A stretch of DNA of 34,912 bases, taken from an uncultured bacterium (GTDB lineage: Bacteria > UBP6 > UBA1177 > JAKLFG01). The DNA lies in contig CALMRE010000211.1 in NCBI GenBank assembly GCA_937871295.1, positions 1 through 34,912 of the forward strand, read 5' to 3'. Of this stretch, positions 1-34,912 are shown piece by piece. The position numbers and the translations under genes were made by a program. Below the pieces are notes generated by a model. The model was given only the letters and a program-made list of their open reading frames with translations. It was not told the origin of the DNA and did no database searches. Numbering within the stretch: the stretch's first letter is position 1; each line of letters opens with the position of its first letter.

Positions 1-599
1 ACTACCTCGCGCAGATCGCCCCCGAGGCGAAGGACGCCGACTTCTCGCTGAAAGGGTTTCAGACCGCCAACAACTCCGAGCTCGCCGACATCTACGGCAA
101 CTTCGTCAATCGCGTCCTGTCGTTCACCCGCAAGTTCTTCGACGGCACGCTCGGCGGTGAAGTGACCTTCACCGACGCCGAGACACAGCTCTGGGTCGAA
201 GCGAAGAAACATGCCGATATCATTCAGGAATGTTACGACACTTACAAGGTGCGCGACGCGGTGTTCCACCTGATGGAACTCGGCCGCATCGCCAACCGTT
301 ATGTCGATACGAGCGCCCCGTGGTCACTGCGGAAGACCGACGAAAAACGGTGCAAGGCGGTGCTCCTGACCTGCCTCAACCTCATCGATACTTTGGCCAC
401 CGCCTTCGAGCCGATCACCCCGGTGGCGTCGCGCAAGGTCAAAAAGATGCTCAATATGCCCGAGACCTTCGATTTCGATACCCTCTGCGCACAGCCGATG
501 AAGCCGGGACACACCATCGGCGAACCGTCGGTCCTCTACCCGAAGATCGAAGATACGGCGATAGCGGTGTGGCGTGAAAAACTGGGCTTAAAGTCTTAA
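1..599 (+). CDS. metG: Methionyl-tRNA synthetase, C-terminal part (5' end outside window)
   Basis: Reading from base 3 gives an open frame that enters the window already coding. It begins YLAQIAPEAKDADFS and continues with NSELADIYGNFVNRVLSF, which is the characteristic linker between the catalytic core and the anticodon-binding helical bundle of class Ia methionyl-tRNA synthetases. The enzyme charges tRNA-Met in the cytoplasm. The rest is the all-helical anticodon-binding domain, with the family motif LYPKIEDTAI near the end. The protein stops at EKLGLKS, so the C-terminal OB-fold tRNA-binding/dimerisation domain found in E. coli-type MetG is absent, as in the shorter forms of the family. 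The KMSKS and HIGH motifs lie upstream of the window. The stop is followed 17 nt later by yqeY, suggesting co-transcription. A GTG at 162 is internal, not a start. Confidence 0.93.
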   Translation, partial: YLAQIAPEAKDADFSLKGFQTANNSELADIYGNFVNRVLSFTRKFFDGTLGGEVTFTDAETQLWVEAKKHADIIQECYDTYKVRDAVFHLMELGRIANRYVDTSAPWSLRKTDEKRCKAVLLTCLNLIDTLATAFEPITPVASRKVKKMLNMPETFDFDTLCAQPMKPGHTIGEPSVLYPKIEDTAIAVWREKLGLKS

Positions 600-616
600 G
601 TATAAGGGAGTTAACA

Positions 617-1051
617 ATGCTCGCGAACATCAGGAAAGACCTCTTTGAGGCGAAGAAGGCGCACGATCTGGTGAAGTCGAATCTCCTCTCGACGCTCCTC
701 GGCGAGGCGATGGCGGTCGGCAAGAATGCCGGTAACCGCGAAACGACCCCTGAAGAGGTGATGCAGATCATCCGCAAGTTCATGAAGAATATCGACGAGA
801 CCATCACCATTCTCACCGCCGAAGCGAAACCGGTCGATAAAGAAAAAGCCGAGCGGGCGATACTCGAAGGCTATCTGCCCAAACAGCTCTCCGCTGAAGA
901 ACTCGCCAAAGCCATTGACGATATCGTCGCGACCCTCCCCGAAAAGTCGCCCAAGGCGATGGGGCAGGTGATGGCGAAACTCAAGGAACTCTATGTCGGC
1001 CGCTACGACGGCAAGACGGCGAATCAGTTGGTGAAAGAAAAGCTCGTATAA
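617..1051 (+). CDS. yqeY: YqeY / GatB-YqeY domain protein
   Basis: The 144-aa product has the full length and pattern of the YqeY family (GatB/YqeY domain). It has an N-terminal helical part (KAHDLVKSNLLSTLLGEA), a middle segment with EILE/YLPKQLS-type sequence (ILEGYLPKQLSAEEL), and the C-terminal MGQVMAKLKELYVGRYDGK signature followed by LVKEKL. The domain resembles the tail of GatB, which binds tRNA in the amidotransferase. The stand-alone protein is thought to act in tRNA-dependent amidation or aminoacylation quality control, but its role is not settled. The ATG at 617 has a good Shine-Dalgarno (AAGGGAG, 7 nt upstream). It lies 17 nt after metG, so the two are probably one transcript. The pairing with an aminoacyl-tRNA synthetase gene fits a tRNA-related job. 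Confidence 0.92.
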   Translation: MLANIRKDLFEAKKAHDLVKSNLLSTLLGEAMAVGKNAGNRETTPEEVMQIIRKFMKNIDETITILTAEAKPVDKEKAERAILEGYLPKQLSAEELAKAIDDIVATLPEKSPKAMGQVMAKLKELYVGRYDGKTANQLVKEKLV

Positions 1052-1062
1052 ATCCCGTCAAA

Positions 1063-1096
1063 CCCCCTTTGACAAGGGGGTGGAAGGAAAGGGGGA
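1063..1096. repeat. Palindromic CCCCCTT-TGAC-AAGGGGG element (half-element)
   Basis: A perfect 7-bp stem (1063-1069 with 1074-1080) flanks the loop TGAC. It is followed by GGAAGG and AAAGGGGG up to 1096. The same core (CCCTTGACAGGGGG) and trailing G-tracts form the ends of the longer palindromic element at 23742-23823. This looks like a half or decayed copy of the same dispersed repeat. Its last G-tract serves as the Shine-Dalgarno of the gene starting at 1102. In the transcript the hairpin lies between yqeY and that gene. Confidence 0.6.
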
Positions 1097-1101
1097 AGCT
1101 C

Positions 1102-1347
1102 ATGAATGACGGGATCATCAAGGAAGCGCTGGACGGCGACTATTTCGAACTGCAAACGAGCGAACGGGCGGTGCTCAAAGCGGCGTCGGTGATATTTCAG
1201 GGGTTCATCGTGGCGGGGAAAGTGACCGCAGAGACCGAAAAAGAACTGCTTGAACAGGCGGTCGACTACGCGATACGGCTCGCCTACATCGTCGACACCC
1301 GCGTCCAATCCGAAGGGGAAACCAACCTCAAAAAGTCAGGCGGATAA
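1102..1347 (+). CDS. Small conserved-looking protein of unknown function (81 aa)
   Basis: An 81-aa soluble, mostly helical protein. The start is set at the ATG at 1102 because it has a strong purine-rich site (AAAGGGGG) 5 nt upstream. A TTG 33 nt earlier would place the start inside the repeat. The sequence has an Ile/Leu/Ala amphipathic pattern (AVLKAASVIFQGFIVAGKV, ELLEQAVDYAIRLAYIVD) and a polar Lys/Gly tail; no signal peptide or membrane segment is evident. It is the third gene after metG and yqeY, 50 nt after yqeY, and could be co-transcribed, although the hairpin at 1063-1080 might separate it. I do not recognise the family. Confidence 0.7.
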   Translation: MNDGIIKEALDGDYFELQTSERAVLKAASVIFQGFIVAGKVTAETEKELLEQAVDYAIRLAYIVDTRVQSEGETNLKKSGG

Positions 1348-1357
1348 CGCCTCAAAA

Positions 1358-1828
1358 TCACTCCGGTAATAGGATGCTGAGCAGTTCTTCGAGGCGGGCG
1401 ACCGCCGCCGCTATCTGATCGATACGCCCGGTCTGCGTCGCCATCTTCACCGACCGCCGTTGCCGCGACGGAAGTCCCAGCGAATCGATCTTCCGGTAAC
1501 TTTTGAGTTTCGGCGGGATGAGCGACAACCGGTGTTCGGCCGCCGCGAGATAGAAACCCGACAGCCATTTCTCCGCCTGCGTCGAATCGCCCTCGGCGAG
1601 TTGCGCCGCCACCAGCCGCAGTTCATCGCCCGGATCGTCGGCCGGCGCGGTCACCTCCGATATCTCAAAGGTGAAGGCGCGCCGCAGAGCGTAGAGCGCC
1701 GCCACCAGATGCTGTTGGATGACCTGTTCTTCAGTGCTCTCGGGACCGAACTGCGCGAGCCGTTCCGCCGCCGCCGCGATGCGGCCGCCGAGCTCTTCGG
1801 CGTTGGTCTGCGTAGCAATGTTCACCAT
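1358..1828 (-). CDS. Unknown helical protein (156 aa)
   Basis: A 156-aa protein with no signal peptide or membrane helix. Two helix-rich blocks are visible: residues about 8-55 (EELGGRIAAAAERLAQF, EQVIQQHLVAALYALRRAF) and the C-terminal 25 residues (IDQIAAAVARLEELLSILL), which look able to form a coiled coil. Between them is a basic stretch (KLKSYRKIDSLGLPSRQRR). The ATG at 1828 has GGGAGAG about 10 nt upstream and a promoter at 1864-1892 (TTGACT-17-TAGAAT). The antisense frame here is also open, but this strand has the promoter, the ribosome site and plausible composition. The 3' end converges on the gene ending at 1347 with a 10-nt gap. Function unknown. Confidence 0.7.
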   Translation of the reverse strand: MVNIATQTNAEELGGRIAAAAERLAQFGPESTEEQVIQQHLVAALYALRRAFTFEISEVTAPADDPGDELRLVAAQLAEGDSTQAEKWLSGFYLAAAEHRLSLIPPKLKSYRKIDSLGLPSRQRRSVKMATQTGRIDQIAAAVARLEELLSILLPE

Positions 1829-1863
1829 GAATGAAGTTCTCTCCCGTCGTGTTTCAACGCGCC

Positions 1864-1892
1864 ATTCTAGCGAAAGGGGAAGACAAAGTCAA
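1864..1892 (-). promoter_or_regulatory. Sigma-70-like promoter for the 156-aa gene
   Basis: On the minus strand TTGACT (1887-1892) and TAGAAT (1864-1869) are separated by 17 bp, about 35 bp before the ATG at 1828. Confidence 0.6.
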
Positions 1893-1918
1893 ACGGAGGG
1901 TGGGGGATAGCGGAAGGA

Positions 1919-2626
1919 TCAGTCGCGTTCGCCGAAGAGGATGGTGCCGAGCCGTATCATCGTCGCCCCTTCTTCGATGGCGACATCGAAATCGCCCGAC
2001 ATCCCCATCGACAGTTCGGTGAAATGACGCGGGTCGGCCTGTTCCTCGCGGATGATGCGGTCGCGCAGTTCGCGGAGTTGCCGGAAGTAGGGGCGCACCT
2101 CCTCAGGTTCGAGGAACGGCGGAATGGCCATGAGACCGCGTACCGCGAGCCGGTCGAAACCTTTCACGGCACGGTAAAGGGCTATCGCTTCGTCGGGGCC
2201 GGTGCCGCTCTTCGATTCCTCGCCGCCGACATTTATCTGGAGCAGGATATTGATGCGGGCGATGTTCTGCTTTACGGCCTGCCGCTGTATTTCTTCGGCC
2301 AGTTTCACCGAATCGACCGAGTGTATCCAGCGCACCTTGTCGATGATATATTTCACTTTGTTCGACTGCAGGTGGCCGATGAAGTGCCACTCGATGGCAT
2401 CATCTTTCAACTCTTCGTACTTGTCGAGGAACTCCTGCACATAGCTCTCGCCGATGTCGACCAGTCCGGCGCGGCGAAATTCACGGATAAGTGTAGCCGG
2501 TTGGTGCTTGGCGACGCCGACCAGCCGGATCTCGTCGGGACTGCGACGGGCGATGGCGGCCGCCTCGCTTATCGCCTGATATACCTTTTTCAGATGGTCG
2601 ATCCGTTCCTGCATCAGAGGCTCCAA
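1919..2626 (-). CDS. yggS: YggS-family pyridoxal phosphate homeostasis protein
   Basis: The 235-aa protein matches the single-domain PLP-binding fold-type III family (YggS, PROSC/PLPBP) along its length. It has RLVGVAK with the PLP-binding Lys at residue 40, GESYVQEF, WHFIGHLQSNKVK, the SVDS motif, LLQINVGGEESKSG, RGLMAIPP, and the C-terminal phosphate-binding LSMGMSGDF...IRLGTILFGER. The family binds PLP without known catalysis and buffers vitamin B6 and some amino-acid pools in the cytoplasm. The usual VSK and GENYVQE are VAK and GESYVQE here, which are conservative changes. Its start overlaps the 3' end of the upstream 85-aa gene by 13 nt, so translation is probably coupled. No proC or sepF neighbour is seen, unlike in many bacteria. 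Confidence 0.95.
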   Translation of the reverse strand: MEPLMQERIDHLKKVYQAISEAAAIARRSPDEIRLVGVAKHQPATLIREFRRAGLVDIGESYVQEFLDKYEELKDDAIEWHFIGHLQSNKVKYIIDKVRWIHSVDSVKLAEEIQRQAVKQNIARINILLQINVGGEESKSGTGPDEAIALYRAVKGFDRLAVRGLMAIPPFLEPEEVRPYFRQLRELRDRIIREEQADPRHFTELSMGMSGDFDVAIEEGATMIRLGTILFGERD

Positions 2627-2871
2627 TCGTCGTCGTCGGCCGGGCCGTAGATCGATACCCGTTTATAGTCGGCCGGGTAGTAGCTTTCAATAAAACGGAT
2701 CTCGGCGATGAGCGCCGGGTCGACCTTTTCGGCGTCGAGTTGCTTGCGCACCGCTTCGACCGATTCGGCCACCACATGGCGCGGTGCCATCCCGGCGATG
2801 TTGAAGAACACCCGGTAGAGCTTCTCTTTGCCGTGTTCCGGCTCGGTCGGCAGTTCGCGCGGTTCGGTCAT
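2614..2871 (-). CDS. Small acidic-tailed protein, unknown (85 aa), coupled to yggS
   Basis: An 85-aa protein beginning MTEPRELPTEPEHGK and ending YGPADDDDWSL. The middle (YRVFFNIAGMAPRHVVAESVEAVRKQLDAE, then EIRFIESYYPADYKRVSIYG) reads as an alternating beta-alpha-beta small domain, without signal peptide or membrane helix. The ATG at 2871 is preceded by GGAGGAG and by a promoter at 2893-2921, so this is the first gene of a two-gene operon with yggS, which it overlaps by 13 nt. I do not recognise a family. The overlap suggests a dosage link with the PLP protein, but no function can be inferred. Confidence 0.75.
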   Translation of the reverse strand: MTEPRELPTEPEHGKEKLYRVFFNIAGMAPRHVVAESVEAVRKQLDAEKVDPALIAEIRFIESYYPADYKRVSIYGPADDDDWSL

Positions 2872-2892
2872 CGTCTCCTCCGTTCGGGAGGC

Positions 2893-2921
2893 ATATTACT
2901 CGGAAGAGGGGCGGGAAGCAA
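2893..2921 (-). promoter_or_regulatory. Promoter of the 85-aa gene / yggS operon
   Basis: On the minus strand TTGCTT (2916-2921), 17 bp, TAATAT (2893-2898), about 22 nt before the ATG. The 13-nt block TTGCTTCCCGCCC at the -35 also occurs at the -35 of the promoter at 22509. Confidence 0.6.
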
Positions 2922-2940
2922 GAGGTGTGGCAGGAGAATT

Positions 2941-4620
2941 TTATTTCTTCTTGCGTTTGAAGGCCGGTTTGAAGTCGGGCCGTTTGCCGTGCGGTTTTTT
3001 GTGGTCGCCATGGCCGCCGTGGCCGCCATCCTCGGCGCGGGCCCGGGTGACGAGCGGCTTTTTCTCCTTGTCGCCCTTGAAGAAGCGCAGAAGCGTCTCG
3101 GCATCCTCGAACGGGACGGTGATGAAGGAAAAGGTCTCGAAGAGTTTCAGCCCCTGAATGGCGTTCTCGGCGACGCCCGATTTCTGGGCGAGGAGCGTCA
3201 CGATGGAGCGCGCCGTATGCCCGTGGGAACGGCCCAGCGCGATGAAGAGCCGCGTCCGCCCTTCGGCGTTGACCGCCTCTTTGCGGCGGTAGGAGATATC
3301 TTCGATCTCGCGGTAGCGGTCACTGCGGAACAGTTCGCCGTAACTGCGGCCGATAAGGGTGCTCACCACCTCTTCGGCGCTGTTCTCCATGAGCAGTTCC
3401 CGCGCCAGTTTAAGCGACTGCGGGTCGGCGGTGACGGCGAGCATCCCCTGTATCTCGCTCTTCACCCGTTGCATGTTGACCTGAAGGACCTCGCTTACCC
3501 CCGGCAGTTTCTCGCGCCGTATCTCGGTGCGGGCGATCCGTTTGATGAACAGGAGGCGGCGGTATTCGTCGGGCGTCACGAAGGTTATCGCGGTCCCTTC
3601 GCTCCCGGCGCGGCCGGTGCGGCCGATGCGGTGGACATACGATTCGGGGTCGTGCGGCAGGGAGTAGTTGATGACATGGCTCAGGTTGTTGACATCGAGC
3701 CCGCGCGCCGCCACATCGGTCGCCACGAGGATGGTGTTGCGCTTCGCCTTGAACCGTTCCATCACCCGTTCCCGTTCCCGCTGGGTGATGTCGCCGTGCA
3801 GGAGGTCGGCGGTGTAGCCGCGGTCGAGCAGTTTGCGCGACACCTGATCGACATCGACCTTGGTGCGGCAGAAGATCAGCGCGTAGAAGTTCTCCGACAC
3901 ATCGATGATGCGGCAGAGCGCCTCGAACTTGTCCGACTCGCGGACCTCGAAGTATATCTGTTCGGTCAGTTCGGTGGTAAGATCCTTCGATTCCTCGCGG
4001 ATAAGCTGGTATTTCCCCATCCGGCGCCGTGCCAGTTGCAGTATCGGGTCGGGCATCGTCGCCGAGAATAGGAGCATCCGCCGTTCCTTGGGGGTCGCGG
4101 CCGTTATTGTCTCGACATCGTCGATGAAGCCCATGTTGAGCATCTCGTCGGCCTCGTCGAGGACCAGCGTGGTCACCATATCGAGTTTCAGTTCGCGCCG
4201 CTCCAAGAGGTCGAGTATCCGCCCCGGTGTCCCGACGACCAGTTGCACGCCGCGCTTGAGCCGTTTTATCTGTTCGAATATCGGCGCGCCGCCGTAAATG
4301 GGGAGAACCTGCAATGTTCGCGAGCCCTTGAGGCTGATGATCTCCTCTGATACCTGCAACGCCAGTTCACGGGTCGGCACGAGGACGAGTCCCTGTACCC
4401 CGCGCACCGCCGGATCTATCCGCTCCAGCATCGGCAGGGCGAAGGCGGCTGTCTTGCCGGTGCCGGTCCGCGCCTGACCCACCACATCGCAGGTCTCGCC
4501 GAGCAGCAGCGGGATGACCGAGCGCTGGATGGGAGTCGGTTCTTCGAAGCCTTTGGCCTTGAGGGCGAGCAGGGTCTCCTGCGAAAGGCCTAATTCTTTA
4601 AATAACGGAAGGATGGTCAT
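2941..4620 (-). CDS. DEAD-box ATP-dependent RNA helicase with C-terminal DbpA-type RNA-binding domain
   Basis: A 559-aa DEAD-box helicase of the DeaD/CsdA type that unwinds RNA duplexes in ribosome assembly or mRNA turnover. All motifs are intact: Q motif (GFEEPTPIQ, 24-32), I ARTGTGKT (50-57), Ia PTRELA (82-87), Ib TPGR (131-134), II DEAD (155-158), III SAT (186-188), V ATDVAARGLD (300-309) and VI HRIGRTGR (330-337). Residues about 455-515 (RTRLFIALGRSHGHTARSIV...FSFITVPFEDAETLLRF) form a DbpA-like RNA-binding domain. The tail (520-559) is Lys/Gly/His-rich and disordered, ending KRKKK. The gene stands alone behind its own promoter (4645-4672), with a leader of about 18 nt. I give no symbol because deaD, csdA and cshA types cannot be separated reliably here. 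Confidence 0.96.
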   Translation of the reverse strand: MTILPLFKELGLSQETLLALKAKGFEEPTPIQRSVIPLLLGETCDVVGQARTGTGKTAAFALPMLERIDPAVRGVQGLVLVPTRELALQVSEEIISLKGSRTLQVLPIYGGAPIFEQIKRLKRGVQLVVGTPGRILDLLERRELKLDMVTTLVLDEADEMLNMGFIDDVETITAATPKERRMLLFSATMPDPILQLARRRMGKYQLIREESKDLTTELTEQIYFEVRESDKFEALCRIIDVSENFYALIFCRTKVDVDQVSRKLLDRGYTADLLHGDITQRERERVMERFKAKRNTILVATDVAARGLDVNNLSHVINYSLPHDPESYVHRIGRTGRAGSEGTAITFVTPDEYRRLLFIKRIARTEIRREKLPGVSEVLQVNMQRVKSEIQGMLAVTADPQSLKLARELLMENSAEEVVSTLIGRSYGELFRSDRYREIEDISYRRKEAVNAEGRTRLFIALGRSHGHTARSIVTLLAQKSGVAENAIQGLKLFETFSFITVPFEDAETLLRFFKGDKEKKPLVTRARAEDGGHGGHGDHKKPHGKRPDFKPAFKRKKK

Positions 4621-4644
4621 GCGCGTCTCCTAAAGTTCGGGGGG

Positions 4645-4672
4645 ACTATAGTCCGATACCGGCCAAAAGCAA
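4645..4672 (-). promoter_or_regulatory. Promoter of the DEAD-box helicase gene
   Basis: Minus strand TTGCTT (4667-4672), 16 bp, TATAGT (4645-4650), about 25 nt before the ATG at 4620. It is divergent from the promoter at 4712-4739. Confidence 0.65.
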
Positions 4673-4711
4673 CAGGAATAAATTCAAGGGGATAATAATA
4701 TGGAAGATATT

Positions 4712-4739
4712 TTGAGAATTCGGACGCGCGGAGTACACT
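4712..4739 (+). promoter_or_regulatory. Candidate promoter of the KPxIYLYP lipoprotein gene
   Basis: TTGAGA (4712-4717), 16 bp, TACACT (4734-4739), giving a leader of about 54 nt to the ATG at 4800. This is weaker than the other promoters in the window. Confidence 0.45.
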
Positions 4740-4799
4740 AAAGGGCCGGTCGAAGAGGAAGCTCGTTCACTTATGAATTTTTGAAAGGGAGAAAGGGAA

Positions 4800-6164
4800 A
4801 TGAAAAGAATAACATGGCTTGCACTCATGGCGGCGCTTCTGCTGTGGGCCTGCGGCGAATCGGATCCGTCGGTGGAGTCCGACACCGATACGGCGACCGA
4901 CGACACCGTCACCGACGATACGGTGACCGATGATGTCGTCATCGACGATCAGACGGATCAGTCAGATCAGACCGATCAGTCGGATCAAACGGTCACCGAC
5001 GACACCCTTCCCGACGACACCGAGCCCGACGAAACGCCTGACCTGAGCGATGTCGAAGGTCCCGACACCGACAACGGGAACTGCTTCAACCTCGGGACCA
5101 CCTATGTCAAGGGCGACCTCGCCGATGTCGCGACTGGCATCTCGCTGGAGGTCCGCTCCAACGGCTGGGGCGTCCTGCTCGACACCCTGACGATGGACAC
5201 CGAAGGAACGATAACGCTCAATGTTCCCGAGGATAATCCCTATGACGGGACGACCCCTTCCTACTTCATCTACGAAACGGCCGACGGATTTTTCACCAAC
5301 GCCGCCTATGCCGTTTTCGGCGACACCATCACGGTCGATCTCGACCCGGTGATGCCCGACAACCTCATCAACGGCCGCATCTTCATGGTGCAGAGTTACT
5401 TCGGACCGACCGCGCTTTCCGATACCGCGATAACGGTCGTCGATACCAATAACGCCCTCATCGGCTGTTTCACGACCGACGGCACCGGCCGGTTCGTCAT
5501 CAATATGCCGGCGGGCGACTACAAATTCCAGTTCACCGACATGGACATGGCGCTCTACGATGAGGCGGTGACGACCACCGGCCCCGGCGACTACCTCGAC
5601 CTGCGGATACAGGCGCAGGCGCAGATGGCCAAACCGAACATCTATCTCTATCCTCTTGAAACTACGGAAGTTTCCGTCACGCTCGGCTTCCCGCAGGGAG
5701 GATTCATCACCACATCCATTCCGGAATACGGCGACGGCTGGCAGGTGACGGTCACCCCCGACGGCATCATCGACGGCTTGTACGGCTACCTGTTCTATGA
5801 GGCACAGCAGGCCGACCATTACCAGTACGCGGAGGGGTGGACCGTGGCGAAGGAGGGGCTGGAGAACTTCTTCCGCGGCAACCTCGCCGCCTACGGGTTC
5901 GTTGGCCGCGAGATAGAGGACTTCATCGCGTGGTGGATACCGCGCCTGACCGACGGCCCCTGCTACGACATCTACCCGCAGACCCGCGTCGAGATAGATC
6001 CGTTCGTCACGCTCGATATCGTTCCGGCGCCCGACACGCTCCAGCGCCTGTTTTACGCGACGCGGCCGACCGGCGACTGCGGCTCACACCTCGCCGAACC
6101 GGTCATCGCGCCCTTCATCCGTGACGGCTTCACCGCCCTCGAATGGGGCGTCATTCTGCGCTAG
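4800..6164 (+). CDS. Lipoprotein with acidic spacer and C-terminal KPxIYLYP domain
   Basis: A 454-aa predicted lipoprotein. Basic start (MKRITW), hydrophobic h-region and lipobox LLWAC with the anchor at Cys18. Residues 20-92 are a low-complexity Asp/Thr/Ser spacer including five 3-residue DQT/DQS units. The middle (95-275) is beta-rich, with repeated D/N-G turns. From residue 278 the motif KPNIYLYP opens a domain with TEVSVTLGFPQGG, a PEYGDGWQVTVTPDG segment, LYGYLFYEA, EGWTVAKEGLENFF and an IVPAPDTLQRLFYA end. I recognise this arrangement from other secreted bacterial proteins carrying a KPxIYLYP sequence, but know no assigned function. The ATG has GAAAGGGA just upstream. The product is expected to be attached to an outer or inner membrane leaflet and displayed outward. 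The 3' end converges on the HD-GYP gene with a 15-nt gap. Confidence 0.88.
   Translation: MKRITWLALMAALLLWACGESDPSVESDTDTATDDTVTDDTVTDDVVIDDQTDQSDQTDQSDQTVTDDTLPDDTEPDETPDLSDVEGPDTDNGNCFNLGTTYVKGDLADVATGISLEVRSNGWGVLLDTLTMDTEGTITLNVPEDNPYDGTTPSYFIYETADGFFTNAAYAVFGDTITVDLDPVMPDNLINGRIFMVQSYFGPTALSDTAITVVDTNNALIGCFTTDGTGRFVINMPAGDYKFQFTDMDMALYDEAVTTTGPGDYLDLRIQAQAQMAKPNIYLYPLETTEVSVTLGFPQGGFITTSIPEYGDGWQVTVTPDGIIDGLYGYLFYEAQQADHYQYAEGWTVAKEGLENFFRGNLAAYGFVGREIEDFIAWWIPRLTDGPCYDIYPQTRVEIDPFVTLDIVPAPDTLQRLFYATRPTGDCGSHLAEPVIAPFIRDGFTALEWGVILR
4947..4988 (+). repeat. Five 9-bp GATCAR-NNN tandem units inside lipoprotein spacer
   Basis: GATCAG/GATCAA recurs at 4947, 4956, 4965, 4974 and 4983, with ACN or TCN as the third codon (DQT/DQS). 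A second five-unit array with the same period lies at 8443-8487 in another lipoprotein gene. Confidence 0.85.
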
Positions 6165-6179
6165 CGGGGAGCTTTTCTT

Positions 6180-7931
6180 TCAGCCGGCGGCCAGTTCCTC
6201 TTCGGGCAGGTCCTTTTCCTTTTCCATCATGTCGAGAAAGGCCTTGCCGGTCTCGGGGCAGAACTGTTTGCCGAGATTCTCGCGGATGATCTGGAGGGCG
6301 TCCTCGCGCTGAAGCGCTTTGCGGTACGGGCGGTCGGAGGTGATGGCGTCGTAGGTGTCGGCGATGGCGATGATGCGCGCCCCCAGCGGTATCTTGTCGC
6401 CCTTGATCATCGAAGGATAGCCGCGGCCGTCCCACCGTTCGTGGTGGAAAAGGATGAGCGGCACGATGGTCTCGAGCAGTTTGAGCGGTCGCAGGATCTC
6501 GGCGCCGATGATGGCGTGTTCCTGTATCTTGGCGTACTCTTCATCCGAAAGTCGTCCCGGCTTGAGCAGGATGTCGTCGCGCACGCCGATCTTACCCACA
6601 TCGTGCAGGTTCGCGCCGATCTCCAGATCGTTGAGGGCGTACGACGACAGGCCGAGAAACCGGCCGAGCCGCGCAGAATAGGCGCTCACCCGCTGGGTGT
6701 GCCCTTTGGTGTACTGGTCGCGCGCCTCGAGCGCCGTGATGAGCGATTTTATCGTCGAGAGCATGTACTCGTATTCTTTCTGGTAGATGTTGTACTTCTC
6801 GAGCAGGAGTTGCTCCACGACGATGACCAGTTTCTCGACGTCGAACGGTTTGATGAAGTAGCGCGATATCCCCAGTTTCTCGCCCCGTTTGATGTCGCTG
6901 CGCTTGTCGCGCGTACTCATCATGATGATGGAGGTTTCGCGCAGTTCGGGATGTTCGCGCACCTGTTTGGCCAGATCGTAGCCGTTGAGGTTCGGCATCT
7001 CGATATCGGTGATGATGATGTCGGGCCGCTCGCGGACCGCCAGCGCGTAGGCCTCGCTGCCGTCGGAGGCATGGATGACGTTGAGACTGCTCTTGAGGAG
7101 CGCGTGGCTGATGATCTCGCTCGAGACCTTGCTGTCGTCGACCAGCAGCACCTTGTTGCGCCGCTTGCGGTCGAGCACCGAGAAGTATTCGTCGATCTTG
7201 TGATTGAGTTCGTCGGCGGTCGTCGGCTTGACCAGATAGTCGTCGGCGCCGATGTCGAACGCCGTGTCGATGTCCACCGGCTTGCGTTTGTTGGACAGGA
7301 TGATGACCGGGATGAAGCGGCCGCGGTTCGCCTCCTTGATCTTCTTGCAGAGTTGGAGGCCGTCCATGTTCGGCATCTCGATATCGGTGATGACGAGATT
7401 GGGCAGGTGCTCCTGATACATTTCCCACGCCTCGGCGCCGTCGGCGGCGATATAGGCGGTCACCCCTTCGCGGTCGGCCATCGTGCGGCGGAAGAAATGG
7501 CGCATCACCGCGCTGTCGTCGGCGAAGAGAATGGAGCGGCGCGGTTCGTTGTCGCCGTCCGCTTTTCCGGGTATCCGCGAAGAGATCAGTTTTTCGAACT
7601 TGCGCGTGAAATCGTGCTTGTCGAAGAAAAGGAGATCCTCTCCCTTTTTGCCCAGAACGGCGAGGCGGTCGGCCGTTTCGCGATCCTCCTTAAGGAAAAA
7701 GACGATGACCGGGACCGGCGTCAACTGGCGTATCTGCTCGGCCAGTTCTTCGACCGGCATATTGTAATACTGATGCTGCAGCAGGACCATATCGGGCTTG
7801 AACTGCGCCACATGCTTGGCGATGGTCTCCTTGTGCGGGACGATGAACAGGTAATCGAGTCCCTGCGCCAGATAAAACTTATTCAGGAATATCTTCAGAA
7901 GATTGAGGTCGATGATGTTTAATATCTTCAT
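6180..7931 (-). CDS. Multi-receiver response regulator with HD-GYP domain
   Basis: A 583-aa cytoplasmic signalling protein. Residues 1-118 look like a receiver fold, but the phosphoacceptor position is lost (PDMVLLQHQYYNMP), so it is probably a pseudo-receiver. Receiver 2 (about 132-250) has the acidic pair D137/D138, phosphoacceptor D183 (VITDIEMPNMDG) and K235. Receiver 3 (about 259-378) has D265/D266, D309 and K361. After a helical linker, the HD-GYP domain has H411 in GHTQRVS, the HD pair 443-444 (HDVGKIG), and HHERWDGRGYP (496-506). HD-GYP proteins hydrolyse cyclic di-GMP; the essential residues look intact, so activity is likely. Output is probably gated by two phosphorylation inputs. 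No histidine kinase is adjacent. The ATG at 7931 lies 21 nt after the likely transcription start of promoter 7959-7986. Confidence 0.95.
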   Translation of the reverse strand: MKILNIIDLNLLKIFLNKFYLAQGLDYLFIVPHKETIAKHVAQFKPDMVLLQHQYYNMPVEELAEQIRQLTPVPVIVFFLKEDRETADRLAVLGKKGEDLLFFDKHDFTRKFEKLISSRIPGKADGDNEPRRSILFADDSAVMRHFFRRTMADREGVTAYIAADGAEAWEMYQEHLPNLVITDIEMPNMDGLQLCKKIKEANRGRFIPVIILSNKRKPVDIDTAFDIGADDYLVKPTTADELNHKIDEYFSVLDRKRRNKVLLVDDSKVSSEIISHALLKSSLNVIHASDGSEAYALAVRERPDIIITDIEMPNLNGYDLAKQVREHPELRETSIIMMSTRDKRSDIKRGEKLGISRYFIKPFDVEKLVIVVEQLLLEKYNIYQKEYEYMLSTIKSLITALEARDQYTKGHTQRVSAYSARLGRFLGLSSYALNDLEIGANLHDVGKIGVRDDILLKPGRLSDEEYAKIQEHAIIGAEILRPLKLLETIVPLILFHHERWDGRGYPSMIKGDKIPLGARIIAIADTYDAITSDRPYRKALQREDALQIIRENLGKQFCPETGKAFLDMMEKEKDLPEEELAAG

Positions 7932-7958
7932 CCGCGCTCCCCGGTGAACGACGGGTGC

Positions 7959-7986
7959 ATTATAACAAAAAAATATCCGCTAGCAA
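7959..7986 (-). promoter_or_regulatory. Promoter of the HD-GYP regulator gene
   Basis: Minus strand TTGCTA (7981-7986), 16 bp, TATAAT (7959-7964). This is one of the best -10 boxes in the window. Confidence 0.7.
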
Positions 7987-8080
7987 GGAGAAAAAGCAAT
8001 GGAGAGCAATATTTTTTCTTCACGGCAAGGTCTCCTGCGATAAAAAGTAATCGTATCATATTTCTTTGTTCGCAGCCCAC

Positions 8081-8108
8081 TTTACAAACCGGTCCGTTTG
8101 GCTACAAT
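8081..8108 (+). promoter_or_regulatory. Promoter of the VWA lipoprotein gene
   Basis: TTTACA (8081-8086), 16 bp, TACAAT (8103-8108), with about 25 nt of leader to the ATG at 8140. The -10 context GGCTACAAT is identical to that at 16376-16383. Confidence 0.65.
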
Positions 8109-8139
8109 CGCCCGGTAAGTATCCGAAGCGGAGGAGCCG

Positions 8140-10128
8140 ATGATACAGCCCGGAAAATATTTCTTTTTTGCACTCTTTTCGTTTTCTGTATTTCTGATCG
8201 TTGCCTGCTCGGAAGGAAAAACCGGCAGCGACAACGACACCGTCGATGTCGATACGGGCGATTCGTTGACAACGCCCGACGATGACGAAAAGGTGTTGCC
8301 GGAACAGGAAAAGGACGAAAAGGACATAAGCGACATAAAGGACAAGATGGCCGATGAGGACACGGTGTTGTCCGACGATCTGGTGTCCGACCTGTCCACT
8401 GAGTCCATGGTGTCCGACGCGGACGAACTGTCCCCGGATGATGATCAGTCGGATCCGTCGGATCAGACCGATCAGACCGATCAGTCCGACGAAATTATCC
8501 CCGACGCCGATGAGCCGGTCGACGATACGCCGGTCGCCGACGAGGACACCGTTATCCCCGATGTCGATGTCGACGACTGGGCGCTACTCGACGCCGACGG
8601 CGACGGCATCCCCAACGAACTGGAAGGCGACGGCGACTTCGACGGAGACGGCACACCCAACTGGCTCGACACCGATTCGGACGGCGACGGGATACTCGAC
8701 AGCGTGGAAAAAGGTTCCGGCATGACGCCGGTCGATTCGGACGGCGACGGGTACGCCGATGTGGTCGACAACGATTCCGACAACGACGGACTTTCGGACG
8801 CCACCGAGAACACCATCGGCACCGATCCGACCGACGAGGATAGCGATGACGATGGCATCACCGATCTGGCCGAACATGCCTACGGCTCCGACCCGCTCGA
8901 TCCGCTCGACGGCATCCCGCCCGAAGATTTCTATGTCATCCTGCCGTGGGATGCGACGGGCGACGAGGTGCGCTACCTCGAATTCCACACCGACATCGTC
9001 AAGGCCGACATACTGTTCCTCGTCGACCTTTCCGGCTCGATGGGCGAGGAGATAACGAACCTCAAGACCGGCATCACCGATGTCATCATCGATGGTGTCG
9101 CGGCGCAGATAAACGACGCCGCCTTCGGGCTTGCCACCTTTGACGACTTCCGTGGCATCAACAACAACGCCACCTATCCGAGTTTCGACGACCATATTCA
9201 TCAGATAAAACAGCCGCTCACCACCGCGCAGAGCGACATCGAAGCGGCGGTGGCGGCGCTCGGGCACCTTTCCAACGGCGGGCAGGAACCGCAGATAGAA
9301 TCGCTCTACCAGTCGGCGACGGGTGTCGGATTCGACGGCAAATTCGACTACCTCCATAATAATCCCCCCAACCATTACCCCGACACCTTCTATCCGCACA
9401 TCGCCTCTGCCGCCTGTTCGGGCGAGGAGGGGAGTATCGGCGGCGCCTGCTTCCGCGAACAGGCGATGCCGATCTTCATCATGATGTCGGACGAGGCCTT
9501 CACCTCGTGGCTGTTCAATACCGATTATTTCGTGTGGGACGCCGATCCGCAGTACGATCAGCCGCATACCCGCGATGAGGCGATCGCCGCGATGAACGCG
9601 GTGAACGCGAAATTCATCGGCATCAACTCGTTCGTCTCGGCCGGGTGGAATGTTTCGCCCGAGGCTGATTTCAAGGCGGTCGGCGCCGGCACCGGTTCGG
9701 TCGACGCGCTGGGAGAACCGTTCTACTACGATGTCGGCGGTGACGCTTCGCAGTTCTCGACGCAGATAGTCGACGCGATACTTGAACTCACTCATAATGT
9801 GAAACTCGATGTCGCGACGCAGAACGAATCGGTCGCCAACCCGCAGAGCATCGACACGACGCAGTTCATCACCTCGGTGGTGCCCCATCTGCCGCTGCCG
9901 GGGAACGGCTACGACACCAAGGACCTCGTCTCGTTCTACGGCGTCAAGCCGGGGACGCTCATCACCTTCGCGGTGACCTTCCGCAACGATATCTTTGAGC
10001 CGCAGGACATGGAGGCGACGCTCTTCACGGCGTGGATACATGTCATCGGCGAAGGGACGCTCCTCGACTCGCGGCAGGTGTTCATCATCGTGCCGGGTAT
10101 TATCCCGCAGGGCTCCGGCGGGGAATAA
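8140..10128 (+). CDS. VWA-domain lipoprotein with acidic spacer and thrombospondin type 3-like calcium repeats
   Basis: A 662-aa predicted lipoprotein. Hydrophobic N-terminus with lipobox LIVAC (Cys23), then an Asp/Glu/Thr-rich spacer (about 28-148) with a [15 protein letters not shown] array. Residues 151-258 hold DxDGDG-type repeats ([54 protein letters not shown]), the calcium-binding thrombospondin type 3 pattern, which stiffens in calcium. A von Willebrand factor A domain follows from about 287. Its metal-ion site is DLSGS (296-300), and an FGLATFDDF strand and MSDEAF segment fit the fold. Such proteins typically bind ligands or partners at the cell surface; the ligand is unknown. GGAGG lies 6 nt before the ATG. 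The linker DNA near 8308-8342 is almost identical to that of the lipoprotein at 22566. Confidence 0.92.
8308..8342 (+). repeat. 35-bp linker segment shared with lipoprotein gene at 22566
   Basis: The 35 bp here match 22800-22834 at 33 positions (differences at the 12th and 23rd bases). Both encode KDxKDI-x-DIK, including the ATA isoleucine codons that are uncommon in this GC-rich DNA. The identity is at DNA level, not only in protein composition. Confidence 0.8.
8443..8487 (+). repeat. Five 9-bp GATCAG-NNN tandem units (second array)
   Basis: Units begin at 8443, 8452 (GATCCG variant), 8461, 8470 and 8479 and encode [15 protein letters not shown]. The unit count and period match 4947-4988. 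Confidence 0.85.
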
Positions 10129-10131
10129 TAA

Positions 10132-10164
10132 GCGAAAAAAAACCCCTCCCGTTGCCGGGAGGGG
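10132..10164 (-). terminator. Rho-independent terminator of the HU gene
   Basis: A perfect 9-bp stem (10143-10151 with 10156-10164). Read on the minus strand it has a GCAA (GNRA) tetraloop and is followed by a run of eight T (complement of the A run at 10135-10142). It points away from the HU gene, but the stem could also end the convergent VWA lipoprotein transcript. Confidence 0.85.
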
Positions 10165-10191
10165 GCGAAAACGGCTTCGAGGAACTGACGA

Positions 10192-10500
10192 TTACAGTTC
10201 TTTCTTGAAGCTCGGGGTGGGACGGAAGCCGACGGTCTTGGAGGCCTTGATCTTGATCTCCTTGCCGGTCTGCGGGTTGCGGCCCATGCGCGCCTTGCGG
10301 TTCGACACCTTGAAGGTACCGATGCCGTTAAGGTTGAGCTTGTTCTCGGCCGAGATGGTGTCCTTCATGATCTGAACGAACACATCATACACCTTCTTGG
10401 TCTGCTCGTTGGTCAGGTTCACGTGCTTGGCAAGGCCGTCTTTCATGACCTTGAGGAAATCGGTCTTGGTCTTCGCGACCATCGTCACTTTCTTCGCCAT
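10192..10500 (-). CDS. HU/IHF-family DNA-binding protein
   Basis: A 102-aa HU-type histone-like protein that bends DNA and compacts the nucleoid as a dimer. Helical N-terminal half (TKTDFLKVMKDGLAKHVNLT, KVYDVFVQIMKDTISAENKLNL), then the IGTF strand turn, the beta-arm RKARMGRNPQTGKEIKIKASKTVGF with the conserved RNP at the arm tip, and the C-terminal RPTPSFKKEL. It is about 10 residues longer at the N-terminus (MAKKVTMVAK) than E. coli HU. AGGGGAG lies about 10 nt before the ATG at 10500. The gene is monocistronic, with a promoter at 10543-10570 and the terminator at 10132-10164. IHF cannot be fully excluded, but the arm fits HU better. Confidence 0.95.
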   Translation of the reverse strand: MAKKVTMVAKTKTDFLKVMKDGLAKHVNLTNEQTKKVYDVFVQIMKDTISAENKLNLNGIGTFKVSNRKARMGRNPQTGKEIKIKASKTVGFRPTPSFKKEL

Positions 10501-10795
10501 GGATTTAACTCCCCTTTCAAAGGTTACTAAACGACAGGGCCATTATTAATTATTAAAAAGGAGAAGTCAACAAAAAAATGCAAAAAAAGTGAAAAAAGTT
10601 CTCTGATATAGGGCGGTTCCCTTGTTTGTATAATTTTTTGTTAAAAAATCGTACCAAAAAATTAGAATGATTTTATATTCGAAACTGTTTTTCTGTCTGA
10701 TTACAAATAGTTGAAAGACGCATCGTCGCGAAAAGGCCAAAGATACGGCTTTTCCAAGAGTGAAACATGCCTCGTGAGGCTGATATACGGGCGAT
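10501..10795. promoter_or_regulatory. AT-rich upstream region of the HU gene
   Basis: 295 bp without a credible gene between the U32 gene stop and the HU start. It is strikingly AT-rich compared with the flanks, with many A and T tracts (for example 10571-10600 and 10628-10672). Such tracts are intrinsically bent and often bound by nucleoid proteins, so HU autoregulation is a reasonable guess. Near 10731-10753 there is a weak imperfect inverted repeat (AAAAGGCC / GGCTTTT) that might end the U32 operon. Confidence 0.5.
10543..10570 (-). promoter_or_regulatory. Candidate promoter of the HU gene
   Basis: Minus strand TTGACT (10565-10570), 16 bp, TAATAA (10543-10548). The AT-rich setting makes the -10 choice uncertain by 1-2 bp. 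Confidence 0.5.
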
Positions 10796-13000
10796 TCAAG
10801 GTTTCGGTATGCGGAAAAGCCACGAAAGAGCGCTTTTTGTCAGCACGCGGTAGCGTCTCCCCTGATTCTCGATAGGGGTGACACCCTCATGGGAACAGCC
10901 CGCGGGGCACTCGCCGCCCGCCGCGCTCTTCACGAAACAGACACGCGAGATGAACAGCGGCGGGTTGAAGTCGGGACCAGTTCCGACCACGGGTAGCGGA
11001 AAGAGGCTATCGTCGAAAGGCCGCCGGTCCTCTACCCAGCGATAGGCGAACAGTAGCCGGTCGCCGAGAAAGTCCCGACAGAACTGGAGGGCGTGACGGT
11101 TGGCGACATAGCAGAAGATGTCGAGAAAAAAGAAAACATCAGTCCGGACAAGGGTGTCGCGGCAGGCGGAGAGGTGGCCGATGTTGTTGATCCCCAGTAC
11201 TATCGGGCCGCCGCGGGTTTCGAGAAAAGCGCGCAGAGCGCCGAAGTATCGCGTTTCATCGGTCAGGAAGGGCATGAGCGGAATAACGGTCGCGCCGTCG
11301 GCAAAAAAAGCGTGGCGGTCGTCGAACGCCGAGATGTCGGCGAACGGCAGTTCGGAGGTAGGTTCTCCGTTTATTGTATGCTTCGGTGAAAAACGGCTCC
11401 GGTCGGCGGCGGTGAAAAGAAGTTTTTCGAACCCGGGACTTGTTTTTTTACGCGGTATAGCGATGTCGCCGAGCTCCCCGGCGAGTTGCCGCGTTCGTTC
11501 GACGAATGCACGGTCGAGCGCCGTGAAGAAGTCGTTTTTAAGGCGCTTCAGGCGCGACGGCGCGACGAATATCCGCTCCGGCAGGGTGGTCTCCCCGGAT
11601 CGCTCGAAGGTGACCGTAGCGGGGACAAAAAGAGATTCTCCCGATTCGAAAAGCAGCGGTTCAAATATCGCGGCGAGATCGTCGCCGCGGGCGGGAGAAA
11701 CATCAACTTGTTCGGTATGTTGCACCTTCATGGATCCACTTTCGATTGAAAGGGTGATCTCGTGCGCGGCGATCGTCACCTTCAGCGCCACCGGCCGTTT
11801 CCACGGACGGTAACTGCCGGGAGAGATCGCCTTGAGGTCGAGTGAACGCGAACTGACGAGGAATAGTTGTGTGCCGACGGCGGGCGTTGTATCGGCGGCG
11901 ATAGTGATCTTTTCACCGGCGCGGGCGGTGCGCCGCGGCTTTCCGGCGTCGTCGAACAGTTCGCGCAGAGAGAAGACGACCGGCTCACGACCGTCCCGCG
12001 TGAAGAATTGGAGACCGTCGCGCAGGCCGATCGAGTGGGCGATGGTGAGGGTGAAACGACCTGCGGTGCTTTTCGTCACGGTGCCGAGGAGGAGTCCGCG
12101 ATGGCCCGGGAACGCGGTATCGGTGAGCGGCGTTTCCTTATGAAGAAGGTGTCCTTTGCCTGCGGAGCGCGAGAAGATGATGCGGGCGGCGGCGCGCTCA
12201 GCGGCCGTGGGCGCACCATCGAGGATGGCCCGGTAGAGCCGCGCGGTGTGGTAGACATACTCGGGCGATTTCATCCGTCCTTCGATCTTGAGGCCGTCGA
12301 TGCCGAGGTCGCGCAGTCGCCGGACATCGTCGTCGAGCGCGAGGTCGCGGCACGAGAACCAATAGCCCGCCTGTTCCCCTATCGTGTAATAACTGCGGCA
12401 GAGTTGCGCGCACTGGCCGCGGTTGCCGGAGCGGTCGAGCGTGATCCCCGAGGCGAGGCACTGTCCCGATACGCTGTAGCAGAGGGCGCCGTGGATGAAC
12501 ACCTCCAGTTCGATGTCGGGGTGGGCGGCGCGGATGCGGGCTATCGTGTCGAGGTCGAGTTCGCGGGAGAGTATGACGCGGCGGAACCCCGACTCTTTGA
12601 GCGCCGCGACGCCGCTACTGGTGTGGGCCGCGAGCTGGGTTGACGCATGGAACGGCAGAGCCGGAAAGTGTTCGCGGGCGATGCGGGCGACGCCGAGGTC
12701 CTGTACGATGAGTCCGTCCACCTGCAAAAGGTCGAGGAGGGCGAGGGTGTCGACAAGTTCGGGCAGTTCGTCGTCGGTCACCAGCGTATTGAGGGCGGCG
12801 TAGATCTTTTTTCCTTCCTGCGCCGCAAGCGTCTTGAGGCGGCGGACCGCGTCACGGTCGAAGTTGACGGCCGCCTGACGGGCCGAGAAGCGCGGCATGC
12901 CGAAGTAGATCGCGTCGGCGCCCCCCGCGAAGGCATAGTAGGCGGCGGCGAACGATCCGGCGGGACTCAGCAGTTCCGGGCGGAACGGCATATCGTTCAT
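10796..13000 (-). CDS. Peptidase U32-family protein, RlhA-like (23S rRNA hydroxylation type)
   Basis: A 734-aa protein of the U32 'collagenase-like' family. It opens with the family barrel start RPELLSPAGS and ADAIYFGMPRFSAR. The U32 signature lies at 167-184 (EVFIHGALCYSVSGQCLAS), followed by RSGNRGQCAQLCR. Cys174, Cys181, Cys197 and Cys201 match the four-Cys iron-sulfur set conserved in the family. The characterised long members (RlhA/YdcP in E. coli) hydroxylate C2501 of 23S rRNA using prephenate; shorter ones act on tRNA U34. The length and a long C-terminal region (about 370-734, DUF3656-like position) favour the RlhA type. The start overlaps the S9 peptidase stop as ATGA and has no good Shine-Dalgarno, so translation is probably coupled. 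The ATG 9 nt further in is an alternative start. Confidence 0.88.
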   Translation of the reverse strand: MNDMPFRPELLSPAGSFAAAYYAFAGGADAIYFGMPRFSARQAAVNFDRDAVRRLKTLAAQEGKKIYAALNTLVTDDELPELVDTLALLDLLQVDGLIVQDLGVARIAREHFPALPFHASTQLAAHTSSGVAALKESGFRRVILSRELDLDTIARIRAAHPDIELEVFIHGALCYSVSGQCLASGITLDRSGNRGQCAQLCRSYYTIGEQAGYWFSCRDLALDDDVRRLRDLGIDGLKIEGRMKSPEYVYHTARLYRAILDGAPTAAERAAARIIFSRSAGKGHLLHKETPLTDTAFPGHRGLLLGTVTKSTAGRFTLTIAHSIGLRDGLQFFTRDGREPVVFSLRELFDDAGKPRRTARAGEKITIAADTTPAVGTQLFLVSSRSLDLKAISPGSYRPWKRPVALKVTIAAHEITLSIESGSMKVQHTEQVDVSPARGDDLAAIFEPLLFESGESLFVPATVTFERSGETTLPERIFVAPSRLKRLKNDFFTALDRAFVERTRQLAGELGDIAIPRKKTSPGFEKLLFTAADRSRFSPKHTINGEPTSELPFADISAFDDRHAFFADGATVIPLMPFLTDETRYFGALRAFLETRGGPIVLGINNIGHLSACRDTLVRTDVFFFLDIFCYVANRHALQFCRDFLGDRLLFAYRWVEDRRPFDDSLFPLPVVGTGPDFNPPLFISRVCFVKSAAGGECPAGCSHEGVTPIENQGRRYRVLTKSALSWLFRIPKP

Positions 13001-14871
13001 AGGGAGGGGCCGCAGCCCTCGAGAAAGGCGGCGATCCGTTCGAAGTAGGCGATGCGGTTCTTCTTCTTGCGGAACCCGTGCCCTTCGTCGTCGAAGATGA
13101 GCATTTCGGGTTTGTTCCCGGCGGCGGTCATCTTCTCGGCGAGGATATAGGCGTCGCTCACCGGGACGCGCGGATCGTTGGCGCCGTGGGCGATGAGAAG
13201 TTTCCCTTTGATGCGGTCGGCCATCGAGGTCGGGCTGATCGAACGGAGGAACTGCTCGTCCTCGATCGGGCCGTATTCAACCTCGCGCAGAGCCTTGCGG
13301 TAGGATTTGGTGTTCTTGAGGAAGTTGAGGAAGTCGACCACCCCCACGGTGTCCACGCCGCAGCGGAAGCGGTCGGGGAACTGCGCCATCGCGGCGACCG
13401 TCATGAAACCGCCGTAACTGCCCCCCATCGCGATGAAGCGGTCGGGCCGCGCCACGCCCGAACGGGTGAGATCGTCGAGCACCGCTCCGGCGTCCCTGAC
13501 CGAATCCATCCGCAGTTTGTAGTTGTCCCGTTCGGTGAAACGGCGGCCGTAGCCGGTCGAGCCGCGGACATTGGGGGCGGCCACGGCGAAGCCTTTTTTA
13601 AGGTAGTATTGGAAGATGGCGGTGAAGCCGGGAACGAACTGTCCCTCGGGGCCGCCGTGGAAGTACACGATGGTGCGGTAGGGCGCGGTCCCCTTTTTGG
13701 GCGTGAAGAGGAAGTAGGGGATCTCGAGTCGGTCGAAGGATACCGCTTTGCGCAGTACCGGGGCCGAAAAAGCGGCCACATCGATGCCGCGCGGGTCGGT
13801 GATGCCGAACTCGGCGGGCGTCCCCCCGTCAACCTTCAACGCGGCGGGGCGCGGTATGGCGTCGGGCCGCGACAGGGTGTAGACCAGCGTGCCGCCGGAG
13901 AAATCGTTCAAACTTACCACCCCGTCGCCGGTGGGCAGGACCGTGACGGCCGCGCCGCGGCGATGGCGGCAGACCGACCAGCCCGCCTCGTTGGTGCAGA
14001 AGACGAACCCGGCGCGGTCGCGGCGGTCGACGATCGCCTCTTCGACGCCCCATTGGCCGGTATGCACCGTTTCCCGCGCTTCCCTTTTATCGCGCAGTTC
14101 GAGATACTGCGTGTCGCTCCCTTCGTCGGTGATCAGGAGTATGCGTCCGTCGTTCAGGAACCCGACCGGCCGGTAGTAGCGGTCGTCGACCGCCCCCTTG
14201 AGTTTGCGCGCCGCGCCGTTCTCGAGAAGGTAGGGGACGGTGGCGGTGCTGCTCTGGACGGTGTGGAAGAGTATCTGATCGGCGCTCTTCGCGTCGTCGA
14301 TGACATTCATCCCTTTTTTGTCGGACAGGAGCCGTTTTTTGCCGGTCGCGATATCGTAGAGATAGATATAGAAATCACGGCGGCTCACCTCGTTGGCGGT
14401 GTAGAGGAAGCGCGTCTCGTCGATCCAGACCAGAGATCCGTGCCGCACCTCGGGATCGGTGAGCAGCGGAGTGGTCTTGCCGTCGGCGAGATCGAGCAGG
14501 TGGATGCCGTACTGTTCGTTGCCGCCGGGCGCCCGGAGGAACAGCAGGCGCGTCCCGCCGGGGCTGACCTCGTAGCCGTCGACCGGATCGGCGCCGTCGG
14601 TCAGCGGCCGGTGCGTGCCGTCCTGTTCAAGATACAGTTGGCGCACTTCGCCGGGGCCGCGCGACAGGAACAGTTCCCGGCCGTCGGGAAGTAGCCGCCC
14701 CGATACCGATTCGACGATCTCGAGATAGTCGCGGACCTGTTCGCCGGGCGGCGGCGGGACGGTGTCGGCGGCGGGAGCGGGCGCCGGACGGGCGCAGGCA
14801 AAAAGAAGAAGAGAGAGGAAAAAAAGTCCCGCGGCGGCGGGGATAGAACTAGAATTCTTCGAACTGGTCAT
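12997..14871 (-). CDS. S9-family (prolyl oligopeptidase-type) lipoprotein peptidase
   Basis: A 624-aa serine peptidase with an N-terminal lipobox (LLLFAC, Cys26) and a Pro/Ala spacer, so probably membrane-anchored outside the cytoplasm. Residues about 55-370 are beta-propeller blades ([36 protein letters not shown]). Residues about 375-620 form the alpha/beta-hydrolase: [10 protein letters not shown] for the oxyanion hole, nucleophile Ser485 in GGSYGGF, Asp566 in HGANDPRVP and His598 in DEGHGF. Members cleave short peptides, often after proline or at acylated N-termini. It sits between a chemoreceptor gene (23-bp overlap) and a U32 gene (4-bp overlap). The ATG at 14871 has no strong Shine-Dalgarno, which fits coupling to the chemoreceptor gene. 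Confidence 0.94.
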
Positions 14872-16273
14872 CGTCGAAGAACCCGTTGTCGCGCGATTTC
14901 TGTTCTCCTGCGGCGGCGGCGGGAGCCCGTTTCGGCGTCGCGGCGGGAGCCGCGGGCATCGCCGGGCGGAGCGGTGCGGGGGCCGCGGCGGGAGCGGGAA
15001 CGGGAGCGGCGGCGGGAGAGAGCGGCGCGGGCGGTTCGAACCGCAGGAAGGCGGAGTTCGGTTCCGAGACGCGGAACTTTTCGAGTTCGCCCGCCAACTG
15101 ACGCGAGATGTGGGCCATATCCTCGGCCGAACTGGCGAGTTCTTCGACCAGCGACGCGTTGCGCTGGGTCACTTCGTCCATCTGCATGATGGCCGAATTT
15201 ATCTGGTGGATGCCCGACGCCTGCTCTTTGGCCCGTTTCTCGATGTCCTGAATGGAGAGGCTCGCCTCCTGTATCCGGCTGACCAGTTGCAGGAGTACCT
15301 TGGTGGTCTTGGTCGAAAGTTCGGTGGCGTTGCGGATGTTCTCTTCGTTCTTCTCGACCAGTTCTTTTATTTCGGTGGCGGCGTCGGCGCTACGGGCGGC
15401 AAGACTCCGCACCTCGCTGGCGACCACCGCGAAGCCCTTTCCCTCCTCGCCGGCGCGGGCCGCTTCGACCGCGGCGTTGAGGGCGAGCAGGTTGGTCTGG
15501 AAGGCGATGTCGTTGACGACATTCACGATCTCCTGTATCTTGTCGCCCGATTCCTTCACCGTGGTCACGGCGGTCGCCATCTCGGCGAGCATCCGCGAAC
15601 CGTTCTCGGCGTCGGTGGTGGTGCGGCGCATCTTCGAAGCCGCCTCGGCCGACAGGCTCGCCGCCTCCTGAATGGAGGCCGTTATCTCCTCGACCGACGC
15701 GGCGGTCTGCTGGAGCGACGAGGCCATCTGCTGGGTAGCGGTCGACAACTGATTGTTGCCCGACGATACCTCCTGCGCCGAGGTGAGGACCTGCTCGGAA
15801 CTGGTTTTTATCGTTTTCAGGATATGTTCGATGTTGCTGGCGGTCTTGTTGAACCCGGCCACCAGCGGCGCCAGATCGGGATCGTTGTGGATCTCGATGC
15901 GCTTCGAAAAATCGCCGTTCTTGAGCGATTCGAAAACCCCCGCCAGTTTCATCAGCGGGATGTAGAGCACCTTGCGCAGGAACACAAGGAACAGCAGGGT
16001 CAGCAGCACCTCGAAGAACAGGGTGATCAGAAAGGCGGGCAGGAGTCCGGCCCCTTCGTCCTGATACTTCTTCACGAAAAGTTGCGCGCTCTGGACCGCG
16101 TCGGGATCGACACCGCTGTCGGTCAGGTCCTGCAGGTGACGGACGGCGCGGTCGGCGGCCCGTTCCGCTTTGGAGACAAGGAACCATTCCGAAGAGAGGA
16201 ACATGACGAACAGCAGTACGGCAAAGCCGATGATGGCCTTTCTGCTGCTCAGCCAGCGTATGAAGGAGGTCAT
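14849..16273 (-). CDS. Methyl-accepting chemotaxis protein with very small periplasmic loop
   Basis: A 474-aa chemoreceptor. TM1 about 13-33, then only about 40 residues outside the membrane (34-76, helical), TM2 about 77-99, HAMP about 100-152, and a long coiled-coil signalling domain. The conserved hairpin tip is [37 protein letters not shown], cited here only by its start and end. Methylation-helix patterns flank it. The C-terminus is a 60-residue Pro/Ala tether ending QFEEF, which resembles the CheR/CheB-docking pentapeptide (NWETF type) with Phe replacing Trp. The sensory region is too small for a ligand domain, so it may sense membrane state or a partner protein. It is first in the operon with the S9 peptidase and U32 genes, behind promoter 16308-16335. 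Confidence 0.95.
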
Positions 16274-16307
16274 GGATTCCCCGCGAGCGCCCGTTGATAA
16301 CGGGGCG

Positions 16308-16335
16308 ATTGTAACATGCCGCGCCGTTTAATCAA
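16308..16335 (-). promoter_or_regulatory. Promoter of the chemoreceptor-peptidase-U32 operon
   Basis: Minus strand TTGATT (16330-16335), 16 bp, TACAAT (16308-16313). Its -35 lies 20 bp from the -35 of the divergent promoter at 16356. Confidence 0.7.
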
Positions 16336-16355
16336 CTTTTCTGTGATGCTCCATA

Positions 16356-16383
16356 TTGACTTGCTGCGTATCGCGGCTACAAT
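16356..16383 (+). promoter_or_regulatory. Promoter of the lipoprotein gene at 16412
   Basis: TTGACT (16356-16361), 16 bp, TACAAT (16378-16383), with a leader of about 22 nt. It overlaps a longer upstream reading frame and so argues for the ATG at 16412. Confidence 0.75.
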
Positions 16384-16411
16384 GCACAACACCAACGGAA
16401 CGGAGGAACCG

Positions 16412-17542
16412 ATGAAACGCTTTATGCTTCTGCTTGCCGCCGCGCTGACGGCGCTGGCCCTGACGGCCGGCTGCGACAACGAAACGGCGCCGGCCAACGA
16501 TGTCGACATGGATTTCGCCTTCGCCGACGACGCGGCCGGCGGCGGCGATACGATCATCGCCGATACCGAGGAGACCCCCGATCTGGCGCAGGACGACCTG
16601 CTCACCGACGGCGACACCGTGCCCGACTTCGGCTACAACGTATTCTTTCAGGTCATGACGATGTTCACCTTCGGCCAGCCGATGGCGATGTCGTTCGGCG
16701 CCATCATGAAAACGGCGCGCGAGGAGCTCGGCCCGGACGACGAGGATACGCCCCTGCCGGTCGATACCTGCGAATTCAGCACCGGCGCAACGGAGACCCC
16801 CACCCCCGAATGCACCTCCGACGACGAGTGCGCGCCGGAACAGAAATGTCTTGCCGACACCGATAACAACGGCAACCCGATCGCGGGGACCGAAAGCTGC
16901 AAGACCCCCGGCCGTGAATCGCTCGACCGCGGGCCGATCATCGTCACCGGCTTTATCGGCGGTCCGGTCACCTTCCTGTACGAGCCAAACGATCAGGTCT
17001 ACAAGAAGGACGGGACCGGCGACGGCCAGATCGACATAGCGCTGCTCGCCTTCAATCTCGAATATTCGCTTGCCGGCGAAGGGCAGGAGGGGCTGAAAGC
17101 CTTCTCGGGGACCGTCTATATGCCGCCGTCGCTGGAACTCACCCATCCCGAACTCAAACCCGGCAGCGGCTCGATGCCCTTCCCGGCGGCCGAGATCGAC
17201 CCGACCAAGGATGTGCTCATCAAGTGGTCGCAGGCCAATCCGGGCGCCGAAATGGACCTGACGCTGACCGGCGAGAGCGGGTCGGTGGTCTGCCGCGTTT
17301 CGGACGACGGCGAATTCACCATCCCGGTCGAACTTGTTTCGCAGATAACCTTCGGCACCGGCTTCAACGCCTTCGCCAACAACATCATCCTCGACCGGAA
17401 ATTCTCCGAGAACATGGAAGGGGACAATGTCACCGCCGGCAGGTTCACCGCCGAGGAGATGATCACGGTGATGGTCAACACCGTCGCGGCGGCCGACACC
17501 GATCCGTCACCCGATGACGACGCGGTGCTGCCCGATAACTGA
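16412..17542 (+). CDS. Lipoprotein of unknown function with short acidic spacer
   Basis: A 376-aa predicted lipoprotein. The start is placed at 16412 because CGGAGGAACCG precedes it and the promoter at 16356-16383 lies inside the longer open frame. Signal MKRFMLLLAAALTALALTAGC, anchor Cys21, followed by Asp (a residue that in enteric bacteria retains lipoproteins in the inner membrane; the rule may not hold here). A short acidic spacer (22-70) follows, then a mixed region with a Cys-rich stretch (CTSDDECAPEQKC) of the kind common in myxobacterial surface proteins. The rest is a beta-rich domain (GFIGGPVTFLYEPND, DIALLAFNLEYSLAGEGQ, FSGTVYMPPSLEL). The tail is again acidic (DTDPSPDDDAVLPDN). 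I do not recognise a named domain. The 3' end converges on the glycosyltransferase operon. Confidence 0.85.
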   Translation: MKRFMLLLAAALTALALTAGCDNETAPANDVDMDFAFADDAAGGGDTIIADTEETPDLAQDDLLTDGDTVPDFGYNVFFQVMTMFTFGQPMAMSFGAIMKTAREELGPDDEDTPLPVDTCEFSTGATETPTPECTSDDECAPEQKCLADTDNNGNPIAGTESCKTPGRESLDRGPIIVTGFIGGPVTFLYEPNDQVYKKDGTGDGQIDIALLAFNLEYSLAGEGQEGLKAFSGTVYMPPSLELTHPELKPGSGSMPFPAAEIDPTKDVLIKWSQANPGAEMDLTLTGESGSVVCRVSDDGEFTIPVELVSQITFGTGFNAFANNIILDRKFSENMEGDNVTAGRFTAEEMITVMVNTVAAADTDPSPDDDAVLPDN

Positions 17543-17548
17543 GAGCGT

Positions 17549-18712
17549 TCAGACGAATTTCTTAAAGACCGCCTCGTAGCCGTCCACCATCTTTTCCCAC
17601 GAATAGTTCGCGGTGGTGAACTCTTTTCCCGTCCGGCCCAATTCCTTGAGCCGCGCCGGATCGGCGAGCAGTCCGGTGATGCGGCGCACCCATGCATCGG
17701 CGTCGCCGGGCGGCAGAAGCACGCCGTTGTTCCCGTCCCGCACCGCGTCGGTGATGCCGTCTATCTCGGCCGCCGCCACCGGCAGGCCGCAGATGGCCGC
17801 CTCGAGCGCCGCGAGCCCGAAGCCCTCCATGTCGCCTTCCACCTTTATATTGGGCATGACATAGAGATCGGCGCACAGAAGCGTCTGGATGAGATCTTTG
17901 AACGGCAGACCGCCGAGCCGGTAGGCGCGTCCCGCCATTTCGGGGCGGGCCAGTTCGCGGCGGAGCGCCGGTTCGTCGGTGGGCATCCCGAAGATGAGGG
18001 CGAGTTGGCGCCCGAGGTCGAACGGGAGGAGCCGCAGGAGGAAATTCTTGAATCCCATCGTCGCCGACGAGGGACCGATATGGAGGCAGACCACCTCGGG
18101 GTCGAGCCGGGGTAGCACCTCGCGGACGAACCAGTTGAACCCCTTGCGTGGCACCGGACGCCCGAGCATCACCAGCAGTTTTTTGTGCGAAAGATCGACG
18201 CCGAGCCGTCGCCCGATGACGGCGCGGTAGTTGGGGACCGCCGGCAGATCGCCGAGCGTCGTATCGACGCCGTTGGGGACCACCGTCACCTTCGCCGGGT
18301 CGAAGCCGCGGTCGGTGCAGGCCTTCGCGGTGGCGGTGCTTACGGCGATGACGCCGTCGTAGGCGGCGAAGCGCGGTATGATCCGCTTCTGGAACCAACC
18401 GGCCGGCATCACCACATCGAGCCCGTGAAGCGTCACGACGATGGGCAGATCGGTGATCGCGCGCAGCGGCAGCGAGAAGAAGCCCATGAGGCCGTCGTTG
18501 AGGTGAATGATCGATATGCCGGGGTTCTCCGCCAGTATCTTGCGCACCCGCCGTTTGAGCGTCAGGAAGAATTTCCATTTGCCGGAGTCGCCGCCGTGGA
18601 TGAGGGTGTGGACCTTCACGCGGCGCGACATGCCGCGGATCAGTTCGAAGCTTTGCTTCTGCATCCCGCCGACCGAGGGAGGGTACTTATGAGTGATGAA
18701 CAGGACTTCCAT
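17549..18712 (-). CDS. Glycosyltransferase family 4 protein (third gene of glycolipid operon)
   Basis: A 387-aa GT-B glycosyltransferase. It starts MEVLFITHKYPPSVGGMQKQ, the nucleotide-binding glycine loop typical of family 4, has VVTLHGLDVV and a TVVPNGVDT segment in the first lobe, LLVMLGRPVPRKG at the start of the donor lobe, and the E-x7-E donor motif (E296 and E304 in EGFGLAALEA). It probably transfers a sugar from a nucleotide-sugar donor to a lipid or polysaccharide at the cytoplasmic membrane. A TTG at 18724 would add four residues; the ATG at 18712 is preferred because it opens the family's conserved first strand. It overlaps the upstream membrane-protein gene by 26 nt, so translation is probably coupled. 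Specificity cannot be read from sequence. Confidence 0.92.
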   Translation of the reverse strand: MEVLFITHKYPPSVGGMQKQSFELIRGMSRRVKVHTLIHGGDSGKWKFFLTLKRRVRKILAENPGISIIHLNDGLMGFFSLPLRAITDLPIVVTLHGLDVVMPAGWFQKRIIPRFAAYDGVIAVSTATAKACTDRGFDPAKVTVVPNGVDTTLGDLPAVPNYRAVIGRRLGVDLSHKKLLVMLGRPVPRKGFNWFVREVLPRLDPEVVCLHIGPSSATMGFKNFLLRLLPFDLGRQLALIFGMPTDEPALRRELARPEMAGRAYRLGGLPFKDLIQTLLCADLYVMPNIKVEGDMEGFGLAALEAAICGLPVAAAEIDGITDAVRDGNNGVLLPPGDADAWVRRITGLLADPARLKELGRTGKEFTTANYSWEKMVDGYEAVFKKFV

Positions 18713-19760
18713 AGCTCTCGGCAACGACGGTGGAGGGATCGAGTTCCTTACGGCGGCGCATCATGAACAGCGAGAACACGAGCGTCCCCATCCCGAGCCA
18801 GAACAACTGCCGCGTGCGGCGCAGTATCGACACGCTGATCCACAGTTCGGCCCCCGGTACGCCGACCAGATCGAGCATGAGGCGGTTGGCGTATTCTTCG
18901 ATACCGACCTGTCCCGGCACGAAGGTCCCCATCGCCTTGAAGAGCATGACGCCCACCTCCATCGCGATGCAGGAGAAGTAGGAGACATCGACGCCGAGGA
19001 AGGTGAGTATCAGGAAGAACTCGGTCGCGCCGCCCAGCCAGTGAACGAGCGTCAGGCCGTAGGCGCGGGCGAGATCCCTGCGCCGGTGATGGAAGAAATA
19101 GGAAAGATCGCCGTCGACCTTCTGCAGTTTCCGTTCGATGACCAGCAGCCCTTTGAACCACGGCAGGACCAGACGGAGGGTCGCCGGGAACAGCGCGAAA
19201 AACGAACGGCCGCGCGAAAGACGGTAGAGAAAAAAGGCCGCGCCCGAAAGCAGTCCCGTCGCGACGACGGCCATGACCGCCTTACTGCCGGCGAAGTTCA
19301 GTTTATCGAGGAACAGCAGGATCCCGAAGCCGATCAGCGTGCCGCTCGAGAGCCAGACGGTGAGCCGCGCGATGGTCAGCGCGGTGATCGAACGGCTGTA
19401 GGGGACGCCGCGGCGCGACAGGACCACCGCCTTCATCGTTTCGCCGGCGAGGAAACTCGTCGGGTTGATCTGGGCGAGGCTCTCCCCCATGAGCCGTATC
19501 AGGAACAGGCGGAAGATGCCGATAGGGGGTTTTTCGAGGAAGCAGTAGCGCCACGCGGTGGTGACCAGCAGCTGCGCCGTGAGCGTCACAAGGATGATGA
19601 AGAGGAATTTGTAGCCGATGCCTCCCAGTTGCTGGGTGATGCGGCCCAGATCGGAGGCGCTCACGAACCACCAGATGAGGAAGAAGCCGAGGATGAGGAG
19701 CGATATCTTCGCCAGACGACCGATGATAGCCTTTATTTCGGGTCTATACAGCAATCTCAT
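18687..19760 (-). CDS. Lysylphosphatidylglycerol synthase-type integral membrane protein (flippase-like)
   Basis: A 357-aa membrane protein of the LPG_synthase_TM (UPF0104/DUF318) family, with about eight hydrophobic segments. Recognisable family features are the first helix ISLLILGFFLIWWFV, GESLAQINPTSFLAGETMKA and, near the end, FVPGQVGIEEYANRLM. In MprF this domain flips aminoacylated lipids. Stand-alone versions, often beside glycosyltransferases, are thought to move lipid-linked substrates, but this is inference. It overlaps both neighbours (17 nt with the upstream glycosyltransferase, 26 nt with the downstream one). The natural reading is a synthesis-plus-translocation unit for a glycolipid or surface glycan. 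Confidence 0.9.
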   Translation of the reverse strand: MRLLYRPEIKAIIGRLAKISLLILGFFLIWWFVSASDLGRITQQLGGIGYKFLFIILVTLTAQLLVTTAWRYCFLEKPPIGIFRLFLIRLMGESLAQINPTSFLAGETMKAVVLSRRGVPYSRSITALTIARLTVWLSSGTLIGFGILLFLDKLNFAGSKAVMAVVATGLLSGAAFFLYRLSRGRSFFALFPATLRLVLPWFKGLLVIERKLQKVDGDLSYFFHHRRRDLARAYGLTLVHWLGGATEFFLILTFLGVDVSYFSCIAMEVGVMLFKAMGTFVPGQVGIEEYANRLMLDLVGVPGAELWISVSILRRTRQLFWLGMGTLVFSLFMMRRRKELDPSTVVAESYGSPVHHS

Positions 19761-20952
19761 GCGCCTTCTCCGGTGCGGTGGCGGGGGCGAAACGGCCGGC
19801 GATCCGCTCGTAGGAGGAGAACATATCCTCGCAGAGCGTGTCCCACTGCTGACGGTGGGCGTATTCGGCGGCGCGGCGCGACATCACGGCGGCCTTTTTC
19901 GGATCGTCGAGTATCCGCGCTATCTTCTGATGGAAGTCGTTCGGATCCTTGGGCGTCGCGTGGAAACCGGTGAGACCGTCCTTCACGATACCCTTCGGCC
20001 CCCCCTGCGCCGCGACCACCGGCGTGAGGCCGGAGGCCATCGCCTCGAGGACGACATTGCCGAAGGTCTCGGTGATGGACGGGAAGATGAACACATCGCT
20101 CGATGCATATACCTTCGCCAACTCCTTTTTGACCAGTTTGCCGGTGAACACCGCGTCGGGCATGAGCCGTTCGAGCTCGCGCCGCCGCGGGCCGTCGCCG
20201 GTGACGACGAACCGGACATCGGGATGGGTCTCGGTCAGCAGATCGTAGACCGCCGCGAGCGTCTTCAACTCCTTTTCCCACACCAGCCGGCTGACGAACA
20301 GCACCCGCCGCGTCGCCGCGCCGCAGAGTTTGTCCATGAAGACCGGGTCGCGGTTGTCGGGGCTGAACAGCGTCGTGTCGATGCCGCGGCCCCAGATGAC
20401 CATCCGCCGCCGCTCGATACCGCAGTCGAGCAGTTCGTCCATGATGCTCTCGGTCGGCACATAGACCAGATCGCACTTGTTGTAGAACCAGTTCATGTAG
20501 CGCCGGCCGCCGCGGTCGAGCAGGCGCGAGAAGAAGGGCAGATAGCGGAAATAGTATTCGATGTAACTGATGAAATGGGTGTGGTAGGTCGCGAGCACCG
20601 GTATCCCCTGCTCCTGACCGTAAGCGAGGGCGTAGTTGCCCAGTGTGAAGGGGGTGGTCAGGTGGATGATGTCGGGCTGGAAATCGTCGAGCGCCTCACG
20701 GAGCTGGCTGTTGAAGAAGGGGAGCGAGATGGGGTAGTCGGGGTTGGTGGGGAAGGCGACCTTGGGGACCACCACCACCGGGAAGGGGAGTTTCACATTC
20801 TCGCTGGGGGGATAACTCGTGATGAAGAGATACTCGAACCGTTTTTTGGGGATGCGGTCGATGATCTGGTAGAGGGTGTTGGTGACGCCGTCGAGATGCT
20901 CCTTGAGCACTTCGCTGAAAAGCGCTATTTTTATCGGCCGCTTACCGCTCAC
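19744..20952 (-). CDS. Glycosyltransferase family 4 protein (first gene of glycolipid operon)
   Basis: A 402-aa GT-B enzyme similar in pattern to the sulfoquinovosyl- and glycosyl-diacylglycerol synthases and mannosyltransferases of family GT4. N-terminal ALFSEVLKEHLDGVTNTLYQI, then DIIHLTTPFTLG, ATYHTHF (121-127) and a DLVYVPTESI segment. Second lobe: VLFVSRLVWEKELKTL, VVTGDGPRRREL and the donor-binding E-x7-E (E295 and E303 in SITETFGNVVLEAMASG). The likely product is a glycolipid or glycan precursor made at the cytoplasmic membrane face. The start codon is GTG at 20952 with a GGAG upstream; no ATG fits the conserved beginning. It heads a three-gene overlapping operon. Two 15-bp palindromes lie 100-150 bp upstream. 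Confidence 0.93.
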   Translation of the reverse strand: MSGKRPIKIALFSEVLKEHLDGVTNTLYQIIDRIPKKRFEYLFITSYPPSENVKLPFPVVVVPKVAFPTNPDYPISLPFFNSQLREALDDFQPDIIHLTTPFTLGNYALAYGQEQGIPVLATYHTHFISYIEYYFRYLPFFSRLLDRGGRRYMNWFYNKCDLVYVPTESIMDELLDCGIERRRMVIWGRGIDTTLFSPDNRDPVFMDKLCGAATRRVLFVSRLVWEKELKTLAAVYDLLTETHPDVRFVVTGDGPRRRELERLMPDAVFTGKLVKKELAKVYASSDVFIFPSITETFGNVVLEAMASGLTPVVAAQGGPKGIVKDGLTGFHATPKDPNDFHQKIARILDDPKKAAVMSRRAAEYAHRQQWDTLCEDMFSSYERIAGRFAPATAPEKAHEIAV

Positions 20953-21052
20953 GGGTCTCCGCTCCTACCTTACATTAAAAGGCCGCGTGTAGAAGCAAAG
21001 ACCATGCCGGGCACAACTACTTACTTTTATTCGATTTATCTTTTAAGCGAAG

Positions 21053-21067
21053 GTAAAGCCGCTTTAC
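21053..21067. promoter_or_regulatory. Candidate operator 1, GTAAAGC-C-GCTTTAC
   Basis: A perfect 15-bp palindrome (7 bp, 1, 7 bp) in the 157-bp gap upstream of the glycosyltransferase operon. It is paired with 21084-21098, centre to centre 31 bp (about three helical turns). It is probably a repressor or activator site; no regulator gene is adjacent. Confidence 0.5.
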
Positions 21068-21083
21068 GCCGTCCGTCGGAGAT

Positions 21084-21098
21084 GTAAAAAAACTTTAC
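21084..21098. promoter_or_regulatory. Candidate operator 2, GTAAA-N5-TTTAC
   Basis: The sequence GTAAAAAAACTTTAC shares length and both arms (GTAAA/TTTAC) with operator 1, but its centre is not symmetric. Confidence 0.45.
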
Positions 21099-21109
21099 GA
21101 AGCGTCGGC

Positions 21110-21544
21110 TCAGCCCCGTGCGATCTCGGCGCCGTTAAGAAGGGCGCGCCATGACAGGGGAGCGATCTTCCGGAACATCGCCGAGATGCCGCAATACTTC
21201 TCCTGCGACAGTGTGATCGCGCGTACCAGTTTGTCGGGATCGCCCGTCCCCTCGAACAGATAGGTGATCTCGAAGGCGGTGAAGACCTTCGGATGTTCGT
21301 CGGTCAGCGGCGCCTCGACCTCGATGCGGAACAGCTCCGGCACCGGCGCCCGCATCTTCTCGAGGATGGCGATCACATCGATGCCGGTACAGCCGGCTAC
21401 CGACTGCAGGAACAGATGTTTGGGGGTCTCGCCGCAGGCGGCGTTCGCCGCCAGTCCCGCCGGATCGGTCACGAGCACTTTGACCGGCAGGTCGCTTCCC
21501 GTCTCAAAAGAAACGCCTTCCCGGTGAGTCAGCCATACCTTCAT
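21110..21544 (-). CDS. OsmC/Ohr-family protein
   Basis: A 144-aa member of the OsmC superfamily, dimeric peroxiredoxin-like proteins that reduce organic hydroperoxides with a pair of cysteines. The two expected Cys are present: Cys52 in SVAGCTGIDV and Cys118 in EKYCGISAMF. GLAANAACGETPKHLFLQSVAG is the usual helix preceding the first one. A third Cys (37) is in that helix. The start is set at ATG 21544: GGAGG is 6 nt upstream, and the promoter at 21572-21600 lies inside a longer open frame. It more closely resembles general OsmC-like proteins (YhfA type) than Ohr. It is transcribed alone; the following glycosyltransferase operon lies beyond a 157-nt gap with its own operator-like sites. Confidence 0.9.
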   Translation of the reverse strand: MKVWLTHREGVSFETGSDLPVKVLVTDPAGLAANAACGETPKHLFLQSVAGCTGIDVIAILEKMRAPVPELFRIEVEAPLTDEHPKVFTAFEITYLFEGTGDPDKLVRAITLSQEKYCGISAMFRKIAPLSWRALLNGAEIARG

Positions 21545-21571
21545 GTCAGCCTCCGTAAAAAGAGAGGTATC

Positions 21572-21600
21572 GTTATAGCCGGTTCGCGCCCGGAGGTCAA
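21572..21600 (-). promoter_or_regulatory. Promoter of the osmC-family gene
   Basis: Minus strand TTGACC (21595-21600), 17 bp, TATAAC (21572-21577), with a leader of about 21 nt to the ATG at 21544. Confidence 0.7.
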
Positions 21601-21728
21601 GAGAGAAGGTCGGAAAAAGTTCAGCGGATCGTTGAGGGTCGCCTGCTCCGCCGTTCCTCCGATAAGGGCCATACACCGCCCGATGCCGCCGATGCCGTCA
21701 GCCGATTTTTTTGTATCAGAAACAAGGA

Positions 21729-21779
21729 CCCGCTGATACTTTGTCTGGGGGTGGGAGGGGTTGGCTCCGTATCAGCGGG
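21729..21779. repeat. 11-bp inverted repeat with G-rich loop
   Basis: CCCGCTGATAC (21729-21739) and GTATCAGCGGG (21769-21779) are perfect inverted repeats 29 nt apart. The loop on the plus strand contains four G tracts (21747-21751, 21753-21755, 21757-21760, 21763-21764) that could form a G-quadruplex. Confidence 0.7.
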
Positions 21780-21905
21780 CAATTATGTATAACGGGTATA
21801 GTGGAGAATGTCCAGAAATATCGGGGCCTGTATTGAAATAAATATTTGGGGGAAAACGATACATATACAATACGGTGGTCTCTCCTCTAACTGAGATCAC
21901 TGGGT

Positions 21906-21936
21906 CCGCCCCGCCGGTCGTTGCGCGGCGGGGCGG
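21906..21936 (-). terminator. GC-rich hairpin after hsp20 (possible terminator)
   Basis: A perfect 11-bp stem (21906-21916 with 21926-21936) and 9-nt loop, 21 nt past the hsp20 stop on the minus strand. There is no T run behind it, so it may be a weak or factor-assisted terminator or an mRNA end stabiliser. Confidence 0.5.
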
Positions 21937-21956
21937 GTAGGGGGGGTGGAAAGGTG

Positions 21957-22400
21957 TTACCGGATCGTTATCCTGCGCGGCTTTTTCTCCTCGCTTTTGG
22001 GGATGGTCAGGCGCAGGATGCCGTCCCGGAACTCGGCATCGACCTTTTCGGTGGCCACCTGATCGGGCAGCGAAAAATTGCGGCAGAACCCGCCGACATA
22101 CGATTCGCGCCGGTGGACATTCTTGCTCTTCTCCTCGCGGGTCTCCTTCTTTTCGCCCGAGATCGACAGCACGTTGTTGCGGATCTCGATGTTCACCTGT
22201 TCCTTCGACATGCCCGGCAACTCCGCCTTGATGAGGTAGGCATCATCGGTCTCCTCGATGTCGACCTTCGGCCAGCCCTCGCTCACGGCGTAGCCCAGCG
22301 CATTGTCGAACAGGTCGCTGAACAGATCGCCGAACAGACCGCCGTACTGACGGCTCATCAGATTCCGTTCGGGGTGTTCATACCTCTTGATCATCGACAT
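21957..22400 (-). CDS. Hsp20 / alpha-crystallin small heat-shock protein
   Basis: A 147-aa small heat-shock protein that binds unfolding proteins as large oligomers without ATP. The N-terminal arm (1-44) includes LFGDLFSDLFDNAL. The alpha-crystallin domain (about 45-137) has WPKVDIEETDDAYLIKAELPGM, VLSISGEKKE, the RRESYVGGFCRNFSLPDQV strand pair and DGILRLTIPK. The C-terminal extension carries an ITI motif (RRITIR) of the I-x-I type that links subunits. The ATG at 22400 has a strong GGAGGA. Its leader (about 54 nt) is longer than the typical 20-30 nt in this window and contains small hairpins, so a thermosensor role is conceivable. It shares a divergent promoter region with the EGF-like lipoprotein. 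Confidence 0.96.
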   Translation of the reverse strand: MSMIKRYEHPERNLMSRQYGGLFGDLFSDLFDNALGYAVSEGWPKVDIEETDDAYLIKAELPGMSKEQVNIEIRNNVLSISGEKKETREEKSKNVHRRESYVGGFCRNFSLPDQVATEKVDAEFRDGILRLTIPKSEEKKPRRITIR

Positions 22401-22460
22401 GGCTTCCTCCTTCCAAAGGTTAGGGTTGATCGGGGTTCCAAAGAACCTGTCGCGAATTTT

Positions 22461-22488
22461 TAGATAGACACGAAAGCCGGCGAGTCAA
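22461..22488 (-). promoter_or_regulatory. Promoter of hsp20
   Basis: Minus strand TTGACT (22483-22488), 16 bp, TATCTA (22461-22466). It is sigma-70-like; I see no CIRCE element or sigma-32-type sequence. Confidence 0.6.
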
Positions 22489-22508
22489 GTCCCCGTCCGC
22501 CGGAGAAA

Positions 22509-22536
22509 TTGCTTCCCGCCCGGAGCCGGTTATAAT
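22509..22536 (+). promoter_or_regulatory. Promoter of the EGF-like lipoprotein gene
   Basis: TTGCTT (22509-22514), 16 bp, TATAAT (22531-22536), with a leader of about 23 nt. The -35 lies 20 bp from the -35 of the divergent hsp20 promoter. Confidence 0.75.
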
Positions 22537-22565
22537 GTCCCGTTCGTTCATCACGGGAGGGACCC

Positions 22566-23357
22566 ATGAGGCTGTCCGCGCTCTGCGCCGCGCTGTTGCT
22601 TTTCCTGAGCGGTTGCGTTACCGAAGAGGAGGGCTGTTTCTACGACGAGGATTGCGGCGAAGGCTTTATCTGCGATACGGCGACCGGCGTCTGTCTGCCG
22701 GTCGAGGAGGGCGACGCCTATCCCGCCGACAAGGACCAGACCCTTCCCGACACCGCCGAGGTCGACATCGTCGATGTTGATATCGTGACCGACGATGGGG
22801 AAAAGGACGATAAGGACATAAACGACATAAAGGAAGAGGAGGCTGACGGAGACACCGCCGTGGCCGATGAGGACATGATCGTCACCGACGACACCGATAC
22901 CATCGACGCCGACACCATCGATATAGATGCGGTCGATGCCGATATCGTCGATACGGACACCACCGATGTGGATAACGCCGATGACGACATCGTTGAAGTC
23001 GACGCGGTCCCCGATGCCGACGCCGCGTGCAATTCCTGCACCTGCGAGGACTGTTCGGGTCACGGCGCCTGCACCACGGCCAACGGCTATGTCGAATGCC
23101 TCTGCGATACCGGCTATGCCGGAGGTTCCTGTCAGCAGTGCGATATCGAGTGGCAGGATCATAACGGCGACGGCATTTGCGAGGCCGACAACTGCGTCAA
23201 CGCGACCGATCCGATAGACGGCTGGCTCGACTGCGGCGCGCACGGGGTCTGCACCGACTGGAGTTTTGAAGCCGACTGCGACTGCGATCTCTATTGGACC
23301 GATATGAACGGCGAGTGCGACTACTGCTTCGCGAGCGATCCGAACGACTGCAACTGA
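22566..23357 (+). CDS. Cys-rich EGF-like lipoprotein with acidic spacer
   Basis: A 263-aa predicted lipoprotein. Signal MRLSALCAALLLFLSGC with anchor Cys17. A first four-Cys module (Cys24, 30, 36, 43; CFYDEDCGEGFIC) resembles the CxxDxDC repeats of myxobacterial surface proteins. Residues 52-153 are an Asp/Ile/Val/Thr spacer with repeated VDADIVD-type units. The C-terminal 110 residues are Cys-rich. CSGHGACTTANGYVECLC followed by GYAGGSC is an EGF-like fold, and a second looser repeat is CGAHGVCTDWSFEADCDC. Extracellular EGF modules usually mediate binding; the ligand is unknown. Disulfides imply an oxidising location outside the membrane. GGGAGGG precedes the ATG. It converges on the ferredoxin gene with a single base between the stops. 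Confidence 0.9.
   Translation: MRLSALCAALLLFLSGCVTEEEGCFYDEDCGEGFICDTATGVCLPVEEGDAYPADKDQTLPDTAEVDIVDVDIVTDDGEKDDKDINDIKEEEADGDTAVADEDMIVTDDTDTIDADTIDIDAVDADIVDTDTTDVDNADDDIVEVDAVPDADAACNSCTCEDCSGHGACTTANGYVECLCDTGYAGGSCQQCDIEWQDHNGDGICEADNCVNATDPIDGWLDCGAHGVCTDWSFEADCDCDLYWTDMNGECDYCFASDPNDCN
22800..22834 (+). repeat. 35-bp linker segment shared with lipoprotein gene at 8140
   Basis: Partner of 8308-8342, 33 of 35 bases identical, in the same reading frame and the same place in the protein (acidic spacer). Confidence 0.8.
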
Positions 23358-23358
23358 A

Positions 23359-23589
23359 TCACCCGTTCTTCATCGTGAAGGCGCCGTGCGGGCAGTACCG
23401 GAGACAGAGTCCGCAGCCGGTGCACTTGGCCGCATCGAATACGACCGTGCCGCCGCCGCCGAATATGCCGAAAAATCCGCCCGACCCGCCGGTCCGTTCG
23501 ACCGCCTTGGCGGGGCAGGTCTTCACGACGGGGCAGAAGGGACTGTTATCGCACTTCGCTTCATGGAACACCGCTTTCTTCTTCGCCAT
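23359..23589 (-). CDS. Small ferredoxin with one canonical [4Fe-4S] motif and a Gly-rich insert
   Basis: A 76-aa iron-sulfur protein. The C-terminal motif C56-x2-C59-x2-C62-x3-C66-P is a classical [4Fe-4S] ligand set. The N-terminal half has Cys13, Cys19 and Cys25-Pro with spacing x5/x5 (CDNSPFCPVVKTCP) instead of the usual x2-x2-x3, so seven Cys in all. A Gly/Phe-rich linker (GGSGGFFGIFGGGG) joins the halves. It may carry two clusters, the second with a non-standard ligand set, or one plus a degenerate site. It would act as a cytoplasmic electron carrier; partner unknown. The start at 23589 (GGGAGG 5 nt upstream) is supported by the promoter at 23627-23654, which lies inside the longer open frame. 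Confidence 0.88.
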   Translation of the reverse strand: MAKKKAVFHEAKCDNSPFCPVVKTCPAKAVERTGGSGGFFGIFGGGGTVVFDAAKCTGCGLCLRYCPHGAFTMKNG

Positions 23590-23626
23590 ATAAGCCTCCC
23601 GACTGATGGTTGCTAGTGGCAAACGG

Positions 23627-23654
23627 TTTATAGTCGCCGGAAATTGAAAGTCAA
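23627..23654 (-). promoter_or_regulatory. Promoter of the ferredoxin gene
   Basis: Minus strand TTGACT (23649-23654), 16 bp, TATAAA (23627-23632), with a leader of about 31 nt. It lies just past the 3' end of the GH13 gene (23688). Confidence 0.75.
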
Positions 23655-23687
23655 GAGGCGGAATTCGGGCATGCTGTTGGCGCGTCC

Positions 23688-26600
23688 TTAGCGGGTGGAC
23701 GGTGACTTCTTCTTGACCGTCTTCTTCTTGGTCTTTTTTTCCCGCCCTGTCAAGGGAGGGGTAGGGGCAGGTTTTCTCTGCGTCGGCTGGCACAAAACCC
23801 CCTTATTCCCCCTTGACAGGGGGACGCTGAGCATCTCCAGCAACTTATCCACGCGGTACTCCGACAGCGGCAGCGCGTCGAGTATCCGTCGGGCGAGGGT
23901 GGTGCGGAGCGCCAGTTCCTTTTTCTTCTTCGCCGCGGGCAGATCGCCGCGGAGGATGTCGAGCACCGCCATGACGAACAGGCCGTTCACGAAATGTTCG
24001 GCCGCCTCCTTGTTGAAGTAGCGGATCCCCTTGTATTCGTTCATCTGGAGGATGCGGTGCATATTCTCGTCGGCGAAGATATCGCTCATCATCGCGTGGC
24101 AGATATCTTCCGCGGGATACTGGCGCCACCAGTTCTGGTAGTGGACGAAGGCGCGGATGTGCCGCTGTTCCATCTCGGCGTGCCGTTCGCTGCGTCCCAT
24201 CGCCCGGAACAGGTGCAGGAACACCTCCTCGAGCAGGTATTTCCTGAGTATCGCGTTGGAAGTCGGACCGTCGTTGCGGTCGAGCGTTATCTGCGACAGA
24301 CGGGCGGTGAGGGTCCAGCCGAACATCATCAGGAGGGTGTGGATGTCGTCGCTGATGACCGCGGTCAGCCATTCCTGCGCCGGCGGATGAAGCGGGGTCA
24401 GATCGACGGCGGGCAGTTCGAGGAAGGCGGCCATGTCGTGGAGGAAGAGTCCCGCGAGCAGATCGGTGTCGCCGGCGCCGCCGTGGTAGAGCCGCAATTC
24501 CTCGAGGAAGGAGCGGTAGTGGGCGGCGAGCGGGAACAGGAGGTCGCGCGGCGTCCCGGCCCCTTTCTTCGCCGTCGTCGCCGTGGCGGTGCGGGCGGCG
24601 GCCAGTTTGCGGAAGGTGTCGGGGTCGGCGATGCGGCGGAAGGCGGCGTGGAGCGGCGCCAGCGTCAGCATCGTGAGGGCGCGGCCGATGTCGGGGACGC
24701 CCCGTCCGTCGAGCGCGTCATGGAGGGCGCCCCACGGTTCGGCGGCCGATCCGGTCACTTCGCGCAAGCCGACGAAGACCTGATATTTGTAGGCCCCAAG
24801 CGTCGCGCAGAAGCCCTGTCCGTTGAGGTCGTCGATGCGCCGGATATATTCGAGATCGGTGATATGATCGCGCAGGAGCAGATAGCGCTCCGCGCCGGGG
24901 GTGAGCCCGAGCCCCTCGACGAGCGTCCGCTGGATTATCCGGCCGCCTACCTTGTCGAGGAACCCGACCGATGTGCGGACCCGTCCCGTCGTTTCGCGGA
25001 ACTTGTTGTTGAACAGGATCAGCGCCCGCTCCTCGCCGTGCCGGTTGGAGTAGGCGTAGACATGCTCGTCGACCGTGCCGTCGTCCCGCTGGAAGTCGTA
25101 GAGGAAGAAGTTGTCGACCCCGGCGAACAGCCACCGTTTCCGCAGCAGCGGGAAGACCTCCCGTTCGTGGCGCTGGACCAGATGGTGGTCTATCGCCTCG
25201 TTCCAGTAGGCTTTATGGTATTCCATCCCGTATTTCTCGGTGAAGCCCTCTATCTGGCCGTGGCCGAACATCGGGAGGCCCGGCATGGTCGCCATAAGGA
25301 GGCAGACGCCGAAATACTTGTCGTCCCTGCCGAACTGTTCGACCGCCGTCTTTTCGTCGGGGTTGTTGAGGAAGTTGACGAACCGCTGGAGGATGTGCGG
25401 ATCGAACTCGAGGACGTTGCGTATCGAGAGACGGTACTGATCGTTCTCCTCGTTCTTGAGGAAGTGCATGAAGGCGCTGTTGTAGACGCGGTGCATCCCG
25501 AGGGTGCGGACGAAGTAGCCCTCCATCAGCCAGAAGGCCTCGGCCAGCAGCAGCGTGTCGGGCAGTTCGGCTTGTACCCGGTCGACCACCTCGCGCCAGA
25601 ATTCGTTCGGGATCTTTTCGTTGAACTGGTCGCGGGTCAGGGCATGTTCGGCGCGCGACGGGATATCGCCGCCGCTCCCCGGCTCGGGGAACCAGAGCCG
25701 CTGATAATGCCGTTTGGCCAGCGTCATCGCGGCGTCGAAACGGATGACCGGGAACTGCCGCGCCACATGGAGGATGGTCTGAATGACCGCTTCGCGCACT
25801 TCGGGTTTGGTGTAGTCGAGTTGCGCGGTGTCGTTCCACGGGTAACTCGTGCCGTCGTTGCCGTGATAGATGTAGCGGACATCGTTATAGCGGAAATCGA
25901 CCCGCTTGAAGGTGACCGCCGCATCGGTCTTGTCGTAGTAGCGGTCCTCGATGTAGATGCCGAGGTGCTCCTCGGTCGAGAGGTTCGGGCCGTTGTAGGT
26001 GTACGACGGGAACGGCGGCTGAGGCGTCTGGAGGAACCAGTCGGGGTGATGGTGGATCCAGCGCGAATCGATGGCCATGTGGTTGGGGACCATGTCGCTG
26101 GCGAGCCGGATGCCGCAATTCTTCGCCCGATCCTTCAGCGTCGCCAGCGCCGTTTCGCCGCCCAGTTCGGCCGCGATGGTGTAGTCGTGCAGTGAATAGG
26201 CCGACGCGGCCGCTTCGGGATTCCCCATGATCCGTTTTATGGTGCGGCTCGCGCTCGACCGTTCCCACACGCCGATGAGCCACAGGCCGGAGAAACCCCA
26301 GCGGGCGAGTTTCTTGAGTTCATCCTCGGGGATATCGTCGAGCCGGGTCAGGTGTTTCCCGTACTGTTTCGACAACTGGTCGAGCCAGACGAAGGCGTTC
26401 TTGGCGACCATCACGAGGTTGGGCATCCAGTCGCGGTCGGGCGAGAAGGCCTCGTATTCGTGGTCGCGCCATTCGGAGCGGGCAAAACCGCCGCCGCGCA
26501 AACTCTCGCCGGTGATGACCTCGCCGTGTCCCTCGACCGGGAAGAGCGCCTTTTCCTCTTCGCGCAGCATATCGCCGCCGGTCAGCACCTTCATGAAGTG

Positions 26601-27383
26601 GCCGCCGACGAACTGGAGTCCCCACGCCTCGCGGATGAAGCGCAACTGGTCGGCCAGCGAGTCGGGACTGCTGAGTCCCGGCGCCATGAGAAGATCGATC
26701 AGGTTCTTTCCGCCGGGGCCGAAGGCCGGTTTCTGCGCGAAAAATTCGCCGAGCGCCGCGGTCATCTCGCCGTACCGGGTCGTTTCGCGCAGCGGCGCGT
26801 CGCTGAAAAGTTCTTCGTAGCGTTTGAAGGCGGGGTTGCGGTTGGCGATATGGAGCATCAGCAGTTCTTCCAGTTCCACTTCCGGCGCCGGATCGTCGCC
26901 GCACTTCCCGGCCAGATAGTCCGAAAGACTCATCTCGCCGCGGTAGACCGGGAGCGGCGGGAACTCCTCGGCGAAACGGCGGACCAGCGCGTCGGTGTCG
27001 TCGCCGAACCGTTCGCGCAGGAAGGAGAGCGCCTCGGAAAAGAGGGTCGGCACCACCTGCGTGCGGTAGAGCCGCACGACATGGTGGAGCACCTCGTCGA
27101 TGAGCGCCATGGCGTTGAGATGGCCCGCCTTCACCGCCTGTTCGGGGTGGTTGACGAGATCCTTCTGTTCGTTCATCGTATGGGCGAAACGGCGCACCGC
27201 CGCGTAGTCGGGGAAGACCACGTTGCCCGACAGGGTGAATATCCGCTCCTCGAAACGGTAGCGGTCGCGGCTGGCGCGCGAGACATGGAAGTGGCGGAGG
27301 TTCCGGTCGGGACGGGCTGAGGCCGTCGCCGGTTCAAAGCGGGTGAGGGTCAGCAGCAGTCCGGGAAAGGCGCGATTCTTCAT
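23688..27383 (-). CDS. Large GH13 alpha-amylase-family enzyme
   Basis: A 1231-aa protein without a signal peptide, so probably cytoplasmic. The central barrel (about 360-780) shows the four GH13 regions: I DMVPNH (430-435); II VIRFDAA with nucleophile Asp550; III LLLAEAF with acid/base Glu615; and IV as FLNNPDE with candidate Asp676 in place of the usual HD pair. FGHGQIEGFTEKYG follows. Helical regions flank it (about 60-350 and 900-1160), containing FVHYQNWWRQYPAEDI and RGIRYFNKEA-like segments. Members act on alpha-1,4 or 1,6 glucans, by hydrolysis or transfer; the exact reaction cannot be read. Residues about 1187-1215 derive from a palindromic DNA element, and the last 17 are Lys/Ser/Thr-rich. 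It is transcribed alone from 27413-27441. Confidence 0.9.
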   Translation of the reverse strand: MKNRAFPGLLLTLTRFEPATASARPDRNLRHFHVSRASRDRYRFEERIFTLSGNVVFPDYAAVRRFAHTMNEQKDLVNHPEQAVKAGHLNAMALIDEVLHHVVRLYRTQVVPTLFSEALSFLRERFGDDTDALVRRFAEEFPPLPVYRGEMSLSDYLAGKCGDDPAPEVELEELLMLHIANRNPAFKRYEELFSDAPLRETTRYGEMTAALGEFFAQKPAFGPGGKNLIDLLMAPGLSSPDSLADQLRFIREAWGLQFVGGHFMKVLTGGDMLREEEKALFPVEGHGEVITGESLRGGGFARSEWRDHEYEAFSPDRDWMPNLVMVAKNAFVWLDQLSKQYGKHLTRLDDIPEDELKKLARWGFSGLWLIGVWERSSASRTIKRIMGNPEAAASAYSLHDYTIAAELGGETALATLKDRAKNCGIRLASDMVPNHMAIDSRWIHHHPDWFLQTPQPPFPSYTYNGPNLSTEEHLGIYIEDRYYDKTDAAVTFKRVDFRYNDVRYIYHGNDGTSYPWNDTAQLDYTKPEVREAVIQTILHVARQFPVIRFDAAMTLAKRHYQRLWFPEPGSGGDIPSRAEHALTRDQFNEKIPNEFWREVVDRVQAELPDTLLLAEAFWLMEGYFVRTLGMHRVYNSAFMHFLKNEENDQYRLSIRNVLEFDPHILQRFVNFLNNPDEKTAVEQFGRDDKYFGVCLLMATMPGLPMFGHGQIEGFTEKYGMEYHKAYWNEAIDHHLVQRHEREVFPLLRKRWLFAGVDNFFLYDFQRDDGTVDEHVYAYSNRHGEERALILFNNKFRETTGRVRTSVGFLDKVGGRIIQRTLVEGLGLTPGAERYLLLRDHITDLEYIRRIDDLNGQGFCATLGAYKYQVFVGLREVTGSAAEPWGALHDALDGRGVPDIGRALTMLTLAPLHAAFRRIADPDTFRKLAAARTATATTAKKGAGTPRDLLFPLAAHYRSFLEELRLYHGGAGDTDLLAGLFLHDMAAFLELPAVDLTPLHPPAQEWLTAVISDDIHTLLMMFGWTLTARLSQITLDRNDGPTSNAILRKYLLEEVFLHLFRAMGRSERHAEMEQRHIRAFVHYQNWWRQYPAEDICHAMMSDIFADENMHRILQMNEYKGIRYFNKEAAEHFVNGLFVMAVLDILRGDLPAAKKKKELALRTTLARRILDALPLSEYRVDKLLEMLSVPLSRGNKGVLCQPTQRKPAPTPPLTGREKKTKKKTVKKKSPSTR
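23742..23823. repeat. 82-bp palindromic element inserted in frame in the GH13 gene
   Basis: The ends are imperfect inverted repeats: CCCTGTCAAGGGAGGGG inward from 23745, and CCCTGTCAAGGGGGAATAAG inward (opposite strand) from about 23821. Each end contains its own small palindrome (CCCTTGACAGGG). The element is read in frame on the minus strand as PLSRGNKG...PTPPLTGRE, a composition unlike the rest of the enzyme. A half-element lies at 1063-1096. Compare Rickettsia palindromic elements and REP/MITE-type repeats. Confidence 0.75.
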
Positions 27384-27412
27384 GCGGGACCCCGTATTCG
27401 TTGCAACGGTTC

Positions 27413-27441
27413 ACCCTATCCGAAAGCGGCGGGCAAGTCAA
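27413..27441 (-). promoter_or_regulatory. Candidate promoter of the GH13 gene
   Basis: Minus strand TTGACT (27436-27441), 17 bp, TAGGGT (27413-27418), about 30 nt before the ATG at 27383. The -10 is weak. Confidence 0.5.
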
Positions 27442-27464
27442 CTTTGCGTAGTAGTGGTTGTGGA

Positions 27465-27566
27465 TCACGCCTTCACGATGGCCGTGTCGTAAAAATAGAG
27501 CTTGGGCGGCCGGATCAGCCGTTTATTGAAATTGCGGTGATCGGGGGTCAGCTTGAAGCTTTCTGC
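27465..27566 (-). pseudogene. Relic of an AAA ATPase with DUF4143 domain (C-terminal fragment)
   Basis: On the minus strand the frame ending at TGA 27465-27467 reads ESFKLTPDHRNFNKRL, then IRPPKLYFYDTAIVKA. This closely follows the conserved core of the DUF4143 domain of AAA-family ATPases (pattern P-x-x-x-N-x-x-KRL-x-K-x-PKLYF-x-DT-G). About 30 codons remain. Upstream the frame runs into unrelated residues, and downstream it stops where GLA... would be expected, so both ends are lost. These ATPases are often found near mobile elements and toxin-like loci. The fragment is not expected to be made. Confidence 0.7.
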
Positions 27567-27609
27567 ACAGCAGTTAACATGATAACATTGTTGGGATATA
27601 CGCGCATCT

Positions 27610-27642
27610 TGACGGATTGCAAGTTAAAAATGCAATCTGTCA
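27610..27642. repeat. 12-bp inverted repeat at the edge of the truncated HEAT gene
   Basis: TGACGGATTGCA (27610-27621) and TGCAATCTGTCA (27631-27642) pair over 12 positions with one G-T wobble around a 9-nt AT-rich loop. It sits where the HEAT-repeat reading frame loses its 5' part and may be the scar or end of a mobile element. I cannot assign an IS family. Confidence 0.6.
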
Positions 27643-28119
27643 GACACTGGGCTTTTCGCTTTTTCTCAGGCGAAGTCTCCGAAAGAGCAGGAACGGCTTC
27701 TCGATGCGCTCGGCAATGCGGGCTTCGATGCCAATATCGCCATCGCCGCTTCGTACCGGCAGGCGGCCGATCCGGTCGTCCGGGCATCGGTTGCCAATGC
27801 CATCCGCTATGTGCAGAACCCCGAATCGGAGGAGTTGCTGTTCGACCTGATCACCGATAAGGACCCAACGGTCAAGATGAACGCGATAAACACCCTCGCC
27901 GAATACCGGCTCTCCCCTCCCCTGCTCGACAAACTACGCACCTATGTGACGGACGGCACGATACCGGCCGACAACTACCTTGGTCTCATTCAAGTGCTTG
28001 CGGGGTACGGTGCTTCGAATCAGAATGTACGCGGCATCCTTGAAACGATGCAGAAAAAGCCGTTCCACAATCCCGAGGTCCGGGCGCGGCTCAATTCAAT
28101 GCTTCAGGGAAAGAAGTAG
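27628..28119 (+). pseudogene. Headless HEAT-repeat gene fragment (3' end)
   Basis: From 27628 to the stop at 28119 the frame is open and looks fully coding, with HEAT-like helix pairs: EQERLLDALGNAGF, DPVVRASVANAIRYVQ, SEELLFDLITDKDPTVKMNAINTLAEYR and ILETMQKKPFHNPEVRARLNSML. In-frame stops at 27610 and 27625 close it upstream, and no ATG, GTG or TTG occurs until GTG 27811, about 60 codons into the repeat region, without a ribosome site. The 5' part has therefore been lost. HEAT repeats form protein-binding solenoids; the parent may have been a surface or scaffold protein. A 102-aa product from 27811 is possible but unlikely. Confidence 0.75.
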
Positions 28120-28127
28120 TCAGCCGG

Positions 28128-28847
28128 TTACTGACATCGCGCGTAATCTTGTTCTTCGGCGGTGTCACCGGTGGCTGTCGTTAGTTTTCCATTCTTTTTT
28201 AAGTACTCGATAGGAGAAAAATCGGTGATACAGTTGCCTTCTAATGCAACACGATCAAGATTCAAAAGACTTTTTAACGATTCAATATTTTCTATGTAGT
28301 TGTTATACAAAGACAAATTTTCCAGCCCCGTTGCAAGGGATGCCGGTTCAACATCTCTTATCTTGTTTCCATATAGATTCAGCCTCCTAATGGCGCCCAT
28401 CTTGCCCACAGAAGATATATTCTCTATGATATTGGCGGGCAAATACAGTTGTACGAGATTAGGCAAATCTTCCAAAGGCGACATATCCGAAACCCCCCCT
28501 CCCCCTATGTCTAACTTTTCTAGGGCAGAGAGAGATCTCAACGGTTCAAGGCTCGTTATAGGATTCCCATTAAAATCCAACTCCACTACCCACGGCATCT
28601 TTTCGAGGCCGGTCAGGTCGGTGATACCGGTAGAGATGCATTCGATCCTTGAAAGATTGTACACATCCATTACCCGTATCGGATACCCGTCAGGCACAAA
28701 AGCTCTCGTCCGTATGCAACTCTCCATTTTAGGATCTGGGAAGTTAATAATGGTCTCATCCTGCGACGGGTCGTAGGTGGGATCCTCTCCGGGGCCGCAG
28801 GCGGCTATGAGGAAAAGTAGCGGCATGAGTCGTATGAGGCGTTTCAT
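28128..28847 (-). CDS. Leucine-rich-repeat lipoprotein (internalin-like repeats)
   Basis: A 239-aa predicted lipoprotein: MKRLIRLMPLLFLIAAC, anchor Cys17, short polar linker, then about six 21-22-residue leucine-rich repeats (about 73-215). Examples are GLEKMPWVVELDFNGNPI, LSALEKLDIGGGGVSD, LPNLVQLYLPANIIEN and MGAIRRLNLYGNKIRD, in the LxxLxLxxNxIxx style of bacterial internalins. The repeats form a curved protein-binding surface outside the cell. It has a promoter close to consensus (28877-28904) and GGAGGG before the ATG, so it is expressed. Its DNA is visibly AT-richer than the neighbours (especially 28200-28560), suggesting recent acquisition or different constraint, and it sits amid gene remnants. 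Confidence 0.92.
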   Translation of the reverse strand: MKRLIRLMPLLFLIAACGPGEDPTYDPSQDETIINFPDPKMESCIRTRAFVPDGYPIRVMDVYNLSRIECISTGITDLTGLEKMPWVVELDFNGNPITSLEPLRSLSALEKLDIGGGGVSDMSPLEDLPNLVQLYLPANIIENISSVGKMGAIRRLNLYGNKIRDVEPASLATGLENLSLYNNYIENIESLKSLLNLDRVALEGNCITDFSPIEYLKKNGKLTTATGDTAEEQDYARCQ

Positions 28848-28876
28848 GGTCCCTCCGTTCCGTGGTCCGGGGTCAT

Positions 28877-28904
28877 CTTATAGCGATTTGTGTTCCGGTG
28901 TCAA
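28877..28904 (-). promoter_or_regulatory. Promoter of the leucine-rich-repeat lipoprotein gene
   Basis: Minus strand TTGACA (28899-28904), 16 bp, TATAAG (28877-28882), with a leader of about 23 nt. It has the only consensus -35 in the window, and it abuts the end of the truncated gene at 28906. Confidence 0.75.
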
Positions 28905-28905
28905 T

Positions 28906-29349
28906 CTAGTTGTTCAGCAGTTTTACCCCTTCGCCTATCGAGATGAGATTAAACTTCAGCGGTTTGATCGGTATCAGGTTCGGGAAGGTCATCTTGATGA
29001 GCGGGTCGAATTCGTAAATCTTTTTCTTCACATTGAATTCTATCGCTATCGGTTTCTTCCCTATCCGCCCGTTCGCTTTTACATACACATAGCCGGAGAG
29101 GAGTTCGAATTCGGGTATCAGGGTGCTCCGCAGGTAGAAGTTCACCGCTACGCCGTCCATTTCCAGTTCCGGTTTGAGCATGGCTTGTACTTTGAAAGGG
29201 GCGTAGATGTCGAATACTTCCACTTTGCCGCCTATCACGATCTTGAGTGCGATGAAAGTGTAGTCGAAGCCGAGGCCCACTTCGAGGAAGGCGGTGGTAA
29301 CGAGGTAGGGGCCGACGCTCGCTCCGGCGGTGAGGCCGGGTCGAATAAC
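28906..29349 (-). pseudogene. 5'-truncated surface-protein gene fragment
   Basis: The minus-strand frame ending at 28906 reads as real protein from about RPGLTAGASVGPYLVT to GEGVKLLNN. It is beta-rich with alternating hydrophobics (FDYTFIALKIVIGGKVEVFD, FYLRSTLIPEFELLSGYVYV, KPIAIEFNVKKKIYEF). The frame stays open into the ribE region, but there the opposite strand is certainly coding and the ribE promoter starts at 29350. The coding sequence has therefore been cut near 29349, without a start codon or ribosome site there. It is probably the C-terminus of a large secreted or surface protein; I do not know the family. It shows the same kind of loss as the HEAT fragment 0.8 kb away. Confidence 0.6.
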
Positions 29350-29378
29350 TTGCAAAGCGCTTATTAGTTGGATATAGT
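29350..29378 (+). promoter_or_regulatory. Promoter of the ribE-lapA-lapB operon
   Basis: TTGCAA (29350-29355), 17 bp, TATAGT (29373-29378). The leader is only about 23 nt, leaving no space for an FMN riboswitch. Confidence 0.7.
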
Positions 29379-29407
29379 GCGCGTCGTGCGCTAACGGAAG
29401 GAAACGG

Positions 29408-30037
29408 ATGTTCACCGGCATCATAGAAAAGACGGGCGAAGTCGCCCGGTTGACCGCAACGGGACCCGAGCGGACCCTCACGCTGAAAAACCCTTTCGGT
29501 AGCGACATCAAGACCGGCGACAGCATCGCCGTGGACGGCGTGTGTCTCACCGTTACCGCGTTCGACGCAAAGCAGATGAGCTTCTTCGTCTCGGCCGAAA
29601 CGGTGAAGAAAAGCATCGCGGCCAACTACAAGCCGGGAACCGTGGTCAACCTCGAACGGGCGCTCCTTTTCGGCGGGCGGCTCGACGGCCATATTGTCAC
29701 CGGTCATGTCGACACCGTGTCGCGCATCGCGGCGGTCAAAAAGATCGGCGCGGGTATCGAGCTGACCATAGCGATACCGGCCGAGTTCCGTCATCTGGTG
29801 GTCGACCGCGGTTCGCTGGCGGTCAACGGCATCAGCCTCACCATCGCCGAATTGCGCGGCGGGACGGCGGTCGTTTCGCTCATTCCCGAGACGCTGGCGC
29901 GGACGTCGCTGGCGGCGGGGGTGAAGGCGGGAGACACGGTGAATCTGGAATTCGACCTGCTCGGGAAATATGCGGCGCGCCTTCTTTCTCCGCAACTGCG
30001 CGACGAGAAACTGCGCGCTCTCATCGAAAAATTGTAG
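29408..30037 (+). CDS. ribE: Riboflavin synthase alpha subunit
   Basis: A 209-aa enzyme making riboflavin by dismutation of two 6,7-dimethyl-8-ribityllumazine molecules, as a cytoplasmic homotrimer. It starts MFTGIIEKTG, as is diagnostic for the family. Two tandem lumazine-binding barrels follow: the first has GDSIAVDGVCLTV (37-49), the second GGRLDGHIVTGHVD and SLAVNGISLTI. ETLARTSL and the C-terminal helix complete it. Length is normal. GGAAGG precedes the ATG. No other rib gene is adjacent, so the operon has broken away from the usual ribDEAH set and instead leads into lapA and lapB. The promoter lies directly against the truncated gene at 28906-29349. Confidence 0.96.
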   Translation: MFTGIIEKTGEVARLTATGPERTLTLKNPFGSDIKTGDSIAVDGVCLTVTAFDAKQMSFFVSAETVKKSIAANYKPGTVVNLERALLFGGRLDGHIVTGHVDTVSRIAAVKKIGAGIELTIAIPAEFRHLVVDRGSLAVNGISLTIAELRGGTAVVSLIPETLARTSLAAGVKAGDTVNLEFDLLGKYAARLLSPQLRDEKLRALIEKL

Positions 30038-30056
30038 ACCTTCGGGGGAGGTGACC

Positions 30057-30365
30057 ATGTTCCGTACCGTAATACTGGTGGCGCTGTTCACCACCCTGCT
30101 GATCACCGTCCTGCTGTTCGCCCTCAAGAACGGCCAGACGGTGCCGGTCGATCTGGTGGTCACCCGGCTCGACGCGGTGCCGCTGTGGGTGGTGATGGTC
30201 GCCGCCTGCGCCGTCGGATCGACGCTCGCGACGCTGGTCTTCGCGGTGGTCTTTTTCAGCCTCTATTTCGCTAAACGGATGGTCGAGAAGGAACTGCAGA
30301 AGACCCGCGCCGAACTGGCGGCCCTCACAGTCAAAGAATCGGCCGATAGGGGCGCGATCCGCTGA
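30057..30365 (+). CDS. lapA: LapA-domain inner-membrane protein
   Basis: A 102-aa protein of the LapA (DUF1049) family. TM1 about 4-22 (TVILVALFTTLLITVLLFALKN), then the family's short loop with NGQTVPVDLVVTRLDAVPLW, TM2 about 43-70 (VVMVAACAVGSTLATLVF), then a charged cytoplasmic helix (KRMVEKELQKTRAELAAL) suited to a coiled coil. In E. coli LapA sits in the inner membrane with LapB. The start is taken at ATG 30057 (GGGGAGG 6 nt upstream), 19 nt after ribE. It overlaps lapB by 1 nt (TGATG), a typical coupled arrangement, which strengthens both calls. Confidence 0.88.
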   Translation: MFRTVILVALFTTLLITVLLFALKNGQTVPVDLVVTRLDAVPLWVVMVAACAVGSTLATLVFAVVFFSLYFAKRMVEKELQKTRAELAALTVKESADRGAIR

Positions 30366-31456
30366 TGGATATCGTCTATCCGCACATCCGCGAGGTGCTG
30401 ATAGCGGCGGCGCTGCTGATCACGCTGTTGCTGCTGCTGCTGCGGATGATCTGGTCGCGGCGGCGGACCGCCCTGCGGATACGGCACGACATGCTGTCGA
30501 TCCTGCCGGCGCTCGACCGGTGCCTCGCGGGGGACCACGGCGAACTGATCCGGTGGCTGCGCCGCGCCGCGCGCCGCTATCCCGACGAGGTGCGCAGTTA
30601 CATCCTGCTGGGCGATCTGCTGCGCCGGGAGGGGCCGCTCAAGGCGAACATACTCCACCGGACGCTTCTCTACCGCAAGAAACTGACCGACGGCGACAAG
30701 GCGGCGATACTGCTCGCGCTGGGACGCGATCACCGGGCGCTCGGCGAGGGACAGAAGGCGCTCGCGGCGTTCAAGCAGAGCATCGCGGCGGCGAAACTGC
30801 CGGCGACCCTGCGCGAACTGATCGAACTGGAACTTGCGGCGGGGCTCTTCGATGACGCCCTGTTCCATCAGAAGGAACTCAACCGGCTCGCCGGGGGTGA
30901 CCGGGCCGAAGGACTGCGGGCCGTGATGCTCGACGCGACGGCGGCGGCCATCGCGCAGAACCGCGCCGCCGAGGTGCGGCGCTGGGTGGAACTGATCGTC
31001 CGCCACGAGGGCGATACCGATCTGGCCCGCCTGCTCGGGGTGTTCCTCGCCGTCTTCGAGGGAGAAACGGCGCGGGCGGGCGAACTGGCCCGGGAGTTCC
31101 TCGACCGTCATCCCGGCGAGGAGGTGACACTCCGGTTCCTCCTGCGGGGAATGCCGGCCGGGGCGGCGCTCGCCCGGAACCTGCCGGGGCCGTGGGCCTC
31201 CGTTTTCGCGGCGCTCGCCGGCGAAGAGAGGCCGCTTACGCCCGCCGAACTGGCGGTGGTTGATAAAAGAACGGTTTTATACTATCATCTCGCGGCGCGC
31301 CATCTCCCGGCGGGGGAGGCGCGCGAACTCGCGGCGGCGGTCGGCCGGAAGGAACGGTTGTTCGTGTGCGGCGCCTGTGACCGGGCGCTGACCGGAACGA
31401 TTCTTTCCTGTCCCGGGTGCGGCCTGCCGCTCGCGGTCAGACCGGGCAACATCTGA
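30365..31456 (+). CDS. lapB: LapB (YciM)-like TPR protein with C-terminal zinc ribbon
   Basis: A 363-aa protein with the LapB layout: one N-terminal membrane helix (about 10-28, VLIAAALLITLLLLLLRM), cytoplasmic TPR-like helix pairs (about 45-300, e.g. YPDEVRSYILLGDLLRREG, AILLALGRDHRALGEGQKA), and at the C-terminus a rubredoxin-type metal site, Cys335-x2-Cys338-x10-Cys349-x2-Cys352. In E. coli LapB directs FtsH to degrade LpxC, limiting LPS synthesis, and is itself controlled by PbgA/YejM. The TPR sequence has diverged, so the symbol rests on architecture and on lapA next door. The expected role is setting LPS level at the inner membrane. No lpxC or ftsH gene is in the window. Confidence 0.8.
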   Translation: MDIVYPHIREVLIAAALLITLLLLLLRMIWSRRRTALRIRHDMLSILPALDRCLAGDHGELIRWLRRAARRYPDEVRSYILLGDLLRREGPLKANILHRTLLYRKKLTDGDKAAILLALGRDHRALGEGQKALAAFKQSIAAAKLPATLRELIELELAAGLFDDALFHQKELNRLAGGDRAEGLRAVMLDATAAAIAQNRAAEVRRWVELIVRHEGDTDLARLLGVFLAVFEGETARAGELAREFLDRHPGEEVTLRFLLRGMPAGAALARNLPGPWASVFAALAGEERPLTPAELAVVDKRTVLYYHLAARHLPAGEARELAAAVGRKERLFVCGACDRALTGTILSCPGCGLPLAVRPGNI

Positions 31457-31469
31457 AGGAGGCATACTC

Positions 31470-32561
31470 ATGAAACGCGGGACCCTGCTCGCGGCGCTGT
31501 GCGGCGCCCTGCTGCTGCTGACCGCCTGCGACGACGCGGGCGACGGAAAGAAGACGATGCCGGTGGACGAGTTCTTCGAGACCTATCTCAAGACGCTGTG
31601 CGACAGTTCGTCGAAGTACAGCGACGGCATCATCACCGCCTCCAACAAGGCCTCCTGTGCGCAGGCCATCATGGAGAGCCTCTTCGCCTACGATTTCTTC
31701 CATGCCGGGCGGCCCACCGTTTTCAAGCAGAAGGTCTATCTCCTGCGCAAGGCCGAAACGAAGAAGTGGCTTTCGATAGACGCCGAACAGGCGCAGAAAT
31801 GCTTCTCGACCGTCGGCCAGATGCAGCCCTACAACCCGCTCAACATCCAGTTGTTCGACATCGCCGAGTGCGCGATCGCCTTCGAGGGAGAGAAGATCAT
31901 CAACGATCAGTGCTATCAGGACGAGGAGTGCGACGACGGCTGGTGCAACCTGTCGGGCGGCGCCTGTCCGGGTCGCTGCGTCCTCTACCGCCAGCAGGGG
32001 GAGCCGTGCAATGAGAACCTCGACCGCTGTGAACCGGGCTATACCTGCCTGTCCTCGGGCTGTTCGCGTCTCTCGTCGGGGGCGAAAGGGGAGCCCTGCA
32101 TGGCCGACGAACACTGTGCGAGTTATCTTTACTGCCGCAAGGGTTCGGAGACCGACGCGACCGGCATCTGCTTCGAAAAGAAAGGGGTGGGCAAGAGTTG
32201 CGAAGAGCCGCGCGAATGCCTGACCGGCCTGACCTGCATCGAGGAGACCTGTCAGGGTCCCGAGATACCCGACGCCGTCGGCGCCGACTGCAGCGCGTCG
32301 CTTCTGTGCAACTACTTCTCGCGGCTCGAATGCGGCAAGACCGGCGAAAACACCTTCGCCTGCCGTTACTTCCCGGCCAACGAGGGGGATCCGTGCACCT
32401 TCCAGTGCGGCAGTCAACTCTACTGCAGTCCCCAGACCTATTCCTGCACCTACTTCAGCAAACTCGAAGAGCCGTGCGGCAAATACTACCAGTGCTCTTC
32501 GCTCTACTGCGGCGATGCGGGCTTCTGCGATATGCCCGAATGCGAGCAGACCATAGAGTAG
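31470..32561 (+). CDS. Cys-rich lipoprotein with Dickkopf-like repeats
   Basis: A 363-aa predicted lipoprotein: MKRGTLLAALCGALLLLTAC, anchor Cys20, followed by Asp-Asp. Residues 30-140 form a helical domain (VDEFFETYLKTLCDSSSKY, QAIMESLFAYDFFHAG). From about 148 to the end there are repeated Cys modules of the type GEPCxxxxxCxxGxxCxxxxC (GEPCNENLDRCEPGYTC, GEPCMADEHCASYLYC, GKSCEEPRECLTGLTC, GDPCTFQCGSQLYC, EPCGKYYQCSSLYC). They resemble the N-terminal Dickkopf Cys-rich repeat found in many myxobacterial surface proteins. The many disulfides imply an oxidising site outside the inner membrane. It starts 13 nt after lapB and precedes a thioredoxin-like lipoprotein by 3 nt, which might help its disulfide formation. 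Ligand unknown. Confidence 0.9.
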   Translation: MKRGTLLAALCGALLLLTACDDAGDGKKTMPVDEFFETYLKTLCDSSSKYSDGIITASNKASCAQAIMESLFAYDFFHAGRPTVFKQKVYLLRKAETKKWLSIDAEQAQKCFSTVGQMQPYNPLNIQLFDIAECAIAFEGEKIINDQCYQDEECDDGWCNLSGGACPGRCVLYRQQGEPCNENLDRCEPGYTCLSSGCSRLSSGAKGEPCMADEHCASYLYCRKGSETDATGICFEKKGVGKSCEEPRECLTGLTCIEETCQGPEIPDAVGADCSASLLCNYFSRLECGKTGENTFACRYFPANEGDPCTFQCGSQLYCSPQTYSCTYFSKLEEPCGKYYQCSSLYCGDAGFCDMPECEQTIE

Positions 32562-32564
32562 GCC

Positions 32565-33122
32565 ATGATGACGCGCATCCTCCTTTTTCTTCCCGCGGCG
32601 CTCCTCTTTTTCTCCTGCGCCGCTCCCCGTCCCGCCGTCGTGCCGCCCGTTGCGGCGCCGACGCCGGTCGTCGAAAAAAAGGTCGAGCCCCCGACCCCCG
32701 CGGATGAACCGGCGACCCCGGCCGACGAACTGCTTCTGCGCGATCCGGCGACCGGCGCCGTATCGTCGCTGGCCGAACTCGCGGCGGGCGGACCGGCGCT
32801 CATCGACCTTTCGGCCAGTTGGTGCGAGCCCTGCGTTGCCCTCACCGAACGGCTCAACACCCTTCAGCAGAAATTCGCGGGGCGCATCCGTTTTTTCATG
32901 GTCCTTCAGAAAGGCGACGCCCCCGACCGCCTGCCGGGACTGCCCGAATACCCGGTCTATCAACTGGAGCGGGCCCCCGCGCCGCTGGGGATAACGCCGC
33001 CGCAGATACTGCCGACGGTGCTGGTCTTCGGCGCCGACGGAACGGTCGCGGCCGAACTGGAGGGACTCTATCCGGGGTTGTACTATTACGGTGTCATCGC
33101 CGATGTGACGGCCGGTAACTAG
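32565..33122 (+). CDS. Thioredoxin-fold lipoprotein (WCEPC active site)
   Basis: A 185-aa predicted lipoprotein. Lipobox LLFFSC (Cys18), a Pro/Ala/Val/Glu spacer (20-55), then a thioredoxin-like domain. GPALIDLSASWCEPC has active-site Cys87 and Cys90, and ILPTVLVFGADG has the cis-Pro150 opposite the active site. FFMVLQKGDAPDRLPGLPEYPVY is the intervening helix region. Members of this kind (TlpA/ResA-like) reduce or exchange disulfides outside the cytoplasm. It follows the Cys-rich lipoprotein by 3 nt, so a service role in its folding is a plausible inference. An ATG three bases later (32568) is an equal start candidate. The stop overlaps that of the convergent methyltransferase-like gene (both TAG, sharing CTAG). 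Confidence 0.9.
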   Translation: MMTRILLFLPAALLFFSCAAPRPAVVPPVAAPTPVVEKKVEPPTPADEPATPADELLLRDPATGAVSSLAELAAGGPALIDLSASWCEPCVALTERLNTLQQKFAGRIRFFMVLQKGDAPDRLPGLPEYPVYQLERAPAPLGITPPQILPTVLVFGADGTVAAELEGLYPGLYYYGVIADVTAGN

Positions 33123-34681
33123 GAGCGGTACCTCTCCGTCACCCGCTCGACTATCCGTATCTCGTCGTGGGTCAGCCGGAAATGCTGGTACATATCGCGG
33201 TCGAGGTTCCGCCGTTCGCGCTCCGCCTGCGCCGATATATCCTTTTGGGCGTTCTCCGGAGAACAGAGCAGGTGCCGCAGATTCTCGACCGCCTGCGCGA
33301 CGATCTTCTGGACATGTTTCTTGGCCGGCACAAAGGGAAGATTGTTGAAGTTCTTCTTGAGGAACTTGTTATGGTGGGGGAACTTCAGCGTGTAGTAGAA
33401 CAGCATCACGTTCGAATTGAAGTAACCCTCGGCGAACTCGAGCGATATCTCGTCGCTTTTCGGGATGATCCCGGCGATGTCGCTCATAAAATGGAGCCCC
33501 GTCCGGTCGATGCACATCACCGGCCGCACCGACAGATAGCGGGCGATGAGTTTATGCCGTTCGAACTGCGCCGCCGCCGGCAACTGGAAGAAGAACTCCT
33601 TGTCGGGGATGATCCACGAACCGGGCGCCGGATCGGTGAAAGGGACCACCTCCTTGCCGCGGATGAAGGGCTTATAGCGGTTGGAGCGGCGCATGGTCTC
33701 GATGGGCGGCTTAATTCCCTGTTCGGGGAACATTCCGATGAAGAAATCGAAATGGTCGGCGCATGTGCCGTCGGCCAGCGACTCTATCTTCTGGAGCAGA
33801 TGTATCTCCTCGTGGGCGAGGCTGTCGTTGAAGGTGAGCAGGTTGTTGAAGGTGATGAAGTCGCCGGGGACGCTCGAGAAGGTGCCGGCCACCGTATCGG
33901 TTATCGTGACGGCCCGTTCCGGTTCGGCGGGGCGTTTCCTGCCGAGATGAAGTATCAGTTTCTGCCGATCCTTGGTTATCTCGCGCAGGGAGAACAGGTC
34001 GTAGAGGAACTTTTTGGCTTTTTTGGTCCCGGGAGAGACGAGGAAATTCTTCTTGAGGTGAAACAGGTAGGAGCCCTCCTCATGAAGCAGCAGCGCGATA
34101 TTCTTGAAAAAACCCTCCTCCGGCAGGGCCGTCACCACCGCTTCGTCGAGGATGAGGTCGAACCGGTAGGGCTTTATCTTGCTCTGATCGGTCGACAGCA
34201 GGTCGAAAATGGTCGCCTGCACCGATATCTCGACCGGTTTCTCCTTCGAGAGGGGGTAGCAGAGGACCGCGGGGAAAGGACTCTGGAACGCCCCCTCGTC
34301 ATGGTAGGCGAAGTGGAGCGCGTGACCCTTTTCCAAATGATAGGGAAGATAGACGGCATCCGAAAGGAACAGGATGTCGTGACGGTCCGTGGCGTTGCGT
34401 GGTGACGCCTCCATCGGCGCGGGATTGGGGAGCGACAGAAGATAACTGACCGACCACGACGAGACGACTTCCCGTTTCAGACGGTCGCTGAAACGGCTGT
34501 TTATCTTCACGAAGTCATCGGCCGATATGCCGGCCAGCAGGGTCGGCGAGAGCCGTTTCCCCGACACCGTAAAGTAAAAGCGGTTGAGGAGGAATGTGTA
34601 GGGGTCGGTCGCGATACCGGTTTCGCCGCAAAAGGAGCGAATGTCCTTGAATAATTTCAATAACTTCTTTCTTTTATCCAT
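33119..34681 (-). CDS. N6-adenine methyltransferase-like protein with degenerate catalytic motif and intact TRD-like half
   Basis: A 520-aa protein. The C-terminal half resembles the TaqI/Eco57I-type target-recognition region: YKPFIRGKEVVPF (336-348), KLIARYLSVRPVMCIDRTGLHF, then YFNSNVMLFYYTLKFPHHNKF (from 420) and NNLPFVP (446-452), ending in a long charged helix. The central part (about 150-230) follows the methyltransferase pattern around motif IV: a strand YRFDLIL (172-178), then GFFKNIALLLHEEGSYLFHLKKNFL where these enzymes have 'lLkpgGy...ivp..fl'. But NPPY is replaced by DEAV (179-182), and no DPxxGxG SAM motif is evident, so catalysis is unlikely. It may be a DNA-binding or regulatory pseudoenzyme. 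No restriction gene is adjacent. It has its own promoter. Confidence 0.7.
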   Translation of the reverse strand: MDKRKKLLKLFKDIRSFCGETGIATDPYTFLLNRFYFTVSGKRLSPTLLAGISADDFVKINSRFSDRLKREVVSSWSVSYLLSLPNPAPMEASPRNATDRHDILFLSDAVYLPYHLEKGHALHFAYHDEGAFQSPFPAVLCYPLSKEKPVEISVQATIFDLLSTDQSKIKPYRFDLILDEAVVTALPEEGFFKNIALLLHEEGSYLFHLKKNFLVSPGTKKAKKFLYDLFSLREITKDRQKLILHLGRKRPAEPERAVTITDTVAGTFSSVPGDFITFNNLLTFNDSLAHEEIHLLQKIESLADGTCADHFDFFIGMFPEQGIKPPIETMRRSNRYKPFIRGKEVVPFTDPAPGSWIIPDKEFFFQLPAAAQFERHKLIARYLSVRPVMCIDRTGLHFMSDIAGIIPKSDEISLEFAEGYFNSNVMLFYYTLKFPHHNKFLKKNFNNLPFVPAKKHVQKIVAQAVENLRHLLCSPENAQKDISAQAERERRNLDRDMYQHFRLTHDEIRIVERVTERYRS

Positions 34682-34708
34682 GGAAAATACCCCATTCGGT
34701 GCTTCGAT

Positions 34709-34737
34709 ACTGTATAACCATTGAAGAGAAATTGCAA
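34709..34737 (-). promoter_or_regulatory. Candidate promoter of the methyltransferase-like gene
   Basis: Minus strand TTGCAA (34732-34737), 17 bp, TACAGT (34709-34714), about 28 nt before the ATG at 34681. Confidence 0.5.
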
Positions 34738-34753
34738 AAAAAATCTTTTAGTG

Positions 34754-34780
34754 AAAAAAAACGGGGCCGTTGCCGGCCCC
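34754..34780 (-). terminator. Rho-independent terminator of the partial acidic gene
   Basis: A 7-bp stem (34763-34769 with 34774-34780). On the minus strand it has a GCAA tetraloop and is followed by a run of T (complement of the A run 34754-34761). The design is the same as the HU terminator. It separates the acidic gene from the methyltransferase-like gene. Confidence 0.85.
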
Positions 34781-34808
34781 ATCAGGGAATTCAAAACCGC
34801 CGAACGGC

Positions 34809-34912
34809 TTAGTTGTCGGTCAGCAGTTCGTCGGTGACTTCGTTGTCGGTCTCTTCCTCGTCGGGAAGTTCGCCCACGCCGAATTCATCCTTCATGTCTT
34901 CGCAGTCCATGA
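34809..34912 (-). CDS. Acidic protein, C-terminal fragment (continues beyond the window)
   Basis: Only the last 33 codons are in the window, reading DCEDMKDEFGVGELPDEEE followed by TDNEVTDELLTDN and the stop TAA (34809-34811). The tail is strongly acidic and resembles the acidic ends of the lipoproteins in this window (compare the end of the protein at 16412), so another secreted or lipid-anchored protein is likely. It is followed 29 nt later by a good terminator. No domain is visible. Confidence 0.65.
   Translation of the reverse strand, partial: MDCEDMKDEFGVGELPDEEETDNEVTDELLTDN

Follow-up and report, generated by a model that had tools for sequence, protein, structure and literature searches.

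The window, that is the whole 34,912-nucleotide stretch of DNA analysed here, comes from an uncultured bacterium (GTDB lineage Bacteria; UBP6; UBA1177; JAKLFG01; contig CALMRE010000211.1) and carries on its reverse strand a long gene of the GH13 family. The 3' end of this gene holds a palindromic element, and the features that concern us are as follows.

23688-27383, reverse strand: GH13-family gene, open frame of 1231 aa, with its TAA stop at 23688-23690
23741-23824, reverse strand: REP-like palindromic doublet core (84 bp), encoding residues 1187-1215 in the GH13 frame
23794-23826, reverse strand: A unit, CGTCCCCCTGTCAAGGGGGAATAAGGGGGTTTT, a palindrome with a G-run and a T-run (profile match)
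23776-23793, reverse strand: variable spacer separating the A and B units (alignment of 18 doublets)
23740-23775, reverse strand: B unit, inverted, AAAACCTGCCCCTACCCCTCCCTTGACAGGGCGGGA (profile match)
23691-23738, reverse strand: lysine-rich tail, KKTKKKTVKKKSPSTR, similar in kind in three family orthologues
23656-23690, reverse strand: decayed REP unit of the GTAG type, opening with the GH13 stop codon; 26 of its 35 positions agree with the GTAG unit

The protein matches the Pfam Alpha-amylase domain (PF00128) modestly, at residues 355-732 with an E value of 1e-10, and scores far under all NCBIfam cut-offs. Full-length relatives are present in Chloroflexota, Acidobacteria, Lokiarchaeota and other lineages, and the protein possibly represents an unnamed GH13 subfamily. 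At its C-terminus the last conserved segment, SEYRVDKLLEML, is followed by a single serine, the roughly 28 residues encoded by the doublet (VPLSRGNKGVLCQPTQRKPAPTPPLTGRE), the tail KKTKKKTVKKKSPSTR and the TAA codon. The decayed GTAG unit that begins with this codon scored 35, whereas 628 control windows reached 27 at most, and no shuffle out of 2000 reached its score. An AlphaFold2 model of residues 880-1231, based on 15 aligned sequences, is confident as far as the last helix, whose end lies near residue 1185 (pLDDT mostly above 90), whereas pLDDT falls below 50 at residues 1191-1228. The repeat-coded residues and the tail are thus predicted to be disordered, which would explain why read-through is tolerated. 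Elsewhere in the window, putative secreted proteins contain aspartate-rich repeat segments (DTDTTDVD-like; 4870-5040, 8440-8540 and 22730-23020), partly in 15-nt steps.

Within the window, the motif CCCTTGACAGGG has two exact matches, at 23745-23756 on the reverse strand and at 23810-23821 on the forward strand. The preliminary description had placed an 82-bp element at 23742-23823, which located the palindromic doublet correctly but is slightly narrower than the 84-bp core. Profiles built without the GH13 copy recovered its A unit with 41.8 bits (E 3e-13) and its B unit with 27.1 bits (E 1.4e-8). As a single strand the doublet folds better than its dinucleotide shuffles (z of -3.5 for RNA and -2.6 for DNA), and the RNA hairpin is strong, with a predicted energy of -44.4 kcal/mol. 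A search of the window against Rfam returned no match.

We then asked how often the element recurs. A 96-bp query against the bacterium's own genome, a 271-contig assembly, recovered another five complete copies, at 76-81% identity, along with a split copy and several half elements. This genome contains 15 exact CCCTTGACAGGG cores and has no match to the reversed control pattern; three relatives from its family (those called G001, G002 and G004 below) contain 6, 8 and 13 cores. Across the controls, the reversed pattern gave 0-1 matches, as did five genomes outside the family. A longer A-unit pattern was found in 7 of 290 genomes, namely the four family members and three distant genomes with one copy each. 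The own genome holds about 12 of these A/B elements, which are nearly absent from more distant relatives. Eighteen doublets sampled from the four family genomes align well: the A unit reads CGTCCCCYTGTCAAGGGGGATTGAGGGGGTTTT and the inverted B unit TCCCGCCCTGTCAAGGGAGGGCAGGGTGGGTTTT, and the spacer between them varies. The copies and the open frame bear out the proposal of a repeated palindromic element translated in frame in the GH13 C-terminus; the element is multi-copy and, as described below, the orthologues differ at this place. The observation is thereby confirmed: the GH13 stretch is a repeat and is read in frame. Its kind is known, since REP doublets within genes, encoding 20-30 residues, have been described before (Di Nocera et al. 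2013, PMC3733652).

On the basis of open frames and a small number of Pfam checks, rather than full gene calls, 17 of the 18 doublets lie between genes, many of them 2-25 nt past the stop of an adjacent frame, and only the GH13 copy sits in a convincing gene. Codon-usage scoring of the flanks as a way to find other intragenic copies proved too noisy, and its best candidate for a frame running through the repeat (L194) turned out to be intergenic. Some genes end inside the repeat: the frames of a lipocalin gene (in two species) and of a DUF559 gene enter the A unit for several codons and terminate at its TGA, giving the endings HPLVKGD and RPPVKGD, respectively. The TAG of GTAG units likewise serves as a stop codon. 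Of 17 intact doublets, 12 have a core of 81-82 nt, and no stop interrupts 46 of the 102 copy-frames (45%); together these make a chance read-through unsurprising. Such openness, and the in-frame reading within a real gene, could also be expected of a selfish protein-inserting element that, like the RPEs of Rickettsia, is specialised for in-frame reading; the preliminary description had noted a resemblance to the Rickettsia elements. The in-frame repeated palindrome in that comparison stands, but a single doublet of 18 inside a convincing gene speaks against coding specialisation, and we regard an RPE-type element as very unlikely.

The GH13 orthologues of G001, G002 and G004 are 80-81% identical across the protein (contig JAKLFG010000004.1, from the MAG 'bacterium isolate RA.bin151', is identical to G004 at this gene). 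In all four family GH13 genes a palindromic repeat is read in frame at the same junction, and all four have a lysine-rich tail. The sister species G001 carries there a 79-bp doublet of GTAG-tagged units, a family that matches 23 times in G001, 19 times in the own genome and 5-7 times in G002 and G004. G002 and G004 carry instead a short repeat, AAATCCCGTCAAGSCCCCTTTGACAAGGGSCCGGAAGG, which we call C-type, with 2 and 3 mismatches, respectively, to a 25-base pattern. C-type repeats are a true family, with 7, 8, 6 and 4 copies in the four family genomes and none in the reversed control or in six other genomes. C-type and A/B repeats look like related stock (together, CCC-type), and GTAG units look unrelated to both. 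The A/B profile matched the GH13 gene of G002 only weakly (E 0.04, with an alignment p of about 0.01), and the site was resolved as C-type. In line with the kinship of C-type and A/B repeats, at the RodA gene a doublet in the own genome and C-type repeats in G001 and G002 occupy the same place and have matching ends.

Two observations concern the CCC-type repeats in their own right. The window itself has a C-type repeat (TAAATCCCGTCAAACCCCCTTTGACAAGGGGGTGGAAGG) at 1049-1087 on the forward strand, beginning at the TAA stop of a 144-aa frame (617-1051). Another repeat, about 65 bp long (CGCATGAATGC...GGCCTACAG), splits CCC-type palindromes at one point (CCT / TGACAGGG) in three copies (L070 around 1560-1640, L078 around 1540-1620 and L063 around 620-720), as if it targeted them; these copies were found only through their nearness to CCC repeats.

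An assembly of 271 contigs is open to false joins, which repeats favour, and the element could in principle mark a chimaera; it lies mid-contig, however, and both of its flanks match one gene in the relatives, including the in-frame tail, so that we give this explanation almost no credence.

To examine the origin of the tail we compared 57 orthologues with a visible stop, comprising four family entries (three genomes, with one species present twice) and 53 others. Past residue 1186 the family entries extend by 47-67 residues, compared with a maximum of 27 and a median of 4 in the others, 51 of which extend by 17 residues or fewer; the own protein extends by 45 residues. The extension is confined to family orthologues, and a family-specific extension therefore begins where the repeats begin. 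We found no empty GH13 orthologue among the four family species, each of which holds a repeat at the junction, and for this reason there is no precise empty site. The simplest reading of these sequences is loss of the ancestral stop codon, which would have turned a repeat next to it into coding sequence, and an ancestral repeat may mark where the family tail began. Parsimony, not any direct trace, sets this order of events. The distant orthologue L091 has a lysine-rich C-terminus and no repeat, which means that the tail could predate the repeat.

The preliminary description had gone further in suggesting that this element created the basic tail of the enzyme. The tail does begin directly past the element, and the extension is restricted to the family, as an adaptive insertion of this copy would predict. 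Three orthologues, however, have lysine-rich tails next to other repeats and lack this copy, which leaves room only for a version with an ancestral repeat; the claim for this particular copy did not hold up, and adaptive insertion appears highly improbable.

The same alternation of repeats is found at other genes. Orthologous ends carry GTAG units in one species and CCC-type repeats (A/B or C) in another at the GH13 gene, a lipocalin gene, a glutamate-dehydrogenase-like gene and the gene at L176/L254, and the end of an acetyltransferase-like gene in G001 has GTAG and CCC-type units side by side; the last three of these genes were named by eye from sequence. By a rough estimate rather than a formal test, assuming about 15-30 sampled repeats per genome and 2500 gene ends, about 0.5 such coincidences would be expected over all genome pairs. 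It is tempting to speculate, at somewhat less than even confidence, that certain gene ends in the family are fixed slots at which unrelated palindromic repeats succeed each other, and that the GH13 slot became coding. With a coding slot, each species would have a C-terminal stretch made by a repeat, which alters whenever the repeat family changes. Literature searches turned up nothing on repeats succeeding one another at one site.

Succession at gene ends could also reflect function. The repeats may be 3'-end RNA elements, such as terminators or exonuclease-blocking hairpins: selection would keep a hairpin of whichever family at these gene ends, and its place within the coding part of GH13 would be a side effect. 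That the repeats lie at stop codons and between convergent genes, that the RNA hairpin is predicted to be strong and that unrelated families substitute for each other at four orthologous gene ends are all compatible with such a role. On the other hand, a promoter and terminator scan called nothing in the GH13 element, the ends of the ROK gene (G002 and G004) and of RodA (G004) have no such repeat, and the GH13 hairpin appears to lie within translated sequence. A functional RNA element is thus a possible explanation, which we consider rather doubtful.

We also investigated how the repeat might move. RAYT-like Y1 genes, which the preliminary description had proposed to look for, are indeed present (the own genome has four and the three relatives have nine), and two of the own proteins score just under the NCBIfam REP-transposase cut-off. 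None of the 13 loci in the four genomes, however, is flanked by A/B or GTAG units. All 13 genes are flanked by inverted ends of an unrelated GGGGTCA type, GGGGTCAG or GGGGTCAC, and we therefore rejected the Y1 transposases as linked drivers of the A/B repeat. Loci L023, L020-L022 and L159-L167 are examples of these inverted ends, and in one Y1 transposase a segment at the C-terminus matches DnaA (TIGR00362, E 2e-10). Single-strand hairpin transposition by a Y1 enzyme acting in trans is possible but unsupported. The repeats show no detectable target site duplication of the kind left by DDE-type MITEs (mean end match of 1.71, compared with 1.65 in shuffled flank pairs).

Altogether, we consider it likely that a low-copy, REP-like gene-end repeat became coding in the GH13 gene. 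The element is one copy of a repeat in which an A and a B palindromic unit, inverted around a short variable spacer, form one long hairpin. As a rule such repeats lie only a few bases from the stop codon at a gene's 3' end, or supply the stop themselves, and the repeat slot in GH13 lies where the ancestral protein ended. There, a CCC-type repeat of the ancestor would have become coding, most simply by loss or frameshift of the adjacent stop codon, after which the frame would have continued into the lysine-rich tail. From this repeat may derive both the A/B doublet of the own genome and the short C-type repeat of two relatives, and a GTAG-type doublet now fills the slot in the sister species. 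Read-through was probably tolerated because the usual core is 81-82 nt long, 45% of the frames are stop-free and the residues fall in a predicted disordered tail past the last helix. The repeat is perhaps best viewed as a tolerated, presumably neutral passenger of the GH13 protein. What is new here is a palindromic repeat in all four GH13 orthologues at one coding point, including one from an unrelated family, and this recurrence at a single slot is the part worth following. The four-species series presents hairpin repeats at gene ends that supply stops, take over the last residues or join the protein. A further suggestion from it is that one palindromic repeat preferentially follows another at a given site, which would bear on how repeats spread without a known transposase. 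The in-frame repeat illustrates how bacterial repeats can rewrite protein tails; the phenomenon is of a known kind, but its recurrence at a single site has rarely been seen.

Rickettsia palindromic elements (Ogata et al., reviewed in PMC10969869 and PMC2229807) are about 105-150 bp long and often lie in genes. The GH13 case resembles them as an in-frame palindrome in a conserved gene, apparently tolerated, whereas the A/B doublets are mostly 81-84 bp long and nearly always at gene ends, and the large share of copies inside genes seen in Rickettsia contrasts with one of 18 doublets here. The resemblance to REPINs (Bertels and Rainey 2011, PMC3116915), in which two inverted REP units and a spacer form one hairpin and single units occur too, extends to the inverted units, the spacer, the single hairpin and the half elements. 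In contrast to REPINs, there are about 12 A/B elements instead of hundreds, and no cognate RAYT lies beside the repeats. Of the features that define REP and BIME sequences, the A/B repeats share the repeated short palindrome, the inverted doublet hairpin and the mostly extragenic location near gene 3' ends; they lack the usual copy number of more than 100 per genome and a cognate RAYT flanked by the repeat. REP families smaller than usual are on record (PMC3733652). The GGGGTCA-type ends of all 13 Y1 genes fit the GGGGWSAS motif of TIRYT genes (Di Nocera et al. 2013), but the Y1 genes here are unlinked to A/B or GTAG repeats. A close parallel is provided by GTAG/CGTC REPs, which are short palindromes, mostly in inverted doublets, mostly extragenic near gene 3' ends and able to supply stop codons; the recB genes of X. 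campestris and X. oryzae have different REPs at about the same site (PMC3733652). Most A units begin with the CGTC tag and others with TGTC, CATC or CCTC, and B units do not; the unit consensus, TCCCCYTGTCAAGGGGGATTGAGGGGG, has neither the stem beginning AT nor the CCA tail of the CGTC super-family. The A/B unit thus differs from the GTAG/CGTC REPs in its stem start and tail, its low copy number and its lack of a linked transposase, and here one coding slot is filled in all four species, by unrelated families.

Follow-up and report, generated by a model that had tools for sequence, protein, structure and literature searches.

The locus considered here raises the question of what a protein with the architecture of an adenine DNA methyltransferase does once the motifs of methylation have been lost. 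The gene lies near the end of the window (the whole stretch of 34,912 nucleotides analysed, from an uncultured bacterium of the phylum UBP6) and was described in a sequence-only reading as a methyltransferase-like pseudoenzyme that might be a repressor, an anti-restriction decoy or part of an unrecognised defence unit. Its features are listed in Table 1.

Table 1. Features of the pseudo-methyltransferase locus (positions in the window; residues of the encoded protein).
Feature	Position	Strand	Basis
Pseudo-methyltransferase gene, 520 codons	33119..34681	minus	ORF list; ATG start, frame open
N-terminal helical part, residues 1-84	34430..34681	minus	Structure model (AF2, residues 1-258)
Degenerate class I methyltransferase (Rossmann) domain, residues 85-250	33932..34429	minus	Fold search; neither motif I glycines nor NPPY present
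Motif IV place, residues 174-186, FDLILDEAVVTAL versus FDxxxxNPPY	34124..34162	minus	25-row alignment
TaqI_C-like target-recognition domain, residues 329-453	33323..33697	minus	Pfam TaqI_C and alignment; strong conservation around YLSV and HH-KFLK
TATCGAA box, candidate operator of own gene	34703..34709	minus	Conserved in upstream regions
Putative -10 hexamer TATACA	34711..34716	minus	By eye; under scanner threshold
Terminator-like hairpin, end of upstream lipoprotein gene	34760..34783	minus	Terminator scan; similar hairpin in other upstream regions

The C-terminal half had been read as carrying features of the TaqI/Eco57I specificity domain, and profile searches bear this out. Pfam TaqI_C matches residues 338-449 of the window protein (E 1.5e-7; 32.1 bits, for a cut-off of 26.5), is the sole Pfam match of this protein and is also found in 25/25 homologues. 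The PADLOC profiles MTase_II (type II methyltransferase) and type IIG match mainly this recognition half. The N-terminal half of the window protein matches no methyltransferase family of Pfam or NCBIfam (Methyltransf_31 is matched by one of the 25 homologues, with an E value of 0.035), searches of PDB sequences with phmmer and with a profile gave no relevant match, and comparison of its profile with those of active enzymes from other genomes by hhalign was not significant (E 0.18 and 0.046). The residue equivalence between DEAV and NPPY rests, for this last reason, on strand order and the FDhhh context.

With this equivalence, the window protein has FDLILDEAVV at the motif IV place, where the 25-row alignment shows D-[D/E]-[A/S/I], with D179 invariant and residue 180 either D or E in all 25 rows; the proline pair and the conserved aromatic residue that should follow are both absent. 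The replacement of NPPY by DEAV, for which a homologue with an intact NPPY had been named as a possible refutation, is thus upheld, as NPP[YFW] is found at this place in 0/25 homologues. M.BseCI and M.TaqI carry NPPY, and a frame with NPP[YFW] after the corresponding strand is present in 32 of 33 other methyltransferase loci, most of them from the same phylum, although these frames were chosen by that pattern and therefore provide an illustration rather than a test. The SAM-binding glycine motif, reported as missing from the window protein, is missing throughout: inspection by eye of the stretch from strand 1 to the next helix (about residues 102-118) revealed no glycine in any of the 24 rows reaching it, where [L/M]-[S/T/A]-[D/E/P]-[A/S/T] is found instead.

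The predicted fold nevertheless retains the methyltransferase plan. An AF2 model of the N-terminal half (residues 1-258) has a mean pLDDT of 87.9 and a pTM of 0.86, and the 50 matches listed for this half alone by VIA are all SAM-methyltransferase-type domains or proteins containing one (Z 10.4-11.4), including M.BseCI (Z 10.4, rmsd 3.4, 143 aligned residues). With the full model, CamA, M.BseCI and M.TaqI rank first in Foldseek, and M.BseCI is, with CamA, the best match in VIA (Z 12.9, rmsd 6.2, 338 aligned residues); the recognition domain is poorly modelled, with a pLDDT of about 30-40 over residues 315-404. As modelled, the N-terminal half adopts the Rossmann fold of class I methyltransferases, and the similarity to N6-adenine methyltransferases suggested from the sequence extends to a Rossmann/TRD-like arrangement; a predicted fold lacking such similarity had been named as the other possible refutation. 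Motifs and predicted fold together make it very probable that this methyltransferase-like protein is a pseudoenzyme that has lost catalysis.

Neither decay nor mobility accounts for the gene. It is present in a single copy in the genome of the window and in one copy in each of the 25 genomes of the order (three families and eight genera, among 28 genomes of the phylum); 23 of these copies are complete and two are cut by contig ends (L022 and L025), the second lacking the N-terminal half and the upstream region, for which reason it was excluded from the motif I and upstream counts. No copy was found in the three genomes of the phylum that lie outside the order, in another family, where only the recognition half matched other frames. 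A profile search of a wider sample of 386 genomes gave six matches outside the phylum at an E value of 1e-12 or better, all confined to the recognition half, and three of these (L064-L066) are methyltransferases with NPPW. A scan of genome contigs for close relatives identified three loci, all in metagenome-assembled genomes, and no relatives were detected in the viral contigs, plasmids, phages or PHROGs searched. Pairwise divergence of the protein follows that of the housekeeping gene der (23 genomes, r 0.943; as high a value in 0/2000 Mantel permutations), and for the 14 closest pairs dN/dS is 0.044-0.080 across the gene as a whole and 0.020-0.091 within the degenerate domain, all domains being constrained; the gene has, therefore, been inherited vertically and is under selection, its dead half included. 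The earlier description of the gene as intact is borne out by this constraint, the open frame and the order-wide single copy. The recognition domain is its most conserved part (mean column entropy 0.95, with 30 of 125 columns invariant), the corresponding values for the degenerate domain being 1.33 and 15 of 166.

The surroundings of the gene differ between lineages. In the genus g4, the usual order is FtsW-like, coiled-coil, OPT transporter, lipoprotein F1, pseudo-methyltransferase, sigma-54 response regulator, histidine kinase and serine/threonine kinase, with the OPT, response-regulator, histidine-kinase and kinase identities taken from the Pfam domains of one g4 genome and that of FtsW from sequence reading. 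In 14 of 15 g4 loci, the start of the response-regulator gene overlaps the stop of the pseudo-methyltransferase gene; the overlap is exactly 4 nt in 10 of these. In family f1 and genera g6-g8, the gene is followed, wherever the contig continues, by lipoprotein and other genes in a convergent block, and not by two-component genes, so the operon link does not hold generally. The F1 lipoprotein family provides the next upstream gene in 16 of 21 stretches, from two families and including the window, in which only the end of the F1 gene is present (34812-34912), the remainder lying beyond the contig. The pseudo-methyltransferase gene has housekeeping genes around it, with no recognised defence genes alongside and no methyltransferase as a conserved neighbour.

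Several observations were made in passing on these genomes. F1 is a secreted acidic lipoprotein family (L031:10749-11642 and homologues) with no Pfam match in the one member scanned, and its association with the pseudo-methyltransferase is an old gene pair across two families. The window also encodes a cysteine-rich lipoprotein (31470-32561) with a match resembling Dickkopf_N (E 4.5e-6), a domain best known from animals; this lipoprotein family occurs in seven of the compared stretches. A protein of 1231 residues encoded on the minus strand (23688-27383) has an alpha-amylase catalytic domain match over residues 355-732 (E 9.7e-11). The g4 genomes contain many Eco57I-type methyltransferase frames (13 matches each in G008 and G012, nine in G007), several of about 1000 residues; those read carry NPPF, and each genome may hold a large set of type IIG enzymes.

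The region upstream from the gene contains a conserved element. The sequence-only reading credited the gene with its own promoter, which is plausible: a terminator-like hairpin closes the upstream lipoprotein gene, a short AT-rich leader separates this hairpin from the pseudo-methyltransferase gene and a box is conserved order-wide, but no sigma-70 site reached the scan threshold between 33000 and 34912. When the 24 readable upstream regions are aligned with starts set at the conserved N-terminus, TCGAA is found in all 24 and TATCGAA in 22, 25-28 nt before the start codon (a 4-nt register), in stretches with a G+C content of 37-60% (six measured). RibE is a sound control, with ATG starts in 23/23 genes, and the same treatment gave a best 5-mer shared by only 8 of 23 upstream regions; der is a weak control, because 9 of its 23 genes had been given a wrong start codon. 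One row was left out for each control (der of G015, L143, with an internal TGA; RibE of G016, L172, cut by a contig end). In three-lineage shuffles, an equally placed shared 7-mer appeared in 2 of 20000. Of 184 upstream regions belonging to other genes in these loci, 14 contain [AT]TCGAA, and the leader outside the box is little shared among families f1, f2 and f3. Judged by eye, the spacing between the box and the -10-like hexamer is variable, at about 2 to 6 nt. The conservation of this box is a new observation.

Searches for further sites returned little beyond this promoter. The pattern TATAMT-N1-7-TATCGAAC has 15 matches in 15 genomes, 13 of them at the pseudo-methyltransferase gene. One of the other two (G008, L125) is not closely followed, in the stretch examined, by the start of a lipoprotein-like gene or by any other obvious start. 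The other (L112; G022:C101:16898-16912) reads TATACT-TATCGAAC about 40 nt upstream from a lipoprotein start in one genome and may mark a further target. The 9-mer TTATCGAAC is present in 32 copies in G008 and 20 in G018; 29 of the 30 copies read in G008 and 19 of the 20 in G018 lie inside predicted ORFs, a status that may be wrong for some copies because gene calls were mechanical (longest ORFs of at least 70 aa), and in both genomes the sole exception is the pseudo-methyltransferase promoter. An [AT]TCGAA lies about 49 nt upstream from the OPT transporter gene in 5 of 11 g4 loci and is not conserved in the other copies. The promoter-plus-box search of the 15 genomes thus found no conserved set of sites beyond the gene's own promoter, and a wider regulon is unproven.

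Known systems offer partial parallels. Controller (C) proteins of restriction-modification systems are small helix-turn-helix proteins, whereas the protein considered here is a 520-residue methyltransferase relative outside any recognised restriction system. The likeness lies in the proposed binding at the own promoter, since C proteins bind a site within theirs (excerpts of PMC3874152). M.BseCI and M.TaqI, among the best fold matches, have the same layout, with a class I Rossmann domain ahead of a TaqI_C-type recognition domain; they are active gamma-class N6-adenine methyltransferases with SAM sites, whereas the order-wide protein has lost motifs I and IV and has an extra N-terminal helical part. 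According to the excerpts available of PMC5502580, M.TaqI reads TCGA and M.BseCI ATCGAT; the TATCGAA box contains the former site and shares ATCGA with the latter, a resemblance that is suggestive only and may be due to chance, given that the recognition domain is poorly modelled. CamA of Clostridioides difficile is an orphan enzyme present in every sequenced genome of its lineage, with an NPPY motif (Tyr168), and methylates CAAAAA (PMC8187626, in part); the order-wide protein resembles it in its fold and as a lineage-wide orphan, but should not methylate. METTL14 is a conserved pseudoenzyme of methyltransferase fold in which the catalytic place holds an acidic residue, as here, and it has a role on nucleic acid (PMC5023411, in part). 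It forms a heterodimer acting on RNA, whereas the order-wide protein has a DNA recognition domain and no universal partner among the families searched. The literature searched (openly licensed PMC papers) yielded no case of a conserved pseudo N6-adenine DNA methyltransferase serving as a regulator in bacteria, and no natural catalytically dead DNA methyltransferase is described in the excerpts available of PMC12839542 and PMC9973331.

For a dead enzyme whose recognition domain is conserved and whose gene has a constant box at its start, the simplest explanation is a self-controlling DNA-binding regulator. The motifs and the predicted fold show a relative of the TaqI/BseCI/CamA-type N6-adenine DNA methyltransferases that gave up SAM binding and catalysis before the diversification of the order, and the protein would have been retained for sequence-specific DNA binding, as its conserved recognition domain suggests. 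It would most likely regulate transcription, with TATCGAA at the start of its own transcription unit among its sites, and would limit its own synthesis through this box. In g4, gene order and the overlapping stop and start codons suggest that the unit continues into the sigma-54 response regulator and probably its histidine kinase, in which case the pseudo-methyltransferase would set the level of that signalling system; these two-component genes are the obvious candidates for further targets. The loss of the chemistry, the retention of the DNA-reading part, the order-wide presence and the conserved candidate control site all argue for a protein that probably binds DNA as a regulator, a role to which even chances may be given. 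Autoregulation through the TATCGAA box is possible, at somewhat under even chances, and the explanation as a whole, from dead enzyme to autoregulated sequence-specific DNA-binding regulator heading a two-component operon in g4, falls just short of an even chance. The repressor proposed in the sequence-only reading is indirectly supported by the box conserved at the promoter of the gene itself, binding by the protein itself being a candidate explanation of that conservation.

The box could, however, serve another regulator or work in the mRNA leader. It would then be a leader or promoter element unrelated to the protein, recognised by the ribosome or a different regulator, and the pseudoenzyme would have some other function, such as the binding of another nucleic acid or a metabolite. 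The nearly fixed distance to the start codon, like that of a translation element, and the variable spacing to the -10-like hexamer are in keeping with this explanation. It is nonetheless rather unlikely, as the scarcity of [AT]TCGAA in other upstream regions shows that this is no general promoter element, the promoter-plus-box pattern is nearly unique in each genome and the surrounding leader is otherwise little shared. The protein may alternatively occupy many TCGA-type sites on the chromosome, organising the nucleoid or shielding the sites from nucleases, with the box only setting its amount. The higher conservation of the recognition domain than of the pseudo-catalytic domain fits such a function, as does the frequency of the hexamers in the loci examined (302 ATCGAA, 314 TTCGAT and 218 TTCGAA in 396036 bases), but many such hexamers are expected by chance and no constant restriction partner was seen, making this option improbable. 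Also improbable, and a little more so, is a non-catalytic partner of an active methyltransferase, binding the substrate while another subunit methylates, as METTL14 does for METTL3. Active-looking DNA methyltransferases are present in these genomes, but no clearly constant or syntenic partner emerged from the three families searched in the 28 genomes of the phylum, in which frames matching PF07669, whatever their function, were present in 27, PF01555 in 18 and PF02086 in 6. PF07669 matches include short proteins (about 250-280 aa) that perhaps do not act on DNA, G004 has no match to this family and G002 has only one, in a 988-aa frame; nor does any methyltransferase recur as a neighbour.

Two further explanations are very improbable. 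A role in defence or as an anti-restriction decoy would fit the PADLOC matches of the recognition half, but the gene is a core, vertically inherited, single-copy gene. Neither the decoy nor the unrecognised defence unit put forward in the sequence-only reading is supported, given one copy in 25/25 genomes, divergence tracking that of the organisms, housekeeping neighbours without recognised nuclease or defence genes, and a distribution that is not patchy or horizontal; the searches of phage, plasmid and viral collections, too, found no relative. The protein might still be a methyltransferase with unorthodox motifs, given its preserved fold and the conserved acidic pair D-[D/E] at the motif IV place; it would have to work without the glycines of motif I, the proline pair and the conserved aromatic residue after the acidic pair, and hardly any weight can be given to this option.

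The reading of the protein as an autoregulated DNA-binding regulator leads to a direct prediction, that it binds TATCGAA. The adenine DNA methyltransferases known so far are enzymes that serve in restriction and in epigenetic control, and here a dead one is a strictly kept core gene. It is proposed, tentatively and at about one chance in three, that a DNA methyltransferase has turned transcription factor in this order, a recognition domain on a fossil catalytic domain having become a core autoregulated regulator fixed order-wide. If this is true, the DNA-reading half of such an enzyme can be selected for on its own, and DNA methyltransferases would constitute a new source of bacterial DNA-binding regulators.
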